DNA of 64,000 nucleotides from positions 351,727 to 415,726 of the forward strand of contig CATKHK010000038.1 in NCBI GenBank assembly GCA_949751835.1. The letters run 5' to 3'. Under the pieces are notes generated by a model, which ran no database searches, was not told where the DNA came from, and worked only from the letters and a program-made list of their open reading frames with translations. This document shows, one piece after another, positions 1-64,000 of the stretch. Positions within the stretch are counted from its first letter, which is position 1; every line of letters starts with the position of its first letter. Both the position numbers and the translations under genes were made by a program. Source of the stretch: Blepharisma japonicum. Taxonomy: Eukaryota; Ciliophora; Heterotrichea; Heterotrichida; Blepharismidae.

Positions 1-763
1 GTTTTCTACACAAAAGCCCTCAATGGCAGCTTATTCATTCAAAAGTTACTGGAGATATGCTTGAAGAACGCTTGCTTACTTAGCAGCTGTTACATTATTT
101 TGCTTAATAAACACCAATTATCTATATGAAAAGTGCTCACAATATTTAGTAAACCGACCAGAAATAATAAGAGATTTAATACAGACACAGATTTTATATA
201 CTTCTTTAGGTGTTTGGTCAACGCAGGCATCAACAGAACTGTATAACTATCCATTATGACTCACATTTCCAATAGCATGCCCTTTTCATCATAGTAAGCC
301 AATGGTAAACGAAATTGGTTTCTCAATCGAAAATAAAAATTTAGCCTTAAGAAATTCTAAGTTTTCATCAATTTTATCGAATAAATTCTTAGGACTTTTT
401 TATGAAAATGCTGAAGAAATAGCTTCAAAATATTTTGCATTTGGATTATATTCAGCTCAAAACTTATGGGTATTTGACAGTTATGTAGAGGCATTTACAC
501 TTTCTACTCCTGAGTTTTGGATAATTATGATGGAAAATCTTCAATATGTAGATGATTTTTATAGTAGCTATTTAGATGAAATTGATAAGTACTCACAAAG
601 CATCATTGATAATCAAATGACTATCATAACAGTAACGCTGATTAGTTTCATTTTGAGCTCATTTGTGGCTTACTTGGGGTTTTATTTGCAATTTTTCAGA
701 AACGAAAAAAAATATATGAGGAAAATTAATTCGATATTGAAAATTATACCTACTAAAAAATAA
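1..763 (+). CDS. TmcB/TmcC-like PAS membrane protein, copy A (C-terminal part only)
   Basis: This is the last 253 residues of a gene whose 5' part lies beyond the left edge. The frame starts at base 2 and ends at a TAA at 761-763. It needs TGA read as Trp, for example at the segment around base 62 and again near 258. The sequence aligns along its whole length with the ends of the complete paralogs further right: a first membrane segment after the RYAW motif, the shared NRPEIIRD stretch, the DEIDKYSQS stretch, then a last hydrophobic helix and a short basic tail ending ILKIIPTKK. No intron falls in this part, which agrees with the paralogs, whose introns lie further upstream. The family role is inferred from copies B-E; nothing in this fragment shows a catalytic site. 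Confidence 0.85.
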
Positions 764-1225
764 ACTATAATAGATAGCATCTTTGAAATTAGCCATTATT
801 ATTTTTTAATTATATTTTAATATAAAAAAAGAAAATTTTATTATAAGAAAAAACTTACGATATTAAGCACTTAAACATCATTATTATTTTGATGAAACCT
901 CAAAGACTATTCATTTATCTTATCAAGCAGTAAATAATATTTGGCATAATTCTAATAAGCTAAAGACTTTAAATGCTTGTATTAATGATTTCATAATAAA
1001 AATTTGTATCTATTAGAAGCTTTTTAATAAGCTTAATATGGCAAAATATACAACCAAACAATTAATTATTACAATTCCATATTAAGTCTTTAAAATTTTC
1101 CAAAATATATTCTAAAATACTTTGAAATATTTTTGGAATTTGCAATAGCTGCGAAGAAAATTTCATAAATAGCTATTATATTTTAAATAATTTTTCTTGA
1201 AAATAAAAATAATTTTACTAATCAC
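764..1225. other. Intergenic spacer between family copies A and B
   Basis: This AT-rich stretch of 462 bases lies between the TAA of copy A and the ATG of copy B. I see no reading frame, tRNA or recognisable repeat in it. Its only structure is an AAGCTT...AAGCTT palindromic pair near 1018-1036. It presumably holds the 3' end signals of copy A and the promoter of copy B. Confidence 0.6.
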
Positions 1226-4200
1226 ATGACTCATCTTAGAAGCGAATGCGAAGAAGCTTTTAGCGTTACACACAAATTTTGAAGAAGAAAAGAAGAAAAG
1301 TCTATTAAGGATTCAGTCTTTGAACTTTATAAGCTGATAAATTATGAGGAAAATTCTGCTTTAAGCCAAAAAATCAAAACAACAATTAAAAGCATTATTT
1401 GGTGCCTCCAAGTTATAAGTTTACTATGAGTCCCAGATCTTCCTGTCAAAAATTGGCACAAAAATATGATTATATGAGAAATCATTGGTTATTTAAAATT
1501 TGACAATGCTTGCTCAATACTTGGAGTTATTGACGGGTGCTTTTATCTATCAGTTCTGGTAGCATATGGTATTTTCATTACTCTCACTATTTTTGTTACT
1601 ACTATTTACTATTCTTACTCATGTCCGAGATTAGCTCTTGATATATTTTCAGGTATTATTTATATTTGATTGAATTTTTTTTTGGTGCCTTCAATTCAGA
1701 TACTTTCCATTTTTCTGAAATATAGCTTTCTGCCTAAAACTGCAGTATCAGAATATGAAAATCACAGTGAATTATGAGAATTTAATATGGTTTCTCCATT
1801 ACAAATATGCATTATTTTTGCAATATTAATTACTTTTATTTTAAAATTATTTCAAGTGGAATTTTCAGGAGAAATCAGGCATTCTGTGAATAAAATAAAA
1901 TTAAATGCGAAAGCTCACTCAAAAGTTGATACTCATATAGCTCTTTTTACTATTTTTATTCCAATTGTTTATGTGATACTTGCTGAAAATTATATTATTT
2001 ATTTACAAATTTTAGTGATTATTTTTGCAATTCTTTTAACGAAAGAAACAGTGGAGCTTTTGCCTTATTTTTCCATTTTCTTCAATTCAGTAATAATCCT
2101 TCGGCTCTATTTTATTGGTTTTGCTTCTTCAATTTTCCTTTTAGGAAGTCTTATGGATAATTCCTTGGTTATTTCTATACTGGCAGTTATTTTAGGGCCA
2201 TTATCTGCTATTTTTGTAATTCAATTTTCACTTAAATCTCAAAAAGAAACAACTCAAGCTATTCCTACAGATTTTCTAGATATAGAATCTCAATATGCCT
2301 TAGAAAAGTCTCTCAGATATGCATTATGCTCAAATGATGCTGAGCATAAAGACCAAATAATCAGAGCTTTTGAAAATTTCTTTATGCAAAAAGGTTCAAA
2401 TGGGAATAAGCTTCAAGCTATATGAGCGGCGAATTACTGCTTATATACACTAAAACAGGAATCTTTAGCAAAAATCAAGCTCAGCAAAACCAAACATATT
2501 ATAGACTGAAGCTTAGAGTCCAATTATCAAGAATATTTATGCCAGAAAAATATATCAAACACTTGCCTATCTGAAGACTCACAGTTTTCTGATTATTTTC
2601 TACAAAGCATTTTAGTTAAAAATGAAGAAAAACAGTTATGCATAAATTTACTTATGTTTTGAAGTGAAATTACTTCACATCAGCCAAATCTTCCAAAATT
2701 AAGAAAATTACTCAATTCTGTTGGAGATGAAATTCTTCTATTGGATAAAAAATACAACCAGTTAATTTCGAAATTCCCAAATTCTAAAAGTTTATTGTCT
2801 CTTTATTATTCATATTGCAAAGATATTATTTATAACACAGAAAAGTCAATATTGCTTGAAGCTAAGCTCAGATCTGTTGATAAAGCTCTTACAAATTTTT
2901 TTGGAAGTTCTAAAGAATTTAGCTTTTTTAATGAAAATAATGGAATTCTTATTATTTCTAATGAGACTAGTAATTTTGGCGAGATTCTATATGCAAATCA
3001 AAAATCAGCAGAATTTTTGAGAATCTCAATTGGAAACATTAAAAACGACAACATTTCAAATTTTATTCATCCTTATTATAAAGATAAATTCAGAGAAGAT
3101 GCTAAATGATTTATTCAGTATAGCTCATCATCAGAAATGGATCTAAGAAAAGGATTTTTCTTGACGAAAAATGCACACAATTTATTGCAGCTTGAAGGAA
3201 AAGTAATATTAACTTCAATAAATAACTTGCTTATGGCTATACTGGTCTTTAAGCCAAAAATCTCTAAGCATGAAGCTGCATTAATATCTGAAGAAGGAGA
3301 AATAATTTGCCACTCAGATAATTTCCCAAAATCTATCGGAAGATCCGAAAGTTTGGTCGGATTAAGCTTGAAAAATTTATTTTTTAATTCGGAAGAATTT
3401 AACTTGCAGCCAAATATTCCTTACCATTTATCAAACATAAAAGCCTTTATTATTCTGTCATATTCAGATTTTTATAAAATGAAAATCCCTTATGTGATCT
3501 TAATGAATGACTATGATGAGGTCTTAAAATGGAAAAATGGAAATAGCCAAAACAATTGAGATCAAATTCAAATAACACCTAAATATATGTCTCTAAATTT
3601 ATTAGGATCTACAAGCTCTGACAAAACAATTAGCTCTCTTAGTAAAGGGAGCCAGAATTCAGACGATAATTTAAATTCAAAAAGTGCTTTATATAAATTT
3701 TCAAAGGAATCACGAAAAAAAAATGCAGAAGAAATTTCTGAAAAATCTGGCAGCCAAAAATCTTTTATATCATCAGCCCCTCGCCAGAGCAAACTTTTCT
3801 ATTTAATAAAATCTTCATCAAGATCAATCAATATTCTCCATTTTGCTTTTGTTTTTTCAGTAATTTCTATATAGATTTTGACTGTTTTAGCTGTCAATAT
3901 CACAGTCTTAATTTATGCTTTTTCCAATATAAATTTTATTAGTGATATGAGCCTCCCAATAAACATAGGAAAAGCAGCCAAAAATTTTCAGAGAGTTACA
4001 TATGTTACTAAATTATTTTTAAATGTCCAGTATTCTCCTGATAGTCCAATTTTGAAGCAAGCATTTGATGATGCTTTGAACTGTTTGAAAGACTTAGAAA
4101 ATACATACATAGATGTGACTACAAACTTGAAAAAATGGAATTATTGTTCTGGCCAAAGCATTTTAACCGATGAAAACTTATATTTATGAATCGATGACAA

Positions 4201-5389
4201 TGGGATTTATAAGAAAAAATCAACTTTAATAGACATAATGGCGATATTTATTAAGATTGTAATTTTTATTTAGGGAAATGAAATTTTGAACAAAATAAAC
4301 AATTCAAAGATAACTCAAGTTGATGATTTTTCATTTTTAACGTTAAATGGATACGGAGAAGCTCTTCATTACAGTAATGCTTCATTTTATGATATTATTG
4401 ACTGCCAAAAATCTATGATGAGCGAATTTAGAATACAAATGATAATTTTTTTGTCTTTAGGAGTGCTTGTGCTTTGTATATGCATGATTATAATAATTCC
4501 ATTTTATTATTCAATTTTTAAGATAGAGAACGAACTTTGGAATAATGTAAGAAAAAATGCTTATACCCGCTATTTTGAGCTTAAGCAAACAATTTTAGAT
4601 AGACTAAGAGATGTCCATTCTCAGCCAGAAATTGCATTAAATGACCGACATATTTCTAAGAAACCCTATCCTCTTAAAAGTTACTGAAAGTATATATGAA
4701 GAGTGCTTATTTATATGACAGCTGTTTTACTATTTTCACTAATAAATATCACTTATCTTTACGAAAAATGCGCAGACTATTTAGTATATAGACCTGAAGT
4801 ATTAAAAAATTCACTGAATCTACAAATTTCATATACAACTTTAAGCATATGGACAAATGAAGTCGCAATGGGGGGTTATGGGCGGCCAATGGCTTATCAA
4901 TTCCCAACCGCATATCCTTTCGAAAATAGCTTGGCTATATTTAATGAAATCATATCAAAAATCAAATATTCGACTTCAATTGTAAAAAAAAATAAATATT
5001 CTATTATTTTATCCGAAAATTTTAAAAAGACTCTTTATGAAAAAGATATGGATTTTATTACAGATATTTTCAGATATGGGGTGTTCACAGCAAAAGAAAA
5101 TATAATAAATGAAGCATATTTGATAGCTAATGATTTTGCCCCTAATGATGTATGGTTAGCTTTAATGTCAGCTCTTCAAGAATTAGATTACAGGTACGAC
5201 ATTTTCATTGACGAAATTGATAAATTATCAAAAAATGTAATTGATGACCAAATGAAGATTATTGTGGTGAATCTGGCTATTTTTATTGTTTTCTCTTTGG
5301 CGTTATATTTTGGGTTTTATTTGTTATTTTTTTGAAGTGAAAAAAAATACTTGAAGAAAATAAACTCAGTGATGGAAATTATTCCGTAG
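1226..5389 (+). CDS. TmcB/TmcC-like PAS membrane protein, copy B
   Basis: This is a complete gene of 1377 residues when TGA is read as Trp and two 15-nt introns are removed (3860-3874 and 4259-4273). All pieces share one frame, and both introns are phase 0 with an in-frame TAG. Residues from about 60 to 340 form a block of many hydrophobic helices. Around 514 comes a helical repeat of the type seen in Dictyostelium tiny-macrocyst proteins (KFPNSK followed by LYYSYCKDI). A PAS-like unit follows at about 570-630 (ILYANQKSAEF, then FIHPYYKDKF). Next come a charged low-complexity linker and a second membrane block of about four helices with a soluble loop. It is the only gene here ending in TAG. 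It is probably a membrane sensor; the ligand is unknown and no kinase or cyclase domain is visible. Confidence 0.85.
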
Positions 5390-5453
5390 TAAATAAACTT
5401 ATTTGTATAATAAATTAAAGTAAAAAATATGATTAATCACCGTCAAAACCATG

Positions 5454-5643
5454 GATTATCCATTTTGGCTTGCTTTATCTATCAATTGTCCTTTTCATAT
5501 AGTAATCCAGTTTTAGTCGAAATATTTTTGGCTAAAATAAAGATGATAGATACTTATATAGAAGTAAATTAATTAATAAAAATTGTCGATAACTTATGAT
5601 GAAAAATCTTCAGCATATAGATGAATTTTATAATTTTTACTGA
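5454..5643 (+). pseudogene. Decayed 3' fragment of the TmcB-like family
   Basis: Three short blocks between copies B and C match the C-terminal part of copy A in order. Bases 5454-5498 read DYPFWLALS-INCPFH against NYPLWLTFPIACPFH. Bases 5501-5524 read SNPVLVEI in a shifted frame against SKPMVNEI. Bases 5597-5643 read MMKNLQHIDEFYNFYW against MMENLQYVDDFYSSYL, with close nucleotide similarity. The intervening sequence is shortened and shifted in frame, so it cannot code for a protein. It is a relic of an extra family copy trapped between two convergent genes. Confidence 0.7.
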
Positions 5644-5681
5644 ATTTATATTTTCTAAGCATAACTAATTTACTTCTATGT

Positions 5682-8600
5682 TTAGTTATTAGGAATTATT
5701 TTAAGAATTGAATTTATTTTTTGCAAATACCTCTTTTCATTTATGAAAAAAGTCAAATAAACTCCAATATATGCTGCAAGTGAACTCACAATAAAACCAG
5801 CTAGCGAATATGCAATAATATTCATTTGATTATCAATTAAACTTTTTGAGTAATCATCAATTTCAGCTGTAGCATTATCATAAAAATCAGCGATATATAG
5901 TGCATTTCATGCAAAAGTTAGTAAATCAAAAGGTGGAGTAATTGTATACGCTTGAACATACATTTCAAGCGTTAAGTAGTTCTGAGCAGAATAAGCCCCA
6001 AATTTAAAAAAATCATTTGAAATTTCTTGATTATTTTCATATAGCAGATTTTTAAATTTTTGAGATAAAATATCTGAATATTTAGGATTTCTTAAGGCTG
6101 AGGTTGTACTTTGAATATCAAGCAGGATTTCATCTATTTTGATATCAGCTTGATTAAAGGGACATGCAGAAGGGAAATAAAAGCACAATGGATTACCCAA
6201 CGTGCTTTCTGCGGCTTGAATTGTTCATATCCCTAAGTTTGCATATAAGATCTGTGCTTGCATTAAATTTCGGATAGCTTCAGGTCTATTAGATAAATAC
6301 TCTAAACATTGGGCATAAAGATAAAAAATATTTAGTAAGCAAAAAGAATAAACAGCTGCTTGCACAAAAGATATCCTTCAAGCATACTTCCAATAACTAT
6401 AAAAAGTACGTAGACTTTTCGAAGGTTTTTGATCTGGAAATGTTATATTTTCCTCAAAGTGAACGTCTCTTAATCTATCTAAAATTGTTTGTTTGTGATC
6501 AAAATATGAGTTAAACGCATGTTTTCTGACATCGCATCAAAGTTCATTTTCTAATTTAAACATTGTATAGAAAGCAGGACTTATCATCAAAATGCAAACA
6601 AGAAGAACAATAGGCCCTATCGATATGAGAAGTGTCATTTTGGTTTCAAAATCTCCTATCCCGGATTTTTGGCAGTCTATTATGTTATTAAATGAGTTGT
6701 AGCAGTAGTCAAGCGCTGCTTCATATCCATTCAATAACAAGAAGCGAAACGAATCTGAAGGGGTTTCTAAGAAGCTGTTATTAAGATTTTTTTCAAAATC
6801 CTTACCCTAAATAAAATGTACATTTGTTATAAACTCTGCCGCAGCTCTCACCAAATTTGATTTTTTTGTATAAAATCCATTGTCTGTGTGCCATAAATCT
6901 ATATTTGGATCATTTATAATGCTTTGACCAGAGCAATATTTTCAGTTTTTTGAATTTATTGTAATATTTGAGTAAATTGCTTCAAAATCTGCTAAAATGT
7001 CTTCATATCTAGTATTAAATTCTGGGATAAGTGCAACAGCTTCAGGAACTTGAGAAGTCATGGCCCACATAATCATTTGTGAAAATAAAGCAATTTGCTC
7101 AAAATATTTTCCAGTTTTTCCGATATACAATGGCAGATTCATATCTTTTATTGTGTTAATTGTAGAAAATGCATAACATATGACAGCTATATTGAAAGCT
7201 AAAACAGTTAAAGCCTAAATAAAAATTACACAAAAAATATAAGCCACATGTTGGGTATTTACTGCTCTGGACGAAGCTTTCATTATACTGAGAAATTTAC
7301 TTTGAGAAGTACTTGCAGCACACTGAGATTTATTATCATCATTTTTATCAGAAAATTCATTATTTTCAAGGTCTTCATTGCTGTCTTCATATAAATTCAT
7401 TTTTGAATCCATATATTCTTCTACTTGGTTTTCTTTTTGGTATGATATATTTGTTCTTTCTGTAGATAATGTATCTGGTCACATTGCTCGTAAAAAATTG
7501 CATGCAACCTGCAAATCTTTGGTGTTCTTATAAATATCTTCACTCCTCCATTTCTTAATTTCTTCTCTGTCATTTATTAGTATTACATAAGGGAATTTTA
7601 ATTCAAATAATTCATAATATGATAATACCAAATGCACTTCATTAGAAAAATACTGTAATCGATAAGCTGTATAAGGCTTTAAATCAAGCTCTTCTAAGTG
7701 AAAAAATAGCTTCTTTATATTAGATCCTATTAAATTATCATGTAGCATTCCTGAAAATTGTTGAAAATTTGTTGAGTGGCAAATTATTTCGAAATTATCC
7801 GATATCAGCGCAACTTGGTGCTCAATTTCTTTTTTTCTAAAGATCAATATGGATACAATAAAATTGTTAATTGCCGTCACTGATAATTTTCCAACGCAGT
7901 CTAACAAATTGTTTGAGAGATTTAAATAAAAGCCTTGATTTAAGTCTATTTCTAATGATGAACTGAACTGAACAAAACGCTTGGCCTCGATTGTAATTCT
8001 TTCTTTATGGTAAGGGTGAACAAAGTTAAAAAAATTATCACCTATAAAATTATTTAAAGGCAGCTTAAAAATGTCAGCAGATTTATTATTTGCATAAAGG
8101 ATTTTTCCAAAGCTTTCTGCTTCATTTGAAATTATTAAAATTCCATTATTGTCATTGAAGCAGCTAAAATTGTTAGGGTCATTAATAGAGCTTGAAAAAG
8201 ATCTACCAAAAGATTTTATTTTTAATTCAATTGAGGTTGATTTTTCTAAATCATAAGTAATATCTTTTAAATATGAAGCATAAAGAGATCAAGCTTCTTT
8301 AGAATTGGAATATTTTGTAGATAATTGGCTATATTCTTTGTTCAAAAGCCTAATATCTTCATCTATAGAGTTCAATCTTGTTTTTAATTTTTTAAAATTT
8401 GGCTTAAACGATGTAATCTCATTCAAAAAATATAAATAATTAATGCATAATTCTTTGTCTTTTCTTTTAATTAATTGAAGTTCTGCAAAAAAGCTAGAAA
8501 AATTTAAGCCATCGGATATATAATCTTTTGAGATATTTTTATTGCATAAATATACTTGATAATTAGCTTCCAAATTTAGATTAGGAATTTGCTTAATTTT

Positions 8601-9869
8601 AGCAATTTTTACTTTGGCCAAAGACTTGTCTTCTAATGTAAATAAGCAATAATTTACTTCTCATACAATTAGGAGTTTACTACAAATTAGCTGTCAATCG
8701 ATAAAAAAATTTTCAAAAATTTGAATTATTTTGTATTTATTTTCAATATCATTTGAGCATAATGCGCTTCTCAAAGATCTTTCTAATTCGTATTCAGAAT
8801 TTATATTTTTAATATCATTAGGGATAGTTTTAAGAATTTTTTTTTCTGACTTGATTGTAAGCTGAATACAAAAAATAGATAAAAATGGTCCTAAAATCAG
8901 TGCAAGTATAGAAATAGCTAACGAGTTATCCATTAATCGACCTAAAATAAAAATAAAAGAAATAAAAGCTATAATAAATAGCCGAAGAATAACTGCTAAA
9001 TTGTAATAAAATGAAAAATATGGGCGATATACCATTACTTCTCTGATTAATATTGCTGAAAGAATAATTGTTAATATTTGCAAATAAATAATAGAATTTT
9101 CAGCAATTGCAATGTACAAAATTGGTAAGAAATAAGTAAAAATGGCTATATGTGTATCAATTTTTGAGTGCGCTTTAGCAGTTATTGTATTTTTATGCAA
9201 AGAATGTCGAATTTCTCCAGAAAATTGCACATAAAATATTATTAAAATTAGTGCAAAAATCATTGAAAATATTATGCCAATTTGCCAAAATTGGCTTATT
9301 TTATACTTGTCAGGGTCGTTATTATTTTGGTATTCTGCAATTTTATGATGAGGCAAAAAATTGTATTTGAGGAAGATTGTAAAAATCTCAATTGAGGGTA
9401 TACAAAAAAATGTTAAATACAAGCTATAAAAATTACGGTAGATTCTCAATATGAAATTTGGGATACTATAAGAATAATAAATAGCAATAATAAAAGTAAT
9501 TACGCTCAAAAAACTAGCACAGGTAAATACAGCTGATAAAATAAGGCATTCATTTATAATCCCTAATTCTGAGCAAATGTTATCAAATTTTAAATAGCCT
9601 ATGATTTCCCATATAATCATATTTTTGTTTCAATTTGTAATTTTCATATCTGGAAGCCATAGTAAGCTTATTATTTGAAGGCATCATACTAAACTCTTTA
9701 CTGCTTCTGTGGCTTTTTCCATAGCTACAGAATTTCCTTCACTATTGATTTTATCGTAAAGCTGGCAATAAAGCTCAAAAATTGAATTTTTAACCGATTT
9801 TCCACTGTCTATTTTCCAGAAATTTTGAAAGTCCTCGTTTTTAAGAGAGCTCGCCCTAACTCCATTCAT
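5682..9869 (-). CDS. TmcB/TmcC-like PAS membrane protein, copy C (inverted)
   Basis: This is a complete paralog on the minus strand, running from the ATG at 9867-9869 to a TAA at 5682-5684. It encodes 1385 residues after removing introns 7215-7229 and 6807-6821, both 15 nt, phase 0 and at the same protein positions as in copies B, D and E. TGA is read as Trp many times. The N-terminus keeps the family KSVKNSIFELY stretch, then the WEIIGYLKFDN start of the membrane block. The helical repeat (KYSNSKEAWSLY) and PAS-like unit (ILYANNKSADIFKLP) lie between about 8320 and 7950. The C-terminus ends with the same last helix and short NSILKII tail. It is convergent with B and divergent from D, so either this copy or its neighbours flipped after duplication. 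Confidence 0.85.
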
Positions 9870-11395
9870 AGTAAATATATTAGAAAATTAAAAAAATGTG
9901 AAAAACATAGGTGTGAATAAAATTTATAATTAAAAGTAAATTAAAGGCTTATTATTTAATTTTGATATATAGTTGCTGTAAATTTGCTTTAAGATTAAGA
10001 GCTTGAAGTATATATTTGAGCTTTTAAACTTCTATTTCATTTTAGAATAATGATTATTTCAATTTATCTATAAGTCAATTGAGAAAGTTTTTAATCTTGA
10101 CCAATTTTCTATCAATTTTGGAGAATTTAAATTGTATATTTTATATAATTACCAATTTCGTTTATTTTAATTCATAAATTTAATATTATGCAAGCTAAAT
10201 TAGTTATATACTCCAAAAAAATTCTTAAGAAGATTGTTAGATTCCTATCATATTGAAACCAAAAATAAGTTTTAATGATATATATTGGCTTCATCATTTA
10301 TAGGATGGTTAATTCAATATTTACTCGATAGGCGCTGCTATTATATCAATAGAAATATGCAAATTTATTACCCTAGCTATTCAAGACTTTCTAGTTGCAA
10401 GCTGTAGCCTCTTGTTACCTTTCTGAGTTACATTTACTAGAAATTTGCACATGAGATTTAGCAAAAATTATATCAATATGATAGAAATACCATGACTTTT
10501 TAATAATTTATATAATTACAAACCCATCTACCAATTTTCTATCCTGCATACTTTAAAGGTGATTAATTAAAATTGAGTCTAAAGATTACCAATGTGTTTT
10601 ATATGAGCCTATATACAAAATATTTCATATAATCTTATTAAAAAATTTTGGGGTCTAATTAAGAGACTACAATTCTTTAAACTACGCTTTTGATCTTATG
10701 AGATAAAGCATAGATTTTTACTCAACAAAGTATGAAGCTGGTGATAAGGAAGTTTTTTTGATAAGATATATTATTTGATTTTTATCCTGATATCATGCTT
10801 TTAGAATTTTCATAGAAGTTTTTTTTTTCTATTATTTAGCTTATTTAGTTTAAAAGAAATGAGAAATTTGGTATTTAATCATATTTTGCCTTCTCTCTGT
10901 TTGATATTATTCGTTATAATATATTATTTTGCACGCATGGTCTTTTCAGCCATTCTTTGAGATAAAAACTGCAAAAAAAATTTTCCCGCCCCTATCCAAA
11001 GATTTTACTTTCTATTAGCATAGTTTTTTACCATAAAAATTGAAGTTTTGTCTTTTAAGCCATTTTTGACAAAAGCTTTTAATGCAAAAACTCCCTGGAA
11101 TAATTAAATAAATAAGCTTTTTGTATATTTAAAAATTTTTGATTCATAAATTTTGTTCTAAATAATAAGGGAAATCAAAAATATAAGGTCATTTCATATT
11201 TTCCTTATAATATATGGAAAATTAAATAGTTAGTCTTATTAAAGAAGCCTTATGTGTCAGATAAATGGTGAATAATAACAACAGAAAAGTCTGATACTTT
11301 AATTTAAAAAAATTCTTTTTGAAGTACACAGATTAGAGACTTGATGGCTGTTGTTTTAATGATGATTTTTCAGTTAGGGATACAATTAATACTTA

Positions 11396-11770
11396 ATTTC
11401 GGATCATAATGATAAAGGATGTCTCAACTACATCCGAAATTGCTGTACGTTCCCATCATCCATATTCTAGGGTCCTCCTCTTCAGATGCTATCAGTAGTA
11501 CATGGACGATTCGTGCAGTTTGAGTGTGCAGGTTTGCTTCAGTCACTTTCTTGACCCCAGCAGGATATCTTTGGCAGGCGTTAAGATCCTTTTAAGACGT
11601 TCAAAAACCCACCTGCATAGGACGCCCTCGGAAACACAAAGTCTTCATTAACACCCTCAGACTCCTCTTCCTTCTAGGTCCCCAAACTCTGAGCAGTTCT
11701 CAGAGAAAACTAATCGATGATGTTGCCATTTGACTTGGTTTGTCTTTATGAAGGGTTCTTGGAATTTATT
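11396..11770. other. Non-coding G+C-richer island with hairpins, possible structured RNA
   Basis: The base composition rises clearly above the AT-rich surroundings, yet both strands are broken by stops. Bases 11396-11405 (AATTTCGGAT) and 11432-11441 (ATCCGAAATT) form a perfect 10-bp inverted repeat. Inside it a second stem, GGATGT at 11417-11422 with ACATCC at 11430-11435, would compete for some of the same bases. A third perfect 7-bp stem with a 5-nt loop lies at 11687-11705 (CTCTGAG/CTCAGAG). I compared it by eye with SRP RNA, RNase P/MRP, U1, U2 and U3 signatures and did not recognise it. It could be a non-coding RNA gene or a remnant of a foreign or mobile sequence. Confidence 0.4.
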
Positions 11771-12022
11771 TCAAATGTCTTAGCGTATTGGGACACCTAA
11801 AGAAAGAAAATATTCAATTTATTGATTTAATAAATTTGGTATCTAAATATTTTTAGAATCAAGGATGATAACATTTTTAATAGACATGCATTGTTGAGTA
11901 TTTTATTTACGACCAAAATATCAATAATAAATTAAGAATTTCTGTTGATCAAATATAATATTTTTAGTTTAGTTTAGCCAATTTTAATAAGTTTTAGGGA
12001 GCAGATACAAAGCGTGTCACTT

Positions 12023-12105
12023 ATTGATGAAGTTGATAAATATATGCAAAAATAATTGCCTATCAAATGAGTATGAATTTTATTGCTTTAACTTTGACTG
12101 ATTCT
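12023..12105 (+). pseudogene. Short relic of the TmcB-like family C-terminus
   Basis: The bases at 12023-12043 encode IDEVDKY, matching the IDEIDKY motif just before the last helix of copies A, B and D at both DNA and protein level. The bases after it (CAAATGA and following) still resemble the last-helix coding sequence but carry in-frame TAA stops. It looks like the weathered end of a lost family copy. The match is short, so the call is moderate. Confidence 0.4.
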
Positions 12106-12567
12106 TAGGTTTTAATAGATATTTTTGGTGTGAAAAATGTTCAAATTCTATTAACTGAGGAGCAATTCCTAAAAATAACTAATAAATTCACTATTATGCA
12201 TGTGAAGCATTAAATTTAATCGATTTTATAATCTTATTAATATTTTGAGTCTTTTTCTAAAAGTGCCTATGAAGTTATCTTAATTAATTTGTGGATATCT
12301 TGCAATTGAAATTAATAGTGAGCGCTATAATTTTATAAAAATTAATAATAAGGATGGTACTTTCATATTAAGCTTAATATTTTAATAATATACATGAATT
12401 AATAAAATATGCCTTGGGTTTCAGTTTAATTTTATTGTCTTATCGTTTTTGGACGTAAAAATATAGTAATTATGCATGAGCCTTCATAAATAATAAAACT
12501 TATAAGGGTTATCAATAAGTGTTAAGAATATTAATATTATCAAAAGTTTATAAATAAAATTTCAATA

Positions 12568-15500
12568 ATGACTGAAATCCGATCTGATACTGGTAAATTT
12601 CTTAGCTTTACACAAAAATTTTGAAACACAACGGATAAAAGATCCCTCAAGCATTCTATTTTTGAGTTTTATCGTCAACTTTATTTTGAAGAGGACCATG
12701 AAGGGATACCCATTATGAGGCAAAAAATTAAAACAGCATTTGAAGGGATTATTTGATGCTTTCAAATCATAAGTTTATTATGGGTTCCTGACCTTTCAAT
12801 CAAAAATTGACGTAAAAATATGATTATATGAGAAATTATAGGCTACTTAAAATTTGACAATACTTGCTCATCATTAGGGATAATAAATGAATGTCTTTAT
12901 TTATCAATTTTGATTACTTATGCAAGTCTACTTTGTGTATCTGTTTCTGTAATTTTTATTTATTATTCTTATCCTTTGCCAAAATCTGTTCTCAGAATTT
13001 TCAAGGAAATTTTCAATTTATGATCAAATTTTTTTTTAATTCCAGCAATTGAAATATTTTCCATCTTTCTCAAATATAACTTTCTAACTGAAAAAACCAT
13101 CTCAGAATATGAAAAGCATCATGATATAGATGAATTTAAAATAAGTACTGCGATACAAGTTGGCATTATTTTTGCACTACTAATTACCCTATTTTTAATT
13201 TTTCTTCAAACAGAGTTTTCAGGAGAGATTCGGCATTTTGCAAATAAAAAATCAATAAATGCAAAAGCTCACTCAAAAATTGATGTTCATATCATGTTTT
13301 TTACATTTTTTTTCCCGATTGCTTACACGGTACTTGCGAGAAATTCCATAATTTATTTACAAATTCTAGCAATCATTTTTTCAGTATTTTTTGTGAAAGA
13401 AACACTTATATTTTTACCTTATTTTTCAATTTATTCTAACACTGCTCTAATTCTGAGATTTTATTTTATTGCTTTCATTTCTTCTGTTTTTCTTTTGGGG
13501 AATTTGATGGATAATTCGTTAGCTATTTCTATAATAGCGATTATTTTAGGCCCAATATCTACTTACTTTGCTATTCAATTTTCTCTAAAAGCATCACAAA
13601 ACATTTCTAAAAGTATTCCACAAAATTTAATAGGAATAAATTCACAATACAACTTGGAAAGATCTCTAAGATTTGCATTGTGCTCAAATGATATAGAAAG
13701 AAAAGATCAAATAATCCATATCTTTGAAATTTTTTTTAGAGAAAAAGGTTTAAATGGAAATAAGCTTCAAGCTATATGAGCAGCCAACTACTGCTTATTT
13801 ACCCTAAAAGACGAATCATTGGCTAAAATCAAGCTAAGTAAAGCAAAATATATTCCAGGCTGGTCTTTTGAAGCCTTATATCAAGAATATACATGTAGCA
13901 CAAATATTTCCCTTGTCAACTGATCAGAAGGATCAAAATATTCCAACTATTTTCTAAAGTTCAATATGATTAAGAAAAAAGATGAAATTTTATGCACAAA
14001 TTTACTGAATTTTTGGAGTGAAATTACCTCACCAACACCAAATCTTCAAAACCTTCAAAAAAAACTCAGCTTAATAGATGAAGAAATTTTGTTTTTAAAT
14101 AAGGAATACAGTCATTTAAATGCAAAATTTCCCAATTCAAAAGAATCCTTATCTCTTTATGCTTCATTTATTAAAGATGTCACCTTCGATTCAGAAAAAT
14201 CGATTTTACTTGATGTGAAATTAAGATCCCTTGATAGAGCTCTTGCAAATTTTATGAATGACTCAAGAAACTTTAGCTATTTTAATGATAGCAATGGAAT
14301 ATTAATAATTTCCAATGAATTTAGAAATTTTGGGGATATTCTTTATGCCAACCAAAAATCTGCAGAATATTTTAAGCTCCCTATTTGTAGTATTACCAGT
14401 GACAACATTTTAAACTTTATACACCCTTATTATAAAGAGAAATTCAAAACCGAAGCCAAAAATTTTGTTCAATTTACTTCCTCATCTGAAATTGATTTAA
14501 ACCAAGGATTCTTTTTAACTATCCATACATATAATTTATTAGATTGTGTAGGGAAAGTCTCAGTAACTACAATGAATGATCTCGTTGTAGCTATATTTGT
14601 ATTTAAACCCAAAATCAAGAATTATGAAGTCGCTTTGTTATCTGAGGAAGGAGAAATAATTTGTCACTCAGATAGATTCCCTAGGACTGCCAGAAAAACA
14701 GAAAATTTAATAGGATGAAACTTGAAGACTCTATTTTTTAACTCAGAAGACTTTGAGCTGCAGCCAAATACCCCTTATCATTTATCTAAATTCAAGGCTG
14801 AAACCTTTCTAATTCTTTCGTACTCAGAGTTTTACAAAATGAAAATGCCCTATGTGGCCGTAATAAATGGCTACCAAGAACTTTTAAAATGAAACAATGA
14901 GAATCCACCAGGGAATAAAGAAGAAACACAAATAACTAGGAACCAATTATCAATAAACTTATTAGGATCTTTATGCTCTGATAAAACCTTTGGCTCAATT
15001 CATAAAGAAAGCAACCATTCTGAAGAAGATTTAGACTCCAAAATGATGCTTTATCATTTTTCTGACAAAAACGCTGAAGGTTCGTCAGATAAGCGCGATG
15101 AGGATGCAAAATCTCAGGTTTCAGCAAGCTCTTCCCAAACCAGATTCCTAAATATGATAAAATCCTCATCAAGGTCAATCAATATTTTGCATTTAGCCTT
15201 TGTTTTTTCAGTAATTTTTATATAGATTTTGGCCGTTTTGGCTGTCAATATAACAGTTTTAATTTATGCATTTTATAACATAAATTTTATCAGCGACATG
15301 AATCTTCCAATAAACATTGGAAAAACAGGTAAAAATTTCCAGAGAATTGCCTATCTCTCAAGGATGCTTTTCTCACTTCCACGCGGCACGACTGATGATC
15401 AAATAAATGTAGGAATGATCCAAGAATATATCAAAATTTTATTGAATTTGGAGAATATATACTCAAATATTACTTCAAACCTAAGGAGTTGAGATTCATG

Positions 15501-16743
15501 CTCAGGCCACAGCATTTTGACTGATGATGTGGTAAATTTATGGAATGTGGACGAAAATGAAATCTATAAGAAAAAAACTACATTAATAAGCGCAATGGCA
15601 AAATTTATTAAAATTGTAAAAAATATTTAGGGAAATGGGCTGTTACCAAAATTGTCTACCAATGAAACTGCTCAAACAGAGATTTCGTTTTTGCTATTAA
15701 ATGGATATGGAGAAGCGCTGCACTATTGCAATAGTTCACTTTATGATATTATAGACTGCCAAAAATCTATGATGAGTGACTTCAAAACTCAAATGACAAT
15801 TCTTTTGCTGCTAGGAATCGTTATTTTATTGGTATGTATTTTAATAATAATCCCATTTTACTATTCAATTTTTAAGATCGAGAACAATCTTTGAAACAAT
15901 ATAAGAAAAAATGCTTATAACCACTATTTTGAGCTGAAAGAAACGATTATGGAAAGACTTAAATGTGTCCACTCTCAGCCAGAGATAGCTTTAAACGACC
16001 AACACCTCTCTATGAAGCTATATTGTTTTAAAAATTATTGGAAATATATATGAAGAACACTAGTATACCTGGCATTTTGTTTATTATTTTCAATTATAAA
16101 CATTGCTTATCTTTATGAAAAATGCACAGATTATTTGTTATTTCGGCCAGAAGTGTTGAAAAACTTAATAAATTCACAGATTTTATATACAAGCTTGAGT
16201 ATATCTACAACGGAGATAGCTTTAGAAAGTTTTGGATCCCCTTTAATAAATCAATTTCCTTCTACTTATCCTTTTGGTAATCTCAAAATTGATTTCTTAA
16301 GAATCATATCAAAATTAGAATACTCAAACTTAGTCATAAGAAATAGCAAGTATGCAGCCATTTTGTCAAAAAATTTTAAAGAAAATTTTTATGAGGAGGA
16401 TCAACAGCATGTATCAAATTATTTTACATTTGGAGCCTACTCAGCAAAGTTAAATATAATAAATGAAGCGTATCTAATTGCCTCCACAATGGGTTCTACT
16501 CAAGTATGACTAAGTTTGGTGTCTGCTCTTCAAGAACTGGACTCAAATTATGATAATTTTATTGATGAAATTGATAAGTATTCACAAAGTGTCATTGATG
16601 ACCAAATGATCATTATTGTTGCCACACTCATTATTTTTATTATTTTTTCTTTAGTTTTATATTTCGGGTTTTATTTGGTGTTTTTCAGAAGAGAAAAGAA
16701 GTATTTACAGAAAATAAGCTCTGTCATGGAAATAATGCCCTAA
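12568..16743 (+). CDS. TmcB/TmcC-like PAS membrane protein, copy D
   Basis: This complete paralog of 1381 residues starts at the ATG 12568-12570 and ends at TAA 16741-16743. Introns are 15211-15225 and 15616-15630, both 15 nt and phase 0 at the conserved positions. The start is chosen because the next residues give the family pattern (LSFTQKFW, then KHSIFEFY). The membrane block begins at WEIIGYLKFDNTCSSLG. The helical repeat (KFPNSKESLSLYASF) is at about residue 520 and the PAS-like unit (ILYANQKSAEYFKLP, FIHPYYKEKF) at about 574-631. A Ser/Asp/Lys-rich linker precedes the second membrane block. It is the copy most like B over the C-terminal half. TGA-Trp codons occur throughout. Confidence 0.87.
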
Positions 16744-18176
16744 TAATAAATTTTAGTGTAACTAACTTCATAACTTTTTAATTATTAAGATTCTCAGCTA
16801 ACTTATTTGTGGATAGATAAAGAAAAATGATTAAAGTAAGACATAAGCTCTAATGGCTAGCAAATATTTGCTGCATATTAATTATTTATGTATGATACCA
16901 TAACCATATAAATTAAGTCCATGATTGTACCAGGCATTTTTTATTACGAGAAATTCTCAGAATAAGCAAGTTTAGTAATCAAATATGGTTCAAAAGAATA
17001 ATTTTGAATAATAAGTGTTTGCCACCGAGGAATCTTCGGTAAAAAGATATAATATAATAAATTATATACGCTTATAAAGAATAACCCACTAACTCTCTCC
17101 TAGTATAAAGGAAATTCCTACTTATTCTTAGAATTTCACTTAGGCTTCAAATTAATGAAAGATTTCGAAATTTCAATAAATATGATGTGCCTATTAGATA
17201 ATATAATAAAACACTTCACAAAGTGTAATAAATGAGCATTTTTATGAAAGCTAGTTGCACTGTTATCCCTAAATTAGCATTTTAAGAACAAAATTAAAGC
17301 AAAAATCTAACTCTTTATCATTTTTATTACCTTCACAGATATATTCAAACCATGGCTTCTGTCGAAAATTCTGCTAATAAGACATGAATTAAATATTATT
17401 AGTTATTTGAATTGATTTCTATATAAGAAATGCTAGAAAAGCATAACTTTATATAATGAAATTCACAATAAACTTTGCCAGTGTTAAATGGTTAAGTGAA
17501 TTTGCGAATTAGAATTTATGCCATGCTACTAAACACCTACCTAGAATAAAGGATGCAATAGTATGTGCGATAATATCAACTAATTTTAATTAATCATAAT
17601 TTCATGATAATTCTTCATAGAGAAAATAATATTAAAATAAAATAAATTCTTTTTTAAGAGAGGCTATTATTATTCCTGCTGCAATTCAATTTTTATTGTT
17701 ATTTTTTATAAATCGAATTAATCATAAAAAGAAATTCCTTTTAATAGGAAGTTTCATTATTATTATTCTTAATGATGAAAATAATTAAAAGATTAAAAAA
17801 TTTCACTAAGCTGCTTGTCAAAAATTGTACATATTTCAATAATAGAGTGATTAATAAATTACTCGTATTTTTATAAAATTTGAGTTAATTTATATTGCAT
17901 ATATAACCTTTTTATTTAAAAAGTTAAAATAATTCGTTGATTCGTGCGAGATGTTATTTAACTTCAATAATCAGTAATTACATTGTATTATAGATTTTGG
18001 AAAAAATCTTAGTGCAATAATTTTACGAATAAACTAATGTGAAATATATGGCTTTAAATATTACTCTACATTATAATTAACTCAAGTTATTCTTACTTCT
18101 ATCAGATTCATTGATATTGGTACTTGGCTTTTATTAATCTCGCAAAGCATTTTTCTTATAATTATTTATCAGAGAC
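16744..18176. other. Intergenic spacer between copies D and E
   Basis: This spacer of 1.4 kb is AT-rich, with no frame worth calling on either strand and no tRNA-like fold found. A small perfect stem ACCGA/TCGGT with a 7-nt loop lies at 17024-17040. Given the relics in the other array spacers, it may contain family debris too degraded to recognise by eye. The promoter of copy E should lie in its right end. Confidence 0.55.
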
Positions 18177-21100
18177 ATGTCAACCTTGCTTAATGTAAAT
18201 TTTGAAGAAGAAGCTGATGAACACACGAGTCAGCTTAAAAGACTTAATAGAATAAGAGGGAAAAAATCTTTAATCAATTCTATTTTTGAATTTTATCGAG
18301 CAAGCTATTACAAAAGAAATCCCAAGGAAAGAGCTTTGAAAAATCAAAAAGTACAAGTTATTTTTACAAATCTCATTTGATGTATTCAGATTTCAAGTTT
18401 GTTATGAATTCCTGATTTACAAATAACTGGATGAGAAGACAATATGACTGTTTGGGAATATTTAGGCTATCTCCGTCTTGATACAATATGCGCAGCTTCA
18501 AATGTGGTCAATTTCTGCATTTATGCTTCTCTTGGAATAATTTTATTCAATTTCACTGGAATTTTATTTCTTGCCAGCTTAATCTACCATTCTGTCAGAA
18601 TTCCAAGGATTTTTTATAGGACTTTTAGACGAACTTTATATATTGGCTCTCATTTTTCTTTAATCCCAAATGTAGCATTACTAACTCTTTGCCTCAAGTA
18701 TAGCTTTTTTCCTAAAGACTATGCATTAGAATACCCAGAGGGAAATAATGGCTCAGATTTTAAAGTTAGTGTAGGATTATTAGTGGCAATTGTTATTTTA
18801 TTGGTCATATATTTTTTTATTTTGCTATTAAATGCTGTATTTTCTGGCGATATTCGCCATTCTATGGCTAAACAAATACTAGAAGCAAGAGCTCATTCAA
18901 GAGTTGAGTTTCATTTAGCATTTTTTACTTATTTATCACCAATTTTGCATGCTGTCTTAGCAGTGTATAATGTTGTGTATTTTCAAATACTTATTATGAT
19001 TTTTTCTGGGATTTTGATGGTTGAAGTTATGATTTATTTGCCGTATTTTTCAACTTTTGTGAATTGCATTATGACATTGAGATTTTTTACTGTTATGATG
19101 ATGGCTTTTATATTTGTGTTTGGGAGGATGATAGATAAAGCTTTTGTTATTACTCTATTTGCTGCTATTATTTTGCCAATTTTATGTCTAATCCTTATCC
19201 AAATCGTGATCATTTTGCAACGAAAAATAAAAAATGAGGTGCCGACTAGTATTAAACTTGTCAGAGACATTTATGAATTTGAGCGTTTATTACGCTATGC
19301 TCTCTGTCTTAATAATTTAACTCACTCTGAACAAATACTTAAAATATTTGCTGATTGTTTTCTTAACTCAAAGCTATATTCAAATAAATTGACTACAATT
19401 TGGGAAACAAATTATTGCATTTTCACACTAAATAATGACGTTTTAGCAAAAATTAAGTTAAGCAAAGGAAAAGAATCTGATATTACTTTAGAAGGAATTT
19501 ATCAAGAATATTCTTGCAAAAAAATTTTATCTGATTATGACTCAAACGAAAGCACAGAATTTTTAAAATATTTTAATAAAATCCAAGATATAAAAATTGA
19601 AGATGAAATTGTTTGCAATGATTTATTGGATTTTTGAAAAGAGTTAGTATCGTTTAAACCGGAATTGAAAAAGCTGAATAAAATGGTTATATCTATATCT
19701 GATTCAATTTTTTACCTGAATAAAGAATATACTAATTTAGTAGCAAAATTCCCAAAAAGTAAAGAGGCTTATTCAATGTACTCTTCGTATGTAAGAAATA
19801 TTTTATCTGATATCGAAAAGGCAAATTATTTAGAGAGCAGAATGAGATCTATAGGTAAGTTATCGATAAATTCCTTAAGAGAGTATAAAAATATTAGCTA
19901 TTTTGATGAGAGTAATGGTTTGATTATAATTTCTGGTGAAAGTAAAGATTTCGGAAAAATAACTTTTGCAAATTCGAAAGCTGCGGAAATTTTGAAATAT
20001 CCTCTCCAAGGCATAATAGAGAACAGCATTGATTTTTTTATGCCAAAGCCATACAGTATCTATTTCAAAGACATCTACACAAATATCCAGCCAATTTCAG
20101 ATACAGAATTAACCTTACCACCTACTATTTTCTTAAAATTGCCCAATCAGAGTATTATTCAATGTAATGGAAGGATATCAGTGACTTCCATACAAAATTC
20201 AATTATTTTAGTATTTGCTTTTAAAGAAAAAGAATCCAAGCATCAAGTCGCACTTGTTTCTGAAGAAGGTGAAATATATGATTACACTGCAAAATTTGTT
20301 GAAAATTCAGGAAAAACAACTAAAAATCTGAAAGGATACTCTCTTAAAGATATATTTCCATCCCTAGCAAACAAAAATTTAGTTCCTTTTGAGCCTTATA
20401 AGCTCTATAACACTAAAGAAACATATTTAATTCTCTGCAATTCAAAATTTTTAGGCTTGAGCATTAATTATATTGTTTTGCTGAATGATTCTTTAGAAAT
20501 AGAAAACTGAAAGCATGGAGATGCAGAGGAGGCCCAAATTGGAAAATCCATCAGGTTTAGTTTAGCCTCTAATATATCTCTTAAATACGCAAGCTCAATT
20601 CTTCTAGGAGATGAAACTCCTAAAAGCACAAGAACAGCCAGAGAATTGAAATTTGTTGGCTTTGATTCAAAAGCTGAAATTTCTCAAAACAGTATTGAAG
20701 ATACCATGGAATTAACAGAGATTAGTGAAAAATTAGAAAAACCAGAAAAATTAGAAAAAAATGAAAAAAATGTTGAGTCAGAAAAAATGTCTCAGAAATC
20801 AGACAATCTTTCCCAGTCACATGTGCTGGAAAATATTGTTTTTTCAACATCAAAGTCTATCAATATTTTTCATTGTGTTTTTATTTTATCAGTAATTACT
20901 ACATAGATTATTGTCGTATTGGCTACAAATTCAGCGGTTTTATTTTATACTTCCTCAAAGGTAGAAAACGCAAGTAATATTGATATACCAATTACGGTTG
21001 GGAATATAGAAAAAGCAATTAATTCAATTGCCCATTTTGCAAGGGGAATTTTGGTTATTAAAAATTCCCAAGGCTCACAAGAAATTATTGACTATTGTAT

Positions 21101-22442
21101 TAACCATTTTTTGGTAACGCTTGCTTTTCTTGATAAACTTCATCTTATTGTGTTGAAAAATGTTACAAGCTCAAGTTCATGCTCAATTCAAAATATTTTT
21201 TCAGATGAAAATATTGATTACTGACGTGCTGATGATGGATTTTATTTAGCAAAAACAAATTTGATAGATTTATTGGCTGATTTTATTCGTAAAGTAATAA
21301 AAAATTAGGGCAATTCTTTTGCTGGGAAACTAGATAGCTGAGGGAATGTTACAGAAGAATTAATATTTTTCGTTGTTAATGGCTGGGGAGAAACATTGAA
21401 GCGCTGCAATAACTCTTTTTATGACTCAGTTGATTGTGAATTAAATGGTATCAATGATTTAAAAGTAAAAATGGACGCTCTCTTATCAGTAGGCTTTGGG
21501 ATACTTGTCCTATGTAATCTCATCATGATCCCCTTTGGAATATCAGTTGTAAATATGAAAAATAAATTTTGGAACCTTATAAAAGAATATGCTCATATCT
21601 CTTATATTGAGCTTAAACAAGCCTGCATAGACCGGCTTTCAAGCGTCCATGGGGAATGCGACATCATGTTTACCGATGGAAATCGTATGAGCAAAAAAGC
21701 AAATTTCAAAAATTATTGAAAATACATATGAAGAATCGGCGCTTATTTATTGATTACTTTTACATTTTTCCTTGTAAATATTACTTACTTATATTTAAAC
21801 TGCGCTGATTTTTTATATTTACGGCCAACACTTTTGAGAAATATGATAAATTCTCAGGTTCTGTATAAAGAATTATCAGTCTGGTCGAGCGAAATTTTGG
21901 CGGAAGGCAATCGCTTTGATCTTAGGAACATAATTCCTGATACTTATGCGTTTAAAGATCCAGAAATAAAGGTCAATGAAGTTTATTCTGCACTAGAGTA
22001 TTCAATTTCTCAATTAAAAAATAAAAAATATAATTCTCTCTTGTCAAGCTCTTATCTGGAGAATTTTTATGAGCATTTCAGCAATTCGACTAATTATATG
22101 GAGTATGGAGCTTTGGCTGGAGGAAATATTATGACTTTTGATGCATCTTATATGGATCATGCACATGAAAAAGATTGGGTTGGGACTTGATATAAACTAA
22201 TGGTTGAACTAGATGAACTGGACTTGAAGTATGATATTTTGATAAATTCTGCAGATAGTGATTCTTTATCAGTTATAAAAAGCCAACTAAATTGAACTAT
22301 TATTTCTTTGGTTTTCTATATCTTTATTTCCCTTATAATGTATTTAATATTTTATCTGCCCTTTTTTAGAAAAGAAATAAACAATTTAAAGAGAATGAAA
22401 GTGATGTCCTCAATTATTCCTATTAAATATTCTAGAAAGTAA
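18177..22442 (+). CDS. TmcB/TmcC-like PAS membrane protein, copy E (divergent)
   Basis: This complete paralog of 1411 residues runs from the ATG at 18177 to the TAA at 22440-22442. Introns are 20892-20906 and 21294-21308, 15 nt, phase 0, at the same positions as in B-D. It is the most divergent copy: the N-terminus and membrane block keep the family order (SLINSIFEFY, WEYLGYLRLD), but most residues differ. It uses TGG for Trp more often than the others, giving a 397-codon stretch with no TGA. The helical repeat (KFPKSKEAYSMYSSY) is at about 525 and the PAS-like unit (ITFANSKAAEILKYP) at about 600. The linker before the second membrane block holds a run of EKLEK-type repeats absent from the other copies. 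It may be the oldest or functionally separate member. Confidence 0.85.
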
Positions 22443-22671
22443 ATAAAATTAAATAAATATATCGTAAAATGATCATTATTACCAACTAAATTACCTATAA
22501 TTTAATTTTTTCCACAATTTTAAAGGCAAATTTGATTTTAAGTCCTAACAATAACTTTTTATACTTAAAAAAAAAAATTATCAATTTCCACATTAGAATG
22601 TTTCCCTATCAACCTCAAAAATCCTCTAGATAAGACTCACATTAAACCTAAATAAATCCTTTATTTTATAA

Positions 22672-23406
22672 ATGTCATATCAAAAAGTATTTTGACTCTC
22701 ACTATTAATTTCCTCCATTCTCCGATGAATCTCCAACTACCAAGAGCACAAGGAAGACTGGAAAAATTGCCGCTTTGACCTAGGTCTTTGGGAATGTATC
22801 GAATTTTCCTCCCTTACTCTTGTCCTTTTTCTAAATATTTCAGGCTTTCTTTTTAACCCTCGGCGCTTTCCTCGGCGCTGCCTCTACGCTTTTCTCACAA
22901 TAATTTCTCTTATCCAATTCTGAAACTTCATATGAACTGTTATAGGTACTTACTGAATAGTCTATACCATTCGTGAAGATGAAGCATGCGTAATTAACAA
23001 TTAGATACCAGAAATACAGAAACCTTATCAATTAATATTAGTCTTATCAGGAGCTTATATGTATTGGTCACTGATATCTTGCTCAGTTGGACTTTTTGGG
23101 GTGCTAATGCTGATTTCGGCGAATAGAGATATGTTTGAGCCTGGATTGGAAGGTATGGATATTCAAAATGTGGGGAGAAGGCCTTTGGGTGCTGAAGAAA
23201 TTAAGAAAATTAAGACAGAAAAAACAGAAGAAAATATGATATGCTCGATTTGCTTGGAAAATGTTGAGCCTGGGACTGATATTAAGGTTTTGCCTGGGTG
23301 CTTTCACAGATTTCACATTGAATGTATTGACCTTTGGCTGGCAAGAAGTGCAATTTGTCCTTACTGTAGAAGGCCAGTAACTATAGAAGACATCATGCGT
23401 GAATAA
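22672..23406 (+). CDS. Membrane RING-H2 finger protein (probable E3 ubiquitin ligase)
   Basis: The gene encodes 239 residues after removing a 15-nt phase-0 intron at 22990-23004 (GTAATTAACAATTAG). Without the intron and with TGA as stop, only the last 115 codons would appear open. The first 150 residues are four or more hydrophobic segments. The last 55 hold a canonical RING-H2 finger: C186, C189, C205, H207, H210, C213, C224 and C227, with the usual DLWL after the sixth ligand and CPYCR at the end. Such proteins pass ubiquitin from an E2 to membrane or lumenal-pathway substrates; the substrate here is unknown. It ends only 42 bp before the next gene on the same strand. Confidence 0.85.
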
Positions 23407-23448
23407 TTTTGTAATGTATTTAAATTAAGGCATTAATAAAGATTATAA

Positions 23449-24576
23449 ATGACTGAAATAGCTCAAGCGGGAACTGAGAATATAGATCTTATAGTAAAAA
23501 GAAGTGAAAATGAAGCATTAACAGATAAAATAAGCAAATATGATGCAGAAGTAGCTAAACAAGATGCTTTAAATAAAGAAATTGAAAAAGAAATCGAACA
23601 AGCTGAAGGAAGAGTTATGGCGCTAAACAAAGAAGTCGAAAAATATGACCCTCAAACCCTAGAAAGCGAAATCAATGAACTAATTCAGCAAGAATTACTA
23701 TATAAAGTAAAAGAAAAAGAAATAAAAGAAAAACTCTCACAATTGCAGACTGAATTTGATAAGGATCTTGACGAAGAAAAACAGGTCGAGCTATCATTAA
23801 TTGAAAGCTATAAAACATATGAAGCAAAAACCAACCAAATCACATCATTAGAGAGTGAGATATCCACAAAAGTCATAAAAGTCAGCCAATTACAAACCAA
23901 TCTCCAAGAAATAGATAAAAAACTCCAAGAGATAAACAGTCGCATATCTCTCAAGCAAGACGAATACATCAAAGAAACCTCAAATTTCCAAGAAATGACT
24001 AGTCAGTTTAACCAAAAATCAGTCGAGAAATCCAAGTGAAGCGAAATAAAAGACCAGCTTGAAAATAGATTAGAGCAGCTTAAGGAGCTAGAAAGGTTAG
24101 AAAATGAAGGATTGCTTGCAAGAAAAATTGACTCTGAGAAGAAAGAAAGAGAAATTGAGAGAAGAAAAGACATGATAAATCAGCTAAGATTTGATTCTGA
24201 GAAGAAAGTTGAACAGAAAAAGAGAGAAATCGATGATACGGCAAGAAGTGTGAGAAAAGAGGAGGAAGCGTCAAAAATTATTGAATACTCGCCTAGGAAA
24301 AGGAGCAGCTCACCAGGAAGCAGAACTCCTAAGACCCCAAGAGCTGTGAATTATGAGGCGAAAAAACGAGAGTTAGAAATGAAAATTGAGACTGCAAAAA
24401 AGACAAAAAGAGAATATGATGAGAAAAAGAGGGAATCAGAAGTAATCCTGGCTGATGCAATAAAGTCAGCATCTGCTTCGAAAAATAAAGGGATATTGAT
24501 TTGTGCAGTAGGATTTGCGTTTGGAATTATATTTTTCAGGCTAATTTCTACAATGATTTCATCGCCAGCTAGATAA
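23449..24576 (+). CDS. Tail-anchored coiled-coil protein
   Basis: A 375-residue protein, open from 23449 to TAA 24574-24576 with one TGA-Trp codon at 24037-24039. Almost the whole chain from residue 15 to 335 is charged and heptad-like (runs of E, K, Q with spaced L/I), predicting a long coiled coil. A Ser/Pro-rich break with RKRSSSPGSRTPKTP lies near residue 285 and looks like a phosphorylation site cluster. The last 30 residues form one hydrophobic helix (GILICAVGFAFGIIFF) followed by a short tail, so it is probably a tail-anchored membrane protein facing the cytosol. It does not end in the Pro-rich motif of KASH proteins. I do not recognise a named family; a tether or organelle-shaping role is only a guess. 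Confidence 0.75.
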
Positions 24577-25570
24577 TATGGTTATTAATTTTCATTGGTT
24601 CTGGATTTATTATATTTTATTTTATTTCTTAACATTTTTCAATAGTTTATCTTGAGACATTAAATAAATTTATTTAAATATCAGCTATTATACTTTGGCT
24701 TTTGCCCGCTTACAAAGTATCAGTCTAAAAAACTAAGCTATTGAAGAAAGTAAAAAAATTAAGATCGGTCTTTAAGAATCTTAGAAACTTGGCTATCGAC
24801 TTTCTTTCATCATTATGCTGCTTTCATATATTCCATTACTCAACAAAACTATTTAGGCTCTGATGTAAGTACTTATCATGATTTTTCTAAATTAGAGGTT
24901 TCGGTTACTGTATAAATAGCAGAGTAAGAGTCTAGGTGGCTTTCATAAGAGTATATACTTTTTCTCCGACTCAGAAAAAAATGGAATTCCAAAAGCTATT
25001 TGGTAGAAAATGAGTTTGTAAGATTTCTTTTCAATATTGTATGCTTTAAGAACAAACTGCTTTCCTCCACATGCTGATGGAATGAAAATTCTGTTTTAAA
25101 TATACTGTTATATAAAATGCAGATTTTTAAACTTTCTGAAACTGTTTTTTTTGTAATTTTTTTTGAATGTTTTATATATTTCTTCAGAGTTTTATTCTGC
25201 TGAATGCATAAGATAAGCATAGGGCTGACTCTAATTCAATAAGTAGAATATTTAATCTTATTTTCCCATTTGCGATTTACTCTATCGCAAGACTGCTTGA
25301 ATTACTGCTATTCTTAAGTGTGGCTGAATTTTTAAACATTGAGAGAATAAAAAAAGATGCCTGCGCTCTTTCTGCAAGGAAAAAATTATAGAAGTTATTC
25401 ACATAAAGGATTCTCTTTTTATTACGGGTTAATATTCATTCTTAAATATTCTTTCATTCATTTTTTATTATATTTTTATCTTTTCAATCTTTAAATTTTA
25501 GCAAATTCCAAAATTTCAAGCCACTGTATTATTTCTCTTCAAATTCTGATATTACTAATATAAAAAGGAA
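24577..25570. other. Intergenic spacer upstream of the Rab-like gene
   Basis: This spacer of about 1 kb is AT-rich. A 74-codon minus-strand frame at 24996-25220 is low-complexity and ends in a true TAG; I do not think it is a gene. A perfect 7-bp hairpin (TTGCGAT/ATCGCAA, 7-nt loop) lies at 25270-25290. It resembles an anticodon arm in shape, but no acceptor or T arm surrounds it. Confidence 0.55.
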
Positions 25571-26122
25571 ATGGTGGAGCCAGGGTAATTTAGAAGTAGC
25601 GATTATTTATTCAAAATTGTCATGCTAGGCAATTTAGGAGTAGGAAAAACAAGCCTTATGATCCGTTTCAGTGAAAATCAGTTTATCGGCAATTCAAATA
25701 CAAATTTGATTGACTTTGTAAACATTACATAGAAACTCAAGGATATAAATCTGAATGGGAAAAGAGTGAAACTTCAGATTTGAGATACAGCTGGACAAGA
25801 AAGATTTGGAACAATGGCTGGAGCTTATTATAGAGGAACCGAAGGTTACATTATGGTTTTTGATATAACTGACCGAAGTTCTTTTAATGCTGTTTCCAAT
25901 TGGATAAGCGAGATCAACAGAAATGGATCAGGAGATAGCGTAGTTGTTATAGTTGGATCAAAAGTAGATTTAAGGGAATCAAGACAAGTTTCTTATGATG
26001 AAGCTAAAGGTTTTGCAGATCAAAATCATATGAGCTATATTGAAGTTTCATCATTGGATGGTCAAAATGTTGAAGAAACTTTTACTTTGATAGCCAAAGA
26101 AATTATTTTTAAGAAGCATTAA
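25571..26122 (+). CDS. Rab-like small GTPase without prenylation signal
   Basis: The gene encodes 173 residues after removing two 15-nt introns: 25585-25599 (phase 2, five codons after the ATG) and 25718-25732 (phase 0). The first exon supplies only MVEPG. The P-loop is GNLGVGKT at 15-22, the switch I Thr is T39 and DTAGQERF starts at 62, all as in Rabs. Three things depart from the family. Switch I reads TNLIDF where Rabs have TIGVDF. The base-binding motif is GSKVD with Ser120 in place of Asn, and the SAK motif is SSL. The protein stops at KKH right after the G domain, without the C-terminal hypervariable tail or cysteines. It is probably a cytosolic Rab-like protein with altered nucleotide handling; membrane targeting, if any, must be indirect. 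Confidence 0.85.
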
Positions 26123-26493
26123 TTTACCATAATCCTAAATTAAGCATAAGATAAGTTCTTTCTCAAATATCTTCATTGTAAGCTCTCATCAGTTAAATAA
26201 AAATTATCCATATTGACAGAATTAATAGCTTAAATAATCATTAATTAACCTATATTTTTCTTCAATTACCAATTCTGCACGACTACTAGGAAGTTTTGGA
26301 CACTTAATTGTCTTTTCCTATAAAGAGAGTCCTCAACACTCCTTTGCAAGCACAGATTTGCTTTAACTTCTTCAAATAACTTCAATCTTTTTGGTGCATT
26401 ATTGATTAAGTCTATTGCCATCTTTAATGGGTTTCATTTAGCTTTTTTTTTAAGCGTTCTTTTATATATGCTTTAATGTTATTATGGTTTATA
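26123..26493. other. Spacer between convergent genes
   Basis: These 371 bases separate the Rab-like gene from the 3' end of the minus-strand unknown. The minus strand holds a short frame starting near 26428 (MAIDLINNAP...) of about 50 codons. It is in the same frame as the neighbouring gene but separated from it by several TAA codons with no GT donor between, so it is not an exon of that gene. It may be chance or a relic of its former C-terminus. Confidence 0.5.
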
Positions 26494-28746
26494 TTATTTT
26501 AATCCAATTAAATATGAATCATTAACTTTCGAAAGCCGACTTCTTGGTTTTCTTATTTTTTTCATTTCCCTGTTGGCTTTTTCAAATTCATTTCTTATGG
26601 CATTCACCTTCTGAATTGCAGAAATCGATCTATCCCTTTGTATATTTCTAATTCTGCATCGTAAAAACCCTCCTTTAAAGTTGTGCAATTTTGAAAAATC
26701 CCCCTTAATATTTATACCCTCATAGCTTTCTAAATTTTCTAGATCTCTAGATAATTTATTCTCGATTTTACTTGTTGATCTTCCTTTCTTTAATGAAGCA
26801 CTCCTTAATAGGCTTTCTTCATCTCTTATAATAGAATCTCTTATGGTGCTATTTGCATTTTTAGTCCTTTTATTGCCACTAGTTATTGTTCTGGAGTATC
26901 TGATCGAACTTTCTTTTCAAGTTTTGGTTCTTTTATTAGAAAAAAATGCATTCTTGATTGAGTTTGGGGTAAATGAGCAGGTAGATAAATCAGATTTTTC
27001 GTCTTTTGGGGTTTTAAATGAACTTTCATCAAGAAAAATCTTCGCTTTGCTTTGGTCTAAAGATAATTGTGTTTTCTCTCGGTTTTTCAGGCGTTTTAAT
27101 TCGCTTTTCCAACCTTTTATTCCTTTAGTATGAGTTTTTTTTGCATATTCGTTCAATTTGTTCCTAATTTTTTCTGCATAATTTATATTGCCGTTTGATT
27201 TATTTTGATAATCTCGTTCATCTTCACCACTTTTTATGCTGCAAGATAGCTCGCTTTCTGATCAATCGCTATTAGAGTCAATAGTTCTTGGCTTACTTAT
27301 AGAAACTTCACTTGTATTTTCCTTTGGAATCTTTAAATCTCAGCTTGAATTATAAGAATGGAACCCTTCGGATCCTATATTCCTTGAGCTTTTTATTTTG
27401 CTTTCTATTTTAATAAAATCAAATGAGTCATATGAAAATATTTTGATATAATTTTCTCATTCTTTAGCATTTGGGCTATCAATGATATGGCTTTTCATAT
27501 CTTCAGAAAGAGCTTTTCTTTTTTCTTCGAGCTCTCTAATCAGTGCATAAAGCTGCAAATTTCTCAATAATTCTGACCGCAAGTGTAGCATTCTATATAA
27601 AATACTTGTGGAGTATTTAAATTCCTTGGAAATTATAATATCATTTTGGGTAAAATTTTCCATGTTGCCTGCTTGCTCAATAAAGCGAGTTGCTCTTAGA
27701 AGACTAAGAATGCTCACAGGTGACTCTTTTTGGACTAATGATTTTAAGTATTGAGAAGCTGACAAGCAGGCAATTTTGATGTGTTTCAATTTCTCATATA
27801 ACAAATTCTTATTTTCATTAAAAATATTATATGGAAAAATCACGCATTTTTCACACATTTTCTGACTCTGCAATGGCAAATTTTCGATAAAAGTCTTCAA
27901 TTTTTGGGTTTCACTAGAAAGTCAGCTGCCAATGCTTATCATTTTTTCATAAAATTTTTCAAATTTTTCCTGATCAAAAAGAACTCTTCGTATTTCTTCT
28001 GACGATGATTTTTGTTGATAAATATGATATTTTAGTTCTATTTGATAAGTATAAGTTTTCAAAAGATTTATGATCTTGTTAGAGGAAATTTTGATAAAAA
28101 CCAAACATTTTTGTAAATTATTCATATTTGCTAAAACTTGTGCATTATTTTCAAACAAATTATCAATTTCATTAGAAATTATATCGATTTCTTTGAAAGG
28201 AAGCGACTTGATGCAGTTCGAAAAAGAAATGAGAGGTCCGTTGCAATTTTTCGGCTCAGAAAAATGAGCGTTTTCATCTTCTCTTCACTTTAATCCATGA
28301 TAATTAATTTTTTTCGATATAGAGTATTGTTTAATCCTGAATAAAATTCTTTCTTTTTCGTCATTTACATAATCTACCAGGGCAGAAATAACTTTATCAA
28401 TATCTTGCTGTGCATAAACAATCGAAGCTATCGTGTTCGTTATAGAAATTTCTAATTTGTTAGATAAGGCTTCATATATTGAAATTATTTTCTTAGATTT
28501 TTTTTCAACTTGAAGCACCTTGTTTAAAGTCACCTTTGTGCTTTGTATGTCAGAATTAAATTTCTGAAAGAAAATTTGATCTTTTTCTGCATAAAGTATG
28601 AGGTACCATAGCTCATCAGCAAACTGTTTTAGATGTAAAAAAATGCTTTTAGTGTCTGAGTCAAGAAAATTGATAATAGAAGGAGAAAGCGTTGTTTCTT
28701 CAACTACTTGAGTTTTAACTGATAAATCTTTGAGAAATTTATGCAT
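26494..28746 (-). CDS. Unknown helical protein, 750 residues
   Basis: One continuous frame of 750 residues runs from the ATG at 28744-28746 to TAA at 26494-26496 when TGA is read as Trp (for example at 28285, 27922, 27457 and 26917). No intron is needed. The first 460 residues look all-alpha, with repeated hydrophobic-charged periodicity and several Cys. The remaining 290 are charged, Ser/Lys-rich and probably disordered, with basic patches such as KKIRKPRSRLSK near the end and a KNREKTQLSL stretch. There is no signal peptide, membrane helix or known motif that I can see. It may be a cytoskeletal or scaffold protein, but that is not shown. It is convergent with the Rab-like gene and lies 217 bp downstream of the GPI-type protein gene on the same strand. 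Confidence 0.75.
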
Positions 28747-28963
28747 TTACCTAGATAATAAATTAAAAATATATTGGCCTTTTTTATTATTCATGATACG
28801 CTGCTTTTGGTTATATTTTGATTTATCATCTCATCATAAAATTTAAAGCTTATATTTGTTTGCTATCAATGCAAACTATAAATTTATTGGAATAAAATAA
28901 AATTACAAGAACTCAGCCTATAAAAACACATTAGCTCAGGTCTAATTTTCAGTTATTTAAGTT

Positions 28964-30169
28964 TTAATTACTGAGAAGGAGTAATAGCGAAGCTAGGGCT
29001 ATTTCCCCGGCACTGCTATCATCATTATCTCCACCATTTGAATTTTTCATCCCATAATAAACCGGATAAAATGTTTTCAAAACACAATCCTCAGCTTCAT
29101 ACACATCGACATAAAGAGTAGTATACAAATACCAGTAAAACAAGCTTTCATAGCTGGCTTTATCATAATTGTTTTCTACACACTGCAAATTCACTCCATT
29201 ATACATCGGATATCTCCAAATAGTGTTGCAGTTTTTTATTGCGCTGCTTTCATGCCACTTTTTAAGCTCTTTATAATAATTCTGCATAGGAGCATCGCCT
29301 GGCAATAGCTCACAATATGCATTTCCATCACTATTATATCCACAAGAGCACCCCGATGCAGTCGACCAATTTGTATAATTATCTAGCTTAGAAGTGCATT
29401 GAGTAGTAAATGAATGTGGAGAGTTGCAAACGACTGGGGTTTTAGCACTTGAACTGATCTCTCCAGTGCAAACTGCAGTCTCATCACCAGCAGCTTTCTG
29501 TAAGCAAACATGAGAGCTGCATAAATTATCGTTTAAATCACAAGTTTTTGCCAACATCTCAGTTCCTGGAGAAAAAGAGCCATATGGTACACAAACGCTT
29601 GAAGAGGAAGTAAAATTGCAGCCAGCATTATAAACGCAATCAAACTCTTGAGAGCAGCCTGCTTCTCCAATTTCTAATAGAGGCGCACATTGAAGATTTC
29701 CATTAATTTCTCTACATGTGCTGTTAGGGTTGCATTGATTACTTGATGTGCATGCATCTCCTATTTTTCGGCCAACACAAACACCATTAGTGCATGATTG
29801 AGAATATCCTCCATAACAGTCATTTATAGATGTGCATTTATCTCCAGGGTAAGAAATTAGAACTGGGGTGTTTGTTTGGCAAGTCAAATTTAATTTATCA
29901 GTGACTGCGCTGCAAGAATAAGAAGGGTCAGAGCAAGGTTTGACATAAAAAGTAGACTCATCCTGTTCAAAATATGCACAGCTATTATAATCTTGTGAGG
30001 GTTGCTGACATTTGTACTTATTACATGTTGGTGCAGAGAACTCTTGAATGGAATCTGAAAATAAATGAACGGAAGAATATGGGTATAAAATTGATTTTAT
30101 GGAAGCCACTCCATAGGCAAACGATAGAATCAAGCTTAGAGAAAGCAGAAATCGAATGTTTTCTGACAT
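28964..30169 (-). CDS. Secreted Cys-rich protein with GPI-type tail, copy 1
   Basis: A 401-residue protein open from ATG 30167-30169 to TAA 28964-28966. It starts with a cleavable signal peptide (FLLSLSLILSFAYGVAS). The body has about 30 Cys, often in C-x(4-6)-C patterns such as GDKCTSINDCYGGYSQSC and GDACTSSNQCNPNSTC, reminiscent of Dickkopf-type or EGF-like small disulfide modules. Several N-x-S/T sites are present. The tail reads DNDDSSAGEIALASLLLLL, a small-residue site followed by a short hydrophobic end, as expected for GPI attachment. It would sit on the cell surface. Its twin starts 1.66 kb upstream and has exactly the same length. Function unknown; surface antigen or recognition protein is a reasonable guess. 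Confidence 0.85.
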   Translation of the reverse strand: MSENIRFLLSLSLILSFAYGVASIKSILYPYSSVHLFSDSIQEFSAPTCNKYKCQQPSQDYNSCAYFEQDESTFYVKPCSDPSYSCSAVTDKLNLTCQTNTPVLISYPGDKCTSINDCYGGYSQSCTNGVCVGRKIGDACTSSNQCNPNSTCREINGNLQCAPLLEIGEAGCSQEFDCVYNAGCNFTSSSSVCVPYGSFSPGTEMLAKTCDLNDNLCSSHVCLQKAAGDETAVCTGEISSSAKTPVVCNSPHSFTTQCTSKLDNYTNWSTASGCSCGYNSDGNAYCELLPGDAPMQNYYKELKKWHESSAIKNCNTIWRYPMYNGVNLQCVENNYDKASYESLFYWYLYTTLYVDVYEAEDCVLKTFYPVYYGMKNSNGGDNDDSSAGEIALASLLLLLSN

Positions 30170-30624
30170 TTATTTATCCAAACATGAATATATCTAAGAA
30201 AGATTTTTTTCACCAGAGATTTTTGAGTCAGACAAAGATTTATATTAACTTATAATGGGATAAGCTATTTCCTAAAACAAAGCTAGATGATTACTTGAAA
30301 AGAAGAAATAATCTATGTATAACTCTTTTCTTATTAATTCTAACTGTTTTAATCTTTATAAAATTATATATTTACTCTATTTGAGAGTCCTCAAAGCTAT
30401 TCTTAATTTTTTGAAAATGCATGAATTATATTATATATACTTCACTAAGAAATAATTATAAATTATGCAGATATTTTCTAAAAAAAGAGCAAAAAATAGT
30501 TTAGAAATAGTTTCTTATCATCTTGCCAAATTAATTATAAATTTATGATGCTTAATTATTGCGCTTTAAGCATTAATGCTATTTGTATTACCTATAATTA
30601 ACTCAGCTTAATTATACCTAAGTT
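30170..30624. other. Spacer between the two GPI-type protein genes
   Basis: These 455 bases lie downstream of copy 2 and upstream of copy 1, both transcribed leftward, so the promoter of copy 1 should be here. It is AT-rich with no further frame. A short plus-strand frame at 29974-30255 reaches into it, but that is antisense shadow of copy 1. Confidence 0.55.
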
Positions 30625-31830
30625 TTAATAATTAAGAAGCAACAAAAACGAGGCCAAAGCTATCCCTCTCGAACTACTATCGTCAGTATCCCCTCCAATT
30701 TCTCCTGCTTGAAAATAATCAGGGAAAAATGTTTTTAGTACGCAGTTCTCAGCCCCATATATTTGTGGATAAAGACTACTATACAAATATCAGTAAAGCA
30801 AGCTTTCATATCTGGCTTTATCATAATTATTTTTTATACATAGTAAATTTTCACCGTTAGAAATTGGATATCTTCAATAGGTATTGCATTTTTTAATTCC
30901 ATTGCTTTCCTGCCATTTTTTAAGCTCTTTATAATAAGCTTTCAATGGAGCATCATCTGGAAATAGTTCGCAATAAGAATTGCCGCCACTGTTATACCCA
31001 CACAAGCAGTTTGACTGAGAAAAAGTACTCGTATAATTATCAAGCTTTGATTGACATTGGGGAGTAGCACCAGCTGGAAGTGCACATGACAATGGAATTT
31101 GGCTGTTTGATTCAATATTTCCAGAACACACTGCAGTCTCATCACCAGCAGACTTCTGAATGCAAGTATGGGAGCTACAGAGATTTTCTGACCATGAGCA
31201 GGTTTCTATCGAAATTTCAGTACCAGGAGGAATAGAGCCGTAAGCCACGCATGTATTTTTCGACATATCTGTAGTTGATGTAACATTACAGCCTGCGTTA
31301 TACACACAGTCAAATTCTTTATAACAGCCAGTTTGGCCGATTTTTAATAAAGGCGCACATTGCATAGTTCCATCAATTTCTCTGCACGAGCTGTTTGGGT
31401 CGCATTGATAGCTTGATGTGCAGGGCTTTCCTATTTTAAGGCCGACACAAATCCCATCAGTGCAAGACTGTGAATATCCTTCATAGCATTCTTTGGAGGG
31501 ACTGCATTTGTCTCCTGGGAAGGAAAAATAGATTGGAGTGAACGGTTGGCAAGTGTAATTTAAGCTTGTTGTATTTAATTTGCAGTAGGTGGAAGAATCA
31601 GGACAAGGCTGTACATAAACTGTAGGTTCAGTCCCACCGTAATATCCACAGGTAGAGCTAGCAAATTCTTGTGCAGAGAGTTTGCAAGTATACTTCTTGC
31701 ACGTCTGCACAGAGAGTTCTTGAGTGGAATCCGAAGAATATGGATACAAATTTGAGTTTGAGATCGACATCCCATAGACAGACGAAAGAATAAAGTTGAG
31801 AGAAAGCAGAAAACTAATCATTTCTGGCAT
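30625..31830 (-). CDS. Secreted Cys-rich protein with GPI-type tail, copy 2
   Basis: A 401-residue protein, ATG at 31828-31830, TAA at 30625-30627. The TGA codons at 30874 and 30790 are Trp; reading them as stops would cut off the last quarter and the GPI signal. It is a tandem duplicate of the downstream gene: same length, same Cys pattern, and long shared stretches such as FDCVYNAGCN, GDETAVC, SKLDNYT, YYKELKKW and AENCVLKTF. The signal peptide is FLLSLNFILSSVYGMS. The tail is TDDSSSRGIALASFLLLLNY, again a GPI-type end. The most variable parts are near the N-terminus and between residues 215 and 270. The gene pair and the GPI transamidase gene in the same window are consistent with surface display. 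Confidence 0.85.
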
Positions 31831-32403
31831 TTATTATTTTTCTAATTGGCAAATATTTAATAAATCCATATTTTCACCACCTTTATATTAATGAATCCAA
31901 AACTTCATTCTAAATGAACAAAGTTATGCATGAAAGACTAGAAAGAAAAAAATTATCGAAAAATAACAAAATTTAAAAGACTAAGAATAGTTGAATTAAA
32001 AAATTTAAGAATTTTATTTTTAATAAAAACATAGAAACAATCTAAAACCTAATATTTAATATCACATCGCTATTAAAATGTTAGTAAAATAAGAAATCTC
32101 AATTTCAAAGAATTTAGAAAAATATAATGATTATAAATATTATGAAATTAGAAAGTGATTTTTTTTCTAGGATTATAAGCTTTCAGAGTTAATTTTATTT
32201 CAAGTTTAGACTATAGCAATAAACCAATTCTTTTAACCCCAATCTGGAAGACTTAATAGAAATTATTAAAAATCGTAATTCAATCATATGATTAAATGGG
32301 ACTTCTTCTTTTCCTGCAATAGATATTTCTTATTGAAACTACTTACAATTAGTTTTCAAATTAATTTAACTTCAATCTTCTAATTTATTAATTTCCAATA
32401 AAT
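31831..32403. other. Divergent promoter region
   Basis: These 573 bases lie between the start of the minus-strand Cys-rich gene and the start of the plus-strand mS29 gene, so they must contain both promoters. They are AT-rich. I see no conserved box I could name and no frame worth calling. Confidence 0.55.
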
Positions 32404-34908
32404 ATGAGAAGAACTCTTCGCCTTCTCAAAGACGCTCATCCTATCAACGCAGTCCTCGAGAACGCTAGGGCGCTTGAAAGGCTTCCTCACAGGACCCTCG
32501 GCAAGCGCCACACTCTACTCCATATGACTATGCGAGAGCGGCAAAGAACCCGTGCCCAAATTGTAATCCCACGCCCTCTAGAAGAATTCGTAAACCTCGT
32601 GAAAACAATCCCAGCAGTTGAAGGGAAAATGGAAAAAGAAATCATTGAAGCCATGAAGACCAATCTGTCACCTGAAGAAATCCAAGAAGTGGAGGACGCT
32701 TATAAGATGAGAAAAATTATCACAGAGAACCAAATCCACCACCCCCAAAAAGTCCCTAAAGTCCCTGAGCCTGACAGGCCTTCCCCTCCTATTGACCCCG
32801 ACTTATTTATCAAGGATTTGTCTAACATCACATCAGACCAAATAGGAAAATTTTTCCAAATAAATAAAGAGCAAGCCATAAAATACTTCACTTCAGGATA
32901 TTTTGGGAACTTTTTCAGAGACACTTTTGCAAGGAGCACATCGCTTGATATACAGATGAGGGAAGAAACCTATAACATCATCCAGCTGATGAAGGCGTCA
33001 CAGAATGTCAACCCTTGTAAGATGTTTGCAGAGCCACAAAGTTATGAAGGGCTAAATGGGCTGAACCATTGCGAGCAGTATAACTGACTGATGCAAAATG
33101 ACTTGAATACGTATTTAAAGATTTTTAGGAAAGTAGGATATTATCTAAATGAAGTTATTGATGAGACAAAAAACACAAAAGTTAGGAATGTAATGAACCA
33201 TAGTCCAGAATTCTTCCACCAGCTGAATTTCATAGTGATGCATGAGCTGAGAAATCAAGAAATCCATGACAGTGTCTTTGGTAGCGCACAATTATCAACT
33301 CAAAATCCTTTTGATTCAATCGATGCAAGCTTCGAAAACTCAAAAATCAAGGAGTTTCTAAATGGCATTCTTGAAGAAGTCTCCAGAAAAATTACAGACG
33401 AGGACAGCCTTTGTCAATTGTTTTTCGCTGATTATTTCTGCCATATATCGAAAACTTTAGATTTTGAGCACGATGGTCGCAAAATTTCCATAAATTTAGA
33501 AAACTATGCTGATAAGAAAAAAAGACCGGCAATGCCAAAAGAAATAGTAGATGTAATAATTGAGCCTCAGAGACTTTCAATTGGGTCTTTACTAACTGGA
33601 ATGAAAGGCAATGGAAAATCGCAAATCCTTGCTGGTGCTGCATATTGGGCTGCCAATGATCCCAACTGGATTGTAGTAAAAGTGCCTAGGGGAGATTTAA
33701 CACGCAATCGTACAAGGATTAAGTGGGATGCCTCAGGGCTCTACATCCTGCCAGAAGTTGCTTATGATTACATGCTCGACATCATTAACACAAATAAAGA
33801 GAAACTCGCAACGCTGAAAATAAAGAAAGAATTATATGGAAAATACAACATTGCTGGACTCCATGACGAGTATGATGCCAATTACAAGCCGACAACTCCT
33901 TACCATGAGTTTATTAGGGATCTTCAATGCTATACTGATGATTGGAAAAAAGAATATCCAGAAGAAACCATTGAGACCTGGATGAGAGGGACTAGAGAAA
34001 TCAGGATGGAGAAAAGGACCACAATGATTGAATACGAGATTAATTATTTTGGAAATAGGAAATTTCCTGACTCGTGGATACAGAGATGGAACAACCCAAA
34101 ATACCATGAAAACATCTCACTAGATACGATTTTGCCAATTAATTGTCCAAAGAGGAAACCGAAGAAAAGAATGCTACCAAAAGCTCCAGCAGATAACAAT
34201 CAGTATACCTTTAATCCAAGACCAGTGTATTCACAAAATCTGAACATCAAAGAAGCTAAGAAAAAAATTGATTATAATAAAGAGCAATCATCTGATGAAG
34301 AAATCGAAGAAAAATATATTGCAGAGCTTGCACCAATAGCTACTCGCATTTCAGAAAAAATCCCTGACCCAGAAAATGTTTTCCAGCTTGTCGAATTTGC
34401 CTTGAAGAATCCTATTTATTGCACCAACGTAGTTTGTGAAATTTTGGAGCAGCTTTATCACACTGATGACCATAATGTTCTAATAGTGGTTGATAGCTAT
34501 AACGATTTCTTCAGGCCTAGTGAATTCCCTAGTGTTAAGTACGTAAACTACAAAAAAATGAAAAGCTGTATTCCTCCACATGATATTTCTTTAGCAAGAG
34601 CCTTTATGAGATTTGATGGCCACAGGATTAAAAATGGGATTAAAGTAGTTGGAACTACAGAATTTACCCGTCCTAGAGAAAAGAATATTTGCACTTCCAA
34701 AACCTTAAACATTGACCCACGTTTCGAGGTGAGGGTGAACTATTTAGCTTTAAATGATTTTAGAAAGGCTGTGCATCATTATAGATTGACACAATGGACT
34801 TTCCAAGATTTTGATGAAGGAGAAATTGAAGATATTTATATGATGTCACAGGGAAACTGGCTTATGGCTCACGAGTCATTAGAATTTTATAATTATCAGC
34901 TTTATTAA
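32404..34908 (+). CDS. DAP3: Mitochondrial ribosomal small-subunit protein mS29 (DAP3)
   Basis: One frame of 834 residues, with a TGA-Trp at 33085-33087 joining two long open parts. The N-terminus is rich in Arg (MRRTLRLLKD...), fitting mitochondrial import. The P-loop GMKGNGKS is at about 399-406, followed by the AAYWAANDPNWIVVKVP strand typical of DAP3. The Walker-B-like VLIVVDSYNDFF lies in the C-terminal third. The end, with FRKAVHHY and SQGNWLMAHE, matches the DAP3 lid region. The known animal protein is about 400 residues; the excess here is an N-terminal extension and a charged insertion around 580-650, in line with the enlarged mitoribosomal proteins of ciliates. It would bind GTP and sit in the small-subunit head. 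The first 150 bases are notably G+C-richer than the flanks. Confidence 0.85.
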
Positions 34909-35217
34909 CTCATTACTAATAGGATTAACTGCTTTTTCAAAATAAATACTATTTGAGGTTTCACAAATCATTCTAATGCATAATTTAAGAGCTCTTATAA
35001 TTAATATTATATACACTCTCTTGATAATACATCTAATGCATAAATCGAGAATGAAGGAAGATTTGCTTTTACCAAAGATCTTAAATTGATTTGTAATCAT
35101 TTGGATCAATATAAAAGGATAAAAAGATACTTGAAATTATGCATGATATAAAAATTAAGGTCTAAACCGGATATATTCCTCTTTTTAATCTTAATCTGAA
35201 TCTCATAAATAATTTAT
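34909..35217. other. Spacer between convergent genes
   Basis: These 309 bases separate the 3' ends of the mS29 and TypA genes. The 11-mer CTAATGCATAA occurs twice, near 34973 and 35033. No gene is visible; a 76-codon minus-strand frame at its left end overlaps mS29 and looks like chance. Confidence 0.5.
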
Positions 35218-37032
35218 TTATTTATTTTCCTGCAATTTTTTATCTTTTTTTTCCCTTAGCCTTGCATCTGAATTCAAGATCTTCTTTCTCATTCTAATCG
35301 ACTTTGGTGTGATTTCTACAAGCTCGTCTTCATTAATATACGCAAAAGCCTCTTCTACTGTAAACTCCCTGGGCGGTGTCAGCTTTATATTATCGTCCCT
35401 CATAGCAGCTCTCACATTTGTGAACCGTTTTTCCTTTCCAGGATTAATTAAAATTTCTTCATCTATGACAGTTTCTCCAATAATCATTCCTTCATACACT
35501 CTCACCCCAGGCTGCACGAAACTTGCACCTTTTTCTTCTAGATGGCTAACTCCAAATTCTGTGCATGTCGCTATATGTGTAGCGACCACTACACCTTCTG
35601 ATCTTCTCTGTAGTGCTCCTTTATATGGTCCATATGACGCCACATGAGACTCTATTGTGATATTTCCTTTTGTCAAATTTAAAAGGGTTGGTTTAAATCC
35701 CATCATGGCGCGCGTAGGAATAGTAAAAATAAGCCTTGTGTGTGTACTTGAAAACTCTTCTTGGTCAATAAAATTAGCTAATCTTGATAAAAAAGCTTCA
35801 GTGAGAGGGTTGGCATACTCTGATGGGCACTCAATTTTTACTTCTTCAATGGGCTCTAGAATATTTCCATTTTCATCTTCTTTGGTGACAATAATTGGCG
35901 GGTCAACGCACATTTCATAGTCTTCTCTACGAAGTTGCTCGATTAAGATACCTAAATGGAGCTCTCCTCGGCCTGAGACTTCTATGCAGTTTTTACCATC
36001 TTTTACGACTAGGGCTAAATCATTTTCAGCTTCTTCAACTAAACGCTTTTTTAAAGCCGCCAAAGCAAATTTAGAAGCTTCAGTGCCACTGAAGGGGGAA
36101 TCGTTCTGCCTGATCCTTAAAGTTACTGTAGGGCTGTCTATAGGGATAAAGCCTAGCTTTTCTGTGATTGTTGTATGTGAAATTGTATCGTTTACAGAGC
36201 CTTTTACACCAGCAACTGAAATGATATCCCCAGCTATTCCTTTTTCTACGTCAACTCGATCCATTCCTATAATTTTCTGGATTTTTGAGACTTTTCCAAC
36301 TTCTTTTAGTCCATTTGGTCCGATTGCATGGATATTGTCACCTATTAATACGTCTCCTTGATTAACTTTTCCTATCATAAAAGTCCCGAAAAAAGGATTC
36401 GTTTCTGTCATAGACACGAGCATTTTAAAAGGCCCTTCTTCATTTTCTTTCGGAGGTGGGATTTCACTTATAACAGTGTCTAGCAAGGGAAAGCAGTTTT
36501 TCCTAGGCCCATTAAGGGTTCGATCAGCCCAGCCAGCTCTCCCAGATGCGTAAAGCAAAGGATAGTTCAATTGGCTTTCATTGACATTTAAAGTACAAAA
36601 TAAATCAAAAATTTTGCTTTCAACCTCACCTGGACGCGATGAGGGACGGTCAAGCTTGTTCATGACGACTATAGGCTTTAGTCCAGCATGGATTGCTTTG
36701 CTGAGAACATAGCGAGTTTGAGGCATCGGGCCTTCAGTCGCACAAACGACTAAGAGAACGCCATCCACAATATTCATTACACGCTCTACTTGACCTCCAA
36801 AATCAGCATGTCCTGGAGTGTCTACAAAGTTTATTAAGTGATCACGATAGGTAATGCCAGTAACTTTTGATAAAATAGTGATTCCTCTTTCTTTTTCTAA
36901 CGCCAGATTGTCCATCGAAACCTTTTTGCCACATTGTTGAAGGATAGAGTCTACAAGCGTTGTTTTACCATGGTCGACGTGGGCGATTACTGCAATATTT
37001 CTTAGAAACTTCTGGCGAAGGTTACTTAGCAT
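35218..37032 (-). CDS. typA: BipA/TypA-type translational GTPase, probably organellar
   Basis: A complete 604-residue protein, no intron, no TGA codon needed. G1 is AHVDHGKT at 17-24, the G2 region holds KERGITI at about 47-53, G3 is DTPGH at 71-75 and G4 is NKLD at 125-128, followed by the YASGRAGWA stretch diagnostic of BipA/TypA rather than EF-G or LepA. The length equals bacterial BipA (about 600). The C-terminal part has the BipA signature around RGELHLGILIEQLRRE and the GASFVQPGVRVYEGMIIGE stretch. These GTPases bind ribosomes and help large-subunit assembly under stress. The N-terminus is short (MLSNLRQKFLRN) but basic, so mitochondrial import is likely. TAA at 35218-35220. Confidence 0.9.
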   Translation of the reverse strand: MLSNLRQKFLRNIAVIAHVDHGKTTLVDSILQQCGKKVSMDNLALEKERGITILSKVTGITYRDHLINFVDTPGHADFGGQVERVMNIVDGVLLVVCATEGPMPQTRYVLSKAIHAGLKPIVVMNKLDRPSSRPGEVESKIFDLFCTLNVNESQLNYPLLYASGRAGWADRTLNGPRKNCFPLLDTVISEIPPPKENEEGPFKMLVSMTETNPFFGTFMIGKVNQGDVLIGDNIHAIGPNGLKEVGKVSKIQKIIGMDRVDVEKGIAGDIISVAGVKGSVNDTISHTTITEKLGFIPIDSPTVTLRIRQNDSPFSGTEASKFALAALKKRLVEEAENDLALVVKDGKNCIEVSGRGELHLGILIEQLRREDYEMCVDPPIIVTKEDENGNILEPIEEVKIECPSEYANPLTEAFLSRLANFIDQEEFSSTHTRLIFTIPTRAMMGFKPTLLNLTKGNITIESHVASYGPYKGALQRRSEGVVVATHIATCTEFGVSHLEEKGASFVQPGVRVYEGMIIGETVIDEEILINPGKEKRFTNVRAAMRDDNIKLTPPREFTVEEAFAYINEDELVEITPKSIRMRKKILNSDARLREKKDKKLQENK

Positions 37033-37282
37033 ATTTATTTCATATATTATTATTTAGATACGAGAAACAATAAAAATTGGATAGGAATTTGATTTGAAAA
37101 TACTTTCATCAAGAATAGATTTATAGGAAATTGAGAATTATATTCGAAGTCAGCATTTTTAATTAAAAAGAAATGAAAATCATCCTTTGAGCTTTTTCAA
37201 ACTCAAATAGCTAATAAGAGCCTAAAGACAACAAAATTCAGTATTTCCATATAATCCTTATAAGACAGATTTGATGAAATTT

Positions 37283-37582
37283 TTATTCAGTAGGTCTTAA
37301 GTTTTCTAACTCTTGCCTGAGCTCTTCCACTTCTCTTTCAAGCTGCGCATTTCTTTCCTTCAATGCCTCGTATTCAGCTCTTAAAGTTTCAGTGTCAATA
37401 TCTGAAGGCGTTCCAAGATAACGCTTGATGAAGCTAAGTTAATGTTACTCAATTGCATTGGAAGGCTTTTCTGGCTCTTCGTAAAGTCCTACAAGGACTC
37501 TAGTCAGTTGATCAATGACGCCGCTCTTTTCTAGGTATTTTCTGAACTCTTCCTTCTTCGAGTCTGTGGTCTGAAAGCTCAT
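37283..37582 (-). CDS. MYCBP: MYCBP/AMY-1-like small coiled-coil protein
   Basis: A 94-residue protein, split by a 15-nt phase-2 intron at 37434-37448 (sense GTAACATTAACTTAG) between the codons for NAI and FIKRYLG. Exon 1 reads DSKKEEFRKYLEKSGVIDQL and then LVGLYEEPEKP, which is the most conserved part of MYCBP, also known as FAP174 in algal flagella. Exon 2 gives the short leucine-rich coiled coil (LERE, VEELRQEL). The size equals the human protein (103 aa). The family binds A-kinase anchoring proteins and has a central-pair role in cilia. It starts 74 bp downstream of the TTLL gene on the same strand. Each exon is too short to stand out alone. Confidence 0.9.
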
Positions 37583-37656
37583 ATTTATTACTTATTTTAA
37601 AATGCTCCTATTTCTTAAGCGCTTAAATAATTCAAAAATGTATTATTTCAGGCTTT

Positions 37657-39828
37657 TTAGTTCTCGCAGTATTCGCTAAAAACCAGCTCAAATTTATTGT
37701 GAATCTTGGAGTCTGCGATCCAATTCGGGTGCTTTTTTAGATCAACTGGAAAAAGTGGGTCCACAGTTATTCTGAAGACATTGTCAATAAGACCTGGTAT
37801 TAGTGACGAGAGATAGGCACAGCTAAGTTCTAGGCAGGGATTTGTATTGGCTTCTATGAGTCATACGTTATACTCTTCATCGATCATAAAATCATACCCG
37901 AAAAGTTCAAAAGTGTGGAGTCTCCTTTTGGGATCGATTTTCTTATAAACTGACTTAAAAGTATCAGTTATGGTGCTTCTTATTTTTTTAAGGATTTTTT
38001 CATTGAAATTAATCCCAGAATTAATTTCATCTAAATACTCTTGAAACTCTCCATAAGAAAGCTTATTTCCTGGCTCGAACTTTCCATAGTCATCAGATTT
38101 TTTTTGGACTGCGTCATTAGTGAGATGGATATAACGGTTGCTTAATTTTTTAATAGAGTATTCTTTGCAAGAGGTTCTTATATAGCCGTCCTCATAGAAG
38201 TAGCCTTGGATGCATCCATTAATACATGTAATCATCCCAAAGCATCTTATATCAAATTTTCGTTTATATACGAGTAATGGATTTTCTATGTATTTCTGGA
38301 TAATGTAAGTGTGTTTTGATTCTCTCTGTGAATATGATTGCAAAAGTCTTTCAATGTTCTCTATTGATGAAGACACTTTAATACCATTTCCTCTATTTGT
38401 TCCTTCTCCTGGCTTGATAATTCATATATTTTTGGTATTTTTAGATTGCGACTCTGATTCAAACTTATTAAAATAATTTTGAAAAAGCTTAAATTGGGGA
38501 TCTTCCAAGCCTTTTGATATGTGGAAAGTTAAAGGAAGTACTTCAAAAGGATTTGCTCCTATAGACTCATAATATCGCTTTAGGTTTTTGAATAATCCCT
38601 TCTTAGTACACAAATGCCTATTTCCTTCTAGATGATTATGGATTTGAATATTACTATTAGAAATATTTATTTTTGGCTCTATGTGTAAAAATTTGTCTGC
38701 TTGTAAAATTTTTGAATACCCCAACCTTTCTTTTTCTGCCTCGATTTTTCTGGTTAATTTTGAATTTTTTCTTTCTTTTATAAAATCATAATATTTTCAA
38801 TCAGCTAAAGGGAGTTTTTTTATTGTTTTCATATGGATGTTGCTAGTTCAGATTAGCGTAGCTTCTTTTCTAGTCTCAGCCCTTGCCATTCATGGGCGAG
38901 CTCTAAGTATTCAAGAAATCATAGGTGAGTTATTTCCAGGGCCGAGATAGAATTTTACTGACCTTAAATCAGAGTGGGGAAGAGAAATTCCATTACTTAG
39001 TCTTAAGTTCTCCAAGAAGGATAAATATGCGCTTTCTTTAAGTTGCTTATCGTCAATTATTGAAACTTCTGTAGAGCTTATCAGCTTTTTTTCTTTTTTG
39101 CGGGGCTTTAAAAGAGTCCTTATTGGAGTTTCCTCTGTAACTTTATCTAGATTACTTTGTGCATTTTCTGCACTAACTGGCTTTAAAATATAATTCCTCG
39201 TTGTTTCTTCAGGCTTGCTTGTAATCTCTTTGGAGAATTCAATAGAATTAGCAAGCTCACTTAGCAAAGACAGTGCTCTTAAATGCTTATATCGATTGTG
39301 TTTTGGTGTTGTTACTCCCATTACATTGATATTTCGGCTTGTTTGATTTTTCGAATCATGATGGCTTTCAACTGTTTGAATCTCAGGTTTTTTAAATCGA
39401 GGAATCATTGGCCTTTTTTTATTTTTCTTTTCTACTGATGTTGACTTCGGAGCAAAAGACTCTGGAGTTGCTGACTGTGAAAGTCCTTGCGAGGAAAGAG
39501 CTGGCAAGACCGATTTTCAGTGGAAATAAATAGGAACTTCTTCTGGTGGGCGAAGAACTGAGCTTCCTGAGTTGATAAAAATTGAGTTCACTTCATGTTT
39601 ATTCAGTTTAGAGTTCGCTATGCGAGATTCTCTATATACCAACGGAGAAACATCTCTAACATATTTGTTAGAAAGAGGATTCAAAGTTTTTACGAATAAA
39701 CTTGACTGTTGATTACCTGAAATAGTAGTAGAGCGCTTATGTGACTTCGTTGATGAATTTTTGGGACTGAGGTCTGTAGGTAAAGCTTGGTCTAAAAGAT
39801 CTAAATTAGAGAGCAAGGATATTTCCAT
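37657..39828 (-). CDS. Tubulin-tyrosine-ligase-like (TTLL) enzyme
   Basis: A single frame of 723 residues from ATG 39826-39828 to TAA 37657-37659, with TGA-Trp at 39517, 38911, 38422 and 37861. The first 300 residues are Ser/Lys-rich and low in hydrophobics, probably disordered. The TTL domain fills about 340-715: WIIKPGEGTNRGNGI at 469, then the FDIRCFGMI strand, YIHLTNDAVQKK, the FELFGYDFMID strand, and the catalytic metal-binding LIEANTNPC near 657-665. These enzymes add Glu, Gly or Tyr to tubulin tails or related proteins using ATP. The WLIEANTNPCLE end and NRG motif are intact, so it should be active. The exact TTLL class cannot be told by eye. Start shares a 123-bp divergent promoter with the next gene. 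Confidence 0.88.
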
Positions 39829-39951
39829 TTGATAATTTATATTATGGTTCCAACTTTAGATTGGGCAAGAAATAACTGAATTTTATTAAAAATAACTTTT
39901 TCTTAAGGTAATAAATAATCCATCAAAATTCCATAAATTGGCTTAATCATA

Positions 39952-40365
39952 ATGTATTTCTATAATGCTTTGCGAAAATCCCGCAAAACTAGAAGTGTCT
40001 CGTCAAAGCAAGCCAATGAGAGTCTTCTTTCTTCTTGCTCAAAATTTATTATAGAAGACACTGCCCTTCAAAAATCAGATAACTCATCAAAACTTCCAAG
40101 CATAAATCCAAGGATTAAAAAACTGAGAGAAGTGATTAGAAGGAGAGGGAGAACCGACCTTCAAAACCAATCTATGACCTTAGAAAAGCGCAAAGCTAAG
40201 CCTCTTATTGAAAGATGTCCAAGTTTTACTGGGTGCTTAAGGTCCCAAATTATTAAGGGAAAATTTTCGAAAAAAGAAAAGATAAAGAGGAAAGGAGTAA
40301 AAATAAAAATTCGATTGCCGAGATTAAGGGAATATGACCGATTACACCTTACTACCGTCAAGTAA
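39952..40365 (+). CDS. Unknown small basic protein
   Basis: A 137-residue frame, ATG at 39952, TAA at 40363-40365. It has over 30 Lys/Arg and stretches such as KKLREVIRRRGR and FSKKEKIKRKGVKIKIRLPRLR, so it is strongly basic. No signal peptide, membrane helix or known motif is visible. It sits head-to-head with the TTLL gene (123 bp between the starts), which supports it as a real gene. It could bind nucleic acid or microtubules through its basic patches; nothing proves either. The antisense frame over its end is a shadow. Confidence 0.6.
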   Translation: MYFYNALRKSRKTRSVSSKQANESLLSSCSKFIIEDTALQKSDNSSKLPSINPRIKKLREVIRRRGRTDLQNQSMTLEKRKAKPLIERCPSFTGCLRSQIIKGKFSKKEKIKRKGVKIKIRLPRLREYDRLHLTTVK

Positions 40366-40548
40366 GGAATCAGAATGTAAGAATTATGCCATTAAAAAAT
40401 AATATATGCTTTATAAAAACATTATTTAAATTGGCATGAGTAATTTCAATACAATTTCATCATATCTTAAGAAGGCAACTAAAGTGGCACAACAGTGAAA
40501 TTTATATTTACATAGCAAGTTATATCATACTAACCTTGTTGATTTAGC

Positions 40549-40974
40549 TTAGTTTATTGGGTTCTTATTAAACTCAGCCTTGAAGTCCTCAGTTTGTTTG
40601 ATGTAATTCACAAACGCCCTGACGTTTTTGAAAGCTGGAAGTGCCTCAGCAGGAATGACATACCCAAGTTCATCCTCCATTCTCACTACAAGCTCAACTG
40701 CATCCAAGCTATCTAGGCCATGATCAGGGAGATAACTATTAATAGATAGAGCAGCTTTATTGCAAGTGCGGAAGTAGTTTTGAAGCAAATTGAGGACATA
40801 CTTTTCGATCTCTTCTTCTTTCCTAAGCACTAAGTAGTTTCGTGGAACAATTGTCCCTTCCTTATCATAAACCATAGGGGAAAGTTTGGTCATGTCTTCG
40901 TTATGAGGGAAGGCACTTGCTTGCATCATTGAAGTTGACATAAATCTGAGAGCCACTCTTGGTCGCCAAAGCAT
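40549..40974 (-). CDS. NDUFAB1: Mitochondrial acyl carrier protein
   Basis: A 141-residue protein if started at the ATG 40972-40974. The frame is open for 16 more codons to 41022, but that part is AT-rich, adds a hydrophobic stretch and lies in the 5' spacer, while MLWRPRVALRFMSTSMM looks like a mitochondrial presequence. The carrier motif is HGLDSLDAVELV with Ser89 as the phosphopantetheine site, followed by MEDELGYVIPAEAL, typical of mitochondrial ACP. It serves mitochondrial fatty-acid and lipoate synthesis and is an accessory subunit of complex I. It lies 35 bp downstream of the myosin-like gene on the same strand. TAA at 40549-40551. Confidence 0.88.
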   Translation of the reverse strand: MLWRPRVALRFMSTSMMQASAFPHNEDMTKLSPMVYDKEGTIVPRNYLVLRKEEEIEKYVLNLLQNYFRTCNKAALSINSYLPDHGLDSLDAVELVVRMEDELGYVIPAEALPAFKNVRAFVNYIKQTEDFKAEFNKNPIN

Positions 40975-41009
40975 TTTTATAATAGGGTAAATTATTAGGA
41001 AATTAAAAA

Positions 41010-44000
41010 TTAGTGAGGCCATAGCGGCTGAAGCGACTTGAAGATCTCGTTTTGTAGCTGAGAAGCTTTTCGCAGCTTTCTTTGTCGGTTCTCAGCTATT
41101 TCTCGAGATTTGTCTGAAAGTAAATTCGGCTTTTCAGATATAAAAGAAGTCTCATCAGATTCTTTTCTTTCCTTCGAAGGGGTATAGTATAATCTTTCAC
41201 TGAATTTTATGACGCTTGTAGATCTTGATTTTTTGATATTTGGAGAAAAAGTCAAAACGTCTTTTTCCTTAATGATTTTCTGGTGTACTAATAAATCTCT
41301 ATTTGATTGGTATTGATATTGCTTTTCTTTCATTCTTCTATAAAAATCATTGTAACTTCCATTACTTTCTGATGATTTTTTATAGGAAATGAGAGTAGCT
41401 GTGCTTTCTGATGCTCTTTTTCTTTCCTCTTCTACTTTTTGTGATTTCAAAGTTTCGTACATCTTAAACTTGTCTAGGATATCGAATTTCAAGCTACCGT
41501 GCCTATTGTGATATTTCTCAGCAAATTCTCTTGTTTTTTTGGAAAGTACTGGAGAAAAAGTATATTTTTTTGGAGGGCTTTTGCTGGCAGATTTCATTTG
41601 CCTTACATAATAGCGGTGAGCTGTGTGGAGCATTAAATAAGGACTTACTGGTTCTTGAAATGGAGTGATTTCAACTGTTACTATAGAAGTGACTGAGGAT
41701 TTATATCGATTTCTTATAATAGAAACATATCATCTTTGTATTCTTTTTGCAGCCTTAGTTAATTTTTTGAACCTTTTCCTATAAAATATCTGAACTCTTT
41801 TGATGGCTGCAACGCAGATGCCAATAGGCTTATAAGTTTTCCTAGATTTGTAGCCTCTTCATACTTTTTGTATAAGTCTTGCATTAATAAATAAATGCCA
41901 CAAGTTCCTGAAGTATTTCCTGGAGAGATATCCCCTATAATAGGACTGAATTTTTATAATAATTGGAATAGTGTCTGTGTAGTCGAATAGCTCAAAATGT
42001 GATAAGATTCTTTTGAAAAAATTATAAGTTTTATTTGATGCCAAAATTAAGGAGTTTGTTCTCCTTAATGGCTTATAGTTTGGGCGAATATTTTTAGGCC
42101 ATTTATGAACTTGATTAGAAATATAGGACTTATCAAATGAAATATCAATCTGTGAGTAAGATTTTTCTAAGGCTTTTGCTTCAAAATTATATTCTTGGCT
42201 TCGTATGTGACCGAGAATGAAGAAATATGAATTCGAGTTCGAAATTTGGTTTTCATATTTTTTAGCTATTTGAGAAAAATAATTGTTTGAAACTACTAGA
42301 TGGTTAAAGTCTTCTTGCTTGAGCATAACCAACTCATCATTACAGCGGAAATCTTTTATTTTTAATTTATAACTCACTCATTCAATGACGTCTTGAAATA
42401 AAGACTCATTTTGCTTTGTCATAATTTTCCGTAGCTTTACTATAGGGATCCAAAATGGGAACCCATAATAGTATCAGTTAGCAATAGGCATTAATATTCC
42501 TTTATTTAGTTCTTCACAAAATTCATACTTTGCATTAGAATTAGTTATATCATAGATCAAAAAACAATTAAAATCCAAATGATTCAGCAGGTAATAGAGA
42601 GATTTTTTATGAGTCTCATAAATTGACGTATGAGCGAGATCTGATTCACTACAGATTTTTGGAAGCATTCTTTGCAGTATCTTATTGATTGGCTTGCTTA
42701 TTAGTGGGTAGTAAGTTGATGTCGGCAAAAAATTCTGAGACTCATTGAGGAGGCTGGATACATTATATGATATTTCTCCAAACGAAAATTTTATTCTGCA
42801 AGATAATAAAGAATCAGTAGATATAAAGTCGTTAAAAATAGATTTATTTTGGTGGTTTCCTATAAATTCTTTTCAATATGTTTGAAAATTGCCTGAACTC
42901 AGATTACTTACAAATTGTTCAGGCTTAAATAAACTATCTATAAGGTTTTGGCAATGAGGAACAGATAAATAAGTTATATCAGTTTCCTGATTTTTCATTG
43001 CTTTGATAAGTTCAAAGTAAGATCGACATGACAAGAGTTTTAAACTTTCTAAAGCCCAATTAATGTATAGTCCACCCAAAGAATCTCGATAGTCGAAATT
43101 TGGAAAATTTACCAAGGAAATTGAATATGTTCCCTTATATGTTTCCTCATTTTCATTCTTCGATGAACTTAAGCTTTTTCTTGATTGGATGACATTGCCT
43201 GATAGTTTGTCGAGCATTTCATCAATTTTTGTTACTAATCAGTCAAAAGTCGCCCTATATATCAGCCTAGCAAGATCTAATACCATTGTTTCAGCTTCTC
43301 GCTTTGATCCAGCATTCCCAAAAAAGTCACTAAACAGTTCTTGACTCACATTAAAGGCCCTGCACAGTCTGCTTAAATTTTCGTTTGCTTTTGGGATCCA
43401 TTTTTCCCTATAATTTTGCCCTGCAAGTGTAAATTTACCACAAGTAAATGTAATTTCAAACAGAAGCACTATCATTGCTAAAGTATCTTTCAGTTTTTGT
43501 ATGTCTTGCTGCTTAATTTTAAGCGAGTTCATAATTTCCAGGATTTTTTCACTATTTTGGAGCTCCTTTGATATAAGTTTGTACTTTTGGTCAGGATTGA
43601 GCATAGGATTTGAGGGTACGCTTTTTAAGAGAGAAAAAATATTGTTGAAAATTGGGTAATTTTTGTTACAATTGGTTGATAGAAAAGTTGGGTCAAGAAG
43701 TTTCGCTCTTATAGAAGCGCCAACGAGCCGATACTTTAAGTCGAAAAATACTTGCACGGCAATTCCAGTATAAGTTTCATCAACACTTTGATGAATGCTT
43801 GTGCCAAATAAGTTGATAAGCTTTATAGAATTCTTGACTGCTTGTATAAATAAAGAATTTTGCTTTAAAATTTTTGTGGATTCTTGCTTGCTGGAAAGAT
43901 GCAGCAAGTGATCCAGGTGTTTATCAAGATTTATGTAATGATTTGAACTTTTCCCAAGGTTTAAAATGCCCTGGCTTGTTTGTGTGCTAATTAGGGAACT

Positions 44001-44312
44001 ATAAGCTCTTCTGCTGATGTTAAATAAATCAGGACTTTTTTCCTCAATGTCATTGAAATTTTCATCGCTTTCTCCAATTTCATCAGCATTGTGCTCATTT
44101 TGCACTAAAATTGGGCCTAAGAATGTGTATCTCATTCCTTGGCTTAGCCGAGCGTAAAGCGTTTCCATCATAGGACTATCATGATAATTAAAAAAACATC
44201 CAAAGTTTTCTCTCTCACTTTTGTAAAATCGGTCTTCAGTTAAAGTTTCATTGTGCCAATTGATTTGGCTACCTTTTCATTCTGAGGTTGTGCCATTTGT
44301 ATATGTTTTCAT
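41010..44312 (-). CDS. Divergent myosin-like protein with degenerate ATP site and IQ neck
   Basis: One frame of 1100 residues, ATG 44310-44312 to TAA 41010-41012, with TGA-Trp at 44277, 43239, 42873, 42474, 42378 and 41859. The first 780 residues follow a myosin motor by position: TFLGPILVQNE (motor N-terminus), LFNISRRAYSSL before the P-loop, FFDLKYRLVGASIRAKLLD after switch I, LARLIYRATFDWLVTKID (the relay-side helix) and LGGLYINWALESLK after switch II. The nucleotide motifs are lost: GESGAGKT is GKSSNHYI at 120-127, the switch I NSSRFG is about DETYTG at 178-183, and DIxGFE is about VNFPNFD at 400. Four IQ-like motifs follow at about 789-875 (IQSYYRGYLSRK, IQKVWRGYKSRK, VQIFYRKRF, IQRWYVSIIRNR). 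The tail is short and basic. It is probably a non-motile, calmodulin-binding pseudo-motor. The family call is by eye only. Confidence 0.65.
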
Positions 44313-44404
44313 TCTAACGATAAAGACTTATTTATTTCTATTTAACTTTCATTTAAAAATATAATAAAATATCTTATATATCACACAATTTCAAATATAT
44401 TAAA

Positions 44405-45104
44405 TTAATGCTTTGCTTTCTTGACTGGCTTTCCATCATCGTCTCTCTGCGAATTAACTAATCCGCATAATTTTTCAAAAGTCGGTTTATCTAAGTTATC
44501 CACTTTTATTTGTATCCTCTCAGAATCAAGCTCTTCAAGCGCTCTTTTACATTGATTTTCTACAATTCGTACGACTTCAGCCAAGATATCGTTAGGAGAT
44601 TTCCTTACTTTTTCAGCCAAATCAACCTTGGCCTCAAAGCTTATAACTTCTGGAGGGCTAGAGACTTCTGGCTGAGGAATTGGGGTTTCTTCTCTTTGCC
44701 TTTTCTGAGATTTGCTGCTCATTAATCCATGCTTTTCTAAATACTTTTTAGTTTTACTTTCCATGTGTTCGGCTTGCAAATAAATTGGCTAAATAGATAA
44801 TTACAGATCCGGATTGATTATATGTTTTGCAGTTTTCCCATATAAGATTGACATCTGCAAGTATTTCCTTGACAGAATTGTATTTCTCTGATTTTATCTT
44901 CTTTTTTACCGTTGAAAGGTCCATAGGGCGCTTTATAATCAAAGGGTAGTCGTCAAGGCCGGAGGCTTTATAGTCAACAGGCTTGAGAAACGGAAAAGCA
45001 TCGTTTTGTTTTTCTAGGTGCTTTATCAAATCTAAACTTTTTTTGTAATCTTCTTTCGAAAGGCTTTTCTTTTTAGGCATATCTTGCTTTGACTGGGGAT
45101 CCAT
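44405..45104 (-). CDS. Single-bromodomain BET-like protein with ET-like domain
   Basis: A 227-residue protein from ATG 45102-45104 to TAA 44405-44407, joined across a 16-nt intron at 44789-44804 (sense GTAATTATCTATTTAG), the only one here that is not 15 nt. Splicing restores NQSGSPIYLQAE, the expected acetyl-lysine-binding end of a bromodomain. The domain covers about 18-112 with FLKPVDYKASGLDDYP, the DLSTVKKKI helix and the conserved WENCKTYN. After a Lys/Pro-rich link comes an ET-like unit at about 150-215 (VDLAEKVRKSPNDILAEVVRIV). BET proteins read acetylated histones and recruit transcription factors. Animal BETs have two bromodomains and this has one, as in plant GTE proteins. The start shares a 245-bp divergent promoter with the next gene. 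Confidence 0.87.
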
Positions 45105-45349
45105 ACTAAATTATTTTTACAATATGGAGGTAATTTTGGGATTAAGGAGAAATTAAATTGTAATCATGAATTGAATCAATTACATACACATCTTAAAGAT
45201 GAATGACAATTTGAGCATTTTATATTTGGATTACAAACTTAAATTAATATTAAATGCCTTAAAGAGCTTTAAAGATTTAGTTCCTTTATTTTGAAATATT
45301 GGCTTTAATATAATACTAAAAATCTGGTAATTTTAATTTGAAAACTAAA

Positions 45350-46996
45350 ATGACTTCTAGCAATATTCAAAATTTTGTAATTTCAAAAGAAAATAAAGAA
45401 GACACAAAAAATGACCCAGAAATTTGCGTATGAACTAATCATTTTTCAGAAAGCAGACGAAGAAGCCTAGCCACTCACTTGAGTACTGAAAGTGACTTTA
45501 CAGAAGAAAATAAAAATGCTTCTGACGACAGAACTCAATTATCAACTGCATTATCAGGCCTTCCATATGCACCAAATCCAAATATCCTAGGTTTCGTTAG
45601 TAGCAATCCAAATCTTTTGTCCAATCCAGCTGAGACGCCTCAATTCACAGCCAAAAGTTCTTTAGATACTCATCCTCGATCGAGTCTAAGCTCAACCGAC
45701 TTTGATTATAAAATGATAGAAGAGGTTGACAAAAGAAACACTCCCACATCAAAACGCAGAATTATCACAAGTGACCCTGCAAAACTGTGAAAAGCTCTTG
45801 AAAACCTAGAAATGGATTTATTGAGGAAAATTGATATCGTTACTAAAAAAAACGAAATTTATGAGCAAAAGCTATCAAACTACGAAAGGTCATATAAATA
45901 CTCAAAAGAGTGCATGCAGACACTTTCGTTTAGAATAGAAGAAGCTGATATAAAAATCAATGTATTTCTTATATAGAACCTAAAGCAGCTCAAAGAAGCT
46001 GATCAAGTGAGACTCTGCATGATTGAAAACAAATTGAATGATTTTGAAAAATTGGAAAACTTTAATAGAGAAAACTTCATCAGGATTGAAAAAACGATTG
46101 ATGAAATTGAAACGAAAAAAGAAGAAAACTGCAAAGAGCAGGGCTATATAAGTGAATTATTATTTACAGAAAGTATCAAAAAAATTGAAGAAGCCCAAAA
46201 AAAGTTAAGCAACAGAATAAATAATAGCAGGGGAGGGATCAAAGAACTGAAGGAAAGTGTAGAGTCTGTGCTAAAAAACAAATACGACAAAGAAATGAAT
46301 TTTCTTAAAAACGAAATCATCAATCTCAGCCACCACAACAAGCTCTCGATAGATAGTTTGCAAGATGAAGTCGCAAGATTAAAGAAATACTTATCAGAGA
46401 AAAAAAATGAGGATTTGGAGTTTATCATCCAAAATTTAAACAACAAAGAGCAGGAAAAAACTGAACCTTCCTCACAAAACTCTCAAACACAAGAAATTGT
46501 AAGGTTTACACAGATCTCAGTTGAAAATTCAGATGAAGAAACTTCAGAAAAGGCACCAAAAATTCCCAGCTTCTCATTAAGCTTTAAAAACAAAAGTGGG
46601 ATTGTCAGCAGGGTTTCAAGATCAGCAAGTGTAAAGGATATCGTCCCTCCATTAGACATTTCAAGAACAGCAAGAAGACAGCAAGAAGAAGCTAAATCAA
46701 CATGCAGAACCCAGTCAATTACAGAAAGATACCAAACTGAAGAGGAAATAAAAAAAGTGCCAGAAGCAGTCGAAAGTATTGTTATAAACTCGATTCTTGG
46801 GAGAATCAACAACGAAAGAACTTCAGAAGAGCTAAGGAGGAGAAGGCTTTACGCAACGAGGTCAGCTTCCCCTTTAGTTTCGCTGTCAGCCTCTCAGTCA
46901 CAAATTGGGCTTGAATGAGATGGAAATCCTTCTGAGCAGCTCAAAGAAGCCTTGAAGAAAAAAGGCATCAACTTCAAAAATACCTGGAGACTATAA
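45350..46996 (+). CDS. Coiled-coil protein of unknown function
   Basis: A 543-residue protein from ATG 45350 to TAA 46994-46996, with a 15-nt phase-0 intron at 45962-45976 (GTATTTCTTATATAG) and TGA-Trp at 45434, 45788 and 46916. The first 145 residues are Ser/Asn/Asp-rich and probably disordered. About 150-375 is a strong coiled coil (ENLEMDLLRKID, then KKEENCKEQG and KNEIINLSHHN). The last third is Ser/Arg/Glu-rich with motifs such as RSASVKDI and RRRRLYATRSAS that look like kinase sites. There is no membrane segment or signal peptide. It may be a basal-body, cortex or other cytoskeletal component, but I cannot name a family. It is convergent with the giant gene, only 79 bp apart. Confidence 0.75.
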
Positions 46997-47075
46997 ATAT
47001 TATAATTATGCCATTCTTTACGAAGATGTAATATACCAAAAATCTGTTAAAATCTGATAGTTTTATTTAAAAAAA

Positions 47076-50000
47076 TTAGAATCTCTTCAGTTGATCGGAA
47101 AGATGTTGAAGGCCTTTCATTACTCCAACAAACTGAGAGTTATCGACATTACTGATAACTCGCTCAACTTTGCTGATTCTTCTGAGCAATTCACTCAATA
47201 AGTCCTCATCAAATTCGGGCTGAGCATGCGCTCCTTCTCTATACTCTTTCAGTAGCTGCGCAGTTTTGATATCCAAGTGCCGCATATCTTTCGGGACTTG
47301 CAGCAATTTTCGCTTCTTTTCCCGTTTTTCTTCCAGTTTCTTCTTCAAGCTCGCTCTCTGTCTTTCCTTTTCTTCAGTTAAAGTGCTTTCTAGCTGCTTG
47401 AGCTCGTTTTGATGTTGGGCTAGCAGCTCCTCCATTTGCTGCTTTGTCAAATTCCCTTTGATTCTCGCTTCTTCTTGCTCTTTTCGTTGCTTATCGACTA
47501 ACTCGTTCTTGATCCTTTCAACCTCAGCCTGCTGTCTCGCTTGGGTCATTTGAATTTCAAGTTCTTCTTGCTTCTCTCTTGCAGCCCTTTCCAAGCTGCT
47601 TTTTTGGTATTCTAGCATGTCCATTCTCTCTTTGGCTTCCTTTTCCACTTGGTTTTGTCTTTGTCTGAATTCTTCATTCAGCTTCTCCATTTCTGGGTTT
47701 TCCCCAAGCCTCCGCATCATTTCCCTCACCTCATTCATTTGCTTACCTAGTAAAAGCAGCAGCTCGTCATTGCATTTTCTTTGGTGATCCCGCCAGTTGA
47801 CTTCAAAGATCTTTTGAGTGTCTTTTTCTATTTCTAGAATTAGAGAAGCTAATAAAGCTTGCTTTTGGCTTTCTGAAGCTTCAGCTAAATGCTTTTCTGC
47901 TCCTTTTATGGCAGCTGTCTTATTTTCCAGCGAAGTTCTTACCTTTTCCAAGTGAACTCCAGCAGCACGGGTAAGCTGCTGATATTGAAGTTCGATAATT
48001 TCTTTATCGTGCTTATCAGCAAATAGTTCTTTTACGGTTTCCGCTTGCTCGTTTATTGGCAGATTCCTTATAAATTCCTCAAGTCTCCTCAAAATTTCTC
48101 CGTCTTCATGCAAGTCGTTGTTAGTTTCGCTATAACTTTCCAAAGCTTTTTCTTTCTTTTCCATTCTTATTCTTTGAATTTCTTGCATCCGCTCAGCTAA
48201 GATTCTTCTTTGGTCTTGCTCTCTTTCCCGATTTGCAGACTCAATTTGAATTTCAATTTTTCTCAGACTCTCCAAGATTTGGCTCCTTTGAGGTGCATTT
48301 GCGGGATTTGACAATGATTTAGCGTATTGCTGCTTTTGGTTTTCTAGTTGAGATCTCGCAGCATCATGAGAAATATCAGATTGTCGCTGTATCTCTTCAT
48401 ACTTTCTGTCCAGGTATCTTTCTTCCGCGTCACTGATTTCTACTTGCTTTATCGGTGAGCTTATAGAAGTAGGCAACGAGTCTTCAAATGAATTAAGGAA
48501 ATCAATATAATGAGTCACTCCCTCTAGAGCTTGAGTAACCTGCCGATACTCTTCATTCGCAAAATCGATTCTTCCTTGAGCTTGAGCTCTTCTTACACTT
48601 CTTTTTTCTTCAATTCTCTTCATGAGCTCTTGATGCTGGATACCTTTTTGGTCTTTTAAGTTATTTTCCATAAATTGCATTTGCTGCTCATATTGGATTT
48701 TTAGTTCTTCTTCTATTCCAGGATTTTTTCTTATATTATCAAGCATTTGCTTTCTCATATTCTTAGCAGAGTTGCCAAATACCCTTTCGCGGGCTCTTCT
48801 TTTTTCTTTCTCGTATTCTTTTTCTGCTTGTTGTGCAAAATTTTCAGCATCTTTAACCTCTCTTTGCATTCTATCCTTGGCAAGCTTTTCTTCCCCTATC
48901 AACAAATTTTTCTTTTGCAAAAATTCTCGCCTCCTCTTGTTTCTTTCCTCAATTCTACTCTTAAGTGTGTTTTGAGTACTGACTCTGTCTTCAGCTAACT
49001 GAGCTTCAAGATTCGTTATGTTTTCATTAAGCTCATCTAGGAGAGCTTGCTTTTGGCCTCCCTTAAGCTTTGCATCTTTCTCAATTTTTTCTTGCAGCTT
49101 TTTTACTGTTGAAGCCTCTTTAAGACTCAAAAATTCAACATTGGCAGCTTTTGAATCTTTAGTAGGAGAGATTTGATCTGGGTTTGTAGCATCTGAGATT
49201 ATACTTTTTAGATCTCTAAGGGACTCCATTAAGCTTGCAAGATCTTTTGACTCTTTTTCCTTTTGAGTTTTCATGCGACTTCTCATCAAGTCAGAGAGTT
49301 CTAAAAGTTTTTCGTAAATCGCTTGGAAGAGTTGTGGGTTCAGCATTTGTTTTGGCGTAGCCTGTTCAACAATCAGAGCCTCAGTACCTGCTCCTTGGTT
49401 TTGAAGCATGTCCCTATAGATTTCAAGATTTTTCTCTATAGCTTTTTTATGAGCTCTTCTGTGGAAAATCTGCACAGTTGATAAAAATATGACTAAAGCC
49501 AAAAATACCATCATGATGAATAAGAAACTTTTCCAGTCAATTTCTTTATTAACTTCATGGCTTTGATACACTCCAACCTTTGTCACTGTTATCGAGCTTC
49601 TTTCTCTAATTTGTGGTGAAGCACATTTTTGGTTTAAACCCATGACGCTGATAATCAGAATATTATTTGAGTCAGACTTAACAGCAAATACATACCGCCC
49701 AGGCTCTCTAAAAGTATAACCGAAACTTGTTATGTTTTGTCCCCCCTTTAGGACTTGAGCAAGCTCTAAAAAGGGCCCATAGTCAAAATCTGAGTTTGTG
49801 TTAAGTAACGAATCCTTGAGATAGTAAGGATAGTCGTCTACTGTAGGAATAGAGAAAACCATTGTCTCTCCTAGTTCTAAGCAAATGACTGGATTAGTTA
49901 GGTTTAAATTATTTTCCAGCCTTCTACTTTTTGTGCTTCTTGAAATGAATGGAGTTGGCTGTAAATTTGAAGTAAAAGCTTTCGAATTACTATCAATTTC

Positions 50001-53000
50001 TATTGTTTTGACATTGCATGAATAGCCATCTTGACAATAAATAATCCCACTGTATCCACTTGAGCTCTGGAAATCAACAGTTTCTGTTCCATAAATTTTT
50101 CTGTTGCCTATCTTTGTAACAGAAATAACTGAAAATAATCCATCAGTATTTAGCTTTACAGTGGTTAAATCTTCTTGGCAGCTTGAATCGCAGACATCAT
50201 ATGTGCTTGGAGTATTTTTGCAAAAGCAAATGCCTGAATCTATGTTTCTTTTTCCTTTTCCTCCTTGGCACTGACTTGAGCAGTCATTTGACTGCACACA
50301 GTTTCCAGTAAAGTCTCTTATATAGCCACTTTGACAAAGTGGTCGAACCAGACTAACACAGTCTTGATCAGAATCATCTTCAGAGGCATCTGTTCCAAGG
50401 CTATAAAACGCATACCCAGGTTTGCATCTGCATGTGCCATCTCTTTTCATGTAAGACCGATTGAGACCTATACAGCTGCAAGTAGTTTGGCCAGTATCCG
50501 CTCTTGCATTTGGACCACATGGAAAGCAGCCTATTTGACCCTCAATGTCTGAATAGGTATTTTCTTGGCAAGGCAAGCAATCTCCTACCGACCTACCTGA
50601 AGTTTCTTCAGCATACGTTCCTGCAGGGCAAGGGATAGGGGATGACACTCCTTGAGGGCAATAGTTTCCTGCAGGGCATGGATATCCACCATCTGTTTCT
50701 AAACTTTGAGGATTTGGCTTAGAAGCACCACTAGAGCAAATGTACCCTGCATAACATTTTTTGCAGCTATTCTCGGTCAAATCTGCATAAAACCCCGATC
50801 CACACGGAACACAAGCTTGCCATTCTGTTTTTCTTTGTGAATATGGAATGAAAACACTGCCAACAGTGCAAGTAATTGGATATTCGCTTCCTAAGGGACA
50901 ATAGCTGCCAATATCACAAGAATAAGGAGGAGGTGGAGATGTCAGGACATCTGGAGTTTCTGGACAGTAAAACCCTGGAAAGCATAGAGCTAATTCTGTC
51001 TGGTTATGATTGCATAGATAGCCTCCTGGGCAAGCTCCTTCAAAAGAACTGCCTGTAGGACACCAAGTCCAAGATTGGCAAGGATTAATAGTGGTTGCTC
51101 CAGCTAAACAATAAGAGCCTGCAGGGCATTGGTCACAGAGAGCAGCACTTGGAGTTGCAGACTTCGCAGCCCATGTGCCTGCTGGGCATGGTGTAGAAGT
51201 TGAAGAGCCTTCAGGGCAATAATCGCCAGGCGGGCATGGAAAACGCTTATAATCGCCAATTCCTGTGCTAGTGCACAAATACCCCGCAGGACATGCTTTG
51301 CACGTTGAAATACTTGTTGCTTTAGTAACTGAAGAATATGTAAAAGCTGGACATCACGAAGGCTCATTACTGGCTGCTGGACAATAAGCTCCCATTGGGC
51401 AATCATAAGGAATTGGGTCTCCAGGTATACAGTAGTATCCTGCAGTGCAGAGCTTGCAGTCAGAAATCTGTGTAGCTCCTGGAGAGGTGGTGAATTCTCC
51501 ATATGGGCAGGGAGTTGGCAAGGTTGATCCTAATTCGCAATAATAGCCAGTGGGGCATCTAACGCCATACACACTGCTTGTTTTAATGTCATTTGGTGTT
51601 GGAGAAGAATTTCCCCCTTGGCAGAAGTATCCAGCGTTGCAGTTTCCTACTATGAACCCATTTAAACAGTATTTTCCAGTTGGGCAAGACTTGCAGTTGC
51701 TTGGTGATTGAAGTCCAGTGATCTCTGAGTAGGTTCCATCAGGGCATTTTTGCTTTCCAACACCTTCAGGGCAGTAATAGCTGGCTGGACAAATTGTAGG
51801 AGCAGTTGCTCCCATTCCACAATCAAAGCCTATTGGGCACTTTAAGCATGCAGATTGACCTGAAAAAGGATTATAGTAGCCGATACTGCATTGGGGTTTA
51901 TTTCCAGGCTCATAATTTCCACCAGAGCAATAGTATCCTGGTTCGCATTGGACAGGCAAATTAGTTCCTCCTGCGCATTTAAATCCAGATGGGCAGGCAA
52001 AGCAAGATGATTGACCTTTTATGTTATTGTATGTGCCAATAGGGCAAGATGTGGATGCTGATGCGCCAGTTTGGCAATAAGCACCAACCGGACAAATTCC
52101 ATCTTTCGGCTTATTCGTTATAGATCCAGCCACACAGAAAAATCCAGCAAAGCAATCTCCAGTATATCATGTAGCTCCCAACACATTACAATATTTTCCA
52201 GCAGGACATATCAAACAATCAGAAACGTCGTTTTGTTGTGCGTTTGTCGAGTATGTTCCTATTGGGCATGGGATTGCTCGATCTGTTCCGCTAGGACAGT
52301 ATGTGCCTGCTGCACAAGGACTCCCATGGGAAGTATATCATGGCGTTGGGGTTGAAGACCCCAAAAGACAAAGATATCCATCGGCACAGCTCCCTGAAGG
52401 GGCTGCTAAGTTGCTAGAGCCGCAGTATTTTCCGCTGGGACAAGTGATTGGTGTTGACGAGCCTGCAGGACAATAGTACCCTGAAGAACAGCTCTGTTGG
52501 CAAGAGCTAGAGGAGCCTGCTGTGCAATAGCAGCCAGCACTGCAAGTCCCTGTAATAGTTGCTTTTCCTGATCCGGAACAGTAGCTTCCAGGAGGGCATT
52601 GCAAACATGCGTCTGAGCCTGTTCGTCCTTGAGTTGGATTATACGTCCCTGATCAGCATGGATAGCTTGCATAATTTGCAGTTCCTTGGGGGCAATAATA
52701 GCCAGAGGGGCAAATTGTTGCTGCAGTCAATGCATTTCCATTGCAATAGTACCCTTGAGGGCATGATAGGCAGAGTGATTGCAATATCTGGGGCTGGTAG
52801 GTGCCTGGTGTGCATGAAATTTGATTGGATGAGCCAGCGGGGCATTTATATCCTGCAGCACACCCATAGGCATTGGGGGTTTTTGATCCAGCAGGGCAGT
52901 ACCAGCCAGCGTCACAATTTCCTGAAACCCATTGCAACCCTGAGCCTTGGCAGTAAGATCCTCCTGGGCAGGTTCAGCAAGCAGCAGACGATGTCTGCCC

Positions 53001-56000
53001 CTGATATTGATTATAAGTCCCTGAATGGCAAAGAACAGGAACTATGCTTCCAGTCTCGCAATAGGAGCCAGCAGGGCAGATATTTCCAGTGGAATCCATT
53101 GGAGAATCTGAAATCGCCTTGGAAATACAATAATATCCAGCACTACATTTTCCGCTGGGAGTTGCCAAATAATAGCTATTGCAGTAATACCCCCCATCAC
53201 ACCTTTTCATTTCAGAACTCCCACCAGGACAGTAATAGCCTGGTATGCATGCAGTAGGGCTTGAGGAAGAGCTGCCTTCAGGACAATAGTAGCCTGCATT
53301 ACAGCTTCCTGTGTACCAATTAAGACCGGTTCCTGAACAGTATTTGCCTGCATTACATTTTAAACATCATGTAGAGCTCTGTGCACCAGTAATAGGGTTA
53401 TAGGTTCCACCTGGGCAAGGATGATCATGGCTTCCTTGAGTTCCTGGAGGGCAATAATAGCCAGCTGGGCATTCGTTGCTGATATAGTTGGATGATCCTT
53501 GGGGACAATAAAATCCAGCTGGGCATTGGATGCACGAAGATTGACCTTTGTTTGGCTGATAATACCCAGCAGAACATAGAGTTTCTTGATAAGCCCCAGC
53601 TGGACAAAAGTGGCCAGCGGTGCAAATGGTAGCAATTGGGTTAGGGACTTTAGTTCCTGTAGGACAATAATACCCTGCTTGGCAGTGCCCACTCATAGTA
53701 GAGAGGCCAAGCCCCATGCAGTATCAGCCTTGGTCGCAAGGTGTGCATTGGCCTGAGTTTGATAGATAATACGATGCTCCGTATGTTCCAGGAGGGCAAG
53801 GAGTTGGTGCTCCACTTTGCGTAGGGCAATAATAGCCAAGAGGGCACCTCCCATATTTTCCTGATACATCACCAGGAGTAGACGAGCTAGCTCCTCTAAG
53901 GCATCAGTAGCCTGCACTGCATTGGATCATTTCGGAGGAAGCTTTTGTGGCTGAGCTAGGACAGGCAAATCCACTCGGGCAGTCCACGCAGTCATTCACA
54001 GATTTCATTCCAGTTCACAGATTGTAAGTTCCTGTGGGACACGAAGACTGAGAACTTCCACCCCCAGAACAATAATATCCTTTCCCACAGATTGTAGGAG
54101 CAACCATTGCATAGTTTGGACAGTAAAATCCTGAAGGGCAGCTAAGGCATGTGCTTTGCCCCTGGGCAGGATTATAACTCCCAGGCCAGCATTGATGCTG
54201 AGTGCTATCACTGGCGCTTGAATAATAGCCAGCCTGAGCAATATATTGACTGTCAGTTGAAGCACCTCCAGTGCAATAAAATCCAGCTTTGCAGTCGCCT
54301 GTATATGAACTAGTGGCTCCAACGCAATATTTCCCTGCAGGGCATGATTTGCAATCTCCTGAGTTGTCATTTCCATATGTATCTAAATATTTTCCGGGGC
54401 TACAGTGAATGGGCACTGCTGTTCCTGCAGGACAGTATCCTCCTGCTGGGCAGTAAGTATAGGAGCCAGAAGATGCAGTTTGCCCATAAGGACTTGTATT
54501 GCTACCAGAGCATCAATATCCAGCATAGCATTGGCCGCTTACGGAGCTTTGTCCAGAATATTGGCAGTAATAGCCTGCAGGGCATGATATGCAATCAGTT
54601 GATGCAGTCATTTGTGTGCCAGGGCTGAAAGATCCTGCAGGACAGTATGTATATCACCCAGATCCAGCAGGACAATACATGCCAGCAGGGCATACACTTG
54701 GCGTCGTTGTACCGGCAGGGCAATAAAATCCTGCAGGACACTCTCCACAATCCCCTTGAGACGTCCCCCCAGTAAGCATTCTAAAAGTTCCTGCGCTGCA
54801 AGGGTAAGCTGTTGAGCTAGTGCTTCCAGCAGGGCAGTAATACCCTGAAGCACAAACTCCAGTTGGCGAAGAACCTCCCGCAGTGGAAACATAATAGCCA
54901 GCTGGTACGCTTACACAATCTGATGATGAAGATGCTCCAGGCGCCTCTCGTAGAGAACCAGCTCCACACGGTGTTGGACTTGACGTTCCAGAAGCACACC
55001 AGCTCCCTGCAGGGCATCGATCATAAAGATTGGTCGGATAATGATCAGTTCCAGTTGGACACCACAATCCTGCTGGGCAAGTAAAGCTCCCCATTTGAGA
55101 GTCTGATGTGTTATTTCAAGGACAATAATGCCCAGAAGAGCATGGAGTGCACGATGATGCCCCAGATGATGAATACTTTCCCGTTCCACAAGGAATCAGT
55201 GCCGAGTTTGCGTTTGATGGACAATAATAACCTGCAGTGCATGCTATTTGACTTGCAGTGCCTAATGCTGTTGCAGCATATCCTGCTCCTGAACGAGTTG
55301 GCTTCTGCGAGCCTGATGGACAATAGTAGCCTTTTGGACAAACAATGCATTCTCCACTAAACTTGAGTCCGCTGTAAGGAGAATACGTTCCAGCTGGGCA
55401 AGCATAGCTTGTGCTGCTTGCTGTTCCAGGGGGACAGTAATAGCCAGGCTGGCAACTTTTTGGAGTGTTTCCACCTTGGCAAAAAAATCCAGTGGGGCAA
55501 GTTGAACACTCGCTTTGGGCAGTCAAATAATTTTTGTTAGACCAAGTTCCATCGCTGCAGACTGTAGGAGCTGAAGCGCCTTGGGGGCAGTAATAGCCAG
55601 CTGTGCATGGAATTTTGGGCTGTCTTGAATCAGCAGTCCCTGCTGGGCAGTAGTAACCTGCAGGGCACTTAATTGTGCAATCTGCAGAGAGATTTGAATC
55701 CTCACATATATAGCCTGCTGATATTTTCATTGGGGGAGATGCTGAAGTGCAATAGTAGCCTGACCAGCAAGGAAGTTGAGTATTCACTATTCGGGGAATT
55801 GGGCAATAACTCCCAGCAGGGCATCTAGTGCATGACGAAGAATCAGAAGGTGTTCCTATTAAATAATACATAGGACATGGAGTTGGCTGTATTGAACCTT
55901 TTGGGCAGTAATAGCCAGAGGGGCAAGCATAGCAAGCAGTTGAGGCTGTTGCCCCAAGTCCGAAAAAATAAGTTCCCAAAGGGCACTGCAGCGGAGTGCT

Positions 56001-59000
56001 AGCTAAACTTGAATCGCAGTAATTTCCAGGAGGGCAGACTAGTTGCCTTGGAGAGCCCGCATCGCTAAAATATCCTGGAGATACTGTTAAGCAGCTGTTC
56101 GAACTCGTTTGCTTCCACAATGGATTATAAGTAGATACAGAGCAGCTTAGTGGCTTATCTGATCCTGCAGGACAGTAGTGGCCGGGAGGACAAGGAAATT
56201 TTTGATAATCAATGGTTCCTCCTGGGCAATAGTAGCCTTGGATACAGCTCATGCAATTAGTTCCGTAGTAACCACTACTGCAAGGTTTCGGCCATGTCGC
56301 ATATTGACTAATTCCTCCTCCAACATTAACGGAATTGCAGCTGAACCCTGGAGGACAGGGATATTGTTGACTGTTTGAAGAGCCTTGATCACAAGTGTAT
56401 TGATTCGCACATGGCGTGCAGGTTGCCGTTCCTCCAGTTGAGTAAGTTCCAAAAAAGCAAGGATATGGCGGAGCTACTGGAGATGGACAGAAATAGCCTG
56501 GAGGACAGCTTAAACACTGTCCAATTCCTCGGTATTGGCCCAATGAGCACGATGTACAAACTCCAGCCCCCTGTGTAGCAATATATCCAGGAGGACAGGG
56601 AATGGGAGGGATGCCTTCCTTGCAATAATAATCCACAGGACATTTAGTGCAGGTGTTTTGGCCATGAAGTCACCCGCCTGAGCAGGAATACTGAGATCCC
56701 CCAGTACAATAAGACCCAATAGGGCACTCAACACAAGATCCTAGTCCTGCAGTGCTGTAGTATCCTTCTGGGCAAACTCCTAGATCTTCACTTCTGGAAC
56801 AAGCATGACCTGCTGAGCATTGAGTGCAAGAAGTACTTCCAGGAGTTGAATAATATCCGATACTGCAAATGGTCATAGTTCTTGACGTTGGGTCAGAGCA
56901 AGCCCAGCCTGCGGGGCATTTTTCGCAGTGAGTTCTCATGACTGAAGGAATTGTCCCTGAAATGCAGTTGCTGGGAGCTTGATCAGGCCATCCAATCTGA
57001 CTGCCAGACAGCGTTGTGCAAATGGTCGCGCCATTGGTATTTGCATAGGTCCCTAATGGACACTCTGCAGGTGGTGAGTCCGTTCTTGGGCATGCATATC
57101 CAGGGGTGCATTGAATGCAAGATGTAGCAAATCCGAGTGAATATCAGCCTGAAGAGCAAGGCTGCCGTGAAGTTCCGCCTAGGCAGTAATATCCTGGTGG
57201 ACATGGTAAACAAATAAAGAATCTAACTGGGCTGTAAAATCCTGGACTGCATGCATTTTTGGTCACAGGATCAGGACACTCATATCCCTCAGGGCAATCA
57301 GAACACCCTCCTCCATATGAAGCAATTGTATAGCTTCCATAGCTGCAAGAATTCATAACCAGAACATCCAGGCTTTGCCCAATTGAAAAATTATCAATGT
57401 TGTCATAATTTAGATCAGAGGACGAAACAGAGTGTGTGAGCCTTAAGGAATATGTCAAGTCTCTTTGTATACCATCGCGGGTGTAAGTAACTGTAACTGT
57501 TTGCCCGTTCCCAGCTCCTGCACCATATAAGTTAAACGAAGAAGGGGAAACTGAAAGGGGCGAAGCAGCTGAAATAAACACAGTCACAGCAGCTGACGGT
57601 GGTAGGGACAAATAAACCATATAGGTCACGGAATTGGTATAACTGCCTTCATATATTGCTGGTCAGCTTGTCTGAACAATTTGATAGGAACTAGAGCTTG
57701 CGCTTACAATAATAACTTCTGCACTTGGAGCAACTGCATACTTGAATTTAACATCAGATGTCGAAATTTGGTGATTTATACTTATTTGCTGATATGAAAG
57801 AGTCCCAATTGTGCCTTGGTTCGCCTTGTACCAGACAGCTTGGCCTGACGACCAGTTAGATGAGTCAAAAGTCAGTGAATTTGGTGCACTCAAAAATGCT
57901 GACTGAGTTGCTATTGTCACCGAGCTTGATGGAGGTTGGGACAATGAAATATAGTATGTGGCCCAATTTCCTTCTTGGGCATAAAATGTTCCGGACAGCT
58001 TTATCATTCCAGCAGAGTTTGCTTTTAGAATCGTCATCATCAAATACCCGGAGCCACTTGATCCATAAACCTGGTCACATCCTGAAAACAGTCCATAGGA
58101 CTGATAATTCGCATTTCCTGACAAGATATGATTGATTTTTATTGCAGTTTGCATGGGTGATGAAGAAGTAAAAGCACTCGATACGATGGAGAGTGTTACC
58201 GATTGCGGAGTATTGTAGTTGGATGAAGAAAAAGTGACTGTTGAAGGAGAAACTGTAATTTTCGAAGTGTCTACGCTGCTGATGCTAACTTGGACGTTTG
58301 ATGTGGGCTTTACATTTAATTGAAGGCTGTAAGTAAAACTAGAAGTCGATGAGTAGACTTGGGGCTCAGTAGGCAGATTGAATATCAGTGCTGCGGTTCT
58401 GATAGCCGTAAATGGCGTGGAGACTGATAATGAATAGGCACTGCAGGTTGCTGTCATTGTAAAAGCTCCAGGGGAGATACTTGAAGGATTTAAGTAAATT
58501 GTATTAAAGTTTGCTTGACCACTTGACGAAGTCAGGGTAGCAGTTCCTCCTAAAGTTCCTGAATTTAAGGTTAATGCTATGCTAGCAGCATTATTTAAAA
58601 GGTTCCCAGCTGTGTCATAAAACCCAACTGTCACTGAAAATACGTCTCCAATTCCGATTTGCCCCAGGGCAGAAATCTTCATTGAAGATGGCGTTGAAGG
58701 CGCTGAAACAGTGACTTGCTTTGCTGTTGGGACAATACTTGTTCCATCAATAATAGGGTATAAATAAAAATTTCCAGGTTTATTGATAGATAAAGAACTA
58801 AAAGTAGCAATTCCATTTGAAGTAGAAATTGTTGTTGTCCCACCCAGAGTGGCATTGGGATCGTCTCCATAGAGAGTCATAATGATTGAGATAGGTGAAT
58901 TGTAAGGATTGCCAAGAAAATCATACAAATTTATAGATCAAGTGCCTCCTGCCACTCCAGATGTGAGGCTAGATGTTCCTGATATTGTCATATAATAAGG

Positions 59001-59354
59001 ACCTGGAAGTGACACCGCAAAATTTGAGGAAAGAACGGGTTGGTACGAAGCTGAAAAAGCAACTAAATAGCGAGTTCCAGCTGTTCACGGTGATAAGTTA
59101 GTGAAAGTAGCTTGGCCTGATGAAAGAGCAATTCTTGAAGTTCCAGTTAAGCTCCCAGAATCCAAAACAACGATAACTGTCTCACTGCTTGATTGCAGAG
59201 TTTGAGAGGCGTCATCTGAGACTAGAGAAACGGTGACTGATGGGATTATGCCACCAAGAGTCGTCTAAATTACTTTTACAGAAGTTGGCTGGGTCGTTCA
59301 TTTCAAAATATTTCCTGCATAAGCTAAGGAAAAGAAATACCAAAGAATTACCAT
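47076..59354 (-). CDS. Giant single-pass surface protein with GCC2/GCC3-type Cys-rich repeats
   Basis: A 4087-residue protein spanning 12.3 kb, all in one frame from ATG 59352-59354 to TAA 47076-47078, with one 15-nt phase-0 intron at 59265-59279 and many TGA-Trp codons. I checked every junction for TAA/TAG and found none. A signal peptide (MVILWYFFSLAYA) opens it. Residues to about 660 are Ser/Thr-rich beta-sandwich modules. About 665-3050 is an almost unbroken series of Cys-rich units of the form C-P-x-G-Y-Y-C-P-x-G, as in GCC2_GCC3 / ephrin-receptor-like domains. A cupredoxin-like module precedes one membrane helix at about 3270-3293 (FLFIMMVFLALVIFL). The last 790 residues are cytoplasmic coiled coil rich in E, K, R and Q. 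It probably links the cell surface to the cortex. No kinase domain is present. Confidence 0.9.
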
Positions 59355-59660
59355 TGATTTATAGCATTGAAATAGAGTTATGGAAACTTCAATAAAATTA
59401 TGAATATTTTAGATGAAATAATTATAAACTAAGAGTCAATATGCAAAGATATTTAGGTAATTGCACGTTTAAGGCTTCGAAAGTTCTTGCTAGCACCAAT
59501 GTATCTTATCTTAAATACTTTATATATCTAATTAAATAACTTCGTTTTTATAAAATATATTATTCATTGAAGAATTTCCTCTAATTAGTGAAGAAAACTT
59601 TATGCTAAATTTGCTTGCAATAATTTCAATCTAATATATTTAGTTAATCAAGTTCACGCA
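59355..59660. other. Promoter-side spacer of the giant gene
   Basis: These 306 bases lie between the start of the giant gene and the stop of the GPI transamidase gene, both leftward. They are AT-rich with no frame. They should hold the promoter of the giant gene. Confidence 0.5.
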
Positions 59661-60689
59661 TTAAAGATAGTTGATTAGAAAAATGATTGCTTGAAACACG
59701 ATGAAAATTGCAACTGCAGCAAAGGCAGATGAATTGAACTTAGAGACTGTGTAAAAAGATGACTTTTCTTCTGCTTTTTTCGAGCAAGAGTTCCATATGA
59801 ACTTATTTTTTTGTTGAATTGTGTATGAGAGTTCAGGAATATAAGTCCTGTCTAGCTCTTCTCCAATATAGCCTGCAATTTTTATTTTATCAGCAGAAAC
59901 TTTGGCTTTGTAGCCAATATCTGACATGATCAGATTAGAAGGAAGGCTGTCTATAATGTGCTTCAAATTCATCTTCTTAATACTGTCATAAGATTTTCCC
60001 CTGAAAATATCGCTAAAAAAATAGCTGAAATGGTCAGTCATCGAGATTCCGAGCTCTTCATTTGATCCATATGATTTTGCCATCTGCCCAGTTAAGCTAC
60101 TCGCCATAGTGTAAACATTGGGTAAGTCTACATAGTTAAACATGCTGAAAGCTTGGCAGGTGTCTAAAATGATCAATAGTTCTCCAAACCTTTCTTTAGC
60201 ATGCATTTCTTTGATGGCCTCTCCTAAATCCACATTTCTCAAAACCATTGTGTCTTGAATTTTTAAAAAGCTGTCTCCTCCATGCCCATTCATAAAGAAA
60301 AATACTTTGCTCTTTGGGCCTGACCTTAGCCTCTTGCTAATAGGAGTTGATGGGTCATGTCTTCCAGTCAAAACTCTCACAATGGACTCAGGCGTCAGGT
60401 CTTGCCCTCTGTAGTCTACATCTATATTTCCTGCTATAATATCTTCCTGGTGCTTTCCATCATACATTCGTCCTGGGTAAGAATTTCTTGGATGACAAGC
60501 AACATTTTCAGGAAGCATTAAAATGATATGATCATCTTGAATTCCATATCGCTTTATCATCTGATAAATTAGCAGCGCATTTACTGTGTGCCTGTAATTG
60601 AAATAGAATTTAGAGGAATTCAAAATTATTGCCCAGTTGTCTGTTGCCGATACAGAGAAGTTTAGGAGGAAGAGCAGCAGATAAATCAT
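59661..60689 (-). CDS. GPI8: GPI transamidase catalytic subunit GPI8 (PIG-K)
   Basis: A 342-residue protein if started at the ATG 60687-60689, where a signal peptide (MIYLLLFLLNFSVSA) begins at once. The frame extends 26 codons upstream to 60767 but would bury that signal, so the internal start is preferred. It is a C13-family cysteine peptidase: NWAIILNSSKFYFNYRH opens the fold, the catalytic His is H136 in MNGHGG and the catalytic Cys is C178 in LDTCQA. MLPENVACHPRNSYPG is the GPI8 signature. A C-terminal membrane helix (AAVAIFIVFQAIIFLI) ends it. In the ER the complex cleaves the C-terminal signal of proteins and attaches the GPI anchor; the two Cys-rich proteins at 28964-31830 are plausible clients. 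Confidence 0.92.
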   Translation of the reverse strand: MIYLLLFLLNFSVSATDNWAIILNSSKFYFNYRHTVNALLIYQMIKRYGIQDDHIILMLPENVACHPRNSYPGRMYDGKHQEDIIAGNIDVDYRGQDLTPESIVRVLTGRHDPSTPISKRLRSGPKSKVFFFMNGHGGDSFLKIQDTMVLRNVDLGEAIKEMHAKERFGELLIILDTCQAFSMFNYVDLPNVYTMASSLTGQMAKSYGSNEELGISMTDHFSYFFSDIFRGKSYDSIKKMNLKHIIDSLPSNLIMSDIGYKAKVSADKIKIAGYIGEELDRTYIPELSYTIQQKNKFIWNSCSKKAEEKSSFYTVSKFNSSAFAAVAIFIVFQAIIFLINYL

Positions 60690-61308
60690 TTTTATTACAA
60701 TTAAGAGATTTAGTGATTGCCCCTGCTCGGCTTGATGATCTATGCTTTCAAGAAATTGCACTTGCAATTATGACTACTCTCACTTGAACGATTTTTTTTC
60801 ACTAAGGCAGAAAACCATTCAGAAAATGCTCTTATAAAATCATGTAGAAGGCAATAGGTAGGGGCAGTAATACCTTTGAAAGGGAAACAAAATGCTCATG
60901 TTCGGCAGGGCGTTAAAATATAATTATCCAAAAAAGTATTTTCAAAAATTTTTGCAAACTAAAAAGGAAATTTTATCTAGATTAATAGGGAGTTAGATTT
61001 TAAAAGATTTTGACTATCCATAATCTGAATGACTAGTATTATAATAAAAATTAATAAAAATAAATTTTTTATGATAATGATGCATAGTGATTATAAATAT
61101 CTAAATTATTCTATTATTTTGGAAACTTCATTTAGAGCACCTTTAAATGAAATTGATTGCATTGAATATATTTGATTTTCATCTTTACTAATCAAAAGTA
61201 AAACAAAAACTTTTGTATTCAATAATTTATATCAAAAACTAGTTGAGATTAGCAATTTCATGTTTAGCCCTTCTTTATTTATATCAAAAATAATTTTCAT
61301 ATTGCGAA
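60690..61308. other. Divergent promoter region between GPI8 and the Rab11-like gene
   Basis: These 619 bases hold both promoters. The left 80 bases could extend GPI8 by 26 codons. The remainder is AT-rich without frame, tRNA or repeat that I can see. Confidence 0.5.
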
Positions 61309-62007
61309 ATGAACAGCAATGAAAATGAAGTGCAATATAGCTATAAAGTTGTCTTAATTGGAGATTCAGGTGTAGGAAAAACTTCGCTACTTACTCGCTT
61401 TACGAAAAATCAATTTTCCCTCGAAATTCGCTCAACGATTGGATTTCAAAATGCTTTTCACACTGTAGAAATAGAAGGAAATTCAGTAAAAGCAGAAATT
61501 TGAGACACAACTGGGCAGGAAAGAATAAGACCTGCCATGAATCCATTTTACAGAGGAGCAGTAGGAGCATTACTAGTTTTTGATATCACGAATGCAGAAA
61601 GCTTTGCTGGATTGAATAACTGATTAAATGAATTGTCAACCTTCGAAACAAATATTTCATGCATACTATTGATTGGAAATAAAACAGATTTGGAAAGTGA
61701 TAGGAAGGTTAGCCAAACCAAAGCTATTCAGTTTGCCCAGAAATGCAATAACATGATGTATATAGAAACTTCAGCAAATACAGCGGAAAATGTAAATAAA
61801 GCATTTGAGACACTTTTAGGAAATGTTCTCAGTAACTCAATAAAATTAAAGAAAGTCGGAGGAGGAGAGCAGCTAAATTTGAATGGGCCGGCAAAAAGAA
61901 TTGAGTTTGAAGATATGGTCGAAAATGTCAGGCATAGGAAGAAAAAGAAAAGATACCAACAAGATAATCCCCAGTGTGCATGTGCCTTTGCATGCAATGC
62001 ATTTTAA
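61309..62007 (+). CDS. Rab11-like small GTPase
   Basis: A 232-residue protein, no intron, with TGA-Trp codons at 61501 and 61621, each at a position where Rabs have Trp (IWDT and NWL). GDSGVGKT is at 18-25, the switch I Thr at 43 (STIGFQ), DTTGQER at 66-72, GNKTDL as the base motif and ETSAN as G5. The stretch EIWDTTGQERIRPAM, then YRGAVGALLVFDI, is closest to the Rab11/Rab2/Rab4 group. Two details are unusual: DTTGQ in place of DTAGQ in switch II, and a tail with a basic run (HRKKKKR) and four Cys ending CACAFACNAF. The last four, CNAF, fit a CaaX prenylation box. It probably acts in recycling or secretory vesicle traffic. Confidence 0.87.
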
Positions 62008-62255
62008 ATTAAATTGCTGCTGCTATGGAGATTTCTACTCACGTTTTCAATTTGACAAATTTTTAAAATAATTGATTAACTTTTTTACAAATGATGGATT
62101 TATGGAATTAAAAATAATCTTTAGTTAGATAAGTTTTATTTATGAGTGAGTAAAAATATCTTAAACTAGGACAAGTAATAATTATCATGCTTTTATCTTA
62201 AAAAATTATTGATTAAACTACAGATTATACAAAAAAATAAATCCAACTATTTATA

Positions 62256-63140
62256 ATGGAGACAATAAGAGACATCTTCCTAGGTCAAGCATATACATTT
62301 GATGCTACGTTCATCGAAGATGGTGGCCCATATTGCGCTGAGCAAATGACTCATTTTTATCGTCTTTCTTCATGCCTCTTTTCGGTATTTCTTACTCAGT
62401 CAATCTTCCATGCATTTTTATTAAAGTTTCTCACTAGACCATATATAATTGCTCATCAAGTTGAGAAACCTGCTCAGCCTCCACTCTTTTTAGAAAAGAT
62501 TCTTGGTTTCTTCCAAATGCTGGTATTACTTATACAAATATACATTAAGGCGCATACTCAACGACTAATTTTTATTCTCAATCTTTGCCATTTAATCACT
62601 GGTTTTCAAGTTTATCTTTTATTCTCAACATCAAACAAGAGCACTGAAAGGCATTTTGTCAAAGTAATTTGCTTGACTTGGGCACCGTAAAAACTATTCA
62701 GAATACTTGCTGTAATCTTTCCAACTCCTGGAAATGCTGCTTTCTATGGAGAACTGGCAGCTTATTGGGTTCAGCATATTCTGATAGCTTTTATCACCCC
62801 TTTAACGCTACTTTTATGTGGGCGATTTTCTTGCGATTATTTAATGAATTGAAAATCTTTACTTTATGTAAAAATAAATTAGAGCTTTCATTATTTCATA
62901 TTTTATCAAAGAATAGTTGGGCCAATTAGCATGATAACTTGGGCTAATATTAGCTGTACACTATGCGCTGCACCAAGTAAATATCATTTAGAGGATTTCA
63001 TTTATGAGTATATTGGGAAATATTACTATTTCTTAGCTGAAGTATATTTCTTCATTTTTTGCTCTATTATAATGGGAATTACATTTTTTATTGTAAACAT
63101 GATCCAACCTAAGCTAGTAAGAAAACATAAAATAGTGTAA
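62256..63140 (+). CDS. TMEM164: TMEM164-like multi-pass membrane protein
   Basis: A 284-residue protein after removal of two 15-nt introns: 62687-62701 (phase 2, GTAAAAACTATTCAG, the only one ending CAG) and 62868-62882 (phase 0). There is a TGA-Trp between them. Seven or so hydrophobic segments fill it. FPTPGNAAFYGELAAYWVQHILI, broken here across two segments, resembles the TMEM164/FAR-17a-like region with a QH pair. GPISMITWANISCTLCAAPS resembles the conserved second region with a Cys pair. The length is close to human TMEM164 (297), described as an acyltransferase for ether phospholipids. The family call rests on these two motifs and topology and was not searched. It is the last intact gene before the telomere. 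Confidence 0.65.
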
Positions 63141-63449
63141 ATCTTCAAGCGAATCGAATGAGGACTATTTAATGACTAATTAGCTTTTAATTTAGGAAGC
63201 GATTTTATTAATTCTCTAAGAAAAAATTAGAAAAATCTTTGAATTTAAATGCACCTAATTATTTTTAAAAATATTAACTATTAAATAACTATTATTTCAT
63301 CATATTAAAAAATTCTGGTCATAATCATCACTTTTTATCTACACTTGATCTAATTCAAGGTTTTATGAATGTGATTAAATGATTAGCATAACTCTATCAG
63401 AATAAGATGCTTTATATTTATTATTTCATCTCCTTGAGCAAACAAAAAT

Positions 63450-63527
63450 TAACCCTGTGAGCGAAGTTGACCTTCTCCCGAAGGTGATAATCGAAATTAA
63501 ATAATAAATAATAACCCTGTGAGCGAA
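63450..63527. repeat. Repeat-hairpin-repeat element
   Basis: The 16-mer TAACCCTGTGAGCGAA occurs at 63450-63465 and again, identical, at 63512-63527. Between them lies a perfect stem ACCTTC/GAAGGT with a TCCC loop at 63470-63485. Both copies begin with TAACCCT, a near-telomeric heptamer. It is either a small subtelomeric repeat or part of a structured transcript. Confidence 0.7.
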
Positions 63528-63541
63528 CAAAATTAGTTTGT

Positions 63542-63890
63542 TGGCTTATGGAGTTAAAAGTTTTGAATCAGATAATAGATAAGAAAATGAATATCAAGAA
63601 ATCTTTGAAGATGAAGAAGATCTATTACTTAAAACGATAAATTAGCTCATTGGGAAAATATTAGATCAATGGTTTTATTCATATCAGCTCGAAAATAAAT
63701 AATTCTGATGAAGTTCTTTTACTTACAATAAATTTAATCCCGATGTTGAGAAAGAGAATAAAGTTTCTAATCATATCTCAGAAAAAAATAAAAAATAGTA
63801 CTCAATTTATTTCTCCAAGAAAAACTCGATAGAATTGGAAAACAAGAAGAAGAAGATGATTCTGAAATTGGATGGCTTCTTAGAAGACGG
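63542..63890 (+). pseudogene. Decayed acidic reading frame near the telomere
   Basis: From 63548 the frame reads YGVKSFESDN, a TAA, then ENEYQEIFEDEEDLLLKT, a TAG, then LIGKILDQWFYSYQ before another TAA. The bias toward Glu/Asp codons and the absence of frameshifts across the first two stops suggest a formerly coding stretch. A further acidic run lies near 63845-63880. No family is recognisable. It may be the 5' or 3' remnant of a gene cut off when the telomere formed. Confidence 0.35.
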
Positions 63891-63900
63891 AGTGAATTTT

Positions 63901-64000
63901 AGGGTGTTAGGGTGTTAGGGTGTTAGGGTGTTAGGGTGTTAGGGTGTTAGGGTGTTAGGGTGTTAGGGTGTTAGGGTGTTAGGGTGTTAGGGTGTTAGGG
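63901..64000 (+). repeat. Telomere, (AGGGTGTT)n
   Basis: One hundred bases made of twelve and a half perfect copies of AGGGTGTT, equal to CCCTAACA on the other strand. The G-rich strand runs 5' to 3' toward the end, the correct orientation for a right chromosome end. I recall CCCTAACA as the repeat reported for Blepharisma; this could not be looked up here. Confidence 0.98.

Follow-up and report, generated by a model that had tools for sequence, protein, structure and literature searches.

In Myo18A and Myo18B, which show negligible ATPase activity and for which a structural role has been proposed, the switch II glutamate is lost; this residue and the switch I arginine form a salt bridge, which is thus expected to be prevented (PMC11112018, in the excerpted text). 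In Trypanosoma cruzi, the myosin H-derived protein MyHd has been reported to be without the ATP-binding P-loop and was judged likely inactive (excerpts of PMC7300353). In ciliates, the myosins of Tetrahymena and Paramecium have been described as divergent and unclassified, with IQ motifs, coiled coils and RCC1, FERM or MyTH4 domains, RCC1 tails being reported for those of Paramecium (PMC2375034, in part), and those of Tetrahymena have been assigned to the alveolate class XIV (PMC3942036, in part). The word “P-loop” is absent from the available text of these last two papers, where no P-loop loss is mentioned for ciliate myosins. Additionally, no P-loop-less myosin of Blepharisma or other heterotrichs was found in the titles or abstract openings of the open-licence literature, among the matches listed.

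Here we consider a gene of Blepharisma japonicum whose product, P0001, probably contains a catalytically dead myosin head that has been retained as a structural domain. The gene lies at 41010-44312 on the reverse strand of the window (the whole stretch of 64,000 nucleotides that was analysed), and all coordinates given below for its parts are window positions on that same strand. The Blepharisma genome has been described as having 66% AT, a size of 41 Mbp, introns of 15 and 16 bp and UGA reassigned to tryptophan (PMC9942806, in the portion available), and the assembly searched here comprises 45.2 Mb in 224 contigs. With TGA read as tryptophan, the gene encodes 1100 amino acids followed by a stop, and no intron is needed. 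Its 1100 codons are open under code 4 and include 7 in-frame TGA, because of which standard-code gene finders would split it, as the first-pass annotation had anticipated. A run of this length free of TAA and TAG has a log10 probability of about -29 at the local base composition (about 6% of the codons would be expected to be TAA or TAG), the other five frames of the locus hold 39-60 stops, and an in-frame TAA is found 18 bases 5′ of the ATG. The sole in-frame candidate for a 15-nt GT..AG intron (GTAATCTGAGTTCAG, at residue 469) was rejected, as the residues that it encodes align with the paralogs of P0001.

The window has an AT content of about 67%, and for the most part its G+C fraction lies at about 0.25-0.38. 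Between 50 and 58 kb the fraction climbs to 0.44-0.48, with flanks at about 0.3-0.38; this stretch falls within a 4029-residue frame (47076-59165, reverse strand) that shows cysteine-rich repeats, then an apparent membrane segment and, finally, an extended tail resembling a coiled coil. Three other frames, also on the reverse strand, were observed near the gene. At 44405-45104, a bromodomain-like frame and a C-terminal extension become one gene, presumably BET-like, when a 16-nt intron is removed (44789-44804, GTAATTATCTATTTAG). A 723-residue frame at 37657-39828 is assumed to encode a tubulin-tyrosine-ligase-like protein. Directly downstream of the P0001 gene there is a short frame (40549-41022), the longest reading of which overlaps the end of the gene by 13 bases; its DSLD motif is, we assume, acyl-carrier-protein-like.

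The derivation of residues 36-632 of P0001 from a myosin head was confirmed on sequence comparison. When P0001 was used as a phmmer query, the best match was myosin-9 (residues 44-370, E=3e-8), and five myosin sequences were obtained at E <= 6e-5. Five weaker rows, with E values from 0.027 up to the limit of 10, included non-myosins, and those for phosphoenolpyruvate carboxylase and a designed binder were taken as chance. A profile of P0001 and its two closest paralogs matched 151 PDB sequences at E <= 0.01 (best E=1.1e-36); the 60 of these matches that were listed are myosins or myosin fusions, and in them the best stretch is confined to the first half of the head. This N-terminal, or upper, half comprises residues 36-370 (43203-44207). 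The lower half, which runs through the SH1/converter region (WYYYGFPFWI), comprises residues 390-632 (42417-43145), and a profile of it (A3) matched seven PDB sequences at E <= 10, all of them myosins, with myosin-VIIa as the best (E=9.1e-6). In hhalign, an alignment (A2) was matched to the canonical myosins over 584 columns through the converter, with a probability of 99.6; the profile-profile comparison of the second half alone with the canonical myosins gave a probability of 20.8 (E 0.0011).

An earlier suggestion that motif-based surveys would miss this gene was borne out: Pfam Myosin_head (PF00063) finds no match in P0001 at E<10, missing the curated cut-off, and a whole-genome search with the same model lists four other genes, P0001 being absent. 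An HMM built from the heads of those other four myosin genes of the genome, with P0001 left out, scored the P0001 head at 216.7 bits (149.2 for the N-terminal half and 70.0 for the C-terminal half), against a best value of 9.2 bits among 1000 shuffles, 837 of which were scored. When only the two canonical myosins were used to build the HMM, it gave 17.8 bits for the head, with shuffles reaching up to 5.3 bits (626 of 1000 scored), and -6.8 bits for the C-terminal half, so that the second half of P0001 is tied to canonical myosins mainly via its paralogs. AlphaFold2, run on the single sequence, gave a mean pLDDT of 34.6 and a pTM of 0.28. A motor of about 780 residues had been proposed in the first-pass annotation; its myosin descent is upheld, but the alignable head is limited to residues 36-632, and residues 633-770 (42003-42416) form a weakly conserved linker, in which 27/135 positions are identical to P0002 and 21/135 to P0003.

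These two paralogs belong to a set of at least five myosin-head genes found in the assembly by searches with P0001, P0003 and PF00063. P0002 (contig C9; L012 1055-4699) matches residues 45-1099 of P0001 with 29% identity (E=1.3e-90), and P0003 (contig C24; L013 816-4742) matches residues 36-669 with 27% (E=2.1e-44), a further match being found in the IQ region. In a tree of 556 gap-free columns, P0002 and P0003 were grouped (97) and the three paralogs were placed far from the canonical pair, P0001 having the longest tip (1.12, against 0.46 and 0.84 in the paralogs). NCBIfam yields nothing for P0001 and only weak matches, far below the cut-off, for P0002 and P0003, and a scan of prokaryote genomes for relatives returned 595 pattern matches, none of which was confirmed. 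The initial interpretation, then, pointed in the right direction but was incomplete in scope, as P0001 is one of three full-length paralogs with the same layout.

The loss of all three nucleotide-binding motifs, which had been claimed for P0001 at the outset, is evident in the MAFFT alignment of the five proteins (P0001, the two divergent paralogs and the two canonical myosins of the genome, C32 and C18). The P-loop, GESGSGKT or GESGAGKT in the canonical pair, is GLSGSGKT in P0002 and GESGSGKT in P0003, and it is replaced in P0001 by GKSSNHYI (residues 120-127, 43932-43955). Switch I is NDNSSRFGK in both canonical proteins, NLESTCCGM in P0002, NLESTACAM in P0003 and SVDETYTGI in P0001 (residues 176-184, 43761-43787), while switch II, DIYGFE or DIFGFE in the canonical pair, is DFPGFR, DFPGFA and, in P0001, NFPNFD (residues 402-407, 43092-43109). 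All three motifs are intact in C32 and C18. The switch I arginine and the switch II glutamate are missing from P0001, P0002 and P0003 alike, and consequently only the further losses (the K and T of the P-loop, the N and S of switch I and the D and G of switch II) are special to P0001. In addition, positions once held by small or catalytic residues are occupied by bulky ones, namely H, Y and I in the P-loop and both E and Y in switch I. The segment known as NPxxxxxxY is unrecognisable in all three paralogs, the alignment being uncertain there.

In terms of counts, P0001 retains 4/21 of the canonical-pair residues in the nucleotide motifs, against 12/21 in each of P0002 and P0003, and 53/234 elsewhere in the head, where the paralogs retain 60/234 and 56/234. 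If only the strictest columns are considered (those in which all four remaining proteins agree), 3/11 are kept by P0001 in the motifs versus 27/43 elsewhere (one-sided Fisher p=0.038), although two looser choices of columns gave differences that were not significant (4/13 versus 34/73 and 6/19 versus 97/224; p=0.23 each). As P0002 and P0003 keep the P-loop without the switch I arginine and the switch II glutamate, the decay is graded and P0001 is its extreme, and both paralogs are candidates for ATP-binding, non-hydrolysing myosins.

The account that we favour is the following. P0001 descends from a divergent myosin that was duplicated into at least three genes of this genome, two copies of which have retained the P-loop without the residues of the switch I-switch II salt bridge. 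P0001 has also lost the further residues named above from all three motifs and should not bind Mg-ATP; indeed, we consider it very likely that it has lost the use of ATP. Having a shortened HCM loop, it would not be expected to walk on actin. Calmodulin or some other EF-hand light chain would be expected to bind to its IQ neck, and its tail would anchor the protein to some cytoskeletal or cortical structure. P0001 would most likely serve as a scaffold that works independently of ATP and carries calmodulin-like light chains. The parts of this reading deserve different degrees of confidence: the binding of light chains is likely, and the scaffold role is plausible.

The HCM loop is a main actin contact in myosins. 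The profile alignment of the three paralogs shows a gap of 12 residues at this loop against both PDB myosins printed, and in the five-protein alignment the corresponding segment has 28 residues in each paralog, whereas the canonical proteins have 42 and 40 there. The exact site of the shortening is uncertain, as the MAFFT gap at the loop itself spans 5 columns relative to C32 and the remainder falls further on. Loop 2 and the helix-loop-helix are unrecognisable in the same alignment. Since the genome contains actin-family genes (33 matches), a missing track does not explain these changes on the actin-binding side. The presence of such genes would also suit a head that, although dead, binds actin nucleotide-free in a rigor-like state and crosslinks filaments without ATP, and a P-loop mutant of T. 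cruzi MyoF, K198Q, has been described as rigor-like (PMC7300353, in the excerpted text). By contrast, an HCM segment that is 12-14 residues short in all three paralogs, together with the unrecognisable loop 2 and helix-loop-helix, speaks against such a tether, and we regard it as unlikely.

Past the converter, Pfam recognises IQ in P0001 (E=3e-11) in two stretches. Four IQ motifs had been counted before, and four IQ-like repeats are indeed visible, but the Pfam score covers only those two stretches. The first (IQSYYRGYLSRK, residues 785-802, 41907-41960) is the best stretch for Pfam IQ, and the second (IQKVWRGYKSRK, 41823-41882) rests on a reading of the sequence and on the alignment of the paralogs. 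The third (VQIFYRKRFKK, 41754-41804) and the fourth (IQRWYVSIIRNR, 41700-41750) are degenerate, their positions being conserved in the paralogs. The neck is the stretch in which P0001 is most alike to both paralogs. With P0002, identity amounts to 46/97 in the IQ region, 102/327 and 70/243 in the two halves of the head, 27/135 in the linker and 53/227 in the tail; with P0003, the values are 34/100, 88/325 and 65/242, 21/135 and 55/227, respectively.

The tail (residues 872-1100, 41013-41699) contains two F-x-P-x-I/L motifs (FSPVL at 919 and FSPNI at 1022), as do the tails of the paralogs, and some other gene products of the genome show a weak resemblance to it. An F-x-P-x-I repeat was also observed in other proteins of this genome (L022 1258-2517, L025 and L028, the last with six copies). 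The architecture and the tail motifs shared by the three proteins, two of which keep what P0001 has lost, would be compatible with P0001 pairing with P0002 or P0003 as the silent subunit of a mixed complex. Nevertheless, the tail of P0001 is without any named Pfam domain (no family at E<10), and this arrangement seems to us distinctly improbable.

It could also be argued that the P-loop of P0001 has been displaced rather than lost. A pattern scan would flag GILNLGKS (residues 115-122), which fits [AG]x4GK[ST] and is offset by five residues from where the loop is expected, and any match to this pattern is carried by only 2.15% of 2000 shuffles of P0001. If it were a working Walker A, nucleotide binding would have been kept. 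However, P0001 has one residue fewer than P0002 between the conserved Q114 and the DHL that follows the loop, from which it follows that ILNL is the strand ahead of the loop (presumably the beta strand that precedes the P-loop in myosins). As GILNLGKS sits in the segment aligned to this strand, we take it as fortuitous, and P0001 has also lost N and S from switch I and D and G from switch II. A displaced but functional P-loop is, hence, very unlikely.

Alternatively, the gene might be a decaying pseudogene, as its long tip branch could suggest. Against this, the frame runs for 1100 codons without TAA or TAG, and codon usage resembles that of the paralogs (r=0.94 with P0002). Moreover, comparison with P0002 reveals conservation at codon positions 1 and 2 that greatly exceeds what shuffles give (z 14.3 and 19.1), and this constraint holds in the head, the neck and the tail taken separately. 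Such constraint dates from the duplication onwards and is not specific to the time after the loss of the P-loop; a pseudogene appears highly improbable. Finally, a chance resemblance to myosin, to which the lack of a Pfam Myosin_head match at E<10 might point, is contradicted by phmmer, the paralog matches, the PDB profiles, hhalign and the four-head HMM, and is scarcely conceivable.

Returning to the dead head retained as a structural domain, a broader proposal may be put forward tentatively, although we hold it to be possible rather than probable. The three genes would form a heterotrich family in which hydrolysis and then nucleotide binding, as well as actin binding, were lost stepwise, leading to a calcium-sensing scaffold independent of both nucleotide and actin, whose head would serve as a rigid binding module only. 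As the Pfam-based census of this genome misses P0001, ciliate pseudo-motors may be undercounted.

Among the described systems, MyHd of T. cruzi is like P0001 in having a myosin-like head without the P-loop, a likeness that is drawn from its description. It belongs to a different lineage, and neither an IQ neck nor an F-x-P-x-I tail is described for it in the excerpted text of PMC7300353. P0001 was called unusual in the first-pass annotation, and so it is, but the report of MyHd as a P-loop-less protein means that it is not unprecedented. The class 18 myosins, with their lost switch II glutamate, resemble P0002 and P0003. Myo18 keeps its P-loop, one consensus residue being named as changed, whereas P0001 is without the P-loop lysine; similarly, some Myo18 isoforms have a PDZ domain, but Pfam finds none in P0001 (for Myo18, PMC11112018, in part). 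Having lost its P-loop, P0001 falls outside the class 18 pattern of a near-normal P-loop with altered switches. The ciliate myosins are, like P0001, divergent, and can be likened to it by description only. The canonical proteins C32 and C18 have heads colinear with that of P0001 through the converter and, unlike it, intact nucleotide motifs; C18 (L015 1658-6415) has, according to Pfam, RCC1 repeats in its tail. Thus, dead myosin heads were already known, and what P0001 adds, in one species, is a ciliate family whose sister genes have decayed to different degrees. With three such stages represented among the paralogs of a single genome, a natural series is available for the study of what a myosin head can still do without ATP.
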